A DNA stretch of 64,000 bases from a virus, in the IMG/VR virus record IMGVR_UViG_3300023278_002686, positions 1-64,000 of that record; one strand, given 5' to 3'. The notes beneath the pieces are model-generated. The model had not been told where the DNA came from. It searched no databases and worked only from the letters and a program-made list of their open reading frames with translations. A program made the position numbers and the translations under genes. Shown here piece after piece: positions 1 to 64,000 of the stretch. Numbering within the stretch: the first letter of the stretch is position 1; every line of letters starts with the position of its first letter.

Positions 1-39
1 TTTCTTACTTTCCAAAATATATAAACAATATTTTTCATA

Positions 40-222
40 CTAGTCCTTTTTTTTACATGTACAAGCAAAACTATCTATTGAATGATCCGATTCTCCTAAT
101 ACAATCACATGATGTTTAATACAAGTATGCCACGAATGCCCATTTTTACATGTTGAATCTGACCGCATACATCTACAGGAACATATAGATTTTTGATTAC
201 ATACAGGACATAAATTATTCAT
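40..222 (-). CDS. Small cysteine-rich protein, possible zinc binder
   Basis: Function not recognised. The 60-residue product has nine cysteines, including CPVC (5-8), CSCRC (14-18) and CTC (54-56), plus several histidines, a spacing that would suit one or two zinc knuckles. The start is fixed by an AAGGAG site five bases before the ATG. It is the most distal protein gene visible downstream of the minus-strand tRNA array, so it may ride on the same transcript. Confidence 0.6.
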   Translation of the reverse strand: MNNLCPVCNQKSICSCRCMRSDSTCKNGHSWHTCIKHHVIVLGESDHSIDSFACTCKKKD

Positions 223-241
223 ATAAACTCCTTATAATAAA

Positions 242-320
242 CCCTTTGGAAGAATCGAACTTCATACTTATCCACCTAACTTAAAGATTTGTTTCGAAGA
301 CAAACATTAGGAGCAAAGGG
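242..320 (-). tRNA. tRNA-like element lacking a normal D-arm
   Basis: The ends pair as an acceptor stem (CCCTTTG with CAAAGGG), and a T-arm-like hairpin GAAG-TTCGATT-CTTC precedes the 3' strand. A hairpin TTTGT-CTTCGAA-ACAAA could be an anticodon arm reading TCG (Arg). No D-arm fits in the nine bases between acceptor and that hairpin. A second pairing, CCTAA with TTAGG, encloses the hairpin instead. It may be a decayed tRNA-Arg or a tRNA-mimic RNA. Confidence 0.35.
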
Positions 321-359
321 CAATTTTATATATCAGTTGCTTTCCTATGATGTTTATAC

Positions 360-551
360 TTATTTTAATTCAAGTATTATAGAATCATCTTCAGTATTAA
401 TAGCCTTCCAAATTGAACCAGTTGAATTAGTCCATTCACAATCTTTTGTTGAAAGATCTAATAAGCTATTAACTTTTGTTTGTTCCCAATTTTCAGAATC
501 TTCTAAAAGTTTTTGAAAGTTTACCTTAATAGTGATTTTTTTATTTAACAT
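360..551 (-). CDS. Hypothetical protein
   Basis: Not recognised. A 63-residue, rather acidic protein with three tryptophans and no membrane segment. The start is supported by an AAGGAGG site six bases upstream of the ATG. It lies between the tRNA-like element at 242 and tRNA-Gly, within the minus-strand tRNA array. Confidence 0.55.
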   Translation of the reverse strand: MLNKKITIKVNFQKLLEDSENWEQTKVNSLLDLSTKDCEWTNSTGSIWKAINTEDDSIILELK

Positions 552-565
552 ATAATCCTCCTTAA

Positions 566-636
566 GCTTCTTAACGGACTCGAACCGATACCTTCAGATT
601 GGAAATCTGTAATGCTGCCATTAACACCAAAGAAGC
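566..636 (-). tRNA. tRNA-Gly(TCC)
   Basis: Complete cloverleaf of 71 nt. The acceptor GCTTCTT pairs with AAGAAGC; the anticodon loop TTTCCAA gives TCC; the T-loop is TTCGAGT. CCA is not encoded. Confidence 0.92.
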
Positions 637-642
637 AATTTT

Positions 643-727
643 GAGACGTAATAGAATTGAACTATCTGACAACCACCACACATACATACGTCAAGAGTTT
701 TACAGACTCCCGTGTGGAATACATCTC
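643..727 (-). tRNA. tRNA-Tyr(GTA)
   Basis: Class II tRNA of 85 nt with the long variable arm expected of bacterial tRNA-Tyr. The acceptor GAGATGT pairs with ACGTCTC; the anticodon loop CTGTAAA gives GTA. CCA is not encoded. Confidence 0.88.
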
Positions 728-732
728 GTTTC

Positions 733-804
733 GGTCCATAGGAGAATTGAACTCCTGTTAAAAGATTGACAGTCTTTCGTGTTAAACCACTACACTAATG
801 AACC
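733..804 (-). tRNA. tRNA-Asp(GTC)
   Basis: The acceptor GGTTCAT pairs with ATGGACC. Anticodon arm AAAGA-CTGTCAA-TCTTT gives GTC. 72 nt, no encoded CCA. Confidence 0.92.
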
Positions 805-820
805 AATTTTTATTCTTTAC

Positions 821-891
821 AGATCGGGTAGGATTCGAACCCACAACTTTTAGATTTGGAATCTAAATTTCTTCCATTGAATTACCGATCT
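821..891 (-). tRNA. tRNA-Trp(CCA anticodon)
   Basis: The acceptor AGATCGG pairs with CCGATCT. Anticodon arm TTAGA-TTCCAAA-TCTAA gives CCA; the T-loop is TTCGAAT. 71 nt, no encoded 3' CCA. Confidence 0.92.
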
Positions 892-897
892 AAATAC

Positions 898-980
898 GGA
901 AGGTAGAGGTGTCGATCCCCCATGCTTTCACATGTACTTGCTTTCAAGGCAAGGTGTTAGTAGCCGCTAACATACCTTCC
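898..980 (-). tRNA. tRNA-Ser(TGA)
   Basis: Class II tRNA of 83 nt with a long variable arm. The acceptor GGAAGGT pairs with ACCTTCC; anticodon arm CTTGC-CTTGAAA-GCAAG gives TGA. No encoded CCA. Confidence 0.92.
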
Positions 981-985
981 AAAAC

Positions 986-1067
986 GGTAGGTAATGGATT
1001 CGAACCATCGCACCGTTGCCGATGTACAGTTTAGCAAACTGCTTCCTTACCACTCGGACAACCTACC
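986..1067 (-). tRNA. tRNA-Ser(GCT)
   Basis: Class II tRNA of 82 nt with a long variable arm. The acceptor GGTAGGT pairs with ACCTACC; the anticodon loop TTGCTAA gives GCT. No encoded CCA. Confidence 0.9.
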
Positions 1068-1076
1068 AAATTAATA

Positions 1077-1204
1077 GGGATAATTGGATTTGAACCAATG
1101 CGTCAAGGCCGAAATCACCTTGTTTTCTACCGTAGTTTTATTTTTTTCTCTAATTTTATGATCACTATTATAGATTTTATAAAACTATCTCTGAAATATA
1201 TCCC
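1077..1204 (-). pseudogene. Disrupted tRNA-like element
   Basis: The 3' half looks like a tRNA: a perfect T-arm ATTGG-TTCAAAT-CCAAT, a short variable region, a stem CAAGG/CCTTG in anticodon-arm position and a GGTAGAA D-loop-like stretch. The T-arm is followed by TATCCC. The matching acceptor strand GGGATA lies about 55 nt too far upstream, behind an AT-rich insert with its own palindrome. The anticodon loop is nine nt, or seven without U33, so no identity can be assigned. A decayed tRNA is likeliest; an interrupted functional tRNA is possible. Confidence 0.4.
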
Positions 1205-1208
1205 ACTT

Positions 1209-1280
1209 GGAGCCAGTGAGAATCGAACTCACCTCAAAAACCTTGCAAAAGTTTTTCGCCACCTTGGTACATGTGACCCC
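1209..1280 (-). tRNA. tRNA-Ala(TGC)
   Basis: The acceptor GGGGTCA pairs with TGGCTCC. The stem AAACT/GGTTT encloses the loop TTTGCAA, giving anticodon TGC. T-arm GTGAG-TTCGATT-CTCAC. 72 nt, no encoded CCA. Confidence 0.88.
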
Positions 1281-1286
1281 ATAAAT

Positions 1287-1359
1287 AGACTCGATAAGAT
1301 TCGAACTTATGACTTCCTGCATGTAAAACAGACACTCTAACCAGCTGAGTTACGAGTCT
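1287..1359 (-). tRNA. tRNA-Val(TAC)
   Basis: The acceptor AGACTCG pairs with CGAGTCT. The anticodon loop TTTACAT gives TAC; the T-arm is ATAAG-TTCGAAT-CTTAT. 73 nt, no encoded CCA. Confidence 0.9.
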
Positions 1360-1364
1360 AAAAT

Positions 1365-1437
1365 AGGAAGAAATGGATTTGAACCATTGACCACTTGTGT
1401 ATCAGACAAGCACTCTAACCGACTGAGTTACCTTCCT
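1365..1437 (-). tRNA. tRNA-Ile(GAT)
   Basis: The acceptor AGGAAGG pairs with TCTTCCT. Anticodon arm CTTGT-CTGATAC-ACAAG gives GAT. T-arm AATGG-TTCAAAT-CCATT. 73 nt, no encoded CCA. Confidence 0.9.
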
Positions 1438-1442
1438 ATGCT

Positions 1443-1513
1443 GGGAGACCTGGGAATTGAACCCAGAATCACGGATTTTCAGTCCGCTCTGATACCGATT
1501 TCAGCAATCTCCC
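1443..1513 (-). tRNA. tRNA-Phe(GAA)
   Basis: The acceptor GGGAGAT pairs with GTCTCCC. The anticodon loop CTGAAAA gives GAA; the T-arm is CTGGG-TTCAATT-CCCAG. 71 nt, no encoded CCA. Confidence 0.9.
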
Positions 1514-1520
1514 ATTCTTT

Positions 1521-1644
1521 GGAGTAGATGAGTGTCGAACTCATGTCCTACTTTAATACATCCTTTTAAGGAACAGAAGTTTTCGATTCTTGTGCAGTTA
1601 CGTCACTTCTTATTATCTTAGTAGTCGAAACCAAATACTACCCC
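1521..1644 (-). ncRNA. Miniature tmRNA-like RNA
   Basis: The ends form a tmRNA-style tRNA-like domain: 5' GGGGTAG pairs with 3' CTACTCC, the 5' side carries GGTTTCGAC (family signature GGATTCGAC), and the 3' side carries T-arm ATGAG-TTCGACA-CTCAT. CTACT/AGTAG pair as a P2-like stem just inside. The interior holds a frame GCA to TAA (1595 down to 1566) encoding AQESKTSVP, preceded by GTAACT, with its stop inside the small hairpin TCCT-TAAA-AGGA, as the tag stop sits in hairpin P5 of bacterial tmRNA. At 124 nt it is far shorter than usual tmRNAs (roughly 230-400 nt), and I see no pseudoknots. The alternative is a tRNA with an insertion. Confidence 0.55.
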
Positions 1645-1649
1645 TATTT

Positions 1650-1722
1650 ACCAGCAGAAAGATTCGAACTTTCACTGTACAGAGTCTAAGTCTGCCGCCT
1701 CTACCAATTGGGCTATGCTGGC
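1650..1722 (-). tRNA. tRNA-Leu(TAG), short variable arm
   Basis: The acceptor GCCAGCA pairs with TGCTGGT (first pair G-U). The loop CTTAGAC gives anticodon TAG, reading CUA. T-arm GAAAG-TTCGAAT-CTTTC. At 73 nt it lacks the long variable arm of bacterial tRNA-Leu. No encoded CCA. Confidence 0.85.
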
Positions 1723-1727
1723 ATTAA

Positions 1728-1889
1728 AAAATCAAAGTTCCCAATTCATGAATCTAGCATTGATCCATATGCCTTTCAGTATTACCTTGTTAGAATCTAT
1801 ACTGAGGATGAAGTAAGGCAAGCACATCCCCAATAACGGGATTAAATATTTCCATCGATGACCCATTATTTCATCTAAACTTTGATTTT
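1728..1889 (-). ncRNA. Structured RNA closed by a 12-bp stem
   Basis: A perfect 12-bp inverted repeat (1728-1739 with 1878-1889) closes a gene-free stretch between two tRNAs. Inside are ATCCC/GGGAT, TGCCTT/AAGGCA and CAGTAT/ATACTG, the last two nested, and the interior has more G+C than neighbouring coding DNA. No known RNA family is recognised. It lies in the tRNA transcript and would need processing to be released. Confidence 0.5.
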
Positions 1890-1892
1890 AGT

Positions 1893-1964
1893 GCAGGAGA
1901 GAGGACTTGAACCTCCAACCACATGACCCCAAATCATGTATGCTACCCATTGCAACACTCCCAC
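1893..1964 (-). tRNA. tRNA-Pro(TGG)
   Basis: The acceptor GTGGGAG pairs with CTCCTGC through two wobbles. Anticodon arm CATGA-TTTGGGG-TCATG gives TGG. 72 nt, no encoded CCA. Confidence 0.88.
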
Positions 1965-1972
1965 AGATAAAA

Positions 1973-2071
1973 ATTTCTATCTAAAACATTTAGGGATTAC
2001 ATTATCATACACCTTGTTTTTTCTTGGCCCATTATCCTCATCCAAGTTTAACCATCATTTTAAATAGAAAT
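1973..2071 (-). ncRNA. Second structured RNA between tRNAs
   Basis: The ends ATTTCTAT and ATAGAAAT pair (1973-1980 with 2064-2071), continued by an A4/T4 helix, and an internal hairpin CTTGG/CCAAG uses 2023-2027 and 2042-2046. No cloverleaf can be drawn and no credible reading frame is present. Its organisation, a closing stem inside a tRNA array, resembles the element at 1728, but the sequence differs. Confidence 0.35.
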
Positions 2072-2075
2072 AATT

Positions 2076-2147
2076 ACTCAGGGAGGGATTCGAACCCTCA
2101 CTGGACTGGGCTTAAACCAGATATCTCTTCCGTTGGATTACCTGAGC
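2076..2147 (-). tRNA. tRNA-Leu(TAA), short variable arm
   Basis: The acceptor GCTCAGG pairs with CCTGAGT (first pair G-U). The loop TTTAAGC gives TAA, reading UUA, the dominant leucine codon in these genes. T-arm GAGGG-TTCGAAT-CCCTC. At 72 nt it lacks the class II variable arm. No encoded CCA. Confidence 0.85.
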
Positions 2148-2154
2148 ATAAAAA

Positions 2155-2225
2155 GCTGGTGAAAGGACTTGAACCCTCAACATCTTCATTACAAGTGAAG
2201 AACTCTACCATTGAGCTACACCAGC
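2155..2225 (-). tRNA. tRNA-Thr(TGT)
   Basis: The acceptor GCTGGTG pairs with CACCAGC. Anticodon arm CTTCA-CTTGTAA-TGAAG gives TGT. 71 nt, no encoded CCA. Confidence 0.92.
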
Positions 2226-2230
2226 ATATT

Positions 2231-2300
2231 AACAGGAGTTGGAATCGAACCAACAGAGATTGGCTTATGAGACCAATTTGAATAACCAATTCTTCCTGCT
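2231..2300 (-). tRNA. tRNA-Met(CAT)
   Basis: The acceptor AGCAGGA pairs with TCCTGTT. Anticodon arm TTGGT-CTCATAA-GCCAA gives CAT. T-arm GTTGG-TTCGATT-CCAAC. A lysidine-modified CAT reading AUA (Ile2) cannot be excluded. No encoded CCA. Confidence 0.85.
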
Positions 2301-2306
2301 ATTATT

Positions 2307-2378
2307 AGCTCCACAGGGAATCGAACCCTGATCTCTGGGCTGAAAACCCAACGTCATAAACCATTAGACTATGGAGCC
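2307..2378 (-). tRNA. tRNA-Glu(TTC)
   Basis: The acceptor GGCTCCA pairs with TGGAGCT. The anticodon loop TTTTCAG gives TTC; T-arm CAGGG-TTCGATT-CCCTG. 72 nt, no encoded CCA. Confidence 0.9.
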
Positions 2379-2383
2379 ACATT

Positions 2384-2629
2384 TTATTTAAAATATCTTT
2401 CAGCTCGTTCAGTCATTAATTCAACATCGTGTAAAACATCTGGATGAATTTCAATGTTAGATCCATTGTTTGCTCTACCAATAGCAATTAATCTACCTTT
2501 TTTCATATCGAATTTATCTTTTTCACTACATCGTGACCAACCTATTTGACCTACATTTGTAGCTGCAACTACTCCTATAGGTATTTTGTTTTTACGAACT
2601 CTTGATACAAGAATCTTTGTATCTTTCAT
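2384..2629 (-). CDS. Hypothetical protein within the tRNA array
   Basis: Not recognised. 81 residues, soluble, basic N-terminus, no clear motif beyond a KKGRLIAIGRA stretch near residues 43-53. The start is backed by an AAGGAG site six bases before the ATG. It is flanked closely by tRNA-Glu and tRNA-Asn, so it is probably co-transcribed with the tRNAs. Confidence 0.6.
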   Translation of the reverse strand: MKDTKILVSRVRKNKIPIGVVAATNVGQIGWSRCSEKDKFDMKKGRLIAIGRANNGSNIEIHPDVLHDVELMTERAERYFK

Positions 2630-2658
2630 ATTATACTCCTTAATATAAATTTTAAAAC

Positions 2659-2729
2659 TCCTAGACTTAGACTCGAACTAAGAACAATGGATTAACAGTC
2701 CACTATGATACCGATTTCACCATCTAGGA
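2659..2729 (-). tRNA. tRNA-Asn(GTT)
   Basis: The acceptor TCCTAGA pairs with TCTAGGA. The anticodon loop CTGTTAA gives GTT; T-arm TTAG-TTCGAGT-CTAA. 71 nt, no encoded CCA. Confidence 0.9.
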
Positions 2730-2759
2730 AAGAACCTTCTCTATTATATGTCAAAGATC

Positions 2760-2818
2760 TAATTGATTACATCACAAGCTTATAGCTGTAATACTATCTA
2801 ATGATGGATAACCAATTA
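2760..2818 (-). ncRNA. Possible small structured RNA
   Basis: In the 100-base gap between tRNA-Asn and the next gene, nested complementary segments TAATTG/CAATTA, ATTACA/TGTAAT and AGCT/AGCT can form an imperfect hairpin. The pairs are AT-rich and could be chance, so this is only a candidate. Confidence 0.22.
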
Positions 2819-2831
2819 ATTTACCGAATTA

Positions 2832-3089
2832 TTATTTTTTGATATAATTCGATAGAGCTTGATTTCCGCAATATCCACTACCGGATAACATAAATTCTTT
2901 GTCATCTTTCGTTAACGGAATCCAATAATCCCAGTCCCAACCATTAGATTCGATTTCACCTTGTTTAAAGTTAAGCGATTCTAAATATTGTACAATTTCA
3001 CGAGGAGCTACTATGGGTGAGATTTCAATATCTAATTCAGCATTAGATTCAATTAAAGTATTTACAATACCAATAATATCTTGTCTCAT
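2832..3089 (-). CDS. Hypothetical protein
   Basis: Not recognised. 85 residues, acidic and soluble, with a tryptophan-rich centre (GWDWDYWIPL, about residues 50-59) and a short glycine-rich stretch near the C-terminus. An AAGGAG site precedes the ATG and a consensus promoter lies 50 bases upstream, so this is probably the first gene of the tRNA-array transcript. Confidence 0.6.
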   Translation of the reverse strand: MRQDIIGIVNTLIESNAELDIEISPIVAPREIVQYLESLNFKQGEIESNGWDWDYWIPLTKDDKEFMLSGSGYCGNQALSNYIKK

Positions 3090-3138
3090 AATAACTCCTT
3101 TTTAAAAAATTTACTAAGAACTTAAAGCTCTTAATATT

Positions 3139-3167
3139 ATTATATATTATAGTAAAGAAAATGTCAA
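3139..3167 (-). promoter_or_regulatory. Promoter ahead of the tRNA array
   Basis: TTGACA (3162-3167), a 17-bp spacer and TATAAT (3139-3144), followed by AATATTAAG. It overlaps the 3' end of the polymerase gene and points at the gene at 2832 and the tRNAs. Confidence 0.65.
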
Positions 3168-5974
3168 AAAGTTTTTAATTTTTTTATATCTTCTAAATTC
3201 ATCTCTTTACCAAATCCTAAAGTTTCACCTTTAGAATAATCAGCTACATTAAATTCTAATTCTTGAGGAATTCCGTTATTTTCAGGAATATCTTCTTCAA
3301 AGAATTCTTTAGCTTTCTTATATATTAACTCAATTTCATCTTTATGTACATACATAATAATAGCATCATGAATATTTGATACAATTTTTGTTTTAAGACC
3401 ATTTTCTTTTATATAATTACGTAATTTAAATATTGTGATATTCATTAAAACAACTTCAAAATTTTGAACTATTGTGTTACATGCTATATTTTCAAGTTTT
3501 TTATTTGTTCGTCCATCATCTTTTATATAAAGTAACTTATCATATTTAGTTTCTTTATCTTCTGTTCTAGCTAATAATTCAGAAAGTCTTCTAATACCTC
3601 CAAAAGGAGATACTATGTATCCATGTTGTTTAGCAAAATCAATAGAATCATCTATCCATTCTCTTACTTTAGGATATGTTTCAAAGAATTTAGCTTTAAT
3701 ATTTAAAGCAACCGCCCAATACTTACAAAAATGTAAAAACTCTTTTCTAGCAATTTCTTCTTTTTCATCAGTTTTATATACTTGTTTATCATTACCTTTA
3801 TTAAAAAATTGAGAACAAAGAAAACTTGGTTTTTGTTCTAAATCATTTTTTATTAAATAATCATCAATAGCTTCAATAGTCCAATCTGGTTTAATAGATT
3901 GTTCTGCAAAAGATAACCCGGCTGTATTAAATATAAGTGAGAAATTAACAGCTTTAGCTCTAAATCTTGCTTCATCAAATTCATGTTCTTTTTTTCTTGA
4001 AATAAACTCTTCAAAAGAATATTTATTATTCCATACTACAGAGACTGCTGTCATACTATGTAAGTCACCACCTTTGTTAATAAATACATCTTTCATGTTT
4101 GCGTCATCAGACAGTGATGCACAGATACGCAATTGAAATCCAGATGCATCTGCTTCAACTAAGTAATAATCTGAACTAGGTGGTTTAAATATAGAACGTA
4201 TTAATTTAGATAATTCTTTGTTATGTTTTGGAATATTTTGAAGATTAGGATTTTTACAATTATTTCGTCCTGATCTATTTACCATTACACCAAAATTAGC
4301 ATGTATTAAATCATCTAAAAATCTATATTGCCAATATCCATTACCTTCATGCTTATATCCAATAAACGTATTATGAATCGTTCTTAACTCATGAAGTTTT
4401 TGAATTAATTCAGCTTCTTTATATCCAGCTTTTATCCATTTCGTAAGACTATCGTCATTAACTAAATAATCTCCACGTTTAGTTCTTCCATGACAAGGAA
4501 ATTTATGTTGTTCTAAAAGCTTTCCTAATTGAGTATCACTTGATAATTTAATGTCATATTCTACTTTTGGATATTTAGCATTTGCATTAAATAAAGTTAC
4601 TTTAGATTTTATATTAAATATTTCAGCTAACTCTTTTCTTACAGCTTCTATTTGATTATGAACATCTATTGAAATAGTTTCTAGTCTATTCCAGTCTATA
4701 TACATTCCTTCATATTCCATATCACAATATGCATTAACAGAAGGTAACACAATATTAAAATAATAAGTTGATAATTTATTCTTTTGATTTTCAAAAAACT
4801 TAATATCTATTATATTTAATTGTTCTAACATTTTTTCATATACTTGGAAAGTAATTATTGAATCCATGGTTGCATATTTAAATAATATATCTATAGGTAT
4901 CATATCATACGTTATTTTTTTATATTTTTTCTTATAGTCTTCTAAATCTTTGTCATATCCTCCATGATTAGTATAATACCAAGCATGAGATTTTAATGAA
5001 TTACTTCTATTCTCATCTAATACATGTCCAGCTAAATAAGTATCAAAATCAATCTTTAAATTTTTAACTCCATGATGTCTTAAAAATTTAACATCGAACT
5101 TTAAGTTAGCTCCTATTTGATATTTATTTTTAAAAAATCTAGAAAGAATCTTTATATCTATTTTATTCCAATCTAAATAATAACCAGTTTTTCCGTCAAA
5201 AGACATTGTAATACAAATAATCTTATCTTTTTGAAAATTAAATCCTGAGGTTTCAATATCCCAAGCCACTTTTTTAGAATCCATATTAGCCAATAAAAAT
5301 TCATTAGGATCTTCTATACGAATTGAATTTAACATTGATATTCTTTTTGGATGATAATCTTGTGAATACATTCTTCTAACTTGGTATTTAAAATACCAAT
5401 GTTCAAAACTTCTATATATAGTATTTCTATTTAGAAAAATAGCAAATACTGGAAATATATGACAACATAAATCTGGATGATAAAAATATGTTTCATTAAA
5501 AACATAATCTTTAAAGTTCTTAGCTTGCATACTTGAATCATTTGTAATTGTTCTTAATGCGTGTCCATCAACAATGACTTTATCACCTGGTTTTATATAT
5601 TTTTTAAAATCTATTTTATGTTTATCTATTAATTTAGTAACATCTTTTTTAATTAAAAAATCATCAGCTATTTTATCTCTATATTTAATTTCCCATTTTT
5701 CTGAATTAGTAAGTCTTAAAGTATCTATAGATCTTTGTTTAAAACAAAATAATATTCCAAAACCTTCAGTGTATAATTTAGAACATTCTGTTTTAATAAA
5801 TTCTAAAATATAATCTTTTAATTTTTCTCCAGTTATCCAGGTTGTAGTAACTATCCAATTCTTAGGACTTTTGCATGATTTAAAAAGAATTGGATCTATT
5901 ACTTCTTTAACCTGTTTTTGTTTCTTAGGTTTTTCTGTCTTTCCATTAAGATCATAACCTATTAAAAAACTCAA
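3164..5974 (-). CDS. Family A DNA polymerase with 3'-5' exonuclease domain
   Basis: Likely the phage replicative polymerase, acting with the clamp (26355), clamp loader (8855) and helicase (10449) encoded nearby. A 936-residue protein: about 230 N-terminal residues of unknown role, an Exo I motif WDIETSG near 236-242, then polymerase motif A EADASGFQLR near 608, motif B RFRAKAVNFSLIFN near 676 and motif C NIHDAIIMYV near 870. The catalytic aspartates and the motif B Arg, Lys and Phe are kept. Three usually conserved positions differ: motif A Glu is Gln, motif B Tyr-Gly is Phe-Asn, and motif C HDE is HDA. These may alter sugar or base selection. The start overlaps the DHH gene stop (ATGA), so the two are coupled. 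Confidence 0.93.
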   Translation of the reverse strand: MSFLIGYDLNGKTEKPKKQKQVKEVIDPILFKSCKSPKNWIVTTTWITGEKLKDYILEFIKTECSKLYTEGFGILFCFKQRSIDTLRLTNSEKWEIKYRDKIADDFLIKKDVTKLIDKHKIDFKKYIKPGDKVIVDGHALRTITNDSSMQAKNFKDYVFNETYFYHPDLCCHIFPVFAIFLNRNTIYRSFEHWYFKYQVRRMYSQDYHPKRISMLNSIRIEDPNEFLLANMDSKKVAWDIETSGFNFQKDKIICITMSFDGKTGYYLDWNKIDIKILSRFFKNKYQIGANLKFDVKFLRHHGVKNLKIDFDTYLAGHVLDENRSNSLKSHAWYYTNHGGYDKDLEDYKKKYKKITYDMIPIDILFKYATMDSIITFQVYEKMLEQLNIIDIKFFENQKNKLSTYYFNIVLPSVNAYCDMEYEGMYIDWNRLETISIDVHNQIEAVRKELAEIFNIKSKVTLFNANAKYPKVEYDIKLSSDTQLGKLLEQHKFPCHGRTKRGDYLVNDDSLTKWIKAGYKEAELIQKLHELRTIHNTFIGYKHEGNGYWQYRFLDDLIHANFGVMVNRSGRNNCKNPNLQNIPKHNKELSKLIRSIFKPPSSDYYLVEADASGFQLRICASLSDDANMKDVFINKGGDLHSMTAVSVVWNNKYSFEEFISRKKEHEFDEARFRAKAVNFSLIFNTAGLSFAEQSIKPDWTIEAIDDYLIKNDLEQKPSFLCSQFFNKGNDKQVYKTDEKEEIARKEFLHFCKYWAVALNIKAKFFETYPKVREWIDDSIDFAKQHGYIVSPFGGIRRLSELLARTEDKETKYDKLLYIKDDGRTNKKLENIACNTIVQNFEVVLMNITIFKLRNYIKENGLKTKIVSNIHDAIIMYVHKDEIELIYKKAKEFFEEDIPENNGIPQELEFNVADYSKGETLGFGKEMNLEDIKKLKTF

Positions 5975-6972
5975 TTTTTATTCTCCTTTTGTTTAGCAAT
6001 ATTAATACTAGTATAATCAAGTAAATCATAAATGTCACCATTTAAAAAAGCGTGTACATCGTCCATGTTATTAAATTCACCACCTGCTGCTTTTTTATGT
6101 CCTTTTAAACACTGAAAATATTCTTGCAAATTTATGTCTTCACGAGTAGTTCTTCCTGACATTTTTTTATTAAGTTTTCGATATGCGTTTATTAGTATAA
6201 GATAATCTACATCAGGTCTTTCTTGTAAAAGTCTTGAAGCATTAAGAGATATTTTACTTCCTGTAAATGATACTAAAAATTTCTTACCATTTCTATCGAC
6301 TCTTTCTTGAAGATTAGATATTAATTTAGCATATTCTCTTTTCATAATCATATGAGCTCTTTTAATTATTTCAATTTCTGTGGGAACCCATAGCCACTCA
6401 TCCTTTCTTTGTAATTTTTGAGTTTGATTATTAATAAATTTTCTAAATTTCTCTATATCATCATCGTCACAAGATCTATTTACAGATCCAAATAATACAT
6501 GATGTAAATCACATGCTTCTTCTCTTAAAGGATGTTCTAATCTCCAACAATCATACACATCAACTAATTCTACAAAATGATAAATAATATCTTTAGGTTT
6601 AGTTTTTAATTGAGGTAATATATATTCTTCAAAGAAAATTTTAGTTCCGCATCGAGTCATATCATGCCATACATTTGGATATTTTTTAATCCATTCTGAA
6701 GATTCATGATGATCATACACAAATATATCAATTCCTAGTTTAATTAATTCATCATAAATATCTGGACTTGGAGCAAAATCTGTAAAATATATTTGATTAA
6801 AATGTTTAAGTTCTTCTATTACGTCATTATTATTTAATACGTCATAGTTAAGTGTCATTATTTTATCAAACTCAAATATATCTTTAAAATATTCTAATAA
6901 GACTGGAATTCCTACTCCATCTAAGTCAATATGAGTAACTACCAACCTTTTGTATGCGGGGGTTCTTGTCAT
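5971..6972 (-). CDS. DHH-family phosphoesterase
   Basis: A metal-dependent phosphoesterase of the RecJ/NrnA superfamily, likely degrading short nucleic acids or dinucleotides during replication. 333 residues. The N-terminal motif THIDLDGVG supplies H14, D16 and D18; D65 and the DHH triad (87-89, VYDHHES) complete the two-metal site. A C-terminal DHHA1-like motif, GHKKAAGGEFN, lies near residue 297. The length fits NrnA-type enzymes better than RecJ exonuclease, which is longer. It sits between primase and polymerase in one operon. The exact substrate cannot be told from sequence. Confidence 0.85.
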   Translation of the reverse strand: MTRTPAYKRLVVTHIDLDGVGIPVLLEYFKDIFEFDKIMTLNYDVLNNNDVIEELKHFNQIYFTDFAPSPDIYDELIKLGIDIFVYDHHESSEWIKKYPNVWHDMTRCGTKIFFEEYILPQLKTKPKDIIYHFVELVDVYDCWRLEHPLREEACDLHHVLFGSVNRSCDDDDIEKFRKFINNQTQKLQRKDEWLWVPTEIEIIKRAHMIMKREYAKLISNLQERVDRNGKKFLVSFTGSKISLNASRLLQERPDVDYLILINAYRKLNKKMSGRTTREDINLQEYFQCLKGHKKAAGGEFNNMDDVHAFLNGDIYDLLDYTSINIAKQKENKN

Positions 6973-6985
6973 TTAATTCTCCTTT

Positions 6986-7927
6986 TTACCAAAAAACTGT
7001 TTTTTGAAATAATCCTAATTTTTTTAAAAAATAATCGGATATAAATATTTTATTTTTTAAAGCTAATTTAATTTCTTCTATACTTCCATCTCCAGGATCT
7101 TTTCCTTTAATAAAGGTTAAATAGAAATCATGCTCTAAATATTTATCTAAAGTTTTAGCCATTTTATAGCCAGCTTTGTCATCATCTATAAATAATATAA
7201 CATTTTTAAATTCATTTATCAATTTAATTTGATTAGAATTTATATTACTACCAAATGTAGACGTAACATTCTTGGTTATATATCTCCAGATCAAAGGTAC
7301 ATCAAATATACCCTCACAAATTATAAGTGATTTATTTCTATCTAAATTATCTACATTAAATAAAGTAGAAACATAACTTCTCTTTGGATATAATACTTTT
7401 GGTACTGCATTAGTATATGATTTTCCTTCATATGATACTAATTTGTTATTTTCATATATAGGAATTATAAGTCTTTTATAAAATTTAGTTTCATTTATTT
7501 TGCAATTTTTCGCTAAAGAAATTTTAAAAAATTCTATTAATACATTACTAAAATTTCTTTTTAGTAAATAATCATAAGCTTCAAGATCAGTTCGTACATC
7601 AGATAAAAAACCTTCTATTATAAAAGTCTTTTTTTTATTTAATAAATTTTGTTCTAATATTTTTCTTTTCTTATCTTTTTCTTTATTATAATATATATTA
7701 ATATCTTCTTTGTAATCTTGTCCTAATAAATATTTATAAAGTCTTTTAAGAGGTCCTTTTTCTCCACAACTAAAACATACAAAAGTTTCTGTCTGTTTAT
7801 ATATTGCAAACGAAGGTTTATTTTCCATATGATAAGGACAACAACATGTATAATAATGTCCTCTATCTATTAAATTAAGATATGGTTTTATTTCAATAAT
7901 AATATCAGTCAACGTGTAAATCTCCAA
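6986..7927 (-). CDS. DnaG-type primase
   Basis: Makes RNA primers for lagging-strand synthesis. 313 residues, shorter than bacterial DnaG (about 600) and lacking the C-terminal helicase-binding region. The N-terminal zinc ribbon is clear: CPYHMENKPSF with a C-x2-C pair (C51, C54). A TOPRIM domain follows with ICEGIFDV near 205 and the acidic LFIDDDKAG near 250. It overlaps the SLOG gene upstream and is 13 bases from the DHH gene downstream. A second, AEP-like primase candidate lies at 24275. Confidence 0.88.
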   Translation of the reverse strand: MEIYTLTDIIIEIKPYLNLIDRGHYYTCCCPYHMENKPSFAIYKQTETFVCFSCGEKGPLKRLYKYLLGQDYKEDINIYYNKEKDKKRKILEQNLLNKKKTFIIEGFLSDVRTDLEAYDYLLKRNFSNVLIEFFKISLAKNCKINETKFYKRLIIPIYENNKLVSYEGKSYTNAVPKVLYPKRSYVSTLFNVDNLDRNKSLIICEGIFDVPLIWRYITKNVTSTFGSNINSNQIKLINEFKNVILFIDDDKAGYKMAKTLDKYLEHDFYLTFIKGKDPGDGSIEEIKLALKNKIFISDYFLKKLGLFQKTVFW

Positions 7928-8273
7928 AATGATATATTTTATGTGGCTTATTATATTTCTTACAATAGCTTATTACGGACTGTGTTCCTTTAGATACTCT
8001 ATTCCAAAATATAAAAATAAAATCTGCTTCTTTTACAATTATTTCATTTCTTACTATGGGAGCATAGTAAGAAGGATACAAACTATAATTAGGTTCAATA
8101 ATTCTTGTTGGAATATTGTTTTCTTTTGCATATCTTTCAGCTAAAGTATCAGCACCAATAGCTCCACCTGATATAATTTCTTTTACTTTTATAGCATATA
8201 AAGATATATCTAAAAAAGCCTTCATATTTGGATAATTATCAAATTCTCTTGATCCTACGATAGCTATTTTCAT
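7905..8273 (-). CDS. SLOG-domain (YspA/DprA-like) nucleotide-binding protein
   Basis: Small Rossmann-like protein of the SLOG superfamily. It carries the typical N-terminal GSREF and the glycine-rich GGAIGADTLAERYA, followed by the RNEIIVKEADFIFIFW segment. Such proteins are thought to bind nucleotides or nucleotide-derived ligands; their role in phages is unknown. An upstream in-frame ATG at 8288 overlaps the GAGGAG ribosome-binding site, so the start is placed at 8273 (122 residues). It overlaps the primase gene by 23 bases and has its own promoter just upstream. Confidence 0.75.
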   Translation of the reverse strand: MKIAIVGSREFDNYPNMKAFLDISLYAIKVKEIISGGAIGADTLAERYAKENNIPTRIIEPNYSLYPSYYAPIVRNEIIVKEADFIFIFWNRVSKGTQSVISYCKKYNKPHKIYHFGDLHVD

Positions 8274-8292
8274 ATTACAACTCCTCATTAAT

Positions 8293-8320
8293 ATAATATA
8301 TAATTTTATTAAATCATCAA
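8293..8320 (-). promoter_or_regulatory. Promoter for the SLOG-primase-polymerase operon
   Basis: TTGATG (8315-8320), 16-bp spacer, TATTAT (8293-8298) followed by ATTAAT and directly by a GAGGAG site. Confidence 0.65.
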
Positions 8321-8617
8321 TTAAATTTTAGAATAAGTTCCTTCTTTACATTTTTTTAAGAAAGTACATACTTTTAATTTTTTTATCTTATCTAATTTAG
8401 GATAATCTAAATATACAAAGAATGCTGTTCTATCGAAATGATACTTAACACCAATCACTTTAAATTTACGATTAAAAATATCTTCTATATAATAAGAATA
8501 TACTTTTATTCCATTAATTTCTAATATTCTTTCTTTTCGATAGTCAATTTTATATTTATATCTTTTTTCAATTCTTTCATATTCTTCTTTAGTTATAATA
8601 AAATCTTTTTTAGTCAT
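8321..8617 (-). CDS. Hypothetical protein
   Basis: Not recognised. 98 residues, strongly basic, rich in lysine and tyrosine, with no membrane segment. It overlaps the preceding gene by 8 bases, which suggests translational coupling. Its last codons abut the promoter of the SLOG gene. Confidence 0.55.
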   Translation of the reverse strand: MTKKDFIITKEEYERIEKRYKYKIDYRKERILEINGIKVYSYYIEDIFNRKFKVIGVKYHFDRTAFFVYLDYPKLDKIKKLKVCTFLKKCKEGTYSKI

Positions 8618-8825
8618 TAAGTTTTAAAAACCATTCTCCTTTAGTGATATCGAAATCCCAGCCTTTTTTGTATAAATCTTGTTTTATGGTAAATGGCATC
8701 GTATGATAGGCTACCACTGAACTCACTACTAATTCTTTAGTAGTAGCATCTACAATAAATTTAGAGCTTGAATCATACTTACTTATTACCATTAGTGAGT
8801 GACCCAAATCTTTCGCTAATTTCAT
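8610..8825 (-). CDS. Hypothetical protein
   Basis: Not recognised. 71 residues, no clear motif. An AAGGAC site lies about 12 bases ahead of the ATG, a looser spacing than in most genes here. Coupled by overlap to the 98-residue protein gene downstream. Confidence 0.5.
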   Translation of the reverse strand: MKLAKDLGHSLMVISKYDSSSKFIVDATTKELVVSSVVAYHTMPFTIKQDLYKKGWDFDITKGEWFLKLND

Positions 8826-8854
8826 AATGTGATTATGTCCTTTTTATTATATAG

Positions 8855-9931
8855 TTATATTGGTATTCTAGTTAATTTTTTTTGTTTATTTTTATCAAAG
8901 TATTTAAATAATTCCCACATAAATAAATTCTTATCGAAACTCCAATTAGGAACGTTCATATAGGCTTCATAAAGAGATTCGAGAGTTTTATGACTTGAGA
9001 ATATTTGAGCATTTTTTTCTTTCCAAGGTTGATCTACAGTTCTACTTATTTTATATATTATAGCATCAGATAATAATTTTCGAGTATAATTATAAAACAT
9101 TACAATATCTTTATTTTGGTTTATTTCAAATAATACTTTAGAATCAATACTTAATAATCTATTTATTAAACTATAAATTTTATCTTCAGAATAAATTCCA
9201 AATTCATCTAATATTTCATCTTCATTGTATATCTCACCTTTTACACAACGTTCTAAATATTGTAATGCTTTTCGTAAACTACCTTCTGAATTTTCGGCAA
9301 TAGCTAACATTCCTTTTGAATAAAAACTTTCTGGAATTTCTTCATTAATTTTTTTTAAAACTCTTATTAAATAAATTCCAATATCTTGTGCATCTAATGG
9401 CTTAAATTTATATACCTGTCCACGATCTAATATCGCTTTATGAATTTTTGATTGATCCATCGTACATAATATAAAATATACATCTTTTCTTTTTTTCTCA
9501 AGGAGTTTTAAAGTAGCTCCTTTTGCTGCAGATGATGCAAGATTTTGAGCTTCATCAATTATGATAATTTTCTTTTTATCAAATAAAGGAGACATTTCAA
9601 CACGTTCTTTTAATTTTTCAACTTCAGGTTTTCCCATTGAAGAACCATCATAAAATAGTATATCACGATTAAACTTCTCATTTAATATAGATTTACAAGA
9701 TAAGCACTCTCCACAAGGTTTTATTTCATTTTCAGCTCTTAATGGATCTGTACAATTTAAAATTCCAGCAACAATACATGCTAACGTAGTTTTACCGGTT
9801 CCTGTTTCTCCAGAAAATATCATAACTTCTGGAAAATCATAATCTAAACTTCTTTTTTTAAATTCTTTTAATATTTTTTTATGCCCCATCATCTCTATTA
9901 ATTTAAAGGGTCTATATTCTAAGCTATACAT
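8855..9931 (-). CDS. dnaX: Clamp-loader ATPase, DnaX (gamma/tau)-like
   Basis: AAA+ ATPase that loads the sliding clamp (gene at 26355) onto primed DNA. 358 residues, about the size of the gamma core without tau's polymerase-binding tail. Walker A GETGTGKT lies at 41-48, a four-cysteine zinc cluster (C60, C73, C76, C79) sits in the DnaX position, and Walker B IIIIDEAQN is at 122-130. The sensor 1 region FILCTMD follows, and the usual SRC motif is DRG. The combination of Walker A, zinc module and DEAQ separates it from RFC-type loaders such as T4 gp44. Confidence 0.9.
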   Translation of the reverse strand: MYSLEYRPFKLIEMMGHKKILKEFKKRSLDYDFPEVMIFSGETGTGKTTLACIVAGILNCTDPLRAENEIKPCGECLSCKSILNEKFNRDILFYDGSSMGKPEVEKLKERVEMSPLFDKKKIIIIDEAQNLASSAAKGATLKLLEKKRKDVYFILCTMDQSKIHKAILDRGQVYKFKPLDAQDIGIYLIRVLKKINEEIPESFYSKGMLAIAENSEGSLRKALQYLERCVKGEIYNEDEILDEFGIYSEDKIYSLINRLLSIDSKVLFEINQNKDIVMFYNYTRKLLSDAIIYKISRTVDQPWKEKNAQIFSSHKTLESLYEAYMNVPNWSFDKNLFMWELFKYFDKNKQKKLTRIPI

Positions 9932-9937
9932 ATTTAT

Positions 9938-10348
9938 TTAAATCTCCTTTTTAAAAATATATTTTTTATCAGTATCACTAGTATAAATAGGCTCTAAATA
10001 AAATAGAGAGTCTACAGATTTTGTTATAGGTTCTATAGATGGAAAAGATATATTTTCAATATATTCTTTAATTTTTTCTTTAAAATTTTTTTTGAAATAA
10101 ATATAATTTAATAAATATTTTTTGGCTTTATTATACCCATAATTAATAATCAAAACCTTTCTTAAATAATGTTTTGATGCTTTCCAAATATAATCTAAAT
10201 CTACTAAATCTTCTATAGTATATTTAATATTCTTTAGTTCTATAATATCTTTTTCAAAATGATTATATACTGAATCCATACATATCATTCTTACTTTTAA
10301 GTATTTAGAAATTTTCTTATTAAATTCAATAAATTTTTCTCTAGTCAT
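9938..10348 (-). CDS. Hypothetical protein in the replisome operon
   Basis: Not recognised. 136 residues, lysine- and isoleucine-rich, predicted helical and soluble. It sits between the clamp-loader and helicase genes and might be a small replisome accessory subunit, but that rests on position alone. Confidence 0.5.
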   Translation of the reverse strand: MTREKFIEFNKKISKYLKVRMICMDSVYNHFEKDIIELKNIKYTIEDLVDLDYIWKASKHYLRKVLIINYGYNKAKKYLLNYIYFKKNFKEKIKEYIENISFPSIEPITKSVDSLFYLEPIYTSDTDKKYIFKKEI

Positions 10349-10446
10349 TATTTAAGTCTCTCCCAAATTCGTTTATAAAAATAATTAGTATGTGTATGAC
10401 GTATTCTTCTAGAACAACAATCACAATAAGTTGGAATTGTAGACAT
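10348..10446 (-). CDS. Very small CDCC-motif protein
   Basis: A 32-residue reading frame with CDCC at residues 8-11 and a basic remainder. An AAGGAGAG site stands just before its ATG, and its stop overlaps the next start (TAATG). Expression is plausible; function unknown. Confidence 0.45.
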   Translation of the reverse strand: MSTIPTYCDCCSRRIRHTHTNYFYKRIWERLK

Positions 10447-10448
10447 AT

Positions 10449-11816
10449 TTAACTCTCCTTATTATTAATATATTTATAAAAATTATAATTGTCAGAATCA
10501 AATAAATATTTTAGCGTTGCTAACGATCCTTGATTTTGTTTCAAGATTTGTACATCAGCTATATCTAACATAGTTTGCAACTCTTCTTGAATAGTTTCAT
10601 CTTCAGAATATTGAAAGAATTTAGTTGCATAATATTTAGCTCTAAATAAGGATAAGATTACTCTAGATCGTTCTCCAATAGCACCACAATTTTTGATTTG
10701 TTTTAATGTAACTCTAAAACGGTCGAGGTCCTGAAGGTCTCTAGGTTTTTGTCCTTCTAATTCTCTATTAGCTTGAACTATAGCAACAAAATGAATATTA
10801 TGTCTTTTTACTATTCTATTTAATTCATTAACTTTCTTTTCCATGTAGATGGCATCGCCACTAGCATCAGTAAACATTGTATAAAGATCGGCAAAGAAAA
10901 TAAGATAATCTGATTTAAACTTTCTTTTAGCTTCTTTTACAATATAATCTATATCAGATATTTTTTGATCAGGATCTTCTATAAAAAAGAATTTATCTAG
11001 TTTAGATAGGACAGTTCTTTGTCTGTCAATTAGTTCAAAAATATTTTCTGAAATATTTCCTTCTTTGTCAGGAAATAAATTTTTCATAGGAATTCTATTT
11101 CTCATAGCAATAAGACGATCCATTGTAGATATACCATCCATTTCTAATGAATCATATATACAAGGTATTTGTCTATTAATACACTTATTTACAAGATTAA
11201 GAGTATATGCTGATTTTCCACATCCTGTTGCTCCATAAATAGTTGTGATTATTCCAGGAGTAGCTCCTCCATTAATATATCCGTCTAGATATGGATCTCC
11301 AAATGAATGTTGAAGAGTACCATTGGCTCTTTTATACATAATAGATTTATGTTTATCCATCCAATTTTCTAACGATATCATTATATTTTCTTTACCTTCT
11401 ATTAAGGTAAGATTTTCTTCTAAAGAAATAATCAGATTTTTTATTTTATCTATGTCTAATTCACCTTTTTTAGTAGTTTCTTTTAAAGTATCTTCTAATA
11501 AACATTGACTTATATTATGTTTTGCATAATCTTTTTTTAATCGTTTTAAATAATAAGGAAATTGTCCATATTCATAAGTCACAGAATAAAGAGTCTCAAT
11601 AGTTATTTCATTTATTAAAGAATTTATTTTATTTCCTTCACTTAATAAATGGTCTTTTGAAATAGAAATTCCGTTATTTTGAAGAATTTTTATTGTTTCA
11701 AATAAATCTTTTCCTAATTGAGATATATAATAATTTTGATCAAACTTATATATATTTTCTGGATACTCTACTAAATATTTTAAACTCAATTGTTCATTTT
11801 TTGCAATTGATAACAT
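10449..11816 (-). CDS. DnaB-type replicative helicase
   Basis: Hexameric RecA-fold helicase that unwinds the fork and recruits primase. 455 residues, close to bacterial DnaB. The N-terminal helical domain (about 1-145) is divergent. The ATPase domain has Walker A GATGCGKS (195-202), a Walker B-like segment YLIFFADLYTMF (the usual DYL Asp is shifted) and a conserved VAIVQANRE stretch where DnaB has an FxxSQLNR-type motif. The neighbouring AAA+ protein upstream is probably its loader. A GAGG site precedes the ATG. Confidence 0.88.
   Translation of the reverse strand: MLSIAKNEQLSLKYLVEYPENIYKFDQNYYISQLGKDLFETIKILQNNGISISKDHLLSEGNKINSLINEITIETLYSVTYEYGQFPYYLKRLKKDYAKHNISQCLLEDTLKETTKKGELDIDKIKNLIISLEENLTLIEGKENIMISLENWMDKHKSIMYKRANGTLQHSFGDPYLDGYINGGATPGIITTIYGATGCGKSAYTLNLVNKCINRQIPCIYDSLEMDGISTMDRLIAMRNRIPMKNLFPDKEGNISENIFELIDRQRTVLSKLDKFFFIEDPDQKISDIDYIVKEAKRKFKSDYLIFFADLYTMFTDASGDAIYMEKKVNELNRIVKRHNIHFVAIVQANRELEGQKPRDLQDLDRFRVTLKQIKNCGAIGERSRVILSLFRAKYYATKFFQYSEDETIQEELQTMLDIADVQILKQNQGSLATLKYLFDSDNYNFYKYINNKES
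10467..10495 (-). promoter_or_regulatory. Promoter before the 32-residue gene
   Basis: CTGACA (10490-10495), 17-bp spacer, TATATT (10467-10472) followed by AATAATAAGG and the ribosome-binding site. It lies within the last codons of the helicase gene. Confidence 0.5.
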
Positions 11817-11828
11817 TAATACCTCACT

Positions 11829-12539
11829 TTATAAATTTAAAGAATCTAAGTTCACTACTCCTTTTCTTTCCTTATATATACTATCAGAAAATAACATAGG
11901 ATTATTTATATTTCTTAATATTAAATTCTTTATACTTTTAGTATATACATTATCATCAATATTGTCAACTGAAATATTACTTGTAAAACATGTTGACTTT
12001 CTTAAATTCTCTAATCTCTCTCTTAAAAAAGAATCTAAAAAAGGAATTTGATATCCTGACTTATAGACAGTTACTTTCATAGGATCGAAACAATCATCTA
12101 TAATAAGAAAATCACAATTTAATATTCTATTATATTTATCTATTATATCTGGATCCTTATCAAAATCAGCTTCACATATAGTTTTAATAAGCTTGTTCAT
12201 AAGAATAAATTGAACTTTAAATCCTTGCTTTAATAATTCTCTACCTACATAAGAAGCTATTGTAGTCTTCTGTGTACCGTTCTCACTAGACCATAAATAT
12301 AAATGATAATTTGTAAATTTATTCGAATAATTTTGAATAAATTTACTCAACTTAAGTATATTTTGATTATAATCATTTCCCTGGTAAGTATTTATGTTAT
12401 AATCTAATAAATGTAAAGGTAAATTAGCTTGTTTAAACTTTCGTTTAAACTCTATTTCTTTTTGTTTTTCTTTATGTTTTTCAGTTGAAATGACATACAC
12501 CTCACCGTTTGAATCTCTTTTAAATTCTATATTACTCAT
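11829..12539 (-). CDS. AAA+ ATPase, DnaC/DnaI-like helicase loader
   Basis: Probably loads the helicase encoded 12 bases downstream. 236 residues, the size of DnaC. Walker A is SSENGTQKTT (84-93, an unusual Gln before the Lys), and Walker B is FLIIDD (144-149). The arginine-rich FLRERLENLRK and the TSNI sensor segment match the DnaC/IstB order. The N-terminal 60 residues are charged and helical, like loader domains that bind helicase. IstB-type transposase helpers share the fold, but no transposase is nearby. Confidence 0.75.
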   Translation of the reverse strand: MSNIEFKRDSNGEVYVISTEKHKEKQKEIEFKRKFKQANLPLHLLDYNINTYQGNDYNQNILKLSKFIQNYSNKFTNYHLYLWSSENGTQKTTIASYVGRELLKQGFKVQFILMNKLIKTICEADFDKDPDIIDKYNRILNCDFLIIDDCFDPMKVTVYKSGYQIPFLDSFLRERLENLRKSTCFTSNISVDNIDDNVYTKSIKNLILRNINNPMLFSDSIYKERKGVVNLDSLNL

Positions 12540-12540
12540 A

Positions 12541-12732
12541 TTAATTTACACAACAACTATTTATTTTATCAGAATCTTGATCAAATTCATGATATTTATA
12601 ATTTCCTACAGAAGGATCAAAATATATGTGATTAAATCCATTTCCTTCATCATCAATAGAGGTAATTAGTTCTAAATCTCCATGTTCTTTTTTAATTTCT
12701 ATTAAATTTTTAATCATTTCACTTATTTTCAT
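12541..12732 (-). CDS. Small acidic phage protein
   Basis: Function not known. 63 residues beginning MKISEMIKNLIEIKKEHGD, a pattern I associate with small conserved phage proteins of unknown role, with an acidic C-terminal half. It is two bases from its neighbour on each side, so it is part of the same operon. Confidence 0.5.
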   Translation of the reverse strand: MKISEMIKNLIEIKKEHGDLELITSIDDEGNGFNHIYFDPSVGNYKYHEFDQDSDKINSCCVN

Positions 12733-12733
12733 A

Positions 12734-13081
12734 TTATTCTCCTATCATTTTATTTAATTCTTCTTCAATATTATCATATAGAAATTTTTCTATATCACTT
12801 TCTTCATTATCAACTATTTGACCTATTGATCTTAATAATTGAGGATCTGCTTTAAATATAAGATCTATTACAGCTTCTTTACCTTCTTTTTTAATAACAT
12901 CATTAATATGATTGATTTTTATTTCTCCAAAATAAGGAACTTGAGTTGATTTATCTTCAAGAAAATCCATTATTATAATAATAAAGAAATATTTTAGAAA
13001 AATCTTTGTTTCTTTTAAAGATCCTCCAGTCATTAACTGTAATTTTTTTAAAGTATTTTTAGCGCCATCTACCAACTCCAT
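12734..13081 (-). CDS. Hypothetical protein
   Basis: Not recognised with confidence. 115 residues, helical; a segment VPYFGEIKIN (about 49-58) faintly recalls the start of the HU/IHF beta arm, but the family's core residues are missing. The start lies inside the end of the upstream phosphatase gene (23-base overlap) and is supported by an AAAGGAG site. Confidence 0.45.
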   Translation of the reverse strand: MELVDGAKNTLKKLQLMTGGSLKETKIFLKYFFIIIIMDFLEDKSTQVPYFGEIKINHINDVIKKEGKEAVIDLIFKADPQLLRSIGQIVDNEESDIEKFLYDNIEEELNKMIGE

Positions 13082-13571
13082 AAACGTTATCTCCTTTAAT
13101 AATATATTTATCTATAAATTCTCTTACACAACCTTCTCCACCATTCTTTTTTAAATTGATAACTTTTTTATTTTTTCTAACTTCAAGCACTGCATTATTA
13201 GGACATGCTGCAATTCCAACATTCTGCATACATTTTAAATCATTTACATCGTCTCCAATATATGCAATATTCTTTGATTTAAATTGATCTAATATATGTT
13301 TTTTTAGAAATTTCCATTTATTATGGATGTCATAAAATGCAGATATTCCTAAATCTTCAGCTCTTTTACAAGTTATTCCATTGTCGTTATCACCTGTTAA
13401 AAATATAGTTTGAATTCCATATTTTTCTTTTATAATATTTAAACCATTAGCATCATGCGTATTAAACGATTTAAACATCTTACCTTCTTTTGAATAATTC
13501 ATTTTTCCATCAGTAAGAGTTCCATCTACATCACAGATTAATAATTTAATGTCTACTTTTTTCCTAAACAT
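13059..13571 (-). CDS. KdsC-like HAD phosphatase
   Basis: HAD hydrolase of the C0 (capless) type related to KDO-8-phosphate phosphatase KdsC and the phosphatase domains found with CMP-nonulosonate synthetases. 170 residues, the usual length. Motif I DVDGTLTDG (14-22) gives both catalytic aspartates, TGDN (59-62) is motif II, and GDDVNDL near 110 is motif IV. It is followed 48 bases upstream by a CMP-sugar synthetase-like gene. In bacteria the phosphatase makes the free sugar acid and the synthetase activates it with CMP. The exact sugar is unknown. Confidence 0.82.
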   Translation of the reverse strand: MFRKKVDIKLLICDVDGTLTDGKMNYSKEGKMFKSFNTHDANGLNIIKEKYGIQTIFLTGDNDNGITCKRAEDLGISAFYDIHNKWKFLKKHILDQFKSKNIAYIGDDVNDLKCMQNVGIAACPNNAVLEVRKNKKVINLKKNGGEGCVREFIDKYIIKGDNVYGVGRWR

Positions 13572-13588
13572 TAGTTCTCCTTATTAAT

Positions 13589-13617
13589 ATAATATATAAT
13601 TTTATGATAATAGTCAA
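13589..13617 (-). promoter_or_regulatory. Promoter for the phosphatase gene
   Basis: TTGACT (13612-13617), 17-bp spacer, TATTAT (13589-13594) then ATTAATA and an AGGAG site. The gap between the sugar-acid genes is filled by this promoter. Confidence 0.65.
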
Positions 13618-13619
13618 TT

Positions 13620-14396
13620 TTATATCTTATGAGAAAAATGTTTTTTATAAATTAATTCACATATTTCCCAATCTAATTCGGTGTCTATTTCAAAATTAGT
13701 CCATTCAGGCATGAAGTAAGGAAGAATAGGCTCTGTTAATCTACATTTATCTTTTTTAATATTTCCAATAGTATTGATATAAAAAGAACCATTCTCTATA
13801 AACACTTGACCTCTTCCTATTACAATTTCTTGTCTTCTTTTTCTATTTTTATAATCATAATTAATAGGAAGAAAACTTTCGTTATTACCCCAATAAAATC
13901 TTTTTGTTCTAGATAAAGATATTAAAGATTTGAATAAATCATTTTTAGAATACTCTTTAAATTCAGCAGTGGCTTGTATTAAATTATCGGCTGTTAGAAA
14001 AGGATTTGTAACTTGAATTAAATAAAATAAATCTTCTTCGTTAAGGAAATATCGTTTAGGTCTCATATTATGACTATCTTGTGGCATATAATATGTATTA
14101 ATATAGTCTAACATAACATCTTCTGTTGAAGAATCATCTTTAGCTAATTCTAAATCTCTTATATGAAAACTTATTGTTTTAGATACTTTAATGTCCTCAT
14201 TAGATCTAAATGTTTCGACGATATCTATAATTTCTATAGATTCTGTAGATATTATAATATGATCAAATATTTTAGACTTAATACATGTGTCTAAACATCG
14301 TTCTAATAAAGAGTCTCCACCACAAAATGGTTTAATATTCTTATTAGGTATTCCTTTGCTTCCACCTCGTACTGGTATAAATGCGGTTCTATTCAT
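13620..14396 (-). CDS. CMP-sugar-acid (NeuA/KdsB-like) cytidylyltransferase
   Basis: Probably activates a nonulosonic or related sugar acid with CTP to give a CMP-sugar. 258 residues, within the family range. The N-terminal nucleotide-binding motif IPVRGGSKGIPNKNIK (7-22) is diagnostic of the NeuA/NeuA-like group. LIQVTNPFL (about 130-138) corresponds to the LLQPTSPL motif, and the C-terminal EIDTELDWEICE fits the family end. It pairs with the KdsC-like phosphatase downstream. No sugar-acid synthase (NeuB) or KDO synthase is in the window, so the acid may come from the host. The duplicated GT42-like protein at 61219 is a possible user. Confidence 0.82.
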   Translation of the reverse strand: MNRTAFIPVRGGSKGIPNKNIKPFCGGDSLLERCLDTCIKSKIFDHIIISTESIEIIDIVETFRSNEDIKVSKTISFHIRDLELAKDDSSTEDVMLDYINTYYMPQDSHNMRPKRYFLNEEDLFYLIQVTNPFLTADNLIQATAEFKEYSKNDLFKSLISLSRTKRFYWGNNESFLPINYDYKNRKRRQEIVIGRGQVFIENGSFYINTIGNIKKDKCRLTEPILPYFMPEWTNFEIDTELDWEICELIYKKHFSHKI

Positions 14397-14493
14397 TTAT
14401 TGTTTCCTTTATTATTTGATTTATAATAACAATAGGTATTATAATAATAAATATAAATACTGTTATTGTTGCTATTATTTCATGAGTATTCAT
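14389..14493 (-). CDS. 34-residue single-pass membrane peptide
   Basis: A short frame whose residues 6-26 form one hydrophobic, isoleucine-rich helix. Its ATG follows the upstream stop directly (TAAATG), with GGAGA about 10 bases ahead, and it overlaps the start of the cytidylyltransferase gene by 8 bases. The tight fit argues that it is translated; function unknown. Confidence 0.4.
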   Translation of the reverse strand: MNTHEIIATITVFIFIIIIPIVIINQIIKETINE

Positions 14494-14718
14494 TTAGTTT
14501 ATGTCTCCATTTTTTCGTTCTCTTAATGGGTAATATCCAACAAAATCTTGACTCATTTTTGATTCATCTTTGTTTACAATAACTTCTGTTACAAAATGAT
14601 TTATTGAAGCACATATAGATAGTGCTTTTTTCTCACTATCAAACACACCTTCAAATTCCCAATTCTTATATTCTATATCATTCTTTATTTTTCCAACTAA
14701 CCAAAGTCTTTTACTCAT
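14494..14718 (-). CDS. Small conserved-type phage protein
   Basis: Function unknown. 74 residues beginning with LWLVGKIKND and containing WEFEGVFDSEKKA (about 20-32), a layout I recognise from small uncharacterised phage proteins. Soluble, first in a run of tiny genes (14494-15376) that looks like an accessory cassette. Confidence 0.55.
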   Translation of the reverse strand: MSKRLWLVGKIKNDIEYKNWEFEGVFDSEKKALSICASINHFVTEVIVNKDESKMSQDFVGYYPLRERKNGDIN

Positions 14719-14740
14719 TTTCTATCCTCTAATTTCTTTA

Positions 14741-14914
14741 TTATTCATCTAAATCTAAAACTCCTTTCTCATTAAAAATCATATCATCAAAATGACGATA
14801 AACTAATTCTATTAATTTTTTAAAATCTGGATTTCTATAATCTTTATTTTTTATAAAAATTGCAAGATCCTTTAAATTATATAATTTATTATTTAGTTTA
14901 ATCCAAGGATTCAT
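14741..14914 (-). CDS. Hypothetical protein
   Basis: 57 residues, not recognised, with an acidic C-terminus (LDLDE). The ATG is preceded by AAGGAAG, and it abuts the stop of the upstream 47-residue gene (TAAATG). Confidence 0.45.
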   Translation of the reverse strand: MNPWIKLNNKLYNLKDLAIFIKNKDYRNPDFKKLIELVYRHFDDMIFNEKGVLDLDE

Positions 14915-15058
14915 TTAATCTTCCTTTTTTAACATTTCTTTATATTCTTCTTTTTTATTACAAAAATGCCAAAACAATTCTAATATATAATTTAAACCTT
15001 TGGATTCTAAAATCCGTTTTGGTACTTCGTTTAAAAAACCATCCCAATATGTAGGCAT
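14915..15058 (-). CDS. Hypothetical protein
   Basis: 47 residues, not recognised, starting MPTYWDGFLNEVPKRILE. Short, helical, mixed charge. The frame is packed base-to-base against its downstream neighbour and follows the zinc-knuckle gene by two bases, which supports it as a real gene. Confidence 0.45.
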   Translation of the reverse strand: MPTYWDGFLNEVPKRILESKGLNYILELFWHFCNKKEEYKEMLKKED

Positions 15059-15060
15059 AT

Positions 15061-15192
15061 TTATTTCTCCCTATTTGGTTGTATATATCCTCTTTCTATA
15101 GCACAATCTCTACATATTTTACGTACTTCAGAATAATAGTGCCAATGATGTTTTTCTTGTTGACAATGATCACATATAAAATTCATATTCAT
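15061..15192 (-). CDS. Small zinc-knuckle protein
   Basis: A 43-residue protein with CDHC (C7, C10) and CRDC near residues 27-30, plus paired histidines, fitting one treble-clef-like zinc site. A longer upstream frame exists, but the start at 15192 follows a GTAGAGAG site and clears the upstream gene, so it is preferred. Function unknown. Confidence 0.5.
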   Translation of the reverse strand: MNMNFICDHCQQEKHHWHYYSEVRKICRDCAIERGYIQPNREK

Positions 15193-15199
15193 CTCTCTA

Positions 15200-15376
15200 C
15201 TAGTTATAAGACATCTTATATAAACTATCATTATCCCATTGTCTTCTAGCACCTTCTTTAGTATCTATAAAACAAGTTTTAATCTTACATACATCACAAA
15301 AACATCTATACCATCCATTATCCTCTAATATTTGAGGTTCATGTTCGCATTTTTCTAAAATTTTGGATTCTTTCAT
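15200..15376 (-). CDS. Small cysteine protein from a leaderless transcript
   Basis: 58 residues; Cys at 10, CFCDVC around 25-30 and C35 may bind zinc. The ATG directly follows the -10 element of a consensus promoter (about 7 bases downstream), and no ribosome-binding site exists, so the mRNA is predicted to be leaderless. First gene of the cassette running to 14389. Confidence 0.5.
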   Translation of the reverse strand: MKESKILEKCEHEPQILEDNGWYRCFCDVCKIKTCFIDTKEGARRQWDNDSLYKMSYN

Positions 15377-15383
15377 ATTAACT

Positions 15384-15411
15384 ATAATATATAAAAATTT
15401 AAAATTGTCAA
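15384..15411 (-). promoter_or_regulatory. Leaderless-type promoter
   Basis: TTGACA (15406-15411), 16-bp spacer, TATTAT (15384-15389), then AGTTAAT and ATG. It overlaps the stop codon of the helicase gene upstream. Confidence 0.7.
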
Positions 15412-17225
15412 CTTTCTATTGATAAAAGTTCACCTTTAAATAATTTTTCTAAATCTTCATTATCAAATTCATTTATTTTAAATAAATTTTGATTAATCAT
15501 GTCTTTAACTTCTAAATTATGATCTAATCTCATATCTAAAGTATCAAGTCCAACTAATATATATACTAATACACTTCTAGTTTGTCCGTATCTATGAGTA
15601 CGCTTCATTGATTGAAGAACACGTTCTAAATTCCAAGGTCTTGTAAAATAAATATTATATCTACATTGAGTTATATTAACAGCAACAGATAATACATTAG
15701 GAGAAGCAATTAACATTTTACAATCTGAGTGTTTAAATTCTTCAACTATTTCATGCTTATATTCATTTCTATCTCTATTTCCATATACACCTCCATGTAA
15801 CTTTAAAGGCTTATACGTTTTATAATATTCTGCTAATTCATCTATTGTTTTAGGATGATAATCCCAAATAATTACTTTCTCATTTTCTTCATCTATAATT
15901 CGATGTATTAAAGAATCAGAAACTTCTAATTTAGAATGATCTTTAAATTTCCATTTACTTAAAAGATTGGTTAATTTAGGAGTTATAACTTTATCCTTTA
16001 AAAGAGATGGATTATCTACGGCTTGATTTATATAAGGAAACTTTTGAACCACTTGCTTAACAAATTTATTACCTGTTCCTTTTTCTTCTTTAACAACATG
16101 TAAAGTATCTAAAGCAAATTGAGAATATAATTTTCGATGTTTAGGATTTAATTCGAAATATATTTTCTTTTGAATTAGATCTGGTAATTCAATACAATCT
16201 TTTGAAAATCTTCTACTTACTAAATGTTTAATTGATGCTATAAACTCTTGAACATTTTCAGGAATATATTCACAAATAGCGTCTTTACTATATTTATTTC
16301 CTAATTTAGCTATAGTTCCTAACCAATTTCTATAATTATATATTAATAATCCCTCATCAAGAAAATCTATTTGATTATATAAACCTTCAATTCCTCTAGG
16401 ATCTGGAGTTCCAGTTAATAAATATCGATATTTAAAAAAGTGTTTATGAAGATTTAAAATCTTAGATTGTCTTGCACTTGGATTTTTTATATAATGAGCT
16501 TCATCACATACTATACATATATTTTTACTCCATTCATTTAATTGTAAAGGAGGTTTTCTATATTTTTTTCCAGACTTCTTATTAACTCTCTTATATTCAT
16601 TATCACTAAACATAAGAAATGATCTATATGTCATTATATTTATTCGATGTTGTTTTTGGAATGGTTCTCTATTACGAGCTGACGCTATATAAATTTCTTC
16701 TTCTTTTAAATCAAAAGAATTAAATTGTAATAATTCTCTTTTCCAATTAAATAATCCTTCACTAGGACATAGAATTAAAATCTTATCTACTTTTTTATTG
16801 AAGATTTTATGATTAAGAACATTAATAGTTATATATGTTTTACCTAATCCCATTTCTAAATAAAAAGCATATCTATTAGATGAAATTCCCTTAACAATTT
16901 CTTCAACTTGAAAGTTTTGATTAGGCTCTTTTCCTTTTAAAGGAGGAGCTTTAAATAAACTACGAATAATTATACTATCATCTTTTATTAATTCAGATGG
17001 AATATGTATTCGGTTTAAAATATCTCTATGAATTTCAAAAGATTCATGATATTTAGCATTATCTATAAAATATCTAAATGGTTTATCTTTTCCAGTCCAA
17101 TATTTATGATTTTTATTAAAAGATAAACCACTTGATTCTGCTAAACGATAAAGTTCTTCCCAATTATCACCAGAGAATTGAACACCAATCTTATTTGTTT
17201 TTTCTAAAATAAAAAATCGTATCAT
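15408..17225 (-). CDS. SNF2/SWI2-type superfamily II helicase or translocase
   Basis: DNA-dependent ATPase, probably for repair, recombination-fork remodelling or displacing bound proteins. 605 residues. An N-terminal segment of about 110 residues with ILEKTNKIGVQF recalls HARP-like modules of SMARCAL1 relatives. Motif I MGLGKTYITI lies near 127, motif II CDEAHYIKN near 240, motif III LLTGTPDPRG near 270, and motif VI QSMKRTHRYGQTR near 540. It overlaps the recA start region by 4 bases, and the pairing with RecA suggests a common recombination role. Confidence 0.87.
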   Translation of the reverse strand: MIRFFILEKTNKIGVQFSGDNWEELYRLAESSGLSFNKNHKYWTGKDKPFRYFIDNAKYHESFEIHRDILNRIHIPSELIKDDSIIIRSLFKAPPLKGKEPNQNFQVEEIVKGISSNRYAFYLEMGLGKTYITINVLNHKIFNKKVDKILILCPSEGLFNWKRELLQFNSFDLKEEEIYIASARNREPFQKQHRINIMTYRSFLMFSDNEYKRVNKKSGKKYRKPPLQLNEWSKNICIVCDEAHYIKNPSARQSKILNLHKHFFKYRYLLTGTPDPRGIEGLYNQIDFLDEGLLIYNYRNWLGTIAKLGNKYSKDAICEYIPENVQEFIASIKHLVSRRFSKDCIELPDLIQKKIYFELNPKHRKLYSQFALDTLHVVKEEKGTGNKFVKQVVQKFPYINQAVDNPSLLKDKVITPKLTNLLSKWKFKDHSKLEVSDSLIHRIIDEENEKVIIWDYHPKTIDELAEYYKTYKPLKLHGGVYGNRDRNEYKHEIVEEFKHSDCKMLIASPNVLSVAVNITQCRYNIYFTRPWNLERVLQSMKRTHRYGQTRSVLVYILVGLDTLDMRLDHNLEVKDMINQNLFKINEFDNEDLEKLFKGELLSIES

Positions 17226-18298
17226 TTAGTTTTTATTTCGACTACCTCTTCCTTAGGTTTTCGTTCTACTATTATAGGTTCTTCAATTACTTCTTTAACT
17301 TTAGATTTACATATTTCTTCTGTAACTAAATCAACAATTTTGTTATATTGTTCTGGATTCTCTTTAAAAAGTTTAATAACGTTTTGTTTTCCTTGACCTA
17401 ATCTTTCGCCATTATAAGAATACCAAGATCCAGACTTTTCAATAAAACCAAATTTAATGCCATAGTCAATATATTCTTCAAAGACATTAATTCCTTCCCA
17501 AAACATAATACTCATCTCGTATTTTTTCATAGGAGGTCCAACTTTATTTTTAGAAGTTTTTATCCTAAATCTATATCCAATATTCTCATCTTTTTCAGTT
17601 ATAAATTCAATCTTTCTAATTTCTAATCTTGTTGAAGAATAAAATTTTAAAGCTTTCCCCCCAGTTGTCGTTTCCGGATTTCCAAACATAATCCCGATTT
17701 TCATTCGAATTTGATTTATAAATATAATAGAACATTTTGATTTTCCTAACTTTGCAGTAAGTTTACGGCATGCTTGACTCATGAGTCTTGCTTGTAATCC
17801 CATATGTGAATCACCCATTTCACCGTCAATTTCAGCTTGAGGAACTAATGCTGCCACAGAATCTATTATAATAAGATCTATTTGTCCAGAATCTACTAAT
17901 TCTTCTGCAATATCTAAAGCTTGATTCCCAGAATCTGGTTGACTAAACCAAACTTTATTCATATCTAATCCAAATGTCGTAGCATACTCAATATCTAAAG
18001 CATGCTCTGTATCTATATAAGCAACACGCCCGCCTTGTTGTTGAATATCTCCAGCAATTGCACAAGATATAGATGTTTTACCTGATGATTCTGGACCAAA
18101 AACTTCTACCATTCTACCTTTAGCAAATCCTCCACCGAAGGCATGATTTAATTTAGGTGAAGATAATTTCCATCTTTCTACTTCTACTAAATCTTCAATA
18201 CCATGTTTAACGATACCTACTCCATATTTTTTATCAAATTGTAACTTTAATGATTCGATATCTTTTACTACTTCTAATTTTACTTTCTTTGGTGACAT
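17222..18298 (-). CDS. recA: RecA recombinase
   Basis: Strand-exchange ATPase, bacterial RecA type rather than T4 UvsX type. 358 residues against about 350 in bacteria. It has Walker A GPESSGKT (near 68-75), the YIDTEHALD motif, LIIIDSVAALVP as Walker B, the GDSHMGLQARLMSQA loop L1 region and NQIRMKIGIMFGNPETTTG for loop L2. The C-terminus ends in a charged tail, as in RecA. It lies just upstream of the SNF2-type gene with a 4-base overlap and has an AAAGGAG site. Confidence 0.96.
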   Translation of the reverse strand: MSPKKVKLEVVKDIESLKLQFDKKYGVGIVKHGIEDLVEVERWKLSSPKLNHAFGGGFAKGRMVEVFGPESSGKTSISCAIAGDIQQQGGRVAYIDTEHALDIEYATTFGLDMNKVWFSQPDSGNQALDIAEELVDSGQIDLIIIDSVAALVPQAEIDGEMGDSHMGLQARLMSQACRKLTAKLGKSKCSIIFINQIRMKIGIMFGNPETTTGGKALKFYSSTRLEIRKIEFITEKDENIGYRFRIKTSKNKVGPPMKKYEMSIMFWEGINVFEEYIDYGIKFGFIEKSGSWYSYNGERLGQGKQNVIKLFKENPEQYNKIVDLVTEEICKSKVKEVIEEPIIVERKPKEEVVEIKTK

Positions 18299-18310
18299 TT
18301 AAACTCCTTT

Positions 18311-18502
18311 TTATAATTTTCTTATCAACATTAAAATATCTTGAGTTATTTCATATAAACCATATCCAATTAAATGCTCTAATCCAGTTAAGTCTACATC
18401 AATATTAGCATCAAATTCTGGATCAGGAATACAATCATACTCATCAGCTATGTGATAAGCTTTTTCTAACTGTTTAAGTCTATTTTTAATTTTATTGTTC
18501 AT
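18311..18502 (-). CDS. Hypothetical acidic protein
   Basis: 63 residues, not recognised; the middle is acidic (DEYDCIPDPEFDANIDVD). It sits 12 bases ahead of recA behind its own consensus promoter and an AAAGGAG site, so it may be co-expressed with recA. Confidence 0.5.
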   Translation of the reverse strand: MNNKIKNRLKQLEKAYHIADEYDCIPDPEFDANIDVDLTGLEHLIGYGLYEITQDILMLIRKL

Positions 18503-18534
18503 TAAGATATCTCCTTTAATTAGTGTATATTAAT

Positions 18535-18563
18535 ATAATATGCAAAAATTAGTCATTTATCAA
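18535..18563 (-). promoter_or_regulatory. Promoter for the recA operon
   Basis: TTGATA (18558-18563), 17-bp spacer, TATTAT (18535-18540) and ATTAATA. The element overlaps the end of the 54-residue gene. Confidence 0.7.
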
Positions 18564-18713
18564 TTTTTTTAATAGACAAATATAATGTATAATCATATTG
18601 AGTACTTTTATAATAATAGGATCTTTTTGATAATCTTCACTATCAATTAATAATTCATTATCTTCATAAATAGCTATTGATTTTTTCTTTTTATAAATAT
18701 TATATCTAGACAT
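18549..18713 (-). CDS. Hypothetical protein
   Basis: 54 residues, not recognised, basic N-terminus and a hydrophobic stretch near the C-terminus. No strong ribosome-binding site; the start lies 7 bases after the upstream stop, so it probably depends on coupling. Confidence 0.4.
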   Translation of the reverse strand: MSRYNIYKKKKSIAIYEDNELLIDSEDYQKDPIIIKVLNMIIHYICLLKKLIND

Positions 18714-18720
18714 TATAATT

Positions 18721-18969
18721 CTATTTCATATAAGCATATTCTGTTAAAATAGTTATATCTGGTAAATTCTCTTTAGTTAATTTAATAATCAAGTCTTTAA
18801 ATTCAAGTTCAAATTCATTGTTTGAATTCATATCTAAAAACCAAATATTAAAATCTTTTAAATGTTTAGAAAGTTTACTATGATAATCTATCATATTAGA
18901 ATTTATTTTAATATGAACTTCCCCCTCAATACTAATGTTCCAACATACCATGTGTTTTAAATTATCCAT
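18721..18969 (-). CDS. Hypothetical protein
   Basis: 82 residues, not recognised, alternating charged and hydrophobic positions suggesting an alpha/beta domain. AAGGAG precedes the ATG. Member of the small-gene run 18549-19721. Confidence 0.5.
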   Translation of the reverse strand: MDNLKHMVCWNISIEGEVHIKINSNMIDYHSKLSKHLKDFNIWFLDMNSNNEFELEFKDLIIKLTKENLPDITILTEYAYMK

Positions 18970-18983
18970 TTAATTCTCCTTTT

Positions 18984-19205
18984 TTAATCTTTAAAAATAG
19001 TTTTAAACATATCTTCCATATAATCATTATTATAATCTTTAGTTTTATTTTGACCTAATTGATAAGCTATTTTCATATTTTTATAATCTTTATATAGCTG
19101 ATCATATTTAAGTTGTAATAGACTTAATTGTTGTTCTAATTTATCAACTTTATGAACTTTTATTTTAATTTCTTTTCCACATTTACAATTTATTTTAATT
19201 TCCAA
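18984..19205 (-). CDS. Small zinc-knuckle and coiled-coil protein
   Basis: 73 residues. An N-terminal CKCGKEI motif (C7, C9) is followed by a heptad-like helix with regularly spaced leucines (about 23-50), suggesting a dimeric coiled coil. Function unknown; two bases separate it from the next gene. Confidence 0.5.
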   Translation of the reverse strand: MEIKINCKCGKEIKIKVHKVDKLEQQLSLLQLKYDQLYKDYKNMKIAYQLGQNKTKDYNNDYMEDMFKTIFKD

Positions 19206-19207
19206 AA

Positions 19208-19504
19208 TTAATCCTCAATATATACTAAATCATATTTTTCAGTACATTCTTTAAATATTTCTTTAATTTTATTATTCATTTTAATATAATCTTTTTTATA
19301 AGCTTCCCATAAAACTTCATGATAAAAACCTCGTAATTCTGTCAAAGTATCAAATTTAATTAAAGTTGATATCTTTTCATGATTACTTAATTCTTCATAC
19401 CAATGAACAAAATTTTCTAAATAAATATTTACAGATATATCTTTTTCTAAAATTTCACATTCAACAATATTAGTATCATTTTTTAATCTAAGATAAATCA
19501 CCAT
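19208..19504 (-). CDS. Hypothetical protein
   Basis: 98 residues, not recognised, acidic, predicted helical with a beta-rich N-terminus. It belongs to the run of small genes transcribed from the promoter at 19742. Confidence 0.5.
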   Translation of the reverse strand: MVIYLRLKNDTNIVECEILEKDISVNIYLENFVHWYEELSNHEKISTLIKFDTLTELRGFYHEVLWEAYKKDYIKMNNKIKEIFKECTEKYDLVYIED

Positions 19505-19514
19505 AATAACTCCC

Positions 19515-19721
19515 TCAATCTTTTTCCTCTATATATCCTTCATAACTTTTCTGTATTTCAGATAATAAAGAATATTCTGGAAAATGTCCAGAAGTTTCAA
19601 CTATAAACGTTTTTCTTACTTTACCTTTTACTAAAGTAGGAGGAATACCAAAAGAAAAACAAAAAGTATCTCCATTTTTAATTTCTTTACCGTACATATC
19701 TTTAGGGTGTTTTTTACTCAT
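19515..19721 (-). CDS. Small phage protein of unknown function
   Basis: 68 residues. The segment DMYGKEIKNGDTFCFSFG (8-25) is of the kind seen in small beta-barrel phage proteins whose role is unknown. The start has an AAGGAAT site just after a consensus promoter. Confidence 0.5.
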   Translation of the reverse strand: MSKKHPKDMYGKEIKNGDTFCFSFGIPPTLVKGKVRKTFIVETSGHFPEYSLLSEIQKSYEGYIEEKD

Positions 19722-19741
19722 ATTAAATTCCTTATAGTAAT

Positions 19742-19770
19742 ATAATATATAAAATTTAACTATTTGTCAA
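19742..19770 (-). promoter_or_regulatory. Promoter for the small-gene run
   Basis: TTGACA (19765-19770), 17-bp spacer, TATTAT (19742-19747), ATTACTATAAGG. It overlaps the end of the HNH gene. Confidence 0.7.
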
Positions 19771-20293
19771 TTTTATATGCTTTTTTTCTAAGAGATTCAA
19801 ATGAGTTAAGACCTATAATTGTTTTCCATAGTTCTTCTTTTTCTTGAGAGTTCATATAATCGTTTGTAAAAGGATTTATATTATCATCTATAAGTCTATG
19901 AAAATATCTATATAATAGAACACAGTTGTTAGAATCGTACTTCATATGAGGAAAAGCACCTTTACCGAAGATGTGAGCTACGTCTAAAGTATAGAGTTCT
20001 CCAAACATCTGAGAGTCTATATAACTTCGTTCAGGCTGAACTAATAAAGAATATAATCTACATACTTTATCTCGATTTCTTACTATGCTTACTAATTTTT
20101 CATATTGAGTATCTTTATTTTCTAATTTTTGTTTTAGTTTTAATTTCTTTCGTTCTTGTGATTTTGTATATGCTTTATATCGAGTTTGTAATTGTTTATC
20201 ATTTATAGGTTTATTTCTAAAGCCAATGTCATTAATACATCGGCTATATTTATTATAAAATTCTATAAATTCTTCAAAATTAAGCATTTTCAT
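19760..20293 (-). CDS. HNH/NinG-like endonuclease
   Basis: Probable structure-specific or recombination nuclease. 177 residues; a basic helical N-terminus is followed by VRNRDKVCRL (about 67-76) and the core LDVAHIFGKGAFPHMKYDSN and N-x-C-LLYRYFH. This resembles the DxAH...W/YDxxN...C/H pattern of NinG and other HNH nucleases. The second cysteine pair of canonical NinG is missing. It is close to recA and the RecU-like gene, fitting a recombination role. A homing-type origin is possible but less likely given the operon overlap. Confidence 0.6.
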   Translation of the reverse strand: MKMLNFEEFIEFYNKYSRCINDIGFRNKPINDKQLQTRYKAYTKSQERKKLKLKQKLENKDTQYEKLVSIVRNRDKVCRLYSLLVQPERSYIDSQMFGELYTLDVAHIFGKGAFPHMKYDSNNCVLLYRYFHRLIDDNINPFTNDYMNSQEKEELWKTIIGLNSFESLRKKAYKIDK

Positions 20294-20753
20294 TTTCTTT
20301 CTTTTGCATTGCTTGTAATAATCTATACATCTTATCTACTTTCTCTAATTCTTTAGAACTCATACCATCAAACATTTTTTCATAGTCATCCATTTCTTCT
20401 TGTTTTTTAGATATAGTTTCAGTAAAAGGAGAAGGAGCTCCTGCCGCTGGTTTGAATAAATCTGTAATTTGAGCCGTAGCGAAAGTAGATTGTTGTAGAC
20501 ATAATTTATATAGATCTTTAAGATCTCTAAATTCTAATTCTCCATTTTCAATTTTTTCTTTTAATTTTCTTTGAATTAAACTAGTAAGAGATTCTTTTTC
20601 TTGAATACAAAGAAGTCGTTTAGAAAAGAAATTAAAAATATCTAATTTAAGAATTTCTAAAGGATCTGTTTTTTTAATAAGATCTACTTCTTTATCTATA
20701 GAAGTATCATCTATTGCTTCTATTAATTGATTTATATCATCTGAATTATTCAT
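20280..20753 (-). CDS. Hypothetical protein
   Basis: 157 residues, not recognised, highly charged, helical. A Pro/Ala linker (KPAAGAPSPF, about 100-109) separates two helical parts. It overlaps the HNH gene by 14 bases. A structural or DNA-binding adaptor is possible; nothing in the sequence decides it. Confidence 0.5.
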   Translation of the reverse strand: MNNSDDINQLIEAIDDTSIDKEVDLIKKTDPLEILKLDIFNFFSKRLLCIQEKESLTSLIQRKLKEKIENGELEFRDLKDLYKLCLQQSTFATAQITDLFKPAAGAPSPFTETISKKQEEMDDYEKMFDGMSSKELEKVDKMYRLLQAMQKKENENA

Positions 20754-20785
20754 TATTTATTCTCCATATTCTCTACTGTCATTAC

Positions 20786-20944
20786 TCATTTCGATTTCCT
20801 ATTAAATATATTTACTATCCTACCCCAGAATAATTTTAATTTCAACCATTTAGGTGCTGGCATTGTAATTTTATTTCCAAAAATATCATGTGTTTTTCTA
20901 TAATTAGAAACATCCTTAAATAATATTCTTCCTTTTATATTCAT
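20786..20944 (-). CDS. Hypothetical basic protein
   Basis: 52 residues, very basic, with a tryptophan-containing C-terminal helix. AAGGAG precedes the ATG, and the start abuts the stop of the next upstream gene. Function unknown. Confidence 0.5.
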   Translation of the reverse strand: MNIKGRILFKDVSNYRKTHDIFGNKITMPAPKWLKLKLFWGRIVNIFNRKSK

Positions 20945-21343
20945 TTAGTTCTCCTTAAAAACAATATCTAATTGTTTTTTTAAATATTTGTTTATAGACT
21001 TAATTCGAAGTCCGTATTTAATTGGAGATATTTCAAAAGTGAATTGCTTTTTAATATCATTCCAATTCATTTGCTTTATTTCTTTATAATAATAACAAAG
21101 TGCTAAAATTATCACTTCTCGAAAGTCACTTTTTTTAGGAATACTAATATTTTTCCCATCAAATAAAGTTATTATTTTCACAAATGATTTTAAATCAATT
21201 AAATTATATAATCTTGTTATATCATTTGAATAGTTTGAATTTAAAATTATATTTATACAGTCCAAAATCATGTCAATTTCTTTTGATTCTTTTTTCTTAA
21301 ATAATTCGTCAATTCTATATTCTAATTCATTGTTATTATTCAC
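20945..21343 (-). CDS. Hypothetical helical protein
   Basis: 132 residues, not recognised, almost entirely helical with a basic C-terminal third. Immediately downstream of the possible sigma factor gene, so a partner of that protein is conceivable; this is positional inference only. Confidence 0.45.
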   Translation of the reverse strand: MNNNNELEYRIDELFKKKESKEIDMILDCINIILNSNYSNDITRLYNLIDLKSFVKIITLFDGKNISIPKKSDFREVIILALCYYYKEIKQMNWNDIKKQFTFEISPIKYGLRIKSINKYLKKQLDIVFKEN

Positions 21344-21347
21344 TAAT

Positions 21348-22136
21348 CTATCCTACTTTTAAATTTTCATGTAAATATTCTAAAAATAATAATCTTAAAT
21401 GCTCAACATTTTGTTTAACGTCTAATCCAAAAAAATCATAATAATCTTTCATAAAAGATTCTTTTTGATGTAAAGAATTTAAAAAAGCATTTATCGTAAT
21501 TATTGCTATCATATAATCATAATTTGATTTAATTGTATTAAACACTTTCCTAACAATAGAAACACAAGTATCTAAAATATGTTCAGATTTATTTAATACA
21601 TCATTTTCTACATTGCTAATAATACTTGATAAAGAAGAATAACCAATTTTATCAATATTGTCATAAATTTCTTTATTATCTTCTAATTCAAAATCTAAAG
21701 AATCATGATCTTCATCTTTTCTACTACCCCATAGAACACCTAATATAGGAAATCTTGAATATCCTCCAAAGGATGCCTCTATAACAAAATCAGGTTTTGA
21801 TAAATAGTATTCTATTACTTTAGAAACACAATCATGAGCTTTATCCTGTATCTGTGCTTTTGTATATAATAATTTACCTTTTATTGTTTTTTTAATTAAC
21901 TTTATAATATATATTTTTAAAATTGGATACATCTCGTTTAATACTTGAGGATCTCTATTTGCTGCTAAAAATTTATCCTGAATAATAAATAATTTACGTT
22001 CTAAATCTGGTTTATCCCAATAAGTATCATCACATTTAGGACATACTTTTGGTTTTTTTCCGAATGCATATTTAATTACTTCAAGACAATTTGAACATTT
22101 TAGTTCTTTTAACTTTTTAATAACCAATTTTTCCAT
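21348..22136 (-). CDS. Zinc-ribbon protein, possible phage sigma factor
   Basis: 262 residues. An N-terminal zinc ribbon (CSNC and CPKC, about residues 14-35) is followed by a helical body. The segment IQDKAHDCVSKVIEYYL and the next aromatic-rich SFGGYSRFPILGVLW are reminiscent of sigma region 2, where helix 2.2 binds polymerase and the aromatic helix melts the -10 element. No clear region 4 helix-turn-helix is seen. Late sigma factors of large phages can be this divergent. The start at 22136 has an AAGGGA site; a TTG 18 bases earlier lacks one. Confidence 0.4.
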   Translation of the reverse strand: MEKLVIKKLKELKCSNCLEVIKYAFGKKPKVCPKCDDTYWDKPDLERKLFIIQDKFLAANRDPQVLNEMYPILKIYIIKLIKKTIKGKLLYTKAQIQDKAHDCVSKVIEYYLSKPDFVIEASFGGYSRFPILGVLWGSRKDEDHDSLDFELEDNKEIYDNIDKIGYSSLSSIISNVENDVLNKSEHILDTCVSIVRKVFNTIKSNYDYMIAIITINAFLNSLHQKESFMKDYYDFFGLDVKQNVEHLRLLFLEYLHENLKVG

Positions 22137-22635
22137 AGAATATTCCCTTATCAATATATTTTATCATCACTTCTTCTAAATTAAAAGACTTATCTTTTAA
22201 TTTCATATCAACATATAAGTTTTCATACTGTAATTTTTCTAATTCTTTCTTTAGTATTGACTTTTTACCAACTTCTATTAGTTTAAGTATTAATTCGATA
22301 TCAAAAAAGAATAAATGAATATATTTTCTAGGTTCCCATATTCCAAGTATAACTGGAGTATAGAAATAACATCCTAATTCCCTCAAAGAATCTTTAATTT
22401 TTAAAAGATTTGTTTTTTGATGCTCTGCAACTCTTGCTAAACTAAATGCGCTATAACCATTCTTAGTTAACTTTGCTTCACCAAACATTATATATTTGTC
22501 ACAAAGACATATTTCATCAAATGGTCTTGGATTACTTGTTGTAGCAATTATTTTAGGTGGATCAGGGATTTTATATCCCCAATAATTTTTATTATAATTT
22601 GCAACTATGTATCTGTTTAAATCTGCTTCTTTCAT
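22117..22635 (-). CDS. RecU-like PD-(D/E)XK nuclease
   Basis: Probable Holliday-junction resolvase or related nuclease. 172 residues, close to RecU. PRPFDEICLC (D near 40) and FGEAKLTKNG (E and K near 53-55) form the PD...ExK core, and a following AEHQKTNLLK matches the HQ motif that helps define the RecU group. In the same neighbourhood are recA, the SNF2-type protein and the HNH nuclease, making a recombination set. It overlaps the next gene by 20 bases. Confidence 0.68.
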   Translation of the reverse strand: MKEADLNRYIVANYNKNYWGYKIPDPPKIIATTSNPRPFDEICLCDKYIMFGEAKLTKNGYSAFSLARVAEHQKTNLLKIKDSLRELGCYFYTPVILGIWEPRKYIHLFFFDIELILKLIEVGKKSILKKELEKLQYENLYVDMKLKDKSFNLEEVMIKYIDKGIFYGKIGY

Positions 22636-22682
22636 TTATTATATAGTCAGTCATATTACACTCCTAAAAATTTTTCATATTT

Positions 22683-22710
22683 AAAAAGCGGAGAATACAC
22701 TCCGCTTTAT
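22683..22710 (-). terminator. Rho-independent terminator
   Basis: GC-rich hairpin AAAGCGGAG/CTCCGCTTT (22685-22693 with 22700-22708) with a T-run on the minus strand, directly after the 457-residue gene. It would isolate that abundant message from the recombination operon. Confidence 0.85.
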
Positions 22711-22731
22711 TTTTATAAAGTTTTATTCGAA

Positions 22732-24105
22732 TTAATAAGCAACTCCAGTATATGGGCATATTGTGAAAGTCATTGGAGCAAGATTTCCATTATTATCTTT
22801 TGCTATAGTAATAGGAATTCCATTCGTATCTATGGTAGTATATGTTAATTGACCATCATTACCTACTCCAGTAATTAAATCTAATTCTTCTGGAGTAAGA
22901 CTTGCGATTCCCTTATATACATTAGAATCCAACGTTTTAGGGTCAAATTTTTGTGCTATAGGCTCTCTTGATACCACAGGTCTTTCAACTACAGCTTGAG
23001 ATGGAGCTGAATGTACAGAATCTTTAATAATAATCGCTGGAGTTTCAGGTTGAACCGGAGTTTGAGCAGGAGTTTCTTGTTTTACAACAACTTGAGATTC
23101 ATTAGTATTAGTTAATTCTTTTTCATAAGTTTTTGAATCTTGTTCTTGATATCTCTTTTTTTCTTCTTCAGCTAATAAAGTTAATTCGTTAAAATAGGTA
23201 GTATTAAATGAAAGATCTACTGCTTGAATAAACTTACCTAAGTTTTTTAGAATTTTTTGGTATGAAGTAATTTTATAAAGTTTATCAAAATCATATTTTT
23301 TCCAAGTCATTTCATCTGGAATAATTTCAACTACTGAATTAACAAATTGAAGAGCATTGGGAAAATCTACTTGAATTTTATTTGCATCTTGAGTTGGATG
23401 ATATACTTTATACCAAGGATCTCCACCAAGTTTAAGACCAAGTACATCGTAAGAATCTATTGGACCATTATATGTAGCTATATCATCAAGTATTAAGTTA
23501 TACATTGTCTTAGCTACACCTTCTCTAGCATAAATACGTTCTTCACCAGTAGTAGGATTTTTCTTAATTGTAACTTTAGAAGATAAAACTTTAAATGATT
23601 TATTTTCTACATGCCATTGATAATTCATTCGATCAATAACATTCATACAAACTGAAGTAGTAGGAGCCCAACCCGATTCTAATGCATTATCCATTTTATT
23701 ATTTTTAAATACTCTACTAAATAATCCTGGATGATTATCTTTGTGTTGGAAAATTTTACTATTACTTGTATTATCCCAGTCATATGCTAATACTGTATTG
23801 AAAACTTTCCAAAGAATCCAATCTGAATTTTCATTCTTATCAGGCCATACACATCGAAAATTCTTTCCACCATCACCTAATATCCATGATACATTAACTA
23901 CTTTTGGATCCCAACCTTCATCTCTAACAGATAATGGTTTTCCAACAATTCTAAAAATAGCTGGATCTTTTTTAGATAATCCTAAGTAATGAATTGTCTC
24001 ATAATCTATAGGAGTATAACTTCCATTTTTTCGATTTTCTTCTTCTTGTTTTTCTTTTTTTCGAAGTGCTAACGCTTCTTCGAACGCTTTTTGTTTATCT
24101 GACAT
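22732..24105 (-). CDS. Abundant protein, candidate single-stranded DNA-binding protein
   Basis: Not matched to a family with certainty. 457 residues with a compact, tryptophan-rich body (1-330) and a long Pro/Gln/Thr linker (VVKQETPAQTPVQPETPA, from about 340) leading to a C-terminal region. Several signs point to high expression and dedicated control: its own promoter, a 120-base leader with a hairpin and a start-stop codon pair, and a strong terminator. A phage ssDNA-binding protein is expected in this operon set and is otherwise missing. It lacks the zinc motif of T4 gp32 and the acidic tail typical of SSBs, so a structural or other DNA-coating role remains open. Confidence 0.45.
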   Translation of the reverse strand: MSDKQKAFEEALALRKKEKQEEENRKNGSYTPIDYETIHYLGLSKKDPAIFRIVGKPLSVRDEGWDPKVVNVSWILGDGGKNFRCVWPDKNENSDWILWKVFNTVLAYDWDNTSNSKIFQHKDNHPGLFSRVFKNNKMDNALESGWAPTTSVCMNVIDRMNYQWHVENKSFKVLSSKVTIKKNPTTGEERIYAREGVAKTMYNLILDDIATYNGPIDSYDVLGLKLGGDPWYKVYHPTQDANKIQVDFPNALQFVNSVVEIIPDEMTWKKYDFDKLYKITSYQKILKNLGKFIQAVDLSFNTTYFNELTLLAEEEKKRYQEQDSKTYEKELTNTNESQVVVKQETPAQTPVQPETPAIIIKDSVHSAPSQAVVERPVVSREPIAQKFDPKTLDSNVYKGIASLTPEELDLITGVGNDGQLTYTTIDTNGIPITIAKDNNGNLAPMTFTICPYTGVAY

Positions 24106-24128
24106 TCTATATGTCTCCTTTTTTGCCT

Positions 24129-24192
24129 GGACTTATTAGTCCTAATTTTTTTACTACAACGTAGCTTTTTTATATAGTCATAAGTATTACAT
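24129..24192 (-). promoter_or_regulatory. Leader with start-stop element and hairpin
   Basis: The untranslated leader contains a perfect AAAGGAGG site followed by ATG TAA (24192-24187), then a hairpin GGACT-TATT-AGTCC on the plus strand (24129-24142), then the true ribosome-binding site. The start-stop pair would hold a ribosome near the hairpin and could regulate the following gene. Confidence 0.4.
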
Positions 24193-24223
24193 AATATTCC
24201 TCCTTTTCGTAAATATATTAATT

Positions 24224-24252
24224 ATAATAATAAGTTTTTATGATAAAATCAA
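24224..24252 (-). promoter_or_regulatory. Promoter for the 457-residue protein
   Basis: TTGATT (24247-24252), 17-bp spacer, TATTAT (24224-24229), then AATTAATA. Confidence 0.7.
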
Positions 24253-24274
24253 TTCTAGTCGAAAATATTCTAAA

Positions 24275-25846
24275 CTATTCATCTGGAGGAAAATAAAGAA
24301 AATACCAATATAAATTTATATAGAATATATATAAAAACTTTACAACAATATTTATATAATAAATGCATGAGTATAGAGAAATTTTATATAATTTAAGTGA
24401 TTTATAAAGCATATAAACATTATTAAGGAAATAGTGTAAACAGAAGTTATTTTTTGAATTAAATCTATATGTATGTCCTTTTTTATTCTTAAGAATAGTT
24501 AATAATCCTGAGAGAAGCAAGATTTTGAAACATTTTCGAATGTTTTTAATTCTTAAATTTTTAGCAATTGTATTTTTTTCAATTGTATTTATATTTATAC
24601 CTTGTTCTAGAGGTTTATTTATATCTTTTTTATATTTACGAGTTTTTGTATAAAATGATTTTTGCCATACATTTTCATAAAGTAGTAAACAAGAGGTTAT
24701 TGTTCGATTATAATTTTTAGTTCCTATTTTACCTAAATTATTTTTTTGATAAGTTTGTTCTATTATATACTTAATCGTATCCCACTTTAAATCTGAAAAT
24801 TCTTTATCATAATCTCTTTTTAATTCTAAATAAGTATTGTCTTCTAATATAATAGGTTTAAACTTATTATCAGAATATTTTTTATTAAAATTAAGCTTAA
24901 TCCAATTCCAATATGATTCTATCATTATATATTTAAAATAAGATCCTTTTTGCATATCATATGAAGTTCCGTCATTCCAATATTCACATTGTTGTTTAAA
25001 TTTTTCTAAAGTAGACTTAGGATTATTTCTTAATAAGTAAAATCCTAATTTAAAAAAGAATTCATGTCTATCTCCTCTTCCATAAGAAGACGGAGTCCAA
25101 CTTGTTTCATATTCTTTATTATGATAATAATCAATAGTTTCATCTAATTGCATGTTAAGAAAATCAGTTAAAGATTGAGCAGAAATATTTGAAAGAATAT
25201 CATACATTATTTTAATAGGATGATCTCTATAAGTAATAAATTCGCCAGTTTCATTAAAATTTCCGCATAAAGAATAATCTTTACTGTAAGGTAGTTTTAA
25301 CCATCGTCCATTAGTTTTTATTTCTAAGTCTATTTCTTGAGTATTAAAACAATTTTCTATATTTTTTATAGTTTTTTCATTTAAAGATTTATCATATAAA
25401 TACATAATATGATAACCTAATCCATGTTTTTTCTTAAAAACTAAAATTTCTTTACCAAAATAATAAGTTAATATTCTATGAATTTCGTCAAATGATTTCT
25501 TTTTTAATTGAGGTTCATCTATATCAACCCATAATACATTAGAATTAGGATGTATTGGAAGACTATAATTTTTATTATGTAAAAGATGTTCACACCATAT
25601 AGCATGTGTTATACTTTTAATAGAAAATTCTGAATATGTTTTATTTTTAATTCTAATTTTATTAGAAGTATTATCATATCCAAATTTATTCTTTAAAGTA
25701 CTAAGTATATTAAAAGCTAATTTTTCAGAATAAGTTTCTTGATAAATTTCTTTTATCAAGTTTTTCCAATGAGTTATATTTTTATTTTTTGAATATACAA
25801 AACTTTTTTTATAAAAGCTTTCTTCTTCTTCTTTTGAGAAAATCAT
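24275..25846 (-). CDS. AEP-like (archaeo-eukaryotic) primase candidate
   Basis: 523 residues. The pattern LWVDIDEP (DxD at 108-110), GYHIMYLY (144-151) and IDLEIKTNGRWLKLPYS (acidic at 173-175, basic at 181 and 184) follows the order of catalytic motifs in AEP primase or prim-pol proteins. This would give the phage a second priming enzyme besides the DnaG-type one at 6986. The middle, with GRGDRHEFFFKLGFYLL, recalls regions that follow AEP domains in replication proteins. The last 60 residues are strangely tyrosine-rich and hydrophobic, suggesting a recent frameshift or drift. The ATG follows the promoter with almost no leader. Confidence 0.55.
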   Translation of the reverse strand: MIFSKEEEESFYKKSFVYSKNKNITHWKNLIKEIYQETYSEKLAFNILSTLKNKFGYDNTSNKIRIKNKTYSEFSIKSITHAIWCEHLLHNKNYSLPIHPNSNVLWVDIDEPQLKKKSFDEIHRILTYYFGKEILVFKKKHGLGYHIMYLYDKSLNEKTIKNIENCFNTQEIDLEIKTNGRWLKLPYSKDYSLCGNFNETGEFITYRDHPIKIMYDILSNISAQSLTDFLNMQLDETIDYYHNKEYETSWTPSSYGRGDRHEFFFKLGFYLLRNNPKSTLEKFKQQCEYWNDGTSYDMQKGSYFKYIMIESYWNWIKLNFNKKYSDNKFKPIILEDNTYLELKRDYDKEFSDLKWDTIKYIIEQTYQKNNLGKIGTKNYNRTITSCLLLYENVWQKSFYTKTRKYKKDINKPLEQGININTIEKNTIAKNLRIKNIRKCFKILLLSGLLTILKNKKGHTYRFNSKNNFCLHYFLNNVYMLYKSLKLYKISLYSCIYYINIVVKFLYIFYINLYWYFLYFPPDE

Positions 25847-25858
25847 ATCTTATAATGT

Positions 25859-25887
25859 ATAATATAAAAAAATTATGAATTTATCAA
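25859..25887 (-). promoter_or_regulatory. Promoter for the AEP-like gene
   Basis: TTGATA (25882-25887), 17-bp spacer, TATTAT (25859-25864), ACATTATAAG. The ATG lies about 12 bases past the -10 with no ribosome-binding site. Confidence 0.65.
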
Positions 25888-26276
25888 AGTTTCAGTTTTG
25901 AAAGATCTTTTATAAAATCATCTTGAGCTATTTTATTTTTTTTCCAATTTTTATCAACAACTTCTTGGTTTTTAATATCAAGTAATACGACATTTAAAGA
26001 TAAATCATTAGGATTATTTAGTAAATTTTCTTTTGAAAAATCTTTTTGTAAGAGATGTACTTCATCTTTAACAACATCTAATAAGAATGATTGAAATGCT
26101 GATATATTTTTATCGATGAATGGTCTATTTTTCGTAGTTAATGAATAAAGATATAACTTAAATTTTTCTTTTTCTTCAGCATGTTCTTCTTGATTATTAT
26201 TTACATAAAACTTATAGTAATATAAATTATGTGGTACTGCTAATATATATTTTATAGTATGATTTTTCTTTCCCAT
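25884..26276 (-). CDS. Hypothetical protein at the divergence point
   Basis: 130 residues, not recognised, charged and soluble. It is the most upstream minus-strand gene. Its ATG follows a TATACT element by three bases, so it too may be leaderless, divergent from the sliding-clamp operon. Confidence 0.5.
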   Translation of the reverse strand: MGKKNHTIKYILAVPHNLYYYKFYVNNNQEEHAEEKEKFKLYLYSLTTKNRPFIDKNISAFQSFLLDVVKDEVHLLQKDFSKENLLNNPNDLSLNVVLLDIKNQEVVDKNWKKNKIAQDDFIKDLSKLKL

Positions 26277-26293
26277 ATTAGTATAGTAGTGGA

Positions 26294-26322
26294 TTGATAA
26301 TTTATCATTTTTTTATTATTAT
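26294..26322 (+). promoter_or_regulatory. Promoter for the sliding-clamp operon (divergent region)
   Basis: TTGATA (26294-26299), 17-bp spacer, TATTAT (26317-26322), ATTAATATAATATG. The 78-base gap holds this promoter and, on the other strand, a TATACT box for the gene at 25884. Transcription diverges from here across the whole window. Confidence 0.75.
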
Positions 26323-26354
26323 ATTAATATAATATGAAAGGAGGTTTTCCATAT

Positions 26355-27416
26355 ATGGAAATACAAACGTTAAATATTCAAAAAAATTCTAAATTTTTAT
26401 TAAATTCAATAGATCATGACAATATTTATTTTGAGTCTTTTTATCTAGATTTTGAAAATTCAAAGATTTACTTTCAAAATCTAAATTTCTATGGATCTAT
26501 TGATCTTTATTTTAAGTATGAAGAAGGAGAAAAGGTTCATGACAATTTTTATGTAACCGCAGATGATTTTATTCATTTATGTTGTTATCACGATACACTT
26601 TATTTAAAAGATTATTGTTTTTCTAATTCTAAAAATGAAACTATAGAAATAGGACATCGTAAAGAAGAGTATGCTCATGAAAAAGCTTTTTTTGAAAAAA
26701 AAGAAAATATGAAATCATTCAAATTAGATGTAGAATTACTAAAACATATGAAACATTCTCTTTATTATGTAGATAGTGACTCATTTTCAAGTTATGATGC
26801 ATTTTTTATCAATAATAAAAAATTATATACAACCGATTGTGTTAGATTTTATGAAGCGAATGTATCTATACAAGATAACTTTGTTTTACCATCATTTGCT
26901 GTAAGATTAATGTCAATATGCGATCCTGACACTGAAATTAATTATTTAGTTCAAGATAATAATGTTTATTTAAATTTCAATAATGAATTAACTATTATAT
27001 ATGCAAAAAGCAATAAATATGAATTAATGGATACTACTACCTTAGAATTTACTGAAAGTTATAATCATGAAAATTTTGTTAATGTTAAAAGAGAAGATTT
27101 TATAAATATAATACGATTTATAGAATCTTTTCTTAAAGGAGCTAAGAATGCTAGAATATTTATATCTATACGTGAAGATAACTTATATATTGAACTAAAT
27201 GATTCTGATTTTGCTAAAATAACAAAAATTCTTCCTATTGAAACTAAAAATATAAATGAAGGATCTTTTATTCTTAGTTTTTCAAATCTTAAATCTATTA
27301 TAAATCATATCGATAATGATATTATAACTATTCAATTTAAAGAAAATGCTCCTACTCTTAATTTTTATGGAGATAATAAAGATTTTCATATTGTGTGCGG
27401 GAGAATAAATGAATAA
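26355..27416 (+). CDS. dnaN: DNA polymerase sliding clamp, DnaN-like
   Basis: Beta-clamp that tethers the polymerase and is loaded by the DnaX-like protein. 353 residues, close to bacterial DnaN (about 370) and longer than T4 gp45 (228). Three repeating domains are visible by their pattern: FKLDVELLKHMKHSLYYV near 125, VNVKREDFINIIRFIESF near 240 and SFILSFSNLKSIINHI near 310. The C-terminus reads HIVCGRINE instead of the bacterial MPMRL. An in-frame ATG at 26334 overlaps the AAAGGAGG site, so translation must begin at 26355. Confidence 0.8.
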   Translation: MEIQTLNIQKNSKFLLNSIDHDNIYFESFYLDFENSKIYFQNLNFYGSIDLYFKYEEGEKVHDNFYVTADDFIHLCCYHDTLYLKDYCFSNSKNETIEIGHRKEEYAHEKAFFEKKENMKSFKLDVELLKHMKHSLYYVDSDSFSSYDAFFINNKKLYTTDCVRFYEANVSIQDNFVLPSFAVRLMSICDPDTEINYLVQDNNVYLNFNNELTIIYAKSNKYELMDTTTLEFTESYNHENFVNVKREDFINIIRFIESFLKGAKNARIFISIREDNLYIELNDSDFAKITKILPIETKNINEGSFILSFSNLKSIINHIDNDIITIQFKENAPTLNFYGDNKDFHIVCGRINE

Positions 27417-27840
27417 TAATAGTGTTTTTAAAGAATCAATAGAGTTTGATACAGATGCAGCTTTATGTTTACTTTCTCAATTTTTAAAAGGAGAGATTAA
27501 GATTACTAGAAGCTTACTTTTTAATAAACATCAATATGTTTATTATGATGTAAGTTCACGTTCTATTTTGAATGAGAAAGATAAATTATTAGAAGGTCAA
27601 AATAATTTTATTTTAAATTGGATTTCTAAAAAACAGGATTGGAAAATATACGATGAAAGTAGCTTAACTGTAGATGACTTAATTGAACAAGTAGCTATTT
27701 ATAGTATTGAACAAAATTTTAAAAAAATTAAAAAAAGTTTATCTAAATTAATTAATAGAGTAATAGAAAAAAATAATTGTAATTGTAATAAACAATTAAA
27801 TCAAGAAGAGTTAGACGAGATGTTAAAGGAGAATAATTAA
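27409..27840 (+). CDS. Hypothetical protein
   Basis: 143 residues, not recognised. Acidic N-terminus, helical centre and a CNCNK motif near 125-129, with an acidic tail. It overlaps the clamp gene by 8 bases and the next gene by one base (TAATG), so the three are coupled and it may be a replisome accessory. Confidence 0.5.
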   Translation: MNNNSVFKESIEFDTDAALCLLSQFLKGEIKITRSLLFNKHQYVYYDVSSRSILNEKDKLLEGQNNFILNWISKKQDWKIYDESSLTVDDLIEQVAIYSIEQNFKKIKKSLSKLINRVIEKNNCNCNKQLNQEELDEMLKENN

Positions 27841-28430
27841 TGCTGTTAGAAAATGAAAATATTGATGTACAAGAATTTATTAGAACTTTTAATAAAAAAT
27901 TTAAAAACTTTTGTGAAAAAGCTCCGATAGTAATGACTTATAGAACTACTCCTTCATCAGTATTTGTTTCTGAGATGAAGACTAAAGAAATTAAACAATT
28001 TGATTTTGATTTTAGTGTTTCAGTAAAACAAAATATTAAAATAATTAAAGATTGGTTATTTAAAAATAAATATCCAAGAATGATTCAAATTATAGAAGAA
28101 GAGATGTCATTAACTGAGGAAGAATTAGAAGAAAAATTAAATCAAGGAATTATGGATGATCAAATTTTATTACAAAAGAAAAAGAAAACTTATCATATTA
28201 CATGGGTAATTGAAAAAGTTATTATTTTAAGAGATGAGTTTATTATTCGTAATTTACAAGATAATAATTTATATGTATTTAAGATGAATAGTATGCCTTG
28301 TACTTTATTTCTAAAAAAAGTAAGAGAGAAATTAGATGAATTTCAAGCATATGATTTATTTGAAAAAAAATCTATTTTGTTTAAAAAACATTTATCTCAA
28401 GTAGATGAAAATAATAATATAATAGAATAA
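27840..28430 (+). CDS. Hypothetical protein
   Basis: 196 residues, not recognised, highly charged with alternating basic and acidic stretches (EEELEEKLNQG, about 94-104). Soluble. It lies within the clamp operon, and its start overlaps the upstream stop by one base. Confidence 0.5.
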   Translation: MLLENENIDVQEFIRTFNKKFKNFCEKAPIVMTYRTTPSSVFVSEMKTKEIKQFDFDFSVSVKQNIKIIKDWLFKNKYPRMIQIIEEEMSLTEEELEEKLNQGIMDDQILLQKKKKTYHITWVIEKVIILRDEFIIRNLQDNNLYVFKMNSMPCTLFLKKVREKLDEFQAYDLFEKKSILFKKHLSQVDENNNIIE

Positions 28431-28457
28431 AGTTGATTTAAAGGAGAATTTTAAAAA

Positions 28458-29753
28458 ATGAAGAATTGTAAATCATGGATCAAAGAAAAATTAATAGACT
28501 ATGACTTTTCAGTAAAACAAGTAAATAAACATTATGAGGAATTTATAAAAGAAACAGATTCTAATTCCTCATATGCATCATTTCAACAAACAGTTAGTAG
28601 AGTTAAAAGAAATCTTTTAAATGATTTAAAAGATGACGGATCTCATCAATTAGTAATTGATGAAGCTAATAAAGTTAATAGTATTAAACAAAAGTTACAA
28701 GATAAAAATAATGTAGTTAGTAAATTAAATAGAGAAACATATCGTATATTCAATTGTTTAGAAGACTTGAACACTGAATTAATTAACACTATCAAAAATA
28801 CAGAATGGAATATTCCAAACGCACCAAAACTTCCTAAGAAGAATTTAAAGAATCGAAAATATGCTGTAATTACACTTTCAGATATTCATGCTGGATGTTT
28901 AGTAGAAAAACATTTAGAACTTAATAATGAATATAATTTTGAAATATTAGCTAATCGATTAAGATATTATATTCAAAGATCTATTGAAGAATGTAATGCT
29001 AAAGAAATTACTGATATTTTGGTTGTTGGCCTTGGAGATTTTATTTCTTCACAACGTAGACTTTCAGAAAAAACTACTTCAGCTGCATCTATTACACGAT
29101 CTATAATGCTTATGAGTTATATTCTTATACAAGCTTTACATGAATTAAGAAAAAACTTTGAAACTTCAGTTCTAATGATATCGGGTAATGAATCTAGAAT
29201 TTATGAAACAGATAATATGAGTAGTTCAGATTGGTTAGTATCTGAAAATGGTGATTATGCTATATTTAATATTGTAAGAATGATTTATGAAATACATAAA
29301 ACAGATATAACATTTATTAAAACTAATTTTAGGGAAGTAACTTATAATTTTGGTGGAGTTGATTTCTTATTTTTACATGGAGATACTTTAAAATCAAAAT
29401 CAAATATTAATAAAAAAATAAAAGATCTTGTTGGCGATTATATGCTTAATAAGAAAAGAAATGTAGATTTTATTGTATTTGGACATTTTCATACTTCAGA
29501 TATTTCTGACTACTATTGTGGAGTTGCTTCATTAATGGGTAGTGATCATTACTCAAATAGAGATTTACGATTTACAAATAGAGCTTCTCAAACTATTTTA
29601 TTTATTGAAAATAAATCTGTAGAAGGTAAGAGAATAGATCTACAAAATATTTACTACGATTATCCTGGATATGATATTAAATCAGAATTAGAATACTATA
29701 ATGTAAAACCTATAAGTGCAAATACAGAAGTTGTAATAAGGAATTTAGTATGA
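28458..29753 (+). CDS. Calcineurin-like metallophosphoesterase
   Basis: Two-metal phosphoesterase. 431 residues: a helical N-terminal half (1-135) with a possible coiled coil, then the catalytic domain with LSDIHAG (D-x-H, about 142-148), VGLGDFI (near 191), SGNESR (GNH-like, but Glu for His) and the C-terminal FGHFHT (near 346). Phages carry such enzymes with nuclease, phosphatase or nucleotide-cleaving roles. The helical extension suggests a nucleic-acid substrate. AAAGGAG precedes the ATG. Confidence 0.8.
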   Translation: MKNCKSWIKEKLIDYDFSVKQVNKHYEEFIKETDSNSSYASFQQTVSRVKRNLLNDLKDDGSHQLVIDEANKVNSIKQKLQDKNNVVSKLNRETYRIFNCLEDLNTELINTIKNTEWNIPNAPKLPKKNLKNRKYAVITLSDIHAGCLVEKHLELNNEYNFEILANRLRYYIQRSIEECNAKEITDILVVGLGDFISSQRRLSEKTTSAASITRSIMLMSYILIQALHELRKNFETSVLMISGNESRIYETDNMSSSDWLVSENGDYAIFNIVRMIYEIHKTDITFIKTNFREVTYNFGGVDFLFLHGDTLKSKSNINKKIKDLVGDYMLNKKRNVDFIVFGHFHTSDISDYYCGVASLMGSDHYSNRDLRFTNRASQTILFIENKSVEGKRIDLQNIYYDYPGYDIKSELEYYNVKPISANTEVVIRNLV

Positions 29754-30043
29754 ATATAATAGCTATCCATAGGAATTTATGTGATATTCCCATTGAATAT
29801 GCAATAAGTAATGTTCTTTATGATGAACTTTCTTTAGCTATGTGGGCTAAAGAACAATATATAGATTTTCATTTATTTCCTGATGATATTGAACTTTATG
29901 ATGTTACCAGTATTAATATAAAAACAGCAAGAGAAATTCTTAAAAGAAGTAAATTGTTATTAGATGAACATAATTTAAAAAGAGAAAAAGAACTTGATAT
30001 GGAAATAATAAAAAAATTAAAAGAAAAATGGTTTTTAAAATGA
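29750..30043 (+). CDS. Hypothetical protein
   Basis: 97 residues, not recognised. Begins MNIIAIHRNLCDIPIE; the C-terminal third is a lysine/glutamate-rich helix. Coupled by ATGA overlap to the metallophosphoesterase gene and to the next small gene. Confidence 0.5.
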   Translation: MNIIAIHRNLCDIPIEYAISNVLYDELSLAMWAKEQYIDFHLFPDDIELYDVTSINIKTAREILKRSKLLLDEHNLKREKELDMEIIKKLKEKWFLK

Positions 30044-30219
30044 TTAAAAAATTAAAATTAAAAATAAATAGGTATCATACATTAGAATGGAGAATATATG
30101 TTAAAAAACTTAAAAGACTTTGGAGAATGAGTAATTTTCTATGTGATAGAGTTCATTCTTTATTGAAATTAATTATTGTGAGGAATTGGTATAATAAAAC
30201 ACATAAGGAAAAAAAATGA
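30040..30219 (+). CDS. Small very basic protein
   Basis: 59 residues with about a third Lys or Arg, ending KKEKK-like (THKEKK), consistent with nucleic-acid binding. The start at 30040 overlaps the upstream stop as ATGA; an earlier ATG at 30028 is possible. Its stop overlaps the 5' exonuclease start. Confidence 0.45.
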   Translation: MIKKLKLKINRYHTLEWRIYVKKLKRLWRMSNFLCDRVHSLLKLIIVRNWYNKTHKEKK

Positions 30220-31163
30220 AATATAATAATATTATAATAGATGGAAACAATCAGTTTCATAAAAATTGGAGTATATATAAAACTCGATCTGAGAATCAAG
30301 TAAAAACTAAATCATATATTACAGAACCGATAGAAATGTTTTTAATGTCTATTCGAAAAATAGAAAGAAATTATTTGGCAGAAAATGGAACTATGTATAT
30401 TTTATTTGATAATGTAACTTCAAAAGAAAATTATAGAAAACAAATAGATCCTAAATATAAAGCAAATAGAGAAAAAGGTGAAGATTCTTATTACAAATGT
30501 ATAGAATATATACAACTTTTTTTATTGTCTTATAGTGAAAACTATAAATTAGTTTATAGACAAGATACTGAAGCTGATGATCTTGTATGGCCTTTGATGA
30601 TTCAATTTAGATTAAGAGATACTATTCTAATTAGTTCTGAAGATTTTGATTGGGCTAGATGTATGGAATATTCTGAAAATGTCTATTGGTATAAAAATAA
30701 AGAAATATATGATCGTATTAAATTTAAACAAAAATATGGATTTGAAATAAAACCTAATTCAATTGTAATTCATAAATCTTTTAGAGGAGATGCTTCAGAT
30801 AATATTCCAAATGCTTGTCCAGGAATACGAGAAAAAGATTTAATTAAATTGATTCAAAATTATTCTTCAATAAAAGAAATTTTAAATGATCTTCCTAATA
30901 TAGATTATATATCAGATACTTGGAAAAATAAAATAGCGTTAGCAAGTCCAAGATTAAGATTAAATGAAAAATTAGTAGGATTTATTAATATTTGTGATAA
31001 GGATCTAGATAAATGTATTTATCACTGTAAATTTGAACCTAAAATTCTTACAAAATATTATAAATCTATGAAATTTCAAAAGTTTTATGACTATCGATTA
31101 AATCCTACTAAATCTAAATGTAATGATTCTTTTTTTAAATTTGACAAAATTCAAAGAATTTAA
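30216..31163 (+). CDS. 5'-3' exonuclease / flap endonuclease
   Basis: FEN-family nuclease that removes RNA primers and flaps, like the 5' domain of Pol I, T5 D15 and T4 RNase H. The family A polymerase at 3164 lacks such a domain, so this gene supplies it separately. 315 residues: DGNNQFHK (9-16), YKANREKG (near 87), EADDLVWP (near 121), SSEDFDWA and the H3TH region GDASDNIPNACPGIREK (near 190-206). The acidic cluster is complete. Coupled by overlap to the small basic protein gene. Confidence 0.9.
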   Translation: MKYNNIIIDGNNQFHKNWSIYKTRSENQVKTKSYITEPIEMFLMSIRKIERNYLAENGTMYILFDNVTSKENYRKQIDPKYKANREKGEDSYYKCIEYIQLFLLSYSENYKLVYRQDTEADDLVWPLMIQFRLRDTILISSEDFDWARCMEYSENVYWYKNKEIYDRIKFKQKYGFEIKPNSIVIHKSFRGDASDNIPNACPGIREKDLIKLIQNYSSIKEILNDLPNIDYISDTWKNKIALASPRLRLNEKLVGFINICDKDLDKCIYHCKFEPKILTKYYKSMKFQKFYDYRLNPTKSKCNDSFFKFDKIQRI

Positions 31164-31169
31164 TATATA
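31141..31169 (+). promoter_or_regulatory. Promoter before the 70-residue gene
   Basis: TTGACA (31141-31146), 17-bp spacer, TATATA (31164-31169), then TATACTAAGG and the ribosome-binding site. Confidence 0.55.
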
Positions 31170-31187
31170 TATACTAAGGAGATTAAT

Positions 31188-31400
31188 ATGCAAAGTCTAA
31201 AGATAAAAGGACAGGAAACATTACAAGTAGAGGCCTTATGTAATGTATCTATTAATGATGCTTTTGATGAAGCTAAGGAATTATGTAAGAGTCTTAATTT
31301 ATATTATATTCATTTAAATTTTAATGGAATCTTATTAAAGATTTATCAAATAAGTATTTTTGAAGGAATTTATTCTCAATATATAGATGAATTATATTAA
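31188..31400 (+). CDS. Hypothetical protein
   Basis: 70 residues, not recognised. An AAGGAG site precedes the ATG. Its sequence pattern (VSINDAFDEAKELCKSLNL) resembles that of the next small protein (IGTDLKDALRHAKGLALQN), hinting at an old duplication or a shared fold. Confidence 0.5.
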   Translation: MQSLKIKGQETLQVEALCNVSINDAFDEAKELCKSLNLYYIHLNFNGILLKIYQISIFEGIYSQYIDELY

Positions 31401-31429
31401 AAAACTTAAAAGTAAGTTAAGGAGCATAT

Positions 31430-31618
31430 ATGTATATAAATAATATTGTAATTGAATTTCGTATAGGAACCGATTTAAAAGATGCTTTAAGACATGCAAA
31501 AGGATTAGCATTACAAAATGATACTTGTGTTATGTTTGAGTTTAATGATCATAAATTTGTAATTACAGAATGTTCTAATTTAGAAAGACAACATAAAAAT
31601 TATTATAAGGAAGATTAA
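31430..31618 (+). CDS. Hypothetical protein, possible paralogue of its neighbour
   Basis: 62 residues, not recognised; a beta-alpha-beta pattern like that of the 70-residue protein upstream. AAGGAG precedes the ATG, and the stop overlaps the SbcC-like gene start by one base (TAATG). Confidence 0.5.
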   Translation: MYINNIVIEFRIGTDLKDALRHAKGLALQNDTCVMFEFNDHKFVITECSNLERQHKNYYKED

Positions 31619-33738
31619 TGAAGATTAATTATGTAAAATTAAAAAACTTTTGTTCTATAAAAGACTCATTAGTAGAATTTAATGAAGGAATTAATTTAAT
31701 AGTAGGAGATAACTATGTAGGTAAAACTACTTTATTTAAAGCGATTGCTCTTTTACTTTTTAATTATACTAAAGGAAAATTAGAAGATTATATTCAATGG
31801 GGTAAAACTTCTTATGAAATAGAAATTGATCTTGATCATAATGGAAAACATTTTAATATAAAATATTCTTATAGCGTAAAGGCATCTAAACGAGTTGTAG
31901 AAATTGATGATAATATATATGATTCTAATAAAATAGCTCAACAAAAATTAGCTGAACATTTTGATCCTAAATATACTTTTGCAAGTGTTATTTCATTTGA
32001 AAGAGAATTAGATTTAGTTAATATAAATCCAGCAGACAGAAGAGAACAATTAAAAAAAATACGTAATTTAGAATTTAAAAATGAAATAAAACAGATTGAA
32101 GAAGAATTAGAGTTTTTAGAAAAAGATAAAACTATTTCTTTAGATAAAGATATTGCTATTTTAGAGAATAAAGAATATGATATAAAAGAGTTAAAAGAAC
32201 TTCCTTTTAACTCAGAAAATTATTCTAAAAAAGAATCCGAACTTGAACATCTTAATAGAGAAATACAAGAATATTCTAATGTAAAAAATAAGATTAATGA
32301 ATTAACAAATAAACAACAATTAATACGAACTCAAATTGATGAAACTACTCATGAAAAATTAAAATTAAAATCTCAAGGTGTCGATTATTCTAATAAAATT
32401 TCTTCACTTGATTATGAATTAAAAAATAATTCTTTTGGTGCTAATTTAGAAACATATAAATCACAATTAAATGAAGATCATAATATAGAAGTAAATAAAT
32501 TAGAACAACAAAGTAATAATATTATATTACAAAGAGTTCCTATATTTGATAATATTGAATTAAAAAAAGTAGAAAAGGAATCTTTAGAACTTACTGCTAA
32601 ACTTATGAGTTTAAAGCAAGAGTTAGCTTTAGTTAAACAAGGTAATTGTCCCACATGCGGTCAACCATTCAAATCATCTGAGGATGATATTAGTATAGAA
32701 ATTGGTGCTAATAGTACAACATTAGAATCGATTCAAAAAAGATTAAAAGAATTAAAAGAAGAATTTGATAAATATTCTAAAATGAATATAGAAAATGAAA
32801 AACTTAATAATTTGAAACAACAATTACATATTAAAATAGAAGCTGAGAAGAAAGCTATTCAAATTAAAATTCAAACTATTAAAGATAATATTGAAAAAGA
32901 AAAAAAGAATATAGAAATTTATAAACAACAAAAAGAAGAATCTATAAAAGAATATACTATTTTTCTAAATGAAGGTATAAAGACATTTAATGAAGCTAAT
33001 ATTAAATTAATTTCTTTAAATGAAGAAAATAATAAAATAGAAAAAGAAATTACTAAAATAAATTCAGTAGACGATTATATTTCTAAATTAGATTTATTAG
33101 AAAAACAAAAATTAATTGTTGAAAGTTCTATTGACTTATTTAAAGCTATACTTATAAAAAATAATCTTATTAAGGAACAAAATGAAAAAGTAGAAAAAAT
33201 TAAAATAAAAGATCAGGAAACTTTTAAGGAATTACAAAAGAATAAGTCAGAACTTATTCAAGAGATTACTGAATATAAAGAAGCTAGAGATATTCTTAGA
33301 AAGAAATTTCCTAATTTTATATTAAAAGACTTTATTCAAAATATTAAAGTTGGTATGAATAATTTTCTTTCTAAAACTTATAATGAAAATTATGAAATAG
33401 ATATTATAGAAAAGAAAGATTCAATTCATGTAGTTTATGGACCTTATAAAAAAGATGTATATTTAGCATCTGGATATGAATCAGCATTATTTTCTTTAGC
33501 ATATAAAGATGCTCTTAATAGAATGCAAAATCTTAATTTATTAATACTTGATGAGGTAGATCAAAATGCTAATGATAAAAATTGTATAATCTTATACGAA
33601 CATATAGGATCATTAAAAAAATCATATACACAAATTCTTTTAATTACTCATAGAGAAATAATTAAAGATTTATTAATAAATAGTTATGATGCTTCAGTCT
33701 ATGAAGTAAGCAATGGACAAATTGTTAAGGAAATTTAA
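31618..33738 (+). CDS. sbcC: SbcC/Rad50-like ATPase (T4 gp46 type)
   Basis: SMC-like ATPase that works with the SbcD-like nuclease (41587) to process DNA ends for recombination. 706 residues, about the size of phage gp46 proteins (T4 gp46 is 560) and shorter than bacterial SbcC. Walker A GDNYVGKTT lies at 30-38; two long coiled-coil arms flank a zinc hook CPTCGQPF near 344; the signature ASGYESALFSLA near 618 and Walker B LLILDEVD near 640 close the head. Unusually, its partner gene is 8 kb away rather than adjacent. Confidence 0.92.
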   Translation: MKINYVKLKNFCSIKDSLVEFNEGINLIVGDNYVGKTTLFKAIALLLFNYTKGKLEDYIQWGKTSYEIEIDLDHNGKHFNIKYSYSVKASKRVVEIDDNIYDSNKIAQQKLAEHFDPKYTFASVISFERELDLVNINPADRREQLKKIRNLEFKNEIKQIEEELEFLEKDKTISLDKDIAILENKEYDIKELKELPFNSENYSKKESELEHLNREIQEYSNVKNKINELTNKQQLIRTQIDETTHEKLKLKSQGVDYSNKISSLDYELKNNSFGANLETYKSQLNEDHNIEVNKLEQQSNNIILQRVPIFDNIELKKVEKESLELTAKLMSLKQELALVKQGNCPTCGQPFKSSEDDISIEIGANSTTLESIQKRLKELKEEFDKYSKMNIENEKLNNLKQQLHIKIEAEKKAIQIKIQTIKDNIEKEKKNIEIYKQQKEESIKEYTIFLNEGIKTFNEANIKLISLNEENNKIEKEITKINSVDDYISKLDLLEKQKLIVESSIDLFKAILIKNNLIKEQNEKVEKIKIKDQETFKELQKNKSELIQEITEYKEARDILRKKFPNFILKDFIQNIKVGMNNFLSKTYNENYEIDIIEKKDSIHVVYGPYKKDVYLASGYESALFSLAYKDALNRMQNLNLLILDEVDQNANDKNCIILYEHIGSLKKSYTQILLITHREIIKDLLINSYDASVYEVSNGQIVKEI

Positions 33739-34029
33739 ATGGATTTTATAGAAAAAGTTGGTTATATAGATAAACATGATTCTTGTTATGATATCTCTAA
33801 GAAGGATATTGAACTATTAGGAAAAAAAATACTTAAAATTCTTGAAAAACAATATCCTAATGATAAATTTAAAATAGAAAATAATGAAGAAGGATTATTT
33901 ATTATAGTAAATAATCCAGATTTATATGACAAAGATGAATATTTTGACTTTTTATGGACGATGAAGAAATTAAATCCTGAGATAAGAGATAATTTTATTT
34001 TTTGTTTTGATTATCCAAATAATTTTTAA
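33739..34029 (+). CDS. Hypothetical protein
   Basis: 96 residues, acidic, not recognised. Starts on the base after the SbcC-like stop, so translation is likely coupled. Predicted alpha/beta fold without known motifs. Confidence 0.5.
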   Translation: MDFIEKVGYIDKHDSCYDISKKDIELLGKKILKILEKQYPNDKFKIENNEEGLFIIVNNPDLYDKDEYFDFLWTMKKLNPEIRDNFIFCFDYPNNF

Positions 34030-34044
34030 AGTAGGAGGTTTTAA

Positions 34045-34248
34045 ATGATTGAAAGAATAGGTTATGAAAATGATGGCTATGCAGATCGAGAAGCATATTG
34101 TGATGCTCCTGGATGTGACGAAATTATTGAATTAAAAGAATGTACTTTTTATGAACTTATAGATGAAATTAAATGTATGGGTTGGAAAATTACTAAAGAA
34201 GGTGATGAATGGACACACTATTGTGAAGAACATAGGGGAGGATACTAG
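34045..34248 (+). CDS. Small zinc-binding protein
   Basis: 67 residues, acidic. Two cysteine pairs, YCDAPGCDE (C19, C24) and the C-terminal HYCEEHRGGY, are spaced as in a small zinc finger. AGGAGG precedes the ATG. Function unknown. Confidence 0.55.
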   Translation: MIERIGYENDGYADREAYCDAPGCDEIIELKECTFYELIDEIKCMGWKITKEGDEWTHYCEEHRGGY

Positions 34249-34250
34249 TA

Positions 34251-34370
34251 ATGGGATGTGCAATTATAATATTAGCTAGTGTATTAGCTACTTATTTTTT
34301 TGGTGGTGAATTTTGGGGATATTTATTAGGACTTGGTCTGTTATGGATTATTTTTGGAGATAATAGATGA
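34251..34370 (+). CDS. 39-residue hydrophobic membrane peptide
   Basis: Two short hydrophobic segments (about 4-17 and 21-35) around a GGEFWG turn predict a small hairpin membrane peptide. GGGAGG lies just upstream, and the stop overlaps the lipoprotein start (ATGA). Function unknown; could belong to a lysis or envelope module. Confidence 0.5.
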   Translation: MGCAIIILASVLATYFFGGEFWGYLLGLGLLWIIFGDNR

Positions 34371-34672
34371 AAAAAATATTATTAGTACTAGTGATAATAC
34401 TACTAGGTACCTCATGTACAGATTTTGAAAGACATGTGAAGATGGTTCCTAGAGATAGAATAAACGAAGAAAAAAATTCAAGTTATATGACTTGGTTAGA
34501 TCGTAATTTAATAAATCAAATTCCTGTACAATTTAAATTTGTAAAAAAATTAAAAACTCATTTTTATATTTGCCAATATCATAATTTTGAATATATTGTT
34601 TATATATATACAAATAGGTTTAGTGTTCCTGTAATTAATTTTACAAAATTGGAGATAGTAAGTAATGAATGA
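34367..34672 (+). CDS. Predicted lipoprotein
   Basis: 101 residues. A lysine start, a hydrophobic core of valine/leucine/isoleucine and the lipobox LGTSC (13-17) predict signal peptidase II cleavage before C17 and attachment to the envelope. The mature part is basic and unrecognised. With the membrane peptide upstream it forms a small envelope pair; superinfection exclusion or a spanin-like role are possible, but there is no direct evidence. Confidence 0.65.
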   Translation: MKKILLVLVIILLGTSCTDFERHVKMVPRDRINEEKNSSYMTWLDRNLINQIPVQFKFVKKLKTHFYICQYHNFEYIVYIYTNRFSVPVINFTKLEIVSNE

Positions 34673-35084
34673 AAAAGTAATAATAGCCTTTTGGAGAGGT
34701 GAAAAAGTAAGATTAAAAAATTGGCCTCCAGGTGAATATTTTTATTTAAATCCTGCAACTCATAACGTATTTGATAAGAATGCGGTTAGATGGGAGAATC
34801 CCCCTTTAATATCAAATTTGTTATCTAATGATTTTGAAATATACGAAGAACCTATTTTAGATTCAGAAAATAATATAATAAAACAAGGTGATATATTTAT
34901 ACCTCTCAATGTCGAAAATCCTCATCCAAATATCTTTCATAGTCAAGTAGAAGGAAAATATTTTATAGGATTTTTTTGTCTTGGGCGATTTTGTAGAGGT
35001 GATGACAGATCTTCTTCTTCCTCTATCAGGAAACTAGCGAATGCTCCTCAAGAAATTTTAGATTTAATTAAGGAGCAAAAATGA
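34665..35084 (+). CDS. Hypothetical protein
   Basis: 139 residues, not recognised. The N-terminal half (FWRGEKVRLKNWPPGEYF) recalls small beta-barrel phage proteins. A serine run (DDRSSSSSIRK, about 115-125) lies near the end. Overlaps the lipoprotein gene by 8 bases and the next gene by 4. Confidence 0.5.
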   Translation: MNEKVIIAFWRGEKVRLKNWPPGEYFYLNPATHNVFDKNAVRWENPPLISNLLSNDFEIYEEPILDSENNIIKQGDIFIPLNVENPHPNIFHSQVEGKYFIGFFCLGRFCRGDDRSSSSSIRKLANAPQEILDLIKEQK

Positions 35085-35251
35085 AAAAGAAACATTTAAA
35101 ATGTTGTGGGAATTGCTCTAAAGAAGGAGGAGAAGAAGGAGTGTCGTATTGTGGTGACATGTACAAAAAAGTTAAAGCGTGGGAAGTGTGCATTAATTGG
35201 GAATATGATAACAACAAAAGATCAACAAGAAAAGGGAGATCATCACAATGA
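35081..35251 (+). CDS. Small cysteine-rich protein
   Basis: 56 residues. KCCGNCSKEG (7-16), YCGDM and WEVCINWE provide five or six cysteines in a zinc-finger-like order. Start overlaps the upstream stop (ATGA) and follows an AAGGAG site. Function unknown. Confidence 0.5.
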   Translation: MKKKHLKCCGNCSKEGGEEGVSYCGDMYKKVKAWEVCINWEYDNNKRSTRKGRSSQ

Positions 35252-35334
35252 AAAAGTTTTTAATAACACATATAATAGCTGCACCACAAGAAATATTAAA
35301 TATATTTGAGGAAAATTTAGATGAAAGTATATGA
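35248..35334 (+). CDS. Possible 28-residue peptide
   Basis: Short frame beginning MKKFLITHIIAAPQEILN. Its start overlaps the upstream stop (ATGA) and its end overlaps the next gene by 14 bases. The segment APQEIL also ends the protein at 34665 (NAPQEILDLI), so this may be a relic of a duplicated C-terminus. Confidence 0.3.
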   Translation: MKKFLITHIIAAPQEILNIFEENLDESI

Positions 35335-35494
35335 AATAGAATGTTTTCCAAGTGCCAATACATGTATTGAAAAAGATCTTAAAAGGATGTTTGTTTGGTT
35401 TGAAGAAGCCAATATCGAAGATGAAATTAAAATTAAAGTACTTGAGATGAGTGAAGAAGAATATGAAAATCTTCCTGAATTTGAAGGACCATAA
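35321..35494 (+). CDS. Hypothetical acidic protein
   Basis: 57 residues, acidic, ending EEEYENLPEFEGP. Not recognised. GAGGAAAA about 8 bases upstream may be its ribosome-binding site. It fills the gap before the methyltransferase gene. Confidence 0.45.
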   Translation: MKVYEIECFPSANTCIEKDLKRMFVWFEEANIEDEIKIKVLEMSEEEYENLPEFEGP

Positions 35495-35504
35495 GGGGTA
35501 ACTA

Positions 35505-36197
35505 ATGTCAGGGCCAATATCGGTAAATAAAAATAATTATCATAAAAATAATAGTATAGTATATACTCCAGATATTCTTTGTAAGAAATTAGTAGATATA
35601 TATGAATCGAGTAGAACAGATACAGATAAAGATAAAAAAATTATATTTGATCCATGTACAGGAACCGGAAATTTACTTAGATATTTTAAAATATATTTCG
35701 ATCAATATAATAATGAATATTTCAGGAATCACTACCTAACTTTTGGAATGGATATAGATGATAATAAAGATCGAAAATATTGTGATAAATTTATTAAACA
35801 AAATTTCTTATCTTGGGAGCCTACAAATAAAATAAAACCAGACTTAGTTATTATGAACCCACCTTTTAATAGAGAGTTAGATAATGAAACAATTAAATGG
35901 ATGAAAGAACATAAGTTAGGAAAAGCATTATTACCAGATTTATTTCTTAAGCAGGCATTTGATCTATTTGGACATGATCAGAAAGTGATAATGATTACAC
36001 CTATGGGATTTCGATTAAATCAGAGAATGATATCTAAACGATATAAAGAGTATTCTATAGGTAAGTATGGTGATTCTAAGATTACATCGATAATGAGTAT
36101 TCCATTAGATATATTTCCAGAGGTACAAATTCATATTGAAATATTATTCTGGAATATAAAAGGAATCGAACCTCATTATTGGTTAGATTCAGTTTAG
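35505..36197 (+). CDS. N6-adenine-type DNA methyltransferase
   Basis: SAM-dependent methyltransferase. 230 residues. SAM-binding motif I FDPCTGTGNLL (about 48-58) is followed by the catalytic NPPF (IMNPPFNRE, near 117), the hallmark of enzymes that methylate the exocyclic amino group of adenine. The target-recognition part is short, so the recognition site is unknown. No paired restriction nuclease is visible, so it is probably a protective or regulatory orphan. GGGG precedes the ATG. Confidence 0.85.
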   Translation: MSGPISVNKNNYHKNNSIVYTPDILCKKLVDIYESSRTDTDKDKKIIFDPCTGTGNLLRYFKIYFDQYNNEYFRNHYLTFGMDIDDNKDRKYCDKFIKQNFLSWEPTNKIKPDLVIMNPPFNRELDNETIKWMKEHKLGKALLPDLFLKQAFDLFGHDQKVIMITPMGFRLNQRMISKRYKEYSIGKYGDSKITSIMSIPLDIFPEVQIHIEILFWNIKGIEPHYWLDSV

Positions 36198-36208
36198 GAG
36201 AAATTTTT

Positions 36209-36592
36209 ATGAAAAATTCTAATAGAATATATAGACATTATAAAAATATGAAATCTCAGAAAAGAGATAAAGATGATAGATCTTATAATGCTAGTATACA
36301 TGCGAAGGTATTTAAAGAGTTAGAGTTTAAATTTATAATTAAACATCTTACTAAAAATGAAAAATATTATCTTTCTAGAAAAATATATAATGCTTTTCTT
36401 TATATAAATAATTTAAATTGTGTTGATAACTATAGGTTAGCTCTATTCAATCCTAATAGATTAGTAAAAAAATGGATAGGTAAATTTGATTATGATTTAC
36501 AAAAAGATAATGGTTGTTGTGGGTTTTATGATGAGGAAGTAAAATTAAATTCTAGTAAAATAGTATTATTTGGATTTAATTTTGGTCATTAA
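36209..36592 (+). CDS. Hypothetical basic protein
   Basis: 127 residues, basic, not recognised. A longer frame exists, but the ATG at 36209 follows an AGGAGA site and clears the methyltransferase stop, so it is chosen. Followed by an untranslated stretch with a long palindrome. Confidence 0.5.
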   Translation: MKNSNRIYRHYKNMKSQKRDKDDRSYNASIHAKVFKELEFKFIIKHLTKNEKYYLSRKIYNAFLYINNLNCVDNYRLALFNPNRLVKKWIGKFDYDLQKDNGCCGFYDEEVKLNSSKIVLFGFNFGH

Positions 36593-36625
36593 AATTTATA
36601 GAAGGTTGTAAAAAATAAGTGAAAT

Positions 36626-36658
36626 ATATTTAATAAATATTTGATATTTATTAAATAT
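36626..36658 (+). repeat. 15-bp perfect palindrome overlapping a promoter
   Basis: Arms 36626-36640 and 36644-36658 are perfectly complementary around TTG. All AT except the loop G. The right arm covers the -35 box and spacer of the next promoter, so it could be an operator. Confidence 0.55.
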
Positions 36659-36669
36659 TATTATATTCT
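36641..36669 (+). promoter_or_regulatory. Promoter for the CCA-adding enzyme operon
   Basis: TTGATA (36641-36646), 17-bp spacer, TATTCT (36664-36669), ATATATAGAGG and then the ATG at 36691. Confidence 0.65.
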
Positions 36670-36690
36670 ATATATAGAGGATAAATTTAA

Positions 36691-38022
36691 ATGGATAAAC
36701 GATTTAAAAATGCAATGTATATATTAAAAGTACTTCAAAATAATAAACATGATGCTGTAATAGCTGGAGGATGGGTTAGAGATAAATTAATTGGAGTTCC
36801 ATCAAAAGATATAGATATAGCAACTTCAGCTAAACCCGAAGAAGTTGAAGCATTATTTGAGAAAACTATTCCTATAGGAAAAGCTTTTGGAATCATTAGT
36901 GTAATTATTAATGAAGATCAATTTGAAATAGCTACTTTTAGAAGTGACGGAAATTCCTTAGACGGAAGACATCCAGATTCCATCACTTTTTCTTCTATGG
37001 AAGAAGATGCTGAACGTAGAGATCTTACTATTAATGGCATGTTTTATGATCCTTTTCTTGATTTTGTAATAGATTTTGTAAAAGGTAAACAAGATATTAA
37101 AGATAAAGTAATTAAATTTATTGGTAATCCTAGAGAAAGAATTCAAGAAGATTATCTTAGAATGTTAAGAGCTATTAGATTTGCAATAAAATTAGATTTT
37201 AAAATGGAAAGTGATACTTTTAGGAGTATAATAGAAAATTCTAAACATATTACTAAAATTTCTTCGGAAAGAATTAAAGATGAATTAATTAAAATGTTTA
37301 GATTAGGAAAACCTAGAAATACTTTATATTTATTATCTTTTTGTCTTTTATTAGAAGAAATATTAATTGAAGTATACATACTAAAATTTTGTGATCAAAA
37401 TCCAGGATGGCATCCAGAAGGAAATGTATGGGAACATACTATAATTGCTATGGAAAATATTTTTAAAAATAATGAAAATCCTTCAGATGAATTAATTTGG
37501 GCAACTCTCTTACATGATATTGGAAAACCAACTACTCAAACTGTAGAAGATGGTGTAATTAGAAGTCATGGTCATGCTAAAGAAGGTGCTGATATAGCTA
37601 GAAAAATTCTTAAAAGATTAAAGTTTTCTAATGATTTTATTGAAAAAGTAACTCGACTTATATATGATCATATGGGTGTTAAAGAAATAAAAAAGATGAA
37701 AAAATCTACATTTAGAAAATATTTAGCTAAACCTTATATTGAGGATCTTATAAAATTAGCATTTGCTGATAGTCAGGCTTGCGGTATTAAAAGTCATACT
37801 AAATGGTATAATACTTATTTAGAAAGAAAAGAAAAATTAAGTAATGAAGTAATAGAAATTTTACCTTCATGCTTTGTTAATGGAAATGATTTAATACGTT
37901 TAGGGTTTAAACCAGGACCTAAGTTTAAAAAAATATTAGGTGAAATTATGGAACTTCAATTAAATGAAGAAATAAAATGTAAAGATGATGCTATAAACTA
38001 TATAAAAAAAATAAAGGAGTAA
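36691..38022 (+). CDS. cca: tRNA CCA-adding enzyme (class II nucleotidyltransferase)
   Basis: Adds or repairs the 3' CCA of tRNA. 443 residues, near bacterial length. The nucleotidyltransferase head has AGGWVRDKLIG (25-35) and DIDIAT (40-45, catalytic aspartates), then the ERRDLTING motif (near 108) and the EDYLRMLRAIRFA neck (near 151). A C-terminal HD domain with LLHDIGKPT near 273 is of the bacterial CCA/poly(A) type. None of the phage tRNAs encodes CCA, so this enzyme probably finishes them and may repair tRNAs damaged by host defence. Followed by a membrane protein and deformylase in one operon. Confidence 0.9.
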   Translation: MDKRFKNAMYILKVLQNNKHDAVIAGGWVRDKLIGVPSKDIDIATSAKPEEVEALFEKTIPIGKAFGIISVIINEDQFEIATFRSDGNSLDGRHPDSITFSSMEEDAERRDLTINGMFYDPFLDFVIDFVKGKQDIKDKVIKFIGNPRERIQEDYLRMLRAIRFAIKLDFKMESDTFRSIIENSKHITKISSERIKDELIKMFRLGKPRNTLYLLSFCLLLEEILIEVYILKFCDQNPGWHPEGNVWEHTIIAMENIFKNNENPSDELIWATLLHDIGKPTTQTVEDGVIRSHGHAKEGADIARKILKRLKFSNDFIEKVTRLIYDHMGVKEIKKMKKSTFRKYLAKPYIEDLIKLAFADSQACGIKSHTKWYNTYLERKEKLSNEVIEILPSCFVNGNDLIRLGFKPGPKFKKILGEIMELQLNEEIKCKDDAINYIKKIKE

Positions 38023-38025
38023 ATT

Positions 38026-38304
38026 ATGTTATTAGCTTTAATTGTATCTTGGTGTATTTTAAGTTATATACTATTATTATTTATGAGTATAGGAGTTTGG
38101 TTAGAGGCATGGCTTGAAGATCGTAGTAATCTTTCTGATCCTTTGAAATATCTATATGCTAAACTAGATGATTTAGAAACAAAAGAAGAATTTTCTACAA
38201 AAATTAAATATAGTATTTTAGCTTTTCTTCCTGGAGTATATTTAGGATATTTAGTATATAATATTTTCTATATTTTCAAGAAAAAATATAAGGAGTTAAT
38301 TTAA
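38026..38304 (+). CDS. Small membrane protein
   Basis: 92 residues with two predicted transmembrane segments (about 2-22 and 62-82) and a charged loop between them. Not recognised. Three bases after the cca stop and overlapping the deformylase start by one base. Confidence 0.55.
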   Translation: MLLALIVSWCILSYILLLFMSIGVWLEAWLEDRSNLSDPLKYLYAKLDDLETKEEFSTKIKYSILAFLPGVYLGYLVYNIFYIFKKKYKELI

Positions 38305-38789
38305 TGATTCAAGAAATTAATTTAATAGATCCTTCTTTAATAGAAGGATGTAAGTGTGAAGATGTAGATATTATTAAAGAAGATCCAAAAGAGTTTGTTG
38401 CTTATTTTAATAAATTAGCAGACTTTATTAGTAAAAAGAAAGGAATCGGATTAGCTACTTGTCAAATTGGAGATTTTAGGAAAATAGCTGTAATGGTAGA
38501 TGGAGATCAAGTAGTGCCTATTATTAATCCTAGATATTTTTCTAATGCTTCAAGAGCTCAATTTAAAGAAGGATGTTTATCTTATCCTAGAAGATCTTTT
38601 TTAGTGAAGAGATTTAAAAGTATAAAGGTTAATTTTATTTCAATAAAACAAAAAGAGGATGAATCTTATGAGTTTGTAGAAATTAAAAATAAAACATTAA
38701 GAGGAATGCAATCAATAATTTTCCAACATGAGACAGATCATTGTAATGGAGTAAGTTGTGCTGTTAAAGGAAAAGAATTAAGAGGATAA
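38304..38789 (+). CDS. def: Peptide deformylase
   Basis: Removes the formyl group from nascent proteins. 161 residues, slightly short. All three family motifs are present: GIGLATCQ (47-54), EGCLS (89-93) and QHETDH (141-146), so the metal ligands Cys and two His are complete. Large phages often carry one, probably to keep virion or polymerase proteins maturing. Ends the cca operon with a strong terminator. Confidence 0.92.
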   Translation: MIQEINLIDPSLIEGCKCEDVDIIKEDPKEFVAYFNKLADFISKKKGIGLATCQIGDFRKIAVMVDGDQVVPIINPRYFSNASRAQFKEGCLSYPRRSFLVKRFKSIKVNFISIKQKEDESYEFVEIKNKTLRGMQSIIFQHETDHCNGVSCAVKGKELRG

Positions 38790-38797
38790 ATATTTTT

Positions 38798-38827
38798 AAG
38801 AGTCTCATTATATGAGACTCTTTTTTT
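38798..38827 (+). terminator. Rho-independent terminator
   Basis: Perfect 11-bp hairpin (38798-38808 with 38812-38822) followed by seven T residues, separating the deformylase operon from terminase. Confidence 0.9.
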
Positions 38828-38846
38828 ATGTGTAGACTATATTTAT

Positions 38847-40880
38847 ATGAGTTTACCTCAAAAAATAGAAAATGGATCTTTTTTAATATCTGATTTATTA
38901 CAAGGCGATGATAAAATATCAAAAAGATCTGATTTTAATGAATTGTCTAATGAAGAATTACAAGAAAGTTTAAGATTAATATATAATAATAAATTTCTTT
39001 CACCTGAAAAGAAAAAATATTTATTAATGCACAGTTGGAAGATACATTATACAATTAAACCTCCTAATATACAAGAATTTTTAACTGAAGAATGGATAGG
39101 ACCAACTGCTAGATCTCTTCATCCTCACGTAATTAAGATATTATGTGAGTATTGGAAATCAGATTCTCCTTATAGAAATTTAATATTAGCCACATCGATT
39201 GGTACTGGTAAAACAACAATGAGTGCTATTTCAATGTTATATATAATAGTTCATTTAATGTGCATGAGAGATATAAAAAGATTTTTCGGACTAGCTCAAT
39301 CAGGAAGTATTTTAATTGCATTGATCTCTTTTACATTACATAAAGCGGGTCAAATTTTATTACAAAAACTTATTCAAATATTATGTTCTACTGAGAAGTT
39401 TAGAAGAGTTAATCGTGAAGAAAGAATACTTGTTGCTCAAAAAGAAACTCCTGATAAATTAATATGGACTACTGCCGGTAGAATGGGTAGCGTTCAATTT
39501 GCTGGAGATGTTCATGTTATGTTAGCATCTTCTCCTACAGCGATATTAGGGTTAGATATGATTGCAGCTGTTTTATCTGAAATATCATTCTTTCTAGATC
39601 AAGGTTATTCTTCAGAGTATATTTGGAGAATGTATAATGATACAAAAGGTCGTATTCAAAGTAGATTTAGAAAAAAATATCTTACTACATGTATATTAGA
39701 CTCGTCACCCAATGATATGGAAGAATCTCCTATTGATAAATATATTTTTACAGGAGAAGCTTATAAAGATCCTTCTAATTATATAATGACAGGTGCTCAT
39801 TGGGAATATTTACCAGATAACCATCCAGAATGGCAAAAAACAGGCGAGACATTTCCAGTATTTAAAGGAGATGGAAGTAATCCAGCTCAAGTATTAACCG
39901 AAACTGAAGTAGAGAAATACAATAAAGAAGATATATATAATGTTCCTATTGATATTAAACAACTATTTATAGATAACACAGTTAAATCTGTAAAGGATTG
40001 GTGTGGCTGGCCTGCCGGAAGTCAAAATAAAATCATAAATGATTTTTCTATTATCGAGAAGATGTTTGACGATAATCTTATTAATATATATACTCATATA
40101 TACGCTCCTTCTACATCTGTTCCTGAAAAATTAATATGGAATCAAGTTTGTAAAAAATTCTTTGTTGATATAAATGGACATTATGAATTTTATAGATCTC
40201 CATATGCTCTTAGATATATTCATATAGATCAATCTGAAACTGGAGATATTACAGGAATTTCTATGTGTCATGCTGAAGTTAATAAAAAAGGAGAACAAGT
40301 ATATATTTTAGATTTTACATTGGCTATTTCTCCTAATAAAGCACGTATTAATTTAGAAGCAATGCCCTGTTTTATTGAAGATTTGACAAAAATCGGACGT
40401 ATAAATTTAAAAAGAGTTACATTTGACAGTTATCAAAGTTCGATGGCTATTCAAAAATTAAAAAATAAAGGATATGATGCTGCTTTACTTTCAGTTGATA
40501 GAGATATAAATCCGTATATGACTTTTGTAGCTTATATGAATAGTGGACGAATTAAAGCAGGTAGAAATATTTATCTTAAAAATAACTTTAAGTCATTAAG
40601 AGAAGTCAAAACTAATTCAGGAAAAAGAAAAATAGATCATCTTATAGGTAAATTAGATAAAGTAAATAATAACAATAATTGGATTACTTCTACGACTGGA
40701 TATTATGCTAAGGATATTTCAGATTCAGCATGTGGAGCAGTTTGGACTTGTATTAATGATTATCAAGGTATTCCAAAATATGTTTATGAAGAAAAGAAAA
40801 TGATTACTGAGAAAAATAAAAATATAAAAATAAAATCAGAACTATATAATAAAATACAGGAATTAGGATATTCCTTATAA
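38847..40880 (+). CDS. terL: Terminase large subunit
   Basis: Packaging motor ATPase and nuclease. 677 residues. Walker A SIGTGKTT (117-124) heads the ATPase; the nuclease has an RNase H-like acidic triad: HIDQSETGD (near 458), VTFDSYQSS (near 526) and DISDSACGA (near 627). The long N-terminus (1-110) is typical of large-phage TerL. No small subunit is recognised next to it. The ATG lacks a clear ribosome-binding site and follows the terminator closely. Confidence 0.93.
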   Translation: MSLPQKIENGSFLISDLLQGDDKISKRSDFNELSNEELQESLRLIYNNKFLSPEKKKYLLMHSWKIHYTIKPPNIQEFLTEEWIGPTARSLHPHVIKILCEYWKSDSPYRNLILATSIGTGKTTMSAISMLYIIVHLMCMRDIKRFFGLAQSGSILIALISFTLHKAGQILLQKLIQILCSTEKFRRVNREERILVAQKETPDKLIWTTAGRMGSVQFAGDVHVMLASSPTAILGLDMIAAVLSEISFFLDQGYSSEYIWRMYNDTKGRIQSRFRKKYLTTCILDSSPNDMEESPIDKYIFTGEAYKDPSNYIMTGAHWEYLPDNHPEWQKTGETFPVFKGDGSNPAQVLTETEVEKYNKEDIYNVPIDIKQLFIDNTVKSVKDWCGWPAGSQNKIINDFSIIEKMFDDNLINIYTHIYAPSTSVPEKLIWNQVCKKFFVDINGHYEFYRSPYALRYIHIDQSETGDITGISMCHAEVNKKGEQVYILDFTLAISPNKARINLEAMPCFIEDLTKIGRINLKRVTFDSYQSSMAIQKLKNKGYDAALLSVDRDINPYMTFVAYMNSGRIKAGRNIYLKNNFKSLREVKTNSGKRKIDHLIGKLDKVNNNNNWITSTTGYYAKDISDSACGAVWTCINDYQGIPKYVYEEKKMITEKNKNIKIKSELYNKIQELGYSL

Positions 40881-40891
40881 AGGAGATATAT

Positions 40892-41029
40892 ATGGGTGAT
40901 GTAGTTCTAAATGAACAAGATTTAAGTAAAGAACAATTTGAAGAAAAACAAGAAAAAATTGAAAAACAACCTGATGTTAAAATTGTTAAAATTAAAGAAG
41001 ATACATATCGTACAAAAGTTTATGGTTAA
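40892..41029 (+). CDS. Small charged protein after terminase
   Basis: 45 residues, rich in Glu, Lys and Gln, helical, not recognised. AAAGGAG sits 7 bases before the ATG. Probably co-transcribed with terminase; too short for a terminase small subunit. Confidence 0.5.
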   Translation: MGDVVLNEQDLSKEQFEEKQEKIEKQPDVKIVKIKEDTYRTKVYG

Positions 41030-41030
41030 A

Positions 41031-41058
41031 TTGACATTTTAATAAATTTTTATATTAT
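41031..41058 (+). promoter_or_regulatory. Promoter of the orphan structured RNA
   Basis: TTGACA (41031-41036), 16-bp spacer, TATTAT (41053-41058), AGTAATATAAG. Transcription should start near 41065. Confidence 0.75.
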
Positions 41059-41064
41059 AGTAAT

Positions 41065-41348
41065 ATAAGAAATATATAGTTTTCTAGCCAATTATATATG
41101 GATAAAATTAATAAAACTAAAGGCTTTTAGTAGGTCTAAATCTATACTTTGTTGAAAGTATGCCTCTTACTAAAGTCTAACTGTCTGACTAGATCACTTA
41201 GAATGATAATGGACTCCGAATTATGGATTTTAAGGCGACGATAACTAATAATAATAGGAGCGTAAGAGAAGGTTCGTTGGAAACTTAAAGCATACGATAA
41301 GTGCTCCATTGGGAAAATGCTATTAGAAATAAAACTAATAGCATTTTT
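41065..41348 (+). ncRNA. Orphan structured RNA of about 280 nt
   Basis: A gene-free 380-base stretch with a consensus promoter and a terminator. The interior is more GC-rich than its surroundings and forms nested helices: TTTAGTA/TACTAAA enclosing ATACTTT-GTTG-AAAGTAT; ATAAT/ATTAT; and GGAGC/GCTCC enclosing AAGGTTC...GGAAACTT. It lacks the hallmarks of tmRNA, RNase P RNA, SRP RNA and group I introns as far as I can see. Its place next to terminase recalls phi29 packaging RNA, but that is analogy only. An antisense frame across it is not credible. Confidence 0.65.
41315..41347 (+). terminator. Terminator of the orphan RNA
   Basis: 12-bp hairpin (41315-41326 with 41335-41346) followed by a T-run. 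The 60 bases after it hold only AT-rich sequence and the AAGGAGG site of the next gene. Confidence 0.85.
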
Positions 41349-41407
41349 TTTGATAATTTCTTTCTTTCTTATATATATAAGTATATTAAATAAGGAGGAA
41401 TAATAAT

Positions 41408-41599
41408 ATGATAACAACTACTGTAGATTACCATTATTTAGAGTTTTCTTTAAAAATAAAGAATCCTAAAATTAGGATACTACATGAGAATAAATCTCAA
41501 ACATTAGAAGAAGAATTATTTGATAAGTTAGCAAAATTATCTAAAAAATTTACTAAAAAAATAGCAAAAAGAGATGGTAAATTAAAATGTCAAAAATAA
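41408..41599 (+). CDS. Hypothetical basic protein
   Basis: 63 residues, lysine-rich C-terminus, not recognised. AAGGAGG precedes the ATG. It overlaps the SbcD-like gene by 13 bases. Confidence 0.5.
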   Translation: MITTTVDYHYLEFSLKIKNPKIRILHENKSQTLEEELFDKLAKLSKKFTKKIAKRDGKLKCQK

Positions 41600-42522
41600 T
41601 AGTTACAGGAGATACTCAATATAGAGAAGGATCTCCTTTTTATGAGTCTAAGGAACTTTTTAATCAATGGTTTATTGATCAAGAGTTTAATAATGAAGAT
41701 AATTATTTAGTTCATCTAGGAGATGTAGTAGATAAATCTATGCATACTGGCTTAATAAATAGACAAATAGTAGAATTTTTTAGTAAATTAAAATTTAAGA
41801 AAATTTATATTATTACTGGGAATCATGAAGTATCAAGAACCGATGGAAATATGCTAGAGGTATTAAAAACGATTCCTTCTATTTGCTTAATAGAACACAT
41901 GGAAGAAATAGAAATTAATGGATTTAATTGTTTATGTCTTCCTCATTTTTATAGAAAAAATAAAAAAGATAAAACAATGACTGAATTATATAGATCATTA
42001 GATTCTAAAATTGAATATGACTTCATATTTGGTCACTTCTCTGATGAAACTCAGACAATGTTTGGGCGTTATATTGATATATCACACCTTAAGGGAAAAA
42101 AGCTCTTAGGACACATCCACATACCTACAGAACGATATGTAGGAAGTCCTGTAATAAATAGATATGATGAGAAAGGAAAAGAAAATAGACTCTTTATAAT
42201 AGATCAAAATAAGGATTTAGAAAGTTTAGAAATTCCTAGATTTATGGAATATAAAACTATTTCTTATGGAGAACCTATTAAGGATGAACTTTATTATGTG
42301 ATGTATGATGTGATTAAAGCTCCTTCTAAAGAGATGGTTTACGAAAATAAATTATATAAAGATAAATTTATTCGAAAAATACATTTAGAAAAATCAGAGG
42401 AAGATATTTCTAATGACTATAATACTAATATTACTGATAAATCTAATAAAGATTATTTTGAAGAATTTTGTAGTCAAAATAAAATTAATAAATTAGTAAA
42501 AGAAAAAATTATATTTGTATAA
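41587..42522 (+). CDS. sbcD: SbcD/Mre11-like nuclease (T4 gp47 type)
   Basis: Catalytic partner of the SbcC-like ATPase. 311 residues (T4 gp47 is 339). Metallophosphoesterase motifs run in the Mre11 order: VTGDTQ (6-11, usual DxH is DTQ), HLGDVVD (near 43), ITGNHE (near 76), FGHFSD (near 147) and LGHIHIP (near 172). The C-terminal part is divergent. The first histidine of motif I is replaced by Gln, which may lower exonuclease activity. Confidence 0.82.
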   Translation: MSKIIVTGDTQYREGSPFYESKELFNQWFIDQEFNNEDNYLVHLGDVVDKSMHTGLINRQIVEFFSKLKFKKIYIITGNHEVSRTDGNMLEVLKTIPSICLIEHMEEIEINGFNCLCLPHFYRKNKKDKTMTELYRSLDSKIEYDFIFGHFSDETQTMFGRYIDISHLKGKKLLGHIHIPTERYVGSPVINRYDEKGKENRLFIIDQNKDLESLEIPRFMEYKTISYGEPIKDELYYVMYDVIKAPSKEMVYENKLYKDKFIRKIHLEKSEEDISNDYNTNITDKSNKDYFEEFCSQNKINKLVKEKIIFV

Positions 42523-42532
42523 GGAGTAGATA

Positions 42533-42772
42533 ATGCCTACATATGATTATATTTGTGAATGTGGAAATAAAGCTTCAAAATTATTTTCTATGAAAGAATA
42601 TAAACAAAAAATTAAATGTAAGAGTTGTAGTAAAATGATGAAATTAAATGTTAGAGAAAATGTAAAATCTCAAAATACTATTATACCTGAGCATATGAGT
42701 GCTGCTGGGTCTGCTGGAGATAATCAAATAAAATATGACAAATCTCCAAGTAAGAAAAAACATTATTGGTAA
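42533..42772 (+). CDS. FmdB-like zinc-ribbon protein
   Basis: 79 residues. The start MPTYDYICECGNKAS with C8, C10 and a second CKSC pair (29-32) matches the FmdB-type zinc ribbon, with a spacing change in the first knuckle. The C-terminal half is a flexible, polar tail. Such proteins in phages have no proven role. Confidence 0.65.
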   Translation: MPTYDYICECGNKASKLFSMKEYKQKIKCKSCSKMMKLNVRENVKSQNTIIPEHMSAAGSAGDNQIKYDKSPSKKKHYW

Positions 42773-42782
42773 GGAGATCTTG

Positions 42783-43028
42783 ATGAATATAGAAGATAAA
42801 GTCTTAAATAGATTAAATGAACATTTTGTAGATAATGAAATTTATTTTAATTATCATGGAAATACAATAACAGTAGAAATAGATGGAGAAGAAACTACTA
42901 TTATATGTGATAAATTATCTGAGGACTTATTTACTGATCTTATTAAAGATCAATTAGAAGATGCTTTATATAATGAGTTCAATAGCTTAATTCAAAAGGA
43001 ATTAAATAATAAACATGAAAAAAGTTAA
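42783..43028 (+). CDS. Hypothetical acidic protein
   Basis: 81 residues, acidic, not recognised. The start at 42783 follows a TAAGGAG site; an earlier in-frame ATG lies inside the upstream gene. Overlaps the next gene by 14 bases. Confidence 0.5.
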   Translation: MNIEDKVLNRLNEHFVDNEIYFNYHGNTITVEIDGEETTIICDKLSEDLFTDLIKDQLEDALYNEFNSLIQKELNNKHEKS

Positions 43029-43446
43029 ATATTTTTTTAAAAAAATTAAATGGTTTTTTCAAAGATTATTTAGAGGATATTCTGATTGTGATATTTGGGG
43101 ATTAGATTATCATCTATCTCATCTAATTATTAAGAGATTAAAAGCTTTTAGAGATTTAGATAAACAAGGTCTTTCTGTACAATTTATGGACGAGTTTAAT
43201 TTACGTAATGGTGTTGAAGGTGAAGTTGAAAGAGGTCTTGAAATTTTAAATGGTTTTATTAATGATATGATTTGGAGTTTTCAATATTGTTTGAACGATT
43301 ACAAGGAAGAAGAAACTACCTACCGTATTAATCTTTTCTCTAAAGATGATAATACTTGGAAACTAAAGGAATTCGATGATAACTATACTAAATATCTATA
43401 TGGAATGGAATTATTTACTAAATATTTTCATTGTTTGTGGGATTAA
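43015..43446 (+). CDS. Hypothetical protein
   Basis: 143 residues with a very basic N-terminus (KKVKYFFKKIKWFFQRLFRG), then a segment rich in aromatic residues and acids. I recognise a faint resemblance to phage proteins of unknown function but cannot name a family. Possibly membrane-peripheral. Confidence 0.5.
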   Translation: MKKVKYFFKKIKWFFQRLFRGYSDCDIWGLDYHLSHLIIKRLKAFRDLDKQGLSVQFMDEFNLRNGVEGEVERGLEILNGFINDMIWSFQYCLNDYKEEETTYRINLFSKDDNTWKLKEFDDNYTKYLYGMELFTKYFHCLWD

Positions 43447-43461
43447 TGACAGAGATAGAAA

Positions 43462-43839
43462 ATGAAAAATAACTATATACAATTGTTACATGTAAAAACC
43501 TCAATGGAACAAGCTTATGAATCTTTTTTTTATAGACATGGTAAAGAGATATTAGTTTCTTTAAAAGAAATTTATCCACAATTATATATTATTTATGATG
43601 TTAATAATTTTCTACGTGGGTATTTTAATATTTATATTAATGGTAAGTATAAATTAGAAATTCTTGGTAAACCAAAATTTGGTACTTTATATTCTTCTTA
43701 CGAGCTGTTTAATAGATTCCATATTCATGATCATCAAGATACTACAACATTATTACATATTATAAAATTTAGAATTGATACAATATATTTGAAAAAAGAT
43801 CTTGATTTTGAAATAGTAGATATAATAATAAAGGATTAA
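43462..43839 (+). CDS. Hypothetical protein
   Basis: 125 residues, aromatic-rich, no known motif. Sixteen bases after its upstream neighbour with a weak GAGATAG site. Likely alpha/beta, soluble. Confidence 0.5.
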   Translation: MKNNYIQLLHVKTSMEQAYESFFYRHGKEILVSLKEIYPQLYIIYDVNNFLRGYFNIYINGKYKLEILGKPKFGTLYSSYELFNRFHIHDHQDTTTLLHIIKFRIDTIYLKKDLDFEIVDIIIKD

Positions 43840-43852
43840 AGGAGATTAATTA

Positions 43853-44254
43853 ATGAGAATTAATATGAATTTTACAAAACTAAGTAATAAGTTGGTAGTA
43901 CCTCCTTATACTCATCCAAGAAGACCTGGAATAATATTTTCAAACGAAGAAAAGATATTTATTCCAGCCGGTCAAGTTAAATATATATATACTGGATATA
44001 TGTGGGAACCTGATTTAACTGAGGAACTTTTAGAAGAAATAAAAGATTCTTTTAGAATTGCTTTACGATTTGAATCTTTATATAAGAATGACAAATTTAT
44101 TGTAGTTCCATTCACCACAATTAATTTTACAGAACAAATAATTATACCTGTGTTAAATCCAGGAAGACATGGAGCTATTGTAATTGAACAAAATGATCCA
44201 ATTGCTATTGGTATTATAGATTATTTACCTCTTATAGATATAACGGTAGAATAA
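43853..44254 (+). CDS. Hypothetical beta-rich protein
   Basis: 133 residues with many beta-prone stretches and several prolines (VPPYTHPRRPGIIF, 16-29), suggesting a small beta-barrel, somewhat like dUTPase-fold proteins, but the dUTPase motifs are absent. AAAGGAG before the ATG; overlaps the next start by one base. Confidence 0.5.
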   Translation: MRINMNFTKLSNKLVVPPYTHPRRPGIIFSNEEKIFIPAGQVKYIYTGYMWEPDLTEELLEEIKDSFRIALRFESLYKNDKFIVVPFTTINFTEQIIIPVLNPGRHGAIVIEQNDPIAIGIIDYLPLIDITVE

Positions 44255-44964
44255 TGATTTATATAACAGGTGATACTCATGGAAGTCATGATATAGAAAA
44301 ACTTAATTTAATTGATAATGAAGTTACTAAAGAAGATTATCTTATAATTTGTGGAGATTTTGGTTTAATATGGGATCAAAATGAAAGTGGACTTGAAGAA
44401 CAATATTGGTTAGACTGGTTATCTAAAAAACCGTATACTACTTTATTTGTAGATGGTAATCATGAGAATTTCGATAGACTTTTAAATTATCCTATAGCTC
44501 AAATGTATGGAAATGAAGTAGGAGTAATCACTGATAAGATTTTTCATCTTAAAAGAGGTAGAGTCTATACAATAGATAATAAAAAATTCTTTGCTTTCGG
44601 TGGAGGATATTCTATAGATATAGCTCGGCGTACTGAGTTTACGTCTTGGTGGAAAGAGGAAATGCCATCTAAAAAAGAGTATGACTTAGGTTTATTAGAA
44701 TTAGAAGAGCATAATTGGGAAGTAGATTATATTATTACTCATTCATGTTCTAATGTTATGTTTGATAAGATATCAGATAGATATCATGACATGTTTTATA
44801 AAGCTGTTATTCAAGAAAAACCATTAAGAGATTATTTTGATATAATAGAACAAAAAGTAAAATTTAAAAAATGGTATTTTGGACATTTTCATATAGATGA
44901 ACATACAAATTCTACTTGGAAAAAGCATACTCCTCTATATTATAATATAAATCCAATTAAGTAA
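44254..44964 (+). CDS. Metallophosphoesterase
   Basis: 236 residues with the calcineurin-like set: ITGDTHGS (4-11, D and H ligands), ICGDFGLIWD (near 32), VDGNHENFD (near 68), ITHSCSN (near 168) and FGHFHID (near 212). A single-domain phosphatase, type close to phage Ser/Thr phosphatase or nucleotidase. Substrate unknown. One of four metallophosphoesterases in the window. Confidence 0.82.
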   Translation: MIYITGDTHGSHDIEKLNLIDNEVTKEDYLIICGDFGLIWDQNESGLEEQYWLDWLSKKPYTTLFVDGNHENFDRLLNYPIAQMYGNEVGVITDKIFHLKRGRVYTIDNKKFFAFGGGYSIDIARRTEFTSWWKEEMPSKKEYDLGLLELEEHNWEVDYIITHSCSNVMFDKISDRYHDMFYKAVIQEKPLRDYFDIIEQKVKFKKWYFGHFHIDEHTNSTWKKHTPLYYNINPIK

Positions 44965-44968
44965 AAGA

Positions 44969-45025
44969 AAAACATCCTTACTATATAAATAGCTATACTA
45001 ATTAAACTTATATAAAGGATGTTTT
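44969..45025 (+). promoter_or_regulatory. Inverted repeat masking a ribosome-binding site
   Basis: AAAACATCCTT (44969-44979) is complementary to AAGGATGTTTT (45015-45025), whose AAGG is the ribosome-binding site of the next gene. The loop is about 35 nt. It may work as an RNA switch or a weak bidirectional terminator. Confidence 0.5.
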
Positions 45026-45796
45026 ATGATTCAAATACTATCAACGATATTATCAATTGGAAAAGATTGGGGTCCTTGGGGAATTATATTTGGTTTTATT
45101 GTGACATATATAACTCATAGAATATCAGATAAAAAACAATCTAAAAAAAATGAAGAATTAAGACAGGTAGAGAAAGAAAATAATAGAAAATACATAGAAA
45201 ATATGTTAGATCTAATTAAAATGATTATAAGAGATACTTTTAAATTAGGTCAAAAGATGAAAAGTATAGAAGATAAAGTGCTTGTTAACCAAAGAAAAGA
45301 ATTAGATGAATGTGGAGATGATATTCAACATAAATTTCTTTCTCGATATGAAAAAGAAATATTACCTAGTTTAGATTTAACTAACGACCAAAAAGATGAT
45401 TTTGTTCGAATTTATAGAATGATTGTATTTCTTGGAGTATCTAAAGGTAAAAAAGAAATGTATGAATTTATTGATAGTACTCTTTCTGATTATTCTTCAG
45501 CTGAATATGAATTACAGAAACAAGATAAATTACAAAAAATATTAGATTTAGTTGAAGAAGTTGAACGAGAAAATTATCCTTCTTTCTTTCCTAGATCTGA
45601 TGTCAATAATGATCATTTATTATTTATAGAAAGAAATAAGACTTATTTAAAAGATCGGATAGATAAGAGTTTTGATACTCTTAAAATTTTTTCAGATAAA
45701 TCTAAAAAAGAAGCTAATGAATTATTAGAAGAGTTAGATAAATTTGAAGAAAAAGCTAAACAAATATTTTTAAGAACTAATATTGACAATTCTTAA
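45026..45796 (+). CDS. Membrane-anchored coiled-coil protein
   Basis: 256 residues. One N-terminal membrane segment (GPWGIIFGFIVTYITH, about 16-31) is followed by a long charged helical region with coiled-coil character to the C-terminus. Not recognised. Placed between a phosphoesterase and the ThyX and M23 peptidase genes; it could belong to an envelope or lysis module, though it is long for a holin. Confidence 0.55.
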   Translation: MIQILSTILSIGKDWGPWGIIFGFIVTYITHRISDKKQSKKNEELRQVEKENNRKYIENMLDLIKMIIRDTFKLGQKMKSIEDKVLVNQRKELDECGDDIQHKFLSRYEKEILPSLDLTNDQKDDFVRIYRMIVFLGVSKGKKEMYEFIDSTLSDYSSAEYELQKQDKLQKILDLVEEVERENYPSFFPRSDVNNDHLLFIERNKTYLKDRIDKSFDTLKIFSDKSKKEANELLEELDKFEEKAKQIFLRTNIDNS

Positions 45797-45811
45797 TTTA
45801 ACATATATTAT
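45783..45811 (+). promoter_or_regulatory. Promoter before thyX
   Basis: TTGACA (45783-45788), 17-bp spacer, TATTAT (45806-45811), ATAAATATG. The next ATG (45818) is seven bases past the -10. Confidence 0.7.
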
Positions 45812-45817
45812 ATAAAT

Positions 45818-45898
45818 ATGAATATGAGTATACTAGTATTAATAATAATATTTTTAATTATTATAATTTTGCATGATTGGAGAACTCCTAAATCATGA
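45818..45898 (+). CDS. 26-residue membrane peptide on a leaderless transcript
   Basis: MNMSILVL and a run of isoleucines to residue 17 make one membrane helix; the tail is HDWRTPKS. The ATG falls at the predicted transcription start, and the stop overlaps thyX (ATGA), so it may mainly serve to couple translation to thyX. Confidence 0.4.
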   Translation: MNMSILVLIIIFLIIIILHDWRTPKS

Positions 45899-46518
45899 AA
45901 TTAATTAAACCATCATATGAAATTTTAGATCATATTAATAGATTTCAAGTTCTTAGTAAATTAGAATTAGCTGGTAGAACGTGCTATAAATCTGAATCGA
46001 AAATTACTGAAGAATCTGCTTCTAAATTTGTAGAAATGATTTGTAAAAGAAATCATGAAAGTGTTTTAGAACATTTTTCTTTTTCTGTTAGATTTATCTG
46101 TGATAGAGGAGTATCTCATGAATTAGTTAGGCATAGATTAGCAAGTTATTCACAGGAATCGACTAGGTATTGTAATTACTCTAAAGATAAATTTGGAAAT
46201 GAATTAACATTTATTAGACCTTTATGGTTTCCTTATGATGAAGATAGTTCTAATGAAGCTATAGAGATTTGGAAAGTTTCTTTAATAACATCTGAGAATG
46301 CTTACTTTAATCTATTAAAAGAAGGATGGACACCTCAACAAGCTAGATCAGTTCTTCCAAATTCCCTTAAAACAGAAATAATTACTACTGCTAATTTGAG
46401 AGAATGGAAGCATATTCTTGAATTAAGAACCTCAACAGCAGCTCACCCTCAAATAAGGCAAATTATGATACCATTACAGAATGAATTACGTAGTATAATA
46501 CCAGAAATTTTTAAATAA
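45895..46518 (+). CDS. thyX: Flavin-dependent thymidylate synthase
   Basis: Makes dTMP from dUMP with FAD and methylene-tetrahydrofolate. 207 residues, typical. The signature RHRLASYSQESTR (79-91) matches RHRxxSxxxxSxR. HESVLEHFSFS (54-64) and the C-terminal LREWKHILELRTS...AHPQIR give the rest of the active site. Since the TS-fold gene at 59502 is a hydroxymethylase, ThyX is the phage's only real thymidylate synthase. Confidence 0.95.
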   Translation: MKLIKPSYEILDHINRFQVLSKLELAGRTCYKSESKITEESASKFVEMICKRNHESVLEHFSFSVRFICDRGVSHELVRHRLASYSQESTRYCNYSKDKFGNELTFIRPLWFPYDEDSSNEAIEIWKVSLITSENAYFNLLKEGWTPQQARSVLPNSLKTEIITTANLREWKHILELRTSTAAHPQIRQIMIPLQNELRSIIPEIFK

Positions 46519-46546
46519 TATATAAATTTTAAAAAAGGATTTTAAT

Positions 46547-47638
46547 ATGAAAATAAGTGTAACTACAGGAATACTATCTATGATAGTATTAATTCTTTCT
46601 TTAATTCTTTCTTTTTATCTATTAGACTATAACCGCGTATTAAATCATCAAATTACTAATTTAGAAAAAAAAGTAAATAAATTAGAAATAGATTCAAAAG
46701 AATTACAAAAGGATACATCTGATTTTCTGTTTATGGGAAATACTATGATGGATGGGATCGTATCTACTTTAAATGGATTAGAAAAATCTAATAAAAGAAT
46801 AGATTATGAAGTTGATTTAAACACATTTAAAGATTATAATAAATTTTTAAATATTAAAGTTAAGGATCGTAAAGTTTTACCTAATCCATATGATAAAAGA
46901 ATATCTACAAGAATATATGAAGAAATTCCTTTATCATATCCTATACAAAATGGTGAAGGTCATATTACATGTTTTTTTGGATCTGGAAGAGATCCTTTTA
47001 CAGGTAAAAAAAGATTTCACGCAGGTTTAGATATATCTAATTCTGGAAAGATAGGTGCAAAAATAGTAGCAACTGCAAAAGGTAAAGTATTACATGTTGG
47101 TTATGATAAAAAAGGATATGGCAGATATATTATACTGATACATCAATATGGATTTCTTACTATTTATGCTCACTTAAATGATACGTTAGTTAAACGAGGT
47201 CAATATGTGGACTGTGGACAATCGATAGGTATCTTAGGAGGAACCGGTAAATCAACAGGTCCCCATCTACACTATGAGATAAGATGTAATCTTACTCCCG
47301 TAGATCCTTTACAATTTATGGCTATTAAAAATATTAATGGTGCTATTAAATATCTTAGATATAAGAAGTTAGACTCTAGTAAAATAATTTATAATCAAAA
47401 AGAAATAAAAAGTATCCTACTTGACTTGAAATTTAGATTTAATAAAATAGATAAATTTAAAAAGAATTCTTATTATAAAAAATATGTTCCAATTTTTCCT
47501 AATTTTGAAGAAAAGTTTATACTTCCTTCTGAAGATATTCCAGATATATCTATTCCAGAAGAGGGTCATAAAACTTTATGGAATTTTCTTTTATTGATAT
47601 TAGGATTAGTTATTTTCGTAGGAATTTGTTTAGTATGA
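46547..47638 (+). CDS. Membrane-anchored M23 peptidase
   Basis: Peptidoglycan endopeptidase of the LytM type. 363 residues: an N-terminal membrane helix (6-27), a coiled-coil stalk (28-62), the catalytic domain with FHAGLDIS (HxxxD, near 162), a conserved YAHLND (near 208) and GPHLHYEI (HxH, near 242), and a second hydrophobic segment at the C-terminus (345-362). All zinc ligands are present. The two membrane anchors differ from free endolysins and suggest a lysis enzyme held in the membrane, or a virion wall-piercing protein. Confidence 0.88.
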   Translation: MKISVTTGILSMIVLILSLILSFYLLDYNRVLNHQITNLEKKVNKLEIDSKELQKDTSDFLFMGNTMMDGIVSTLNGLEKSNKRIDYEVDLNTFKDYNKFLNIKVKDRKVLPNPYDKRISTRIYEEIPLSYPIQNGEGHITCFFGSGRDPFTGKKRFHAGLDISNSGKIGAKIVATAKGKVLHVGYDKKGYGRYIILIHQYGFLTIYAHLNDTLVKRGQYVDCGQSIGILGGTGKSTGPHLHYEIRCNLTPVDPLQFMAIKNINGAIKYLRYKKLDSSKIIYNQKEIKSILLDLKFRFNKIDKFKKNSYYKKYVPIFPNFEEKFILPSEDIPDISIPEEGHKTLWNFLLLILGLVIFVGICLV

Positions 47639-47865
47639 ATTATAATATAAATCAGGTTAGAAATAGAGAACTAAATATATCCGCACTAGAAGATTATATT
47701 GAAGAATTACATGAAGAACAATATAAAACAAATCAAATGTTAATAGTTTATAAAAAGTTTGTAAAAAATATTCGAGATAATTACGATTGCGATAGAGATG
47801 CTCATAAGTATAATACTCCTTGTAGATGCTGTGAAGCTGACAAAATATTACAAGGCATATTATGA
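47635..47865 (+). CDS. Small cysteine-rich protein
   Basis: 76 residues; the C-terminus has CDRDAHKYNTPCRCCEAD, a candidate zinc site. Start chosen at 47635, which overlaps the peptidase stop (ATGA); a longer frame would lie inside the peptidase gene. Also overlaps the next gene by 4 bases. Confidence 0.5.
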   Translation: MNYNINQVRNRELNISALEDYIEELHEEQYKTNQMLIVYKKFVKNIRDNYDCDRDAHKYNTPCRCCEADKILQGIL

Positions 47866-48095
47866 ACATACACAATAAACCTAAAAATAAAGAAGAAAGA
47901 GATATAATAAGAGCAAAAGCTCTTGATTCTTGTATGGAATTAACTAAAATAAAAATAAAGGTTACTTGTTCTTGTTGTAATAAGAAATTTGAATTAGATT
48001 TAATGTTTAGATGTTATTATTGTGGACTTATGTTTTGTAATGATTGTGCTGAAATACATTTTGGAAAAAGAGAAAGTTTTGTTGATATATCTTAA
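47862..48095 (+). CDS. Small zinc-finger protein
   Basis: 77 residues with six cysteines in three pairs (CSCC, CYYC, CNDC, about 37-61) and a nearby histidine, fitting a treble-clef or RING-like zinc fold. Function unknown; transcribed with the M23 gene. Confidence 0.55.
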   Translation: MNIHNKPKNKEERDIIRAKALDSCMELTKIKIKVTCSCCNKKFELDLMFRCYYCGLMFCNDCAEIHFGKRESFVDIS

Positions 48096-48109
48096 AAAAT
48101 GTATATTAT
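48082..48109 (+). promoter_or_regulatory. Promoter before the 51-residue gene
   Basis: TTGATA (48082-48087), 16-bp spacer, TATTAT (48104-48109), AATAATAAGGAG. It overlaps the end of the zinc-finger gene. Confidence 0.65.
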
Positions 48110-48127
48110 AATAATAAGGAGTATAAA

Positions 48128-48283
48128 ATGCTAACTAATGAGGATAAGAATTTAAATATAGATAAAAGACATAATATATTAGTTATTCCTTTTTATGAAA
48201 GAGAAGAAAACAATTTTAACGATTGGCCCGAACGAAATTATGGGGAGGTAGATGGTAAAAAGATACGGACTATATCTTATTAG
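48128..48283 (+). CDS. Hypothetical protein
   Basis: 51 residues, not recognised, polar. AAGGAG lies six bases before the ATG. Overlaps the following membrane-protein gene by 32 bases in another frame. Confidence 0.45.
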   Translation: MLTNEDKNLNIDKRHNILVIPFYEREENNFNDWPERNYGEVDGKKIRTISY

Positions 48284-48431
48284 GTGGCAATGTTCCACTC
48301 CAATATTAGCAATTTGTGTAAATTCATTTGCAAAATTTGGAGTAATGTGGTCTACCATATTTGCAAATTTGATAGGAGGTCTATTATTTTTTTGGATAGA
48401 CTTTTTAATATTTAAAAGGAGGAGTACATGA
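48252..48431 (+). CDS. Small membrane protein
   Basis: 59 residues. The pattern RWQCSTPILAICVN, then IFANLIGGLLFFWIDFLIF, gives two membrane segments. I have seen similar small membrane proteins in phages and bacteria, without a known role. GGGGAGG precedes the ATG and the stop overlaps the next gene (ATGA). Confidence 0.6.
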   Translation: MVKRYGLYLIRWQCSTPILAICVNSFAKFGVMWSTIFANLIGGLLFFWIDFLIFKRRST

Positions 48432-48754
48432 ATAAAAAATATTATTTATATGACTTTCAAATTCAAAAATCTTTTCTTACAGAAAGAAAAGTAGAAAATG
48501 TTGATGGTGTTTATACTTTTACATCTGAAGATTACATGGTAGTTGGAATTCCCTTACAGAATGGGGAAGTTAAAAGAGAAATGATTTCAATGAAGAAATT
48601 AGGACATGCTGAATTTAATATTCCTGAGAAATACTTACTTAGTGAAGTAATTAACACTGAAGATTCTTTTCTTGTGAAAGAATATCTTGCGAAGAAGTCA
48701 GGAATTGTTATCGCTCCAGCAGGTGCTGTAAAAAAATTAAAATTGGCTGAGTAA
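48428..48754 (+). CDS. Hypothetical protein
   Basis: 108 residues, not recognised, beta-rich N-terminal half, soluble. GGAGGAG precedes the ATG. Its last base abuts the next gene. Confidence 0.5.
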   Translation: MNKKYYLYDFQIQKSFLTERKVENVDGVYTFTSEDYMVVGIPLQNGEVKREMISMKKLGHAEFNIPEKYLLSEVINTEDSFLVKEYLAKKSGIVIAPAGAVKKLKLAE

Positions 48755-49000
48755 ATGAAAAAATGTTGTGATTTATATTATCAAAAATATATTAACTCAA
48801 CAGGTGAATTAATTTTACAGAGTTACTTAGAAGTAGTAACTCTGTACCTTCATCATTGTATTCAAGTTTTAAATAAAAATAAAGAAATTCCTAAATCTCT
48901 TGAAGAATATCATCAAGTTTTTGATAATTTATTTGATCAAAATAAATTATGTAAATGTTCATGTCATATTATAGGAAAGGAAGTGAATCATGAAAATTAA
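48755..49000 (+). CDS. Hypothetical protein with C-terminal cysteine motif
   Basis: 81 residues. Helical, with CKCSCHIIG near the C-terminus and CC at the N-terminus, which may bind metal. Directly follows the previous stop codon and overlaps the next gene by 11 bases. Confidence 0.5.
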   Translation: MKKCCDLYYQKYINSTGELILQSYLEVVTLYLHHCIQVLNKNKEIPKSLEEYHQVFDNLFDQNKLCKCSCHIIGKEVNHEN

Positions 49001-49310
49001 AGGCTATGAATTTATTGAAAGTTATATAAATAGAGTTGGAATACAAACTTTAATAGCTAGTGGAAATTGTTTTAGTGCTTTAAATAATAAAGATCATTTT
49101 GCTATTGTGAATATGTCTATAGAAAATTTAGAATATTTATTAGAACAAAAAATAGTAGAATTTCCTATAAGAGTATTAGTAGTCAAAGATACAAAAGATG
49201 CTTTTATTGTAGATGAGAGAATTCCAGAAGATTTTTATAGGGAGGATTATTGTTCTAGTTGTCCTTCCAAAAATTATAATAATATCTTTGACAAAAAAGA
49301 TTTTATTTAA
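48990..49310 (+). CDS. Hypothetical protein
   Basis: 106 residues, not recognised, alpha/beta. AAGGAAG precedes the ATG. A late CSSC (about 93-96) is notable. The last codons contain the -35 box of the next promoter. Confidence 0.5.
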   Translation: MKIKGYEFIESYINRVGIQTLIASGNCFSALNNKDHFAIVNMSIENLEYLLEQKIVEFPIRVLVVKDTKDAFIVDERIPEDFYREDYCSSCPSKNYNNIFDKKDFI

Positions 49311-49316
49311 TATATT
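49288..49316 (+). promoter_or_regulatory. Promoter before the VWA cassette
   Basis: TTGACA (49288-49293), 17-bp spacer, TATATT (49311-49316), ACTAATAAAC. Confidence 0.6.
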
Positions 49317-49344
49317 ACTAATAAACAGATATAAGGAGGAAAAT

Positions 49345-49698
49345 ATGTCTGATGAAACTAAAGAAAAAATAGTTCAAGAAGGTGCTTTTATTAGTTCTTT
49401 AAAAAGAAATAATAAGCAAATTAGAGAAGATCGAGCTACTGCTATAGCAGAAGATACTGAAGTTGTATATAGAAGAAAAAAAGAAGATCTTGAAATGAGT
49501 ATTAAACGAATGAAGAGAGATCAAGAAAATATGCTTGATTTATCTCCTACTAATGCTCTAAATCTTACAATTGCGAGCGATTTTGATGCAATTGATTATG
49601 TAGCTAAAGAAATTGAATTAGGACTTAAGATTCGAAATGCAGAAATTACATTAGAAATTGTTAAAACTCGACTTGAGTATTTATTTGGGGGTAATTAA
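49345..49698 (+). CDS. Coiled-coil protein paired with the VWA protein
   Basis: 117 residues, almost wholly helical and charged, with heptad-like spacing (about 25-110). Start at 49345 follows AAGGAGG; a longer frame begins in the previous gene. It overlaps the VWA gene by one base (TAATG), so the two are probably made in equal amounts and may interact. Confidence 0.5.
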   Translation: MSDETKEKIVQEGAFISSLKRNNKQIREDRATAIAEDTEVVYRRKKEDLEMSIKRMKRDQENMLDLSPTNALNLTIASDFDAIDYVAKEIELGLKIRNAEITLEIVKTRLEYLFGGN

Positions 49699-50564
49699 TG
49701 GGTGGTGGAACATATTCAATTAGTAATAGTACTTCACGTAGGGATACGTTGGATTATGCTCATAAATCAATAGATCAGATTTTTACAAGTAAATCTATTG
49801 AAAAAACAATGGACCCTATAAATTTCGATATAAGAGAAGCTAGAGATAGTGAAGAACATCCTGAATCTATTGCAGTAATTATTAATTTAGATGTAACTGG
49901 GTCAATGGGAGCAATACCACATTATTTAATTCGAAATGGACTTCCAAATCTTATGGGAAAAGTTCAACAATTAGGAATTAAAGATCCTCAAATTCTTATG
50001 ACTGCTATTGGAGATCACGAATGTGATAGATCTCCTTTACAAATAGGACAATTCGAATCTAGTGACGAACTTATAGATAAGTGGTTAACTTCTATTTATG
50101 TAGAAGGAGGTGGTGGTGGAAATAATGGAGAAAGTTATCTTTTAGCATGGTATCTTGCTACATTTAAGACCTCTATCGATTGTTGGGAAAAGAGAAAACA
50201 AAAAGGATTTCTTTTTACAATAGGTGATGAACCTACTCTTAGGAATATTCCTGGATTAGTATTAAACGATCTATGTGGAAATGGACAACATAAAGATTAT
50301 TCTGCTACAGAGCTTTTAAGTTTGGCAAAAGAAAAATATCATGTTTTTCATTTACATCTTAAGGAAGGGTTTAATGGTATGGATCCTAATGTTATGGGAG
50401 ATTGGAAACAATTGCTTGGAGAAAATCTTATTATTATAGATAATAAAGAAGATATCTCAAAAGTAATTCCAGAAATTATTGCTAAACATTATAAGAGTAA
50501 TGTATTAGAAGAAGTAGTTTCTGTTTCAGAAAATGAAGAAGAAAAAGAGGAAATTATATTATGA
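49698..50564 (+). CDS. Von Willebrand factor A (VWA) domain protein
   Basis: 288 residues. LDVTGSMG (64-71) is a MIDAS metal site of the VWA type (DxTxS variant with TGSM), and the later AIGDHECD and FTIGDEP segments provide the expected acidic and strand motifs. A glycine run (EGGGGGNNGES, near 136) forms a loop. VWA domains mediate metal-dependent protein binding, often with AAA+ partners, but no such partner lies next to it. Role in the phage unknown. Confidence 0.8.
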   Translation: MGGGTYSISNSTSRRDTLDYAHKSIDQIFTSKSIEKTMDPINFDIREARDSEEHPESIAVIINLDVTGSMGAIPHYLIRNGLPNLMGKVQQLGIKDPQILMTAIGDHECDRSPLQIGQFESSDELIDKWLTSIYVEGGGGGNNGESYLLAWYLATFKTSIDCWEKRKQKGFLFTIGDEPTLRNIPGLVLNDLCGNGQHKDYSATELLSLAKEKYHVFHLHLKEGFNGMDPNVMGDWKQLLGENLIIIDNKEDISKVIPEIIAKHYKSNVLEEVVSVSENEEEKEEIIL

Positions 50565-51679
50565 GTAATGTAGCCGTTATTGGATTAGGTTTTGGTGATG
50601 AGGGTAAAGGATTAGTAACTGATTATCTATGTTCTAAATTATCTAATCCTTTAGTGGTTAGATTTTCTGGTGGACACCAGGCTGCTCATAATGTAGTATT
50701 TAAAGATACACAACATATATTTTCTAATTTTGGATCAGGTACATTAAGATGGATTCCTACTTACTGGAGTCCTCAATGTACTATTGATCCTATTGGAATT
50801 TTAAATGAATTAAAAATTTTAAAAGATAAAAATATAAATCCAAAACTTTTTATAGATGCTGAATGCCCAGTTACCACACCGTATGATAAGTGTGCTAATC
50901 AAATACAATTTACTAAGAATAATCATGGATCAGTAGGGGTTGGATTTGGAACTACTATTCAAAGAGAAAAAGATTTTTATTCTTTAAAATTTATAGATTT
51001 ATTTTATCCTCAAGTTTTTAAAGAAAAATTAAAAATGATTATTAATTATTATGATTTTTCAACACCTCAAGACGAAATAGATATTATTACCAGAGAATTT
51101 AAAATGGTTTGTAAGGAATTAATTAGAACTAAAGGAATTGAAATGGTTCCTTATAGATCTTCAATGAATTTTGATAATTATATATATGAAGGATCTCAAG
51201 GATTAATGTTAGATCCTAAAATTGGATTTTTTCCACATGTTACTCGATCAAATATAATGATAAATACTTTAAAGAATAATGATTATATTCGTCAATATTA
51301 TATGGTAACTAGAGCATATTGTACTCGACATGGAAATGGACCATTTCCTAATGAAGGAAAAAGTGATCATATAAAAGATAATCCAGATGAAACAAATGTA
51401 TATAATGAATATCAAGGTAATTTTAAAAAAATTATTTTAGATGTTTCTTTATTAGAATATGCTATAAGAAGAACTTCTTTAAAAAGATATAATTCAAAAA
51501 ATACATTAGTAATTACATGTATGGATCATTTAAGTGAGTACTTATTTTTATATTCAGGACAAGTTTGTAAAGCAGATAGTAAAGAAGATATGGCTATTAA
51601 GATAGCATCTTTATTAAATATAGATCATGTTTTAATAAGCACAGGTTGTACAGCTGACGATATAAAGGAAATAAACTAA
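50561..51679 (+). CDS. purA: Adenylosuccinate synthetase homologue (PurA/PurZ family)
   Basis: Joins aspartate to a purine nucleotide using GTP or ATP. 372 residues, shorter than bacterial PurA (about 430) and nearer to archaeal PurA and phage PurZ. The P-loop region GLGFGDEGKG (8-17) keeps the catalytic Asp13 and Lys16; GGHQAAHN carries the catalytic His43; YEGSQGLMLD and the TRHGNGPFPNE segment are clear. Phage PurZ, which makes 2-aminoadenine precursors, is reported as lacking Asp13, so retention here favours ordinary AMP synthesis. No DatZ or MazZ is recognised. Overlaps the VWA gene by 4 bases. Confidence 0.85.
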   Translation: MSNVAVIGLGFGDEGKGLVTDYLCSKLSNPLVVRFSGGHQAAHNVVFKDTQHIFSNFGSGTLRWIPTYWSPQCTIDPIGILNELKILKDKNINPKLFIDAECPVTTPYDKCANQIQFTKNNHGSVGVGFGTTIQREKDFYSLKFIDLFYPQVFKEKLKMIINYYDFSTPQDEIDIITREFKMVCKELIRTKGIEMVPYRSSMNFDNYIYEGSQGLMLDPKIGFFPHVTRSNIMINTLKNNDYIRQYYMVTRAYCTRHGNGPFPNEGKSDHIKDNPDETNVYNEYQGNFKKIILDVSLLEYAIRRTSLKRYNSKNTLVITCMDHLSEYLFLYSGQVCKADSKEDMAIKIASLLNIDHVLISTGCTADDIKEIN

Positions 51680-51930
51680 TGTGGTTTGATATGTTACATA
51701 TAGTTCTACAAGATAATATAAAAGAATTTGCTATTTTAAGTTTTAATGCATTAAAAGGTAGTAGACATTTTTTAAGTTTTAGATGGGAAAAAGGATTTAG
51801 TGAAGAAGAACAAAAATATTATAAATTATTTAATATTCATCTCTTATTTAATTGGAATTATCATAGAATAAAATATTTAAAATTAAAACGTAAATATACT
51901 GCAAATTTTATTGATAATATTAAAAATTAA
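51679..51930 (+). CDS. Hypothetical protein
   Basis: 83 residues, aromatic and basic, not recognised. Overlaps the purA stop by one base (TAATG), so it is coupled to purA. Helical. Confidence 0.5.
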   Translation: MWFDMLHIVLQDNIKEFAILSFNALKGSRHFLSFRWEKGFSEEEQKYYKLFNIHLLFNWNYHRIKYLKLKRKYTANFIDNIKN

Positions 51931-51939
51931 TTATATTAT
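51911..51939 (+). promoter_or_regulatory. Leaderless-type promoter
   Basis: TTGATA (51911-51916), 17-bp spacer, TATTAT (51934-51939), ATTAATATG. The start codon at 51946 coincides with the expected transcription start. Confidence 0.75.
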
Positions 51940-51945
51940 ATTAAT

Positions 51946-52506
51946 ATGAGTAATATATGGTATTCATCAGATTGGCATTTATCTCATCATAATTTAAGAA
52001 AAGTTTTTAGACCTCAATTTTCTTCAAGTGAAGAAATGGATTTATATATAATAGAAAAGTTTTTTTCTGAAGTTAAAAATGGAGATAGATTTTATTTCCT
52101 TGGAGATTTAGCTTGGAACAAACAAATAGGTCAACAATTTTTTGAAAGATTAAAAAAGACTAATATACAATTTTATTTTGTATATGGAAATCATGATAAG
52201 AAATTATGGAAAAAATCTTATCTTTCTAAATATTGTACTACACAACCATCGTGGATAAAAGATATTAAAATAGATAGTGTTAAAATAGCACTATGTCATT
52301 ATCCAATGTTATCATGGAATTGTAGTCATTATAATGCGTATATGCTTCACGGACATCATCATTCAAATGCTATGGATAGATTTCAAGGTAAAAGAATGAA
52401 TGTATGTTTAGACATGAGAAACTATCAATTTGTAACTCATGATGAAGTTTTAGAATATATGAAAAATCAACCAGATAACTGGGATTTAATTAAAAAGGAG
52501 AATTAG
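51946..52506 (+). CDS. Metallophosphoesterase (YfcE-size)
   Basis: 186 residues. SDWHLSHHN (8-16), FLGDLAWN (near 50), YGNHDKK (near 80), LCHYPML (near 118) and LHGHHHS (near 139) form a complete two-metal site. The DWHLSHxN start is typical of a small phosphohydrolase group common in phages, of unknown substrate. The predicted mRNA is leaderless. Confidence 0.82.
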   Translation: MSNIWYSSDWHLSHHNLRKVFRPQFSSSEEMDLYIIEKFFSEVKNGDRFYFLGDLAWNKQIGQQFFERLKKTNIQFYFVYGNHDKKLWKKSYLSKYCTTQPSWIKDIKIDSVKIALCHYPMLSWNCSHYNAYMLHGHHHSNAMDRFQGKRMNVCLDMRNYQFVTHDEVLEYMKNQPDNWDLIKKEN

Positions 52507-52743
52507 ATGACTATTACACAGGAAACAAAAGAAAAAATTGAAAAGACTTTTAAGAGTATTTATTCTAACAAGGAAGATATTAGTGATTTAGGTAAAGCTA
52601 ATAGCGGTTTATTAGAAACACTTTCTAGTGATTTAGAAGTAGAAAAGAAAGTTATAACCAAAACGTATAAAAAATGGGTAGAAACTAGAAAAGGTGATGA
52701 TTCTTCTGATCAAGCAGATGAAATTTTTGAGTATATAAGATAG
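52507..52743 (+). CDS. Small helical protein, faintly DsbA (T4)-like
   Basis: 78 residues, charged, helical. The order of a helix, then VEKKVITKTYKKWVETRKG and DEIFEYI at the end, loosely resembles the T4 dsDNA-binding protein DsbA, but the match is weak. AAGGAG precedes the ATG. Confidence 0.4.
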   Translation: MTITQETKEKIEKTFKSIYSNKEDISDLGKANSGLLETLSSDLEVEKKVITKTYKKWVETRKGDDSSDQADEIFEYIR

Positions 52744-52745
52744 AT

Positions 52746-53153
52746 ATGACAACAGAAAATACAAAACTTTTTAACCTATTTAAAGAAGAATGTTTATATT
52801 GGATTAATGAATTTTCATTAAATGATTGGGAAGTATCATTTGATCGTACTGATGATTATGAATGTGTTGCAAAGATATGTTGGAATACGTTAGCTAAAAA
52901 TGCTACAATTGTATTATCTAGTAGATTAGATAAAGAAAGTTCTCATGAGTTTTATATTAGAGGAGCAGCTTTTCATGAAGTATGTGAGTTATTATTAAGT
53001 TATTTAGTTGATGAATTAATTCCAATATATGCATCTGAATATATTCAAGAAAAAGTGCACTCAATTATTAGAAGATTAGAAAATACATTTTTTAATAAAA
53101 AATATGACAAATTAAGAAAAGATTATATTAATAAATTAGGGAGTTACAAATGA
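52746..53153 (+). CDS. Putative metallopeptidase-like protein
   Basis: 135 residues. AAFHEVCELLL (about 78-88) resembles the zinc-peptidase helix HExxH, but the second His is Glu, and VHSIIRRLEN follows. Similar proteins with intact HExxH motifs are common in phages; this copy may be inactive or may bind metal differently. Overlaps the next gene by 4 bases. Confidence 0.4.
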   Translation: MTTENTKLFNLFKEECLYWINEFSLNDWEVSFDRTDDYECVAKICWNTLAKNATIVLSSRLDKESSHEFYIRGAAFHEVCELLLSYLVDELIPIYASEYIQEKVHSIIRRLENTFFNKKYDKLRKDYINKLGSYK

Positions 53154-53704
53154 ATTTATGTGAAATATGCAAAGACGATAGAAAAATTTTCTATTCAACA
53201 AAATGTAAACAATCTCTTTGCGTAAAACATTATATGCAATTGAAAAGATTTGAAAAAATAAGAGATAATACACCGTCTATTCCTAAAAAAAATAACGAAT
53301 GGATTAAGAAAAAAGATCATTATATATTACGTATTCATACTAAAAATAAGTATAATGATGTTTTAATTGATTTAAATGATTTTGCAAAAGTATCTAGATA
53401 TCATTGGAATATTATTTCTAATAGATATGTTATACATGCAAAATCTAAAACTTATTTATCTAATTTACTATTAAATTCTAAAGATGTTAATAAAAAAGTT
53501 TTACATATAGATGGAAATAGTCTAGATAATAGAAAAGAAAATTTAAAAATAATTGATATACATAAATATTTAGAAAAAGGAATTTCTTTTGATAAAGATA
53601 CAGGCAAATATGTAATATATTTATATATGGGTAGATATAATACATTAAAAGAAGCTCAAACAAAGAAAAAAACTTTTGATAAAATATTACAGGAGATGAA
53701 ATGA
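53150..53704 (+). CDS. Free-standing HNH endonuclease with AP2-like domain
   Basis: Homing-type endonuclease. 184 residues: an N-terminal zinc knuckle (CEIC, C17, C23), a central HNH core VLHIDGNSLDNRKENLK (near 123-139) and a C-terminal AP2-like DNA-binding segment (GISFDKDTGKYVIYLYMGRYNT). Between the metallopeptidase-like and dUTPase genes, with a clean overlap on each side, so it is a free-standing mobile gene rather than intron-borne. Confidence 0.75.
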   Translation: MNLCEICKDDRKIFYSTKCKQSLCVKHYMQLKRFEKIRDNTPSIPKKNNEWIKKKDHYILRIHTKNKYNDVLIDLNDFAKVSRYHWNIISNRYVIHAKSKTYLSNLLLNSKDVNKKVLHIDGNSLDNRKENLKIIDIHKYLEKGISFDKDTGKYVIYLYMGRYNTLKEAQTKKKTFDKILQEMK

Positions 53705-54219
53705 TTTTAATTACAAAAATATGGAATGTTAAAACGCCTACAAGAGGATCTGAATTATCTGCTGGATTAGATTTTTATATACCGGAAGCGACTCCTGAGT
53801 TTATAGGAATTTTATCCTGGAAAAATGGATTAGATCTTAATATTTTTGAGGAAAACCCTGAAATTAAGATTTTTCCTTTCGAGAAAATAATTATTCCTTC
53901 CGGTATTAAAGTAAAAATTCCTAAAGATAAAGTATTAGTTGCTTTCAATAAATCAGGAATAGCTCTTAAAAAAGGATTAGATGTTGGTGCTAGTGTAGTA
54001 GATGCTGACTATGAAGGTGAAATTCATATACATCTTACGAATACAACACAAACAATAAAAGTTTTAAAATTTGGACAAAAAGCAGTACAATTTTTATTAT
54101 TAGATATAAATTATGATAAAATATTAGAAGTTACAGGAGAAGAACTTGAAAAAAGACATGTACTGGATCATAATAGTGATAGAGGTTCAGGTGGATTTGG
54201 AAGTACAGGATTAACATAA
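53701..54219 (+). CDS. dut: dUTPase
   Basis: Hydrolyses dUTP to dUMP, feeding ThyX and keeping uracil out of DNA. 172 residues. Motif 1 GSELSAGLDFY (16-26), motif 2 NKSGIALKKGLDV, motif 3 VVDADYEGEIHIHL, motif 4 FGQKAVQFLLL and motif 5 RGSGGFGSTG at the C-terminus are all present. An insert of about 30 residues follows motif 1. Motif 2 lacks the usual RSS. It could also act on dCTP, which would suit a phage replacing cytosine. Confidence 0.9.
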   Translation: MILITKIWNVKTPTRGSELSAGLDFYIPEATPEFIGILSWKNGLDLNIFEENPEIKIFPFEKIIIPSGIKVKIPKDKVLVAFNKSGIALKKGLDVGASVVDADYEGEIHIHLTNTTQTIKVLKFGQKAVQFLLLDINYDKILEVTGEELEKRHVLDHNSDRGSGGFGSTGLT

Positions 54220-54563
54220 TGGGATTATTTAAAAAACCAATTTATGAACATAATGATTTTAATCAAGAAAATGATATGTCTTTAACTTCCATGGATATGT
54301 TAATTAATGAAGTATATATTCAAGAAATACATAGAGATTTTTTAGAAAATAAAGTTATATTATATAATGAATTAACTAAAAGAAAAGAAGATATAAAAGA
54401 AAAGCATCCTAATTTATCTGAAGAAATATGTATTCGAAATGCATGTTCTTTTTTAGCTTTTCCTTTTTCTGGGAAAATTCAAATGGAAGAAGATGAATTA
54501 AAAAAAGTTTCTAATGAGTTATATCATCTTTATTTTAAGTTAAAAGAATTAATAAACGATTAA
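54219..54563 (+). CDS. Hypothetical protein
   Basis: 114 residues, acidic helical, not recognised. Overlaps the dUTPase stop by one base (TAATG). The last gene before the DNA-glucosylation set. Confidence 0.5.
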   Translation: MGLFKKPIYEHNDFNQENDMSLTSMDMLINEVYIQEIHRDFLENKVILYNELTKRKEDIKEKHPNLSEEICIRNACSFLAFPFSGKIQMEEDELKKVSNELYHLYFKLKELIND

Positions 54564-54575
54564 GAGGAGACTAAT

Positions 54576-55670
54576 ATGAGCATTGGAATATTAAAATTAG
54601 GTGGAAGATTAACCTGGGATGCAGTAGATAAAACAGGTGGCTTAGGAGAAGCGAAAGCTATTTGTGAACTTCTTGCAAAACATAGAAAATTATATATATA
54701 TACGAAAATAAATAATAAAGACAATCTTAATCCAAAACATAATATTAATATATGGGATATAAATACTGTTCATGATTCTTTAGATGATCATGACATATTA
54801 ATAATATTTAATGGACATGTTAATTTTTATGGTGGAGCAGAAAATCCTGAGCAAATAAAGATTTATGAACTAATTAATAAATTTAAAGGTAAAATATTCT
54901 ATATACTTATAGATCCTAATTTGTATTTAAAACAAATATGGAATTCTGTAGAAAAAAAAGAATGGGGATCTAAATATTCTAAAGAGGATATTTTTATTAC
55001 ACGAAATGACATTAATATAATTACTTCTATCTATAATAGAGAAGCAGGTGTCATGCTGTGGAGTAAAGGAAAAATTCCATTTAAAACTTATAATTATTTT
55101 TCATTTGAAAAGTATCCTATGATATTTGCAATGCTTCAGCCTACTTCTAATTTAAAATATGATATATTATATATGGGAACATTCAGAAATGGAAAACGTC
55201 AAGATAAAATGATTAAATATTATTTTGGACATAAATATATAAATTCTATATTTATTGGAAAAACAAAACTTAAAGATTTTACTAAAAAATATTCTGAATT
55301 GATACCTGAGTTTTTACCTCCAGTCCAATTTAAAGATATAGGAACTGAAGTAAATCAATCAATTGCTCATGTATGTATAGGAGATAAATTTTATGAAGGA
55401 AATATTCTTACACCTAGAATATATGAGTGTATAAACTTTAATACTATCTGTTTTATAGATTCTGATCTAGATAAAAATAGATATATATTTGGAGATAATG
55501 ACTATTTTTATGTATCTTCGAGAGAAGAAGTTGAAGAAAAAGTTTTAGAATTAAAAAACAATATAGATTTTAGATTAGAAATGTTACAAAAACAAAGAGA
55601 ATTGATAAATTTTGATATTGATAATTACTCACAAAGATTATATAATATTCTTATAGGAGCTAAAATATGA
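54576..55670 (+). CDS. DNA beta-glucosyltransferase (T4 Bgt-like, GT63)
   Basis: Transfers glucose from UDP-glucose to 5-hydroxymethylcytosine in DNA. 364 residues (T4 Bgt 351). Alignable blocks from memory of the T4 protein: NFYGG (83-87; T4 NFFGG), LIDPNL with D113 at the catalytic Asp100 position, MGTFRNGKRQDKM (200-212; T4 GGSFRSGQRESKM, with both UDP-binding arginines), IGDKFYEGN (268-276; T4 IGDKNYNDN) and RIYE (281-284; T4 RVWE with Glu272). The match over nearly the full length makes the call strong. The sugar could differ from glucose. First gene of the modification island. Confidence 0.9.
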   Translation: MSIGILKLGGRLTWDAVDKTGGLGEAKAICELLAKHRKLYIYTKINNKDNLNPKHNINIWDINTVHDSLDDHDILIIFNGHVNFYGGAENPEQIKIYELINKFKGKIFYILIDPNLYLKQIWNSVEKKEWGSKYSKEDIFITRNDINIITSIYNREAGVMLWSKGKIPFKTYNYFSFEKYPMIFAMLQPTSNLKYDILYMGTFRNGKRQDKMIKYYFGHKYINSIFIGKTKLKDFTKKYSELIPEFLPPVQFKDIGTEVNQSIAHVCIGDKFYEGNILTPRIYECINFNTICFIDSDLDKNRYIFGDNDYFYVSSREEVEEKVLELKNNIDFRLEMLQKQRELINFDIDNYSQRLYNILIGAKI

Positions 55671-57478
55671 AAGTAACTATATTTAGTGGAGGAACTGGAA
55701 GTATTGCTTTATCTACAGGATTAAAGAAATTATTTCCTGAAATAGAAATTACTCATTTATTAAATGCTTATGATGATGGTAAATCTACTGGGATTGTAAG
55801 AAAAATGTATAACTGTTTAGGACCCTCAGATATTCGAAAAGTTCAATGGTTATATTATTCTTTATCACATAAAAATATAGATAAAAGATTAGAAGTTTTA
55901 TATAATGATAGAGTTGATTTAAATAAGATAGATGTTAAAAAATATTTAGATCTTTTTAAAGATAATGAATACTTTGGTTTTAAAAAATATTTAAATAAAG
56001 CTTTTAATTTATTTATAGACAATATAGATCATTATTTTGTCTTGAACTCAGACAATATGAAAGATTTTAATTTAATGAACTTAGTATATGCTTCTATGTT
56101 TAGTCATCCTGAATTTGGATATAAGTCTACTATAGACTACTTTAATAAAGTATTAGGAATAGAAGATACGATAGATTTAGTGTCTTATGATAATTTAAGT
56201 CTATGTGCTACTACTAAATATAATAAAGAATTAATTTGTGAAGCTGATATTGTAAATTATAATAATCCTAATGATAAAATACAATCAATTTATTTTGTAG
56301 ATTCTAGTGAAAACTATCAAACTCCTTTAATGAATCCAAAAATAAAGACTTATATAGAAGAAAGTGATATGATAATTATTTCTCCAGGAACTGAATGGAG
56401 TAGTTTAATTCCATCATTTATAGATCAAGAAGAGGAAATTATTAATTTAATCAGAAATCATCCATTAGTTATTAAAGTAATAAATAATGAATATGATTTA
56501 GATAGTGTAGGAGTTTCTAATAAAGAAATAATATCTCATTATAGAATTTTATTTGAAAATTTGAATAATTTTAATATAATTATTAATTTAGATGCAAGAA
56601 AAGAATTACAAATGTTAGATTTACCTAGTGAGTGTGGCATATATATACAACAAATGGATAATATAGATGGAAAACATAATCCTGATAAATTAGCTAAGTT
56701 TATACTTAACATTTTTTTAAGAAAAAAAGGATTTTTACAAAATACTATTCTTATAGATTTTGATGATACTTTATGGCAAAGACTTGAAAAAAATGAAGAA
56801 ATATCTATAGAAAATATAAAACTTTTAAATGAACTTGGTAAATATAAAAAAATCCACATCATATCAGGTAATTCATATGAAAGTATTAAATCTAAATTAT
56901 TAAAAGTATTTACTTTAAAAGAATTTTATAATTTAAACTTTAGTATAAGAGCAGATGGTGGAAGTAATTTATATGAACAAGACCAAATAGTTACTTATTT
57001 AGAAGATAATTATGTATGTCAAAGTACAATAGATTTAGTAGAAAATGTAATTAATACTCATAAAGAATTATTAGGTAATGATTCTATACACTTTGAAAAA
57101 AGAGGAATACGCCCTGATGATAGAGTAACCTGTTTAGCTATTAAGCCTATTTCTAAATTATTAAGAAAATTATTTTGTGAATATTTAAATTTACATTTAG
57201 AAAAAGAAAATGTAAGCGGAATTGGTATTGAAACTGGTTTCGCTACAATTGAAGTTAAATGGTTTCGTTTTAATAAGTCTCTAATGTTAGAACATATTCC
57301 AGATTTAGAGAATACCATCTATATAGGTGATGAGTGTGATTACTTAAATGGAAATGATTATGAAATTTCTAAAAAATGTACTGATTATTATAATGTAGAT
57401 TCTATAAAAGAAACTAATACATTATTAAAAGTATTATTATTTTATAAGAAAAGAAAAGAAAATGAAACAAATACTTAA
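55667..57478 (+). CDS. YvcK/CofD-like domain fused to a HAD phosphatase
   Basis: 603 residues, two domains. Residues 1-345 resemble YvcK/CofD: SGGTGS (7-12), NAYDDGKSTG (33-42) and GPSDIRK (52-58) mirror the family's GGTG, DDGGSSG and PGDIRN. CofD transfers a phospho-lactyl group from a nucleotide diphosphate carrier to form a phosphodiester; YvcK proteins bind UDP-sugars. Residues about 360-600 are a HAD phosphatase with LIDFDDTLW (DxDxT, near 364) and YIGDECDYLNGNDYEI (near 552), closest in style to eukaryotic-type phosphomannomutase or sucrose-phosphate phosphatase. The fusion lies between the glucosyltransferase and a methyltransferase. I know of no described phage function. Confidence 0.75.
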   Translation: MKVTIFSGGTGSIALSTGLKKLFPEIEITHLLNAYDDGKSTGIVRKMYNCLGPSDIRKVQWLYYSLSHKNIDKRLEVLYNDRVDLNKIDVKKYLDLFKDNEYFGFKKYLNKAFNLFIDNIDHYFVLNSDNMKDFNLMNLVYASMFSHPEFGYKSTIDYFNKVLGIEDTIDLVSYDNLSLCATTKYNKELICEADIVNYNNPNDKIQSIYFVDSSENYQTPLMNPKIKTYIEESDMIIISPGTEWSSLIPSFIDQEEEIINLIRNHPLVIKVINNEYDLDSVGVSNKEIISHYRILFENLNNFNIIINLDARKELQMLDLPSECGIYIQQMDNIDGKHNPDKLAKFILNIFLRKKGFLQNTILIDFDDTLWQRLEKNEEISIENIKLLNELGKYKKIHIISGNSYESIKSKLLKVFTLKEFYNLNFSIRADGGSNLYEQDQIVTYLEDNYVCQSTIDLVENVINTHKELLGNDSIHFEKRGIRPDDRVTCLAIKPISKLLRKLFCEYLNLHLEKENVSGIGIETGFATIEVKWFRFNKSLMLEHIPDLENTIYIGDECDYLNGNDYEISKKCTDYYNVDSIKETNTLLKVLLFYKKRKENETNT

Positions 57479-58175
57479 ATTTAAAGAACTATTTGAAAAA
57501 TGTTCTAATGAACGATTTAAAAACTATAAAGAGATTATGGATTTTTGTCAATTGAAATCAAGTAAATTAAATGATATATGGTTTAATAGTAATAAGACAG
57601 ATTATAGTGTATATGAACATAATGATTATATTTATGATATGTTTATATGTTATGGTTTTTATTCTAGTGCAGCTATTAGATATATGATAAAATATTTTAA
57701 AGAAAATATTTCTAATTGGAAAGATTTAACTTATTTTGATGATTATAATGGAATTGGATTAACTACACTTCATTTATTAAATGAAGAATTAAAATCATAT
57801 TATTTTAATGATAATAAAATTCAATTAAATACCTTTAAAAAGTTATGTGAATCATATAAATTTGATATTCCAATTTTAGATAAAAATAAAAAAAATATAT
57901 ATGATGTATATATTAGTTTGGAAATAATAGAACACTATAAAGAACCTTTAAAGTATTTAAAAGAAGCAACTAATAGGATTAAAGATAATGGATATTTAAT
58001 ATATACTACAACATTTAATCCTTTATTTTTAGGTCATCATCATGAATATATAATAGATGGTAAAATTTATTTACCTAAAAAAACTAATAGAATAGTAAAT
58101 TCTTATTTAAGAGAAAATTTTGAACTTTTATTTAGAGGATTTAATGGATTACCAAAAATTTATAAAAAGAAGTAA
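57462..58175 (+). CDS. SAM-dependent methyltransferase-like protein
   Basis: 237 residues. YFDDYNGIGLTTLHLL (about 89-104) occupies the SAM-loop position, and YDVYISLEIIEHYKEP (near 147) with TNRIKDNGYLIYTT is the usual mid-domain of class I methyltransferases. Motif I is degenerate, with NG-IG for GxGxG. It overlaps the fusion gene by 17 bases. Methylation of a sugar or nucleotide intermediate would fit the island, but the substrate is unknown. Confidence 0.68.
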   Translation: MKQILKFKELFEKCSNERFKNYKEIMDFCQLKSSKLNDIWFNSNKTDYSVYEHNDYIYDMFICYGFYSSAAIRYMIKYFKENISNWKDLTYFDDYNGIGLTTLHLLNEELKSYYFNDNKIQLNTFKKLCESYKFDIPILDKNKKNIYDVYISLEIIEHYKEPLKYLKEATNRIKDNGYLIYTTTFNPLFLGHHHEYIIDGKIYLPKKTNRIVNSYLRENFELLFRGFNGLPKIYKKK

Positions 58176-58178
58176 TAT

Positions 58179-58919
58179 ATGAAAAAATTAGGAATTATAT
58201 TAGCTGCGGGAAAACAATCTAGAATAAATTCTTTAATACCTAAAGCTTTGTTTCATCACAATGGAGAATTTCTTTTAGAAAAAAATATTCAAGTAATGAA
58301 AAAATATGTAGATAAAATCTATGTCATAATAGATGAAGATAAACTTTCTTTTTATCCGAAAGAAAAAGATAGAGAATATATTTTAATAAATCCCGGAGGT
58401 GGAACTGGTCATTCACTATATAATGCATTAATTAAATGTAATCAAATAATATCTAATAGATTTGATAAAGAATATATCATTAAATGGTCAGATGCTTTTC
58501 ATGACGATTATTTTTATGAAGAATTATTTAAATATGATGTTTCGAATTATTTAAGTAAAGTTTTGATAAGTAAAATAAAAAATCCTTATGTAGAATTCAT
58601 TATGACTGAAAATATTTGTCAAAAAATATTATTTTCAAAAAATGGAGATATATGTTCTAAAGAAGGATATCAAGATGCTTCTATATTTTCTTTTAATGGA
58701 AAAAGTTTGTATCTATTATTAACAATATTTGTTAGTCAATATTATAATTTTCAGATAAAAGGCATACAATATAATACAACTAATCAAGAATTTAACTTAT
58801 TAGATTTATATAATATTAGTCCATCTTTAACTAAAACTACAAAATGGATTTATATAGATCGACTTCCTAAATCATTTAATACAATAGAAGAATATGAAGA
58901 AAATTTTGATATTTCATAA
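58179..58919 (+). CDS. NTP-transferase (sugar or phospho-acid nucleotidyltransferase)
   Basis: GT-A-fold nucleotidyltransferase of the MobA/GlmU/CofC superfamily. 246 residues. The signature GIILAAGKQSRINSLIPKAL (5-24) has the nucleotide-binding loop and the PKAL lysine. PGGGTGHSLYNAL (near 69) and WSDAFHDD (near 107, metal Asp) follow. It would couple an NTP to a phosphorylated sugar or acid. With the CofD-like domain two genes upstream it resembles the CofC-CofD pair. Confidence 0.82.
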   Translation: MKKLGIILAAGKQSRINSLIPKALFHHNGEFLLEKNIQVMKKYVDKIYVIIDEDKLSFYPKEKDREYILINPGGGTGHSLYNALIKCNQIISNRFDKEYIIKWSDAFHDDYFYEELFKYDVSNYLSKVLISKIKNPYVEFIMTENICQKILFSKNGDICSKEGYQDASIFSFNGKSLYLLLTIFVSQYYNFQIKGIQYNTTNQEFNLLDLYNISPSLTKTTKWIYIDRLPKSFNTIEEYEENFDIS

Positions 58920-58933
58920 GTTTTTTATATTAT
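58906..58933 (+). promoter_or_regulatory. Promoter for the kinase-hydroxymethylase genes
   Basis: TTGATA (58906-58911), 16-bp spacer, TATTAT (58928-58933), ATATATAAGGAG. It overlaps the end of the nucleotidyltransferase gene. Confidence 0.65.
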
Positions 58934-58950
58934 ATATATAAGGAGATAAC

Positions 58951-59502
58951 ATGGTAGTAATATTTGAAGGTCCTGATAATGTAGGAAAAGGAACTCAAAT
59001 TAGAAATATATTTCAAGAATTAAGTAAATCAAAACCTACACATACATTACATTATTCAGGAATTAAAAGAGATTTTTCTGAGGATGCTTTAAAAGATTCT
59101 AAAAAAATATATAAAAGTATGTTTAGATTATTAAATCAAAATTATATTCAATCTAATTTTATTTTAGATCGAAGTCATTTAGGTGAGTATGTTTATGGAC
59201 ATTTGTATAGAAAATATGATCCTAGTTATATATTTGATTTAGAAAAATCTATATTTCCAGGAATGATGAGCCAAACTTACTTATTAATGTTCATAGATAA
59301 CCCTATGAACCTCATCAAAAGAGATGATGGACTTTCTTTATCTACAAAAAAAAGATATAAGATTATAGAATTATATAGATTTCAAGAAGCTTTTAAATTA
59401 TCACATATCAAAAATAAATTTCTAATAGATATAGAAGGAAAAGATATTAATGATGTTAAACAAGAAATATTTAATTATTTAGACATTGAGGGAGATCTAT
59501 AA
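58951..59502 (+). CDS. Deoxynucleoside monophosphate kinase (thymidylate kinase-like)
   Basis: 183 residues, the P-loop kinase family of Tmk. EGPDNVGKGTQ (6-16) is the P-loop, ILDRSHLGEYVYG (near 71) the DR motif, and the middle LMFIDNP segment the nucleotide-monophosphate site. Tmk normally phosphorylates dTMP; here, directly upstream of the hydroxymethylase and one base overlapping it, the likely substrate includes hydroxymethyl-dCMP, the job of gp1 in T4, which is a different family. Confidence 0.78.
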   Translation: MVVIFEGPDNVGKGTQIRNIFQELSKSKPTHTLHYSGIKRDFSEDALKDSKKIYKSMFRLLNQNYIQSNFILDRSHLGEYVYGHLYRKYDPSYIFDLEKSIFPGMMSQTYLLMFIDNPMNLIKRDDGLSLSTKKRYKIIELYRFQEAFKLSHIKNKFLIDIEGKDINDVKQEIFNYLDIEGDL

Positions 59503-60230
59503 TGCTAAGATATAATGAAATAACTATGTTACATTTTTTTAAAGATCTCTATAAGAAAGTAAAAGATGAAGATTTTGTAGTAGACAAATCTGGAGTCAAG
59601 ATGGCTGAAATAATAGCTCCAAAATTTGAATTGAATCCTAAACAAAAAATATTAAATTTTAATGAGACAAGAAAAACTCCTGAGAAATATGCTGAACAAG
59701 AATTAGCTTGGTATGATTCTCAAAGTCTTTCTATTAAAGGATATGTTGATAATGTAAAGATATGGCAACAAGTATCTTCATATAAGAAAGAAGTAAATTC
59801 TAATTATGGATGGTGTATTTATTCCCCTGATAATTATAGTCAATATTATAATTGTTTAAAAGAATTAATTAGAAATAAAGATTCAAGAAGAGCCGTTATG
59901 ATTTATCAAAGACCATCTATGTGGTTAGATTATAATAAAGATGGTATGTCAGATTTTATATGCACAGATGGGAGCCAATTATTTATAAGAAATAATAATA
60001 AAGGTGAAGACACTTTAATATATATTGTGAAACAAAGATCTATGGATATGATTTATGGGTTTTTTAATGATTTTTATTGGCATGGTATAGTATATGAACG
60101 AATGCTTAAAGATTTAAAAAAGACATATCCGAATTTAAATAATGGAAAGATAATATATGTTCCATTTTCGGCCCACGTATATGAAAAACATTTTAGTATG
60201 CTAAAGGAGATTGTTAATTGTGAAAAATAA
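59502..60230 (+). CDS. dCMP hydroxymethylase (T4 gp42-like)
   Basis: Converts dCMP to 5-hydroxymethyl-dCMP with methylene-tetrahydrofolate. 242 residues (T4 gp42 246). Shared blocks recalled from T4: EDFVVDKSGVK (23-33), KIWQQVSSYK (86-95), VNSNYGWCIYSPDNYSQY (98-115), KDSRRAVMIYQRPSM (126-140) and FNDFYW (188-193). The catalytic Cys is C154 (T4 C148). D190 sits where T4 has Asp179, the residue that chooses cytosine over uracil; thymidylate synthases have Asn there. So dCMP, not dUMP, is the expected substrate. Confidence 0.92.
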   Translation: MLRYNEITMLHFFKDLYKKVKDEDFVVDKSGVKMAEIIAPKFELNPKQKILNFNETRKTPEKYAEQELAWYDSQSLSIKGYVDNVKIWQQVSSYKKEVNSNYGWCIYSPDNYSQYYNCLKELIRNKDSRRAVMIYQRPSMWLDYNKDGMSDFICTDGSQLFIRNNNKGEDTLIYIVKQRSMDMIYGFFNDFYWHGIVYERMLKDLKKTYPNLNNGKIIYVPFSAHVYEKHFSMLKEIVNCEK

Positions 60231-60651
60231 AATTGAATATTTTAAAAAGATAGCTCTTGAGACTGAAAATAATTCTACATGTGGTAGATTACATGTAGGA
60301 GCTGTTTTAGTAAAAGACGAGCGTATAATTTCTATAGGTTGGAACGGAACTCTTCCAGGAAAAATACATTGTGAAAATTTATTTGCAAAGAAAAAACTTA
60401 CATTAGCAACACACCATGAATGGTCATTAAAAAATGAACTTCATGCTGAAATGAATTTATTAATGTTTTGTGCAAAAAATGGAATTAAAACAAAAGGTTG
60501 TGAAGTATTTATTACAGTAAGTCCTTGTATGCTATGTACAAAATTGATAATTGCTGCAGGGATTAAAAAAGTTTATTTTATTTTGCAATATAATGATTTT
60601 GATGAAGTATTTAAATCTTTTAGAAAGGATTTAAAGTTTATACAAATTTAA
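60220..60651 (+). CDS. dCMP deaminase
   Basis: Makes dUMP from dCMP, feeding ThyX. 143 residues from a GTG start at 60220, which has AAAGGAGA at the right spacing; the nearby TTG at 60211 is too close to that site. Zinc motif HAEMNLL (75-81) and PCMLC (102-106) are canonical. It shares dCMP with the hydroxymethylase directly upstream, so the two genes compete for substrate and set the T/hmC balance. T4 has both enzymes too. Confidence 0.92.
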   Translation: MKNKIEYFKKIALETENNSTCGRLHVGAVLVKDERIISIGWNGTLPGKIHCENLFAKKKLTLATHHEWSLKNELHAEMNLLMFCAKNGIKTKGCEVFITVSPCMLCTKLIIAAGIKKVYFILQYNDFDEVFKSFRKDLKFIQI

Positions 60652-60683
60652 CTATATAAATATTATATAAAGTAGGAGCATAT

Positions 60684-61217
60684 ATGTTAAAAAATAAATT
60701 AAAACAATTTTTAATTTTATTTATAATTGGATTCGTTTCATATATTTGTTTAGAGGTTTTTTTCGGATCAAGTTCTGGAGCTTTTTTTAAAGAAGCATTT
60801 TGTTTAGATAAATCTTATTGGAGTCTAATGGGGATGTCATCTATGTGGATGGGATTAGTTGGTGGAATTACTTTTATTTCTTTAGGTTTAATTAACGAAA
60901 ATAAATTTATTCGATTTAAAGTACCATATATATTACAATTTATTTTAGGTGGATTAATAATTACTGGATATGAATTATTATCTGGAATAATTTTAAATTT
61001 AGGGTTAGGCTTAAATATTTGGGATTACTCTACTAGATTTTGGAATTTCTTAGGTCAAATTAATTTATATACTTCAATAATTTGGTTTATAATTTCTCCT
61101 TTTGGATTTTGGTTAGATGATTTAATACGTAATCTTTTTAAGTGTAGATGGTTTGGTACAAAATCATTAGGAACATATTATTTAAATGTTATATTAAATA
61201 AACATCCTTGGAAATAG
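60684..61217 (+). CDS. CmpB-like multi-pass membrane protein
   Basis: 177 residues with about five membrane segments. ITGYELLSGIILN and the NIWDYSTRFWNFLGQINLY stretch match the pattern of the putative type IV ABC-transporter membrane family (CmpB-like), common in Firmicutes. No ATP-binding partner is nearby. Why a phage carries it is unclear; it might modify the host envelope. Confidence 0.68.
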   Translation: MLKNKLKQFLILFIIGFVSYICLEVFFGSSSGAFFKEAFCLDKSYWSLMGMSSMWMGLVGGITFISLGLINENKFIRFKVPYILQFILGGLIITGYELLSGIILNLGLGLNIWDYSTRFWNFLGQINLYTSIIWFIISPFGFWLDDLIRNLFKCRWFGTKSLGTYYLNVILNKHPWK

Positions 61218-61218
61218 A

Positions 61219-62307
61219 ATGAAAAAAGTATTAATATTAGGTAACGGATTAAGTAGACAAAAATTTGAAAGCATAGAATTTATTAATAATTGGGATGGGG
61301 AAATATGGGGTTGTAATAACGTTTTTAGAGAACGTATAAAGTTACCTAGATTAGATTTAATTATTGGTGATGATCAAACTGTGATAGATGGTTATCATTA
61401 TAAGCTTGATAATAAATTAGATTATGAGATATATGCAAAAAGACATATTACAAATTATACTAATCATAGAATACAGATAGTACATTTGCCTCAAGAATAT
61501 ATAAAAGATTCTGGAACTACACTAATATATAAAGCTTTATTTGAAAATTATGATGAAATTAAAGTTTGTGGATTTGATTGTGGTGGTAAAGATATATATG
61601 TTAAAGGACATGAAAAAAAAGATAAAACAATTTGGATAAAACGTTGGAGAGAAATTGATAAAGTATTTACTCTTAGAAAAATAGAATTCATTTGTAATCC
61701 AGAAATAAAAGAATTTATTATGAGTAAACGAGATCCAAGAGATCATCTTAATACATATTTTCCTGGAAAAATAAATAATAAAGTTAAAGAAAGAAATTTT
61801 GGAGCTAAAACAGTTCTTATATTAGGAAATGGTGCTTCAAGAATTAAATATAAAGATTTTATTAATAATTGGACAAGTGAAATATGGGGATGTAATTGGT
61901 TGTTTAAAGAAGCGGATAGTCATGAAAATCTTACTCGAATTGGAAGTGTTCATAATGAAGTAATATCAGAAGCATATAAGTTTAAAAAAGAGAATAATTA
62001 TAACTATCTATTATATACAAAGCCAGTATTTAGAGAAGAATTTAAAGATAAGTTTATTTCTTATTTTTCAGATCCTAGAGGATGGGCAACTGGGCCTTTA
62101 ATGGTATTACAAGCATTAACTGAAAATTATAGACGTATTTATTTAAGTGGATTTGATTTTGGAGGAAAAGATGTCTATCAAAATCATTTTATAGAAGGGA
62201 GTAATTTTCAAAAACAGTTTGTAGAAATAATTTCTAGGTTTGGTCATAGAAAATTAAAATTTGTTGGAAAAACTCCAAAATTTATATTGCAGTTACAAAG
62301 GAAGTAG
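61219..62307 (+). CDS. Duplicated GNG-motif protein, GT42 sialyltransferase-like
   Basis: 362 residues built of two repeats. Repeat 1 has LILGNGLSR (5-13), EIWGCN (28-33) and VCGFDCGGKDIY (116-127); repeat 2 has LILGNGASR (200-208), EIWGCN (221-226) and LSGFDFGGKDVY (309-320). The opening GNGxS, the WGCN and the late GxDxxGG recall GT42 sialyltransferases (AGNGPS, RCN, CGID in Campylobacter Cst proteins) and related Maf-type glycosyltransferases. A CMP-sugar synthetase-like gene at 13620 could supply its donor. The catalytic His of GT42 cannot be placed, so this is a fold-level call. Confidence 0.55.
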   Translation: MKKVLILGNGLSRQKFESIEFINNWDGEIWGCNNVFRERIKLPRLDLIIGDDQTVIDGYHYKLDNKLDYEIYAKRHITNYTNHRIQIVHLPQEYIKDSGTTLIYKALFENYDEIKVCGFDCGGKDIYVKGHEKKDKTIWIKRWREIDKVFTLRKIEFICNPEIKEFIMSKRDPRDHLNTYFPGKINNKVKERNFGAKTVLILGNGASRIKYKDFINNWTSEIWGCNWLFKEADSHENLTRIGSVHNEVISEAYKFKKENNYNYLLYTKPVFREEFKDKFISYFSDPRGWATGPLMVLQALTENYRRIYLSGFDFGGKDVYQNHFIEGSNFQKQFVEIISRFGHRKLKFVGKTPKFILQLQRK

Positions 62308-62308
62308 T

Positions 62309-63070
62309 ATGAAAATTGCGCTAATTACAATGATGGATGATCGATTTATAAAAGGTTTTGAAGCTTTTATTAAATCATTATTACATCATAATCCTTGGTT
62401 TAATTATCCTATGATAATTATTAATACAGGATTAATAAAAGAAAATCAAAAGAAATGTAAAAAGATGTATGACAATATCCATTTTTTCGCTCCTAAAGAA
62501 AGAGAATATCGACATGTCAATATGAAAAGAACTGAATATTGTTTACGAAAAACATACTATAAGTTAGACATGTTTTCTTATGAAAATTTTGATCGATTAG
62601 TTTTTATTGACATGGATACTATTATATTAGGAGATATCTCTTATTTATTTACACAGGTTGTGGCACCAATTGGAGCTTGTAAGGCATATGATTGGAAAGG
62701 AGATAGATTACGAAACGATTATAACTCAGGAGTTTTAGTTCTTAATTCTCCAGTAATTAACCTAGGAACATATAGAAAATTAATTATAAAAGCAAGACAA
62801 GGTTATTCGATGCCAGATCAAAAAACTATTAATAACTTTTTTGGTAAAAGAATATATCAAATACCTAAAATTTATAATTGTGAAAAACGTGTGAAGGATA
62901 GTATTTTTCTTCATTATGACAATAATAAAGGTAAATTAAGATTACAACAAGATGATATTAGAATACTTCATTTTGTTTCTCATAAACCTTGGAATCCATC
63001 TGGAAAATCGGAAAATAATCAAGGATACGAAGACTTAGAAGAAATATGGAAAAAATATTATGAGATGTAA
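62309..63070 (+). CDS. GT8-family glycosyltransferase
   Basis: Retaining glycosyltransferase of the glycogenin/galactinol-synthase group. 253 residues. RLVFIDMDTIILGDI (96-110) contains the DxD metal motif (101-103); YNSGVLVLN (138-146) is the acceptor-side signature; HFVSHKPWNP (near 226) parallels the HxxGxxKPW end motif. The start at 62309 has GGAAG just ahead; a longer frame lies inside the upstream gene. It could add a further sugar to hydroxymethylated DNA or modify a protein or glycan. Confidence 0.85.
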   Translation: MKIALITMMDDRFIKGFEAFIKSLLHHNPWFNYPMIIINTGLIKENQKKCKKMYDNIHFFAPKEREYRHVNMKRTEYCLRKTYYKLDMFSYENFDRLVFIDMDTIILGDISYLFTQVVAPIGACKAYDWKGDRLRNDYNSGVLVLNSPVINLGTYRKLIIKARQGYSMPDQKTINNFFGKRIYQIPKIYNCEKRVKDSIFLHYDNNKGKLRLQQDDIRILHFVSHKPWNPSGKSENNQGYEDLEEIWKKYYEM

Positions 63071-63227
63071 TGAAACTACTATTGATCATAGTCTTATTTT
63101 ACTAAAAGATACTATTAAATTATTAAAAAAAATAAAAAAAGAATCCAATTTTTATGATTGGTGGCCTATGATAGAATGTAACTTGATCAATATAAATAAT
63201 CTATTAGAAGTTAACAAGGAGAAATAA
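63060..63227 (+). CDS. Hypothetical protein
   Basis: 55 residues, helical, not recognised. Start overlaps the GT8 stop by 11 bases. The 58 bases that follow contain only a 16-codon frame (63229-63279) too short to call. Confidence 0.45.
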   Translation: MRCNETTIDHSLILLKDTIKLLKKIKKESNFYDWWPMIECNLININNLLEVNKEK

Positions 63228-63285
63228 TATGAACTGTACTTGGAAAAATTGTAATAATGGAAGAGCTTATGGAGATTAATGATTA

Positions 63286-63681
63286 ATGGTAGTAACTCAA
63301 ATTATTGAATGTGATTGTGGCAAAGAACATGAAGTAAATATAAATAATCCTTATATGGGAAAAAAACCGTATTCTTTTGAATTAGATTTTTGTCCTTCTT
63401 GTGGTAAAATGTTTAATTGTCCTGTATGCGGAAATAATTGTTGTTCACCATGCTATGGTCATTTAGATGGTGATTATACTGATGAATCTACTAAATGTCC
63501 TTTTTGTGAACTAACCTTTCAATATCAAGATTTATTTAGTTTAGTAACTCAATTAGCTTTTTTAAATGATACTGAATGGTTGAAGTGGGATAATGATCGT
63601 ACTAAATTATCTAAAGAAGAAATAATAAATAAAGCAATGAAAAATTTAAAAAATATAGGGAGTTTACATGGAAAAAATTAG
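63286..63681 (+). CDS. Zinc-ribbon protein
   Basis: 131 residues. Four cysteine pairs (CDC, CPSC, CPVC, CPFC, about 9-72) and a central CCSPC form two or more zinc ribbons; the C-terminal half is a charged helix. Function unknown; in the modification island it may be a nucleic-acid-binding accessory. Overlaps the next gene by 14 bases. Confidence 0.6.
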   Translation: MVVTQIIECDCGKEHEVNINNPYMGKKPYSFELDFCPSCGKMFNCPVCGNNCCSPCYGHLDGDYTDESTKCPFCELTFQYQDLFSLVTQLAFLNDTEWLKWDNDRTKLSKEEIINKAMKNLKNIGSLHGKN

Positions 63682-64000
63682 TATAAGGAATGCTAAGTTT
63701 GCAAAAATTGGATTACATGATTTTTGTAAATATGTAAATAAATTTAAAAATACACGAGAAATGACTATTTTAGAAATAGGATCATATGTAGGAGATTCTA
63801 CACAAATATTTGCAAATTATTTTAAGAAAGTAATTGCGATAGATCCTTGGGAAAATGGATACGATGAAAATGATCAATCTTCATATAAATATCCAATGGC
63901 AATTATAGAAGCTCAATTTGATGGGATGAGAACAAACTTTCAACATATTGAAAAAATAAAAGATAAAGCAGAAAATGTTGTTTCTAAATTTGCAGATAAT
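63668..64000 (+). CDS. SAM-dependent methyltransferase, cut by the window end
   Basis: The first 111 residues are visible. LEIGSYVGDSTQIFANYF (about 34-51) is a SAM-binding motif I and VIAIDPWENGYD (near 55-66) the acidic motif II, typical of the Methyltransf_24-type enzymes often clustered with glycosyltransferases. GGGAG precedes the ATG. The 3' end lies beyond the window, so length and substrate are unknown. Confidence 0.75.
   Translation, partial: MEKISIRNAKFAKIGLHDFCKYVNKFKNTREMTILEIGSYVGDSTQIFANYFKKVIAIDPWENGYDENDQSSYKYPMAIIEAQFDGMRTNFQHIEKIKDKAENVVSKFADN

Follow-up and report, generated by a model that had tools for sequence, protein, structure and literature searches.

A miniature tmRNA within a phage tRNA array

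The window (the whole 64,000-nt stretch analysed, from a 155-kb IMG/VR virus record) carries a minus-strand tRNA array with 14 or more members, within which, neighboured by tRNA-Phe and tRNA-Leu (ARAGORN), lies a 125-nt RNA with the parts of a much reduced tmRNA. The features considered here, with the basis for each, are:

565..2730, minus strand: tRNA array surrounding the mini-tmRNA; 14 tRNAs called by ARAGORN
1520..1644, minus strand: whole mini-tmRNA, 125 nt, 5' end at 1644 and A73 at 1520; RF00023 E=1.8e-15
1638..1644, minus strand: acceptor stem, 5' strand GGGGUAG, whose G3 pairs with U70; sequence
1624..1632, minus strand: tmRNA D-loop motif GGUUUCGAC; sequence
1620..1624, minus strand: P2, 5' strand CUACU; sequence and ViennaRNA
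1605..1610, minus strand: P4-type stem, 5' strand AGAAGU; pair probability 0.89–0.99
1581..1604, minus strand: 24-nt loop GACGUAACUGCACAAGAAUCGAAA with the proposed resume codon; counterpart of the loop GACGAAAGGCCCAAAGUAACGAAA in the relative L010
1575..1580, minus strand: P4-type stem, 3' strand ACUUCU; ViennaRNA
1566..1595, minus strand: nine-codon frame AQESKTSVP plus UAA, the proposed tag, which relatives do not share
1561..1572, minus strand: small hairpin UCCUUAAAAGGA with the in-frame UAA; sequence and ViennaRNA
1548..1552, minus strand: P2, 3' strand AGUAG; sequence and ViennaRNA
1528..1544, minus strand: T-arm AUGAG UUCGACA CUCAU; sequence
1521..1527, minus strand: acceptor stem, 3' strand CUACUCC, then the discriminator A (1520); CCA not encoded
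36691..38022, plus strand: phage tRNA nucleotidyltransferase (CCA-adding enzyme); phrog_2244, E=2.7e-77

RF00023 is the best Rfam match at the element, model positions 1–374 aligning at 45.1 bits (E=1.8e-15; cmscan, 10-kb search), slightly under the curated gathering cut-off of 47 bits; with a 146-nt slice in place of the 10 kb, the alignment is poorer and truncated (12.8 bits). A covariance model built from nine mid-size phage elements (R1; see below), the window element being left out, also finds it, at 45.1 bits and E=2e-10 in 179 kb. The element is a real miniature relative of tmRNA, above chance. The sequence-only reading had proposed such an RNA inside the tRNA array, and this is borne out by the RF00023 match together with the acceptor stem, T-arm, D-loop and P2; all of the parts it described (paired ends, T-arm, CTACT/AGTAG stem, frame, GTAACT and stop hairpin) are present and its coordinates are correct, with the amendments that the RNA runs on the minus strand (1644 to 1520) and measures 125 nt. 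It had put forward two programs: the RF00023 model aligns, as described, and ARAGORN, despite calling 14 tRNAs in the window, makes no call at the element. The possibility it raised of a normal tRNA with an insertion does not apply, ARAGORN calling no tRNA there; a cloverleaf with D-arm and anticodon arm is likewise not found at the element (no ARAGORN call, RF00023 the best match). The order is not permuted either (RF04321, 3' half first), the element running 5' then 3'; in the 155-kb record we found no match to RF04321 at E<=0.001 and no second or permuted tmRNA.

Moving inwards from the acceptor stem, we see a complete tmRNA-type tRNA-like domain (TLD): seven of seven acceptor pairs with the alanine signal G3.U70 and A73, a T-arm (AUGAG-UUCGACA-CUCAU) with five of five pairs, a GGNUUCGAC-type D-loop, and no anticodon arm. 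The motif GGUUUCGAC, standing in place of GGAUUCGAC, is no anomaly, as it is found in most phage relatives. Folding with ViennaRNA, the acceptor stem and T-arm being imposed, gives pair probabilities of 0.57–0.59 for P2, 0.89–0.99 for the 6-bp stem AGAAGU/ACUUCU, and 0.74–0.88 for the stop hairpin; folded freely, the RNA is no more stable than shuffled sequences (z -1.06). The canonical four pseudoknots are absent, in agreement with the pseudoknot-free form first proposed: neither PK1 nor any of the further pseudoknots was found in the window RNA, a predicted hairpin taking the place of PK1.

Relatives form two size groups

Relatives were sought in IMG/VR by pattern scans in which the D-loop, GGAC, T-arm and UCCA end were set at varying spacings, the matches then being filtered by acceptor and T-stem pairing; the patterns fix parts of the TLD, and the counts given here are lower bounds. 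Some short IMG/VR contigs among the matches are possibly misassigned as viral, and host assignments are limited to the Streptomyces phages and to L178, a contig from a Chloroflexi MAG.

The first group comprises mid-size elements of 105–140 nt, of which there are at least 23, not counting the window element (L004, L005, L009, L010, L059, L065, L068, L088, L113, L118, L136, L147, L148/L156/L161, L153, L155, L157, L162, L178, L224, L237 and L238). About half lie no more than 1.5 kb from tRNAs, and the ones scanned against Rfam exceed the RF00023 cut-off. The second, very common group consists of ‘super-mini’ forms of about 80 nt, in which the tmRNA TLD and P2 are accompanied by a small hairpin (frequently AAAGCCGCACGCGGA); the scans recovered at least 120 loci and at least 92 distinct sequences (L035, L036, L072 and L297–L412 on viral contigs; L413:3001-3078 and L414:2000-2079). 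Unannotated super-mini forms also stand inside the tRNA arrays of isolated Streptomyces phages, among them LuckySocke and Shaeky, whose forms the R1 model of mid-size elements finds at 4e-12 and 7e-14, respectively. There are thus two architectures: TLD, P2 and a tiny hairpin in about 80 nt; and TLD, P2 and a hairpin with an A-rich/GCN loop in 105–140 nt. ARAGORN misses most of the mini-tmRNA forms from the scans, and such RNAs are far commoner in phages than has been reported.

Other searches were less productive. With blastn, the window element has no match among annotated phages. When the mid-size elements were concatenated, the sole matches were to permuted tmRNAs of Stenotrophomonas, Xanthomonas and Synechococcus phages, and there only to the 3' halves. 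A plasmid search matched tRNAs only. In a scan of genome contigs, L178 alone looks, on inspection by eye, like a true mini form; the majority of the other matches were rejected, resembling canonical tmRNA 3' ends or chance. The phage DNA polymerase, used as a query for kin of the window phage, recovered no locus, and no close relative able to decide the tag question (see below) was found in the searches made; L118 and L047 each encode two proteins distantly similar to proteins of the window phage.

Several further features were seen along the way. In L148, L153, L155, L157 and L162, the internal loop that separates P2 from the helix after it resembles, by eye, one module used in both orientations (CUAGCAA/CCGAGUA versus CCAAGUG/UAGCAA). 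Two contigs of mini-tmRNA phages carry Pistol ribozymes (L005, 10932-11017; L008, 5471-5534). In the Stenotrophomonas phages Bhz51 and Marzo (L171, L172), permuted tmRNAs encode the tag VAANDDSYTVRIAA, their annotated span overlapping a tRNA-Thr gene.

Conservation of the alanine signal and covariation of helices

Both G3.U70 and A73 are present in all 116 distinct sequences listed (92/92 super-mini; 24/24 mid-size, the window element included). The search required U70 and A73 but did not require G3, and an A3-U70 pair would also have passed. Acceptor pairs 4–6 are free to vary in the same 116 sequences, unlike G3.U70, whose invariance therefore points to selection for alanylation.

P2 pairing served as no filter in the super-mini set; its first six positions are paired in 79–92 of the 92 sequences, as compared with at most 59 in 2000 shuffles. 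The covariation score over P2, T-arm and small hairpin is 0.895, against 0.197 for shuffled sequences (0/500) and no more than 0.161 for slid registers. For the loop-closing stem of the mid-size set, an unbiased test gives moderate support, 5 of 2000 shuffles reaching the observed value; a three-pair count of P4 covariation (66/66) was set aside, being biased by hand-picked stems. Compensatory changes in related phage RNAs, the absence of which had been named as grounds for abandoning the tmRNA reading, are therefore present, both in P2 pairing and in covariation (0.895 versus 0.197).

It is most improbable, given these data, that the window element is a decayed or accidental tmRNA fragment, left behind, for instance, by a deletion or by integration into host ssrA: its 5' and 3' halves both still pair and it retains G3.U70, the helices show covariation among widely differing phages whose elements lie in tRNA arrays, and a covariance model made from other elements finds it (R1, above). 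The retention of G3.U70 in 116 of 116 sequences, together with the strong covariation of the helices, argues that mini-tmRNAs are functional RNAs under selection and that they are probably alanylated.

The proposed tag is not conserved

Within the window RNA, the proposed resume codon GCA (1595) falls in the loop GACGUAACUGCACAAGAAUCGAAA, closed by AGAAGU/ACUUCU. GUAACU stands immediately before it, and the frame reads GCA CAA GAA UCG AAA ACU UCU GUU CCU UAA (1595 to 1566), the UAA lying inside the hairpin UCCU-UAAA-AGGA. Loop alignments reveal a conserved loop in the mid-size set, with an A-rich motif and GCN; the window loop matches that of L010, GACGAAAGGCCCAAAGUAACGAAA, at 16 of 24 positions ungapped, a value equalled in 349 of 1e6 shuffles, and is without the GCCC found in most relatives. 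An attempt to describe the mid-size interior as an H-type pseudoknot, between the GCCC of the loop and an upstream GGG, was dropped as not general.

A true miniature tmRNA, charged with alanine, would enter stalled ribosomes together with host SmpB, resume translation at this GCA and end it at the UAA in the hairpin, so that proteins would be released with the non-degron tail AQESKTSVP. GUAACU resembles resume-codon contexts, the resume codon specifies alanine, and the position of the stop within a hairpin recalls canonical H5; moreover, a stable small hairpin can substitute for PK1 in Escherichia coli tmRNA with tagging retained, and two-piece tmRNAs function with fewer pseudoknots (PMC3968760). 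Short GCN frames ending in a stop likewise occur in L010, L059, L088 and L113. However, the GCN frame stays open as far as the 3' CCA in 14 of the 22 aligned mid-size members, and in the remaining eight the stops lie at unrelated distances and end unrelated peptides (A, ALVKT and AQSNES, for example, each followed by a stop, differ in both length and sequence). With a stop-ended GCN frame in 8 of 22 members, that of the window is unsurprising, and it overlaps a predicted stem (p 0.89–0.99). We consider true tagging unlikely. The peptides of L088 (AFKTTTGRLN and stop) and L148 (ANTAGLTE and stop) were also tried as further tags and rejected, the loop being the same and the stops different or absent.

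Because the relatives' GCN frame runs without a stop in 14 of 22 cases, the nine-codon frame AQESKTSVP is probably incidental, and its proposed function as a tag is not supported. More generally, as judged from the alignments, these RNAs have no conserved tag: 14 frames are open, the eight stops are unrelated, and the super-mini forms (at least 92 distinct, about 80 nt) have no space for one. The excess of open GCN frames over the other two frames (14/22, as against 6 and 10) is a suggestive but weak sign that this frame may be selectively kept open. The idea of rescue without degradation by way of a peptide survives in part: it is possible for the window phage, but not a conserved property (14/22 stopless; at least 92 tagless by length). 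Short ‘tags’ read by eye or software from such RNAs require comparative support.

A possible decoy or diverter of host trans-translation

Ribosome rescue is nearly universal among bacteria. We lean, by a little over even odds, towards the window RNA being a reduced tmRNA, probably without a tag, whose binding of host SmpB/EF-Tu diverts or inhibits host trans-translation. Beyond the observed anatomy, conservation and lack of a conserved tag, we infer each step of the following course. The mini-tmRNA would be transcribed together with the tRNA array and CCA added to its 3' end, a maturation that the phage's own CCA-adding enzyme could carry out; host AlaRS would charge it, and host SmpB and EF-Tu would bind the charged form. 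It would then compete with host tmRNA for SmpB and stalled ribosomes, either sequestering SmpB or entering stalled ribosomes without the normal degron, such that the tagging and proteolysis of unfinished proteins during infection, phage ones included, might be diverted or inhibited.

There is precedent in the mycobacteriophage DS6A, whose tmRNA consists of the tRNA-like domain only, and in the finding that tmRNA is strongly inhibited by a TLD-only-like molecule, whether or not this can be charged, perhaps via titration of SmpB (PMC4131195; PMC11915505). Several points weigh against a decoy. The published inhibition concerns another molecule, not this class. The H5-like hairpin with in-frame stop, a counterpart of which was not seen by eye in the relatives, fits a tag; the window RNA has the tmRNA TLD that TLD-only molecules keep, yet it also contains a short frame with a stop. 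No SmpB gene was found in the 155-kb record, which may be incomplete, and one may lie elsewhere.

Pure titration of SmpB sits uncomfortably with the universal G3.U70: charging appears to matter, titration needs none, and active entry into the ribosome, whether as rescue or as a dead end, may therefore be the point. As the strict G3.U70 favours ribosome entry over mere titration, tag-less rescue becomes a serious rival, in which Ala-TLD/SmpB would take the nascent chain and evict the broken mRNA, while ArfA/ArfB-like factors, drop-off or peptidyl-tRNA hydrolase would then free the ribosome, which would help the phage to keep ribosomes working. The strict G3.U70 and the A73 of all 116 listed sequences imply just such charging, but we know of no release step for this scheme. 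For mitochondrial tmRNAs that lack a tag frame, a role in dealing with incomplete mRNAs is still assumed (PMC11915505); the TLD-only molecule, by contrast, was inhibitory when tested (PMC4131195). On balance we regard tag-less rescue as improbable, though worth serious attention, and retain diversion or inhibition of host trans-translation as the preferred reading.

Comparison with known tmRNAs

With the canonical one-piece tmRNA (RF00023), the window RNA shares the G3.U70 acceptor stem, A73, T-arm, D-loop GGNUUCGAC, P2 and the model match itself; it differs in being 125 rather than 230–400 nt long, with no PK1–PK4 as such and no conserved tag. It resembles the DS6A tmRNA, known to us by description, in being phage-encoded, in extending hardly beyond the TLD and in probably having no tag; compared with that description, it adds P2, a short frame that ends in a stop, and a hairpin whose loop is of the conserved type. 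Mitochondrial and plastid tmRNAs without a coding sequence (RF02544; PMC11915505) have similarly kept the TLD and lost the tag frame, but are organellar and mostly permuted, whereas the window RNA is one-piece and phage-borne, with no SmpB of its own. Phage-borne ssrA genes, often in tRNA arrays, are present in Bxz1-type mycobacteriophages, Bacillus phage G, Melnitz and Stenotrophomonas phages; these have tags (ALAA-like in some) and either reach about 300 nt and more or are permuted, in contrast to the miniature described here.

Tag-less tmRNAs as such, including one in a phage, are already known: the 2025 tmRNA database holds 79 bacteriophage tmRNAs and, in all, nine ‘standard, no CDS’ sequences (PMC11915505), and DS6A is the sole TLD-only phage tmRNA named in two surveys (PMC4131195; PMC11915505). 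Neither the conserved-loop architecture of the mid-size forms nor the abundance of super-mini forms in viral contigs was found described in the literature searched, which included few subscription journals. At least 92 super-mini and at least 23 mid-size forms, with the alanine signal in each one listed and strong covariation, are mostly missed by ARAGORN; we give an even chance to the view that tag-less miniature tmRNAs, the window RNA among them, form a widespread and almost unannotated phage class of two architectures through which phages infecting many hosts take over or shut down host trans-translation. This opens a testable question: is a small decoy or stand-in tmRNA commonly used by phages on host trans-translation?

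Other elements of the tRNA array

Further segments of the array, all on the minus strand, deserve mention. Positions 1725-1890 form a 166-nt segment with a 13-bp closing stem, a folding z-score of -2.19 and the motif AUAAUGGGUCA, for which Rfam gives no match; positions 1966-2072 form another segment with paired ends (closing stem about 15 bp) and a similar motif, AUAAUGGGCCA, and the two are possibly the same kind of small RNA. The segment at 1082-1206 is tRNA-like in its T-arm and long variable arm; its 5' half is unusual, or else it carries a large insertion, and it draws no ARAGORN call. Three further tRNAs missed by ARAGORN were recognised by eye at 637-721, 897-980 and 1207-1278; they are likely Tyr(GTA), Ser(TGA) and one weak tRNA, this last matching RF00005 at 23.7 bits (1208-1278).
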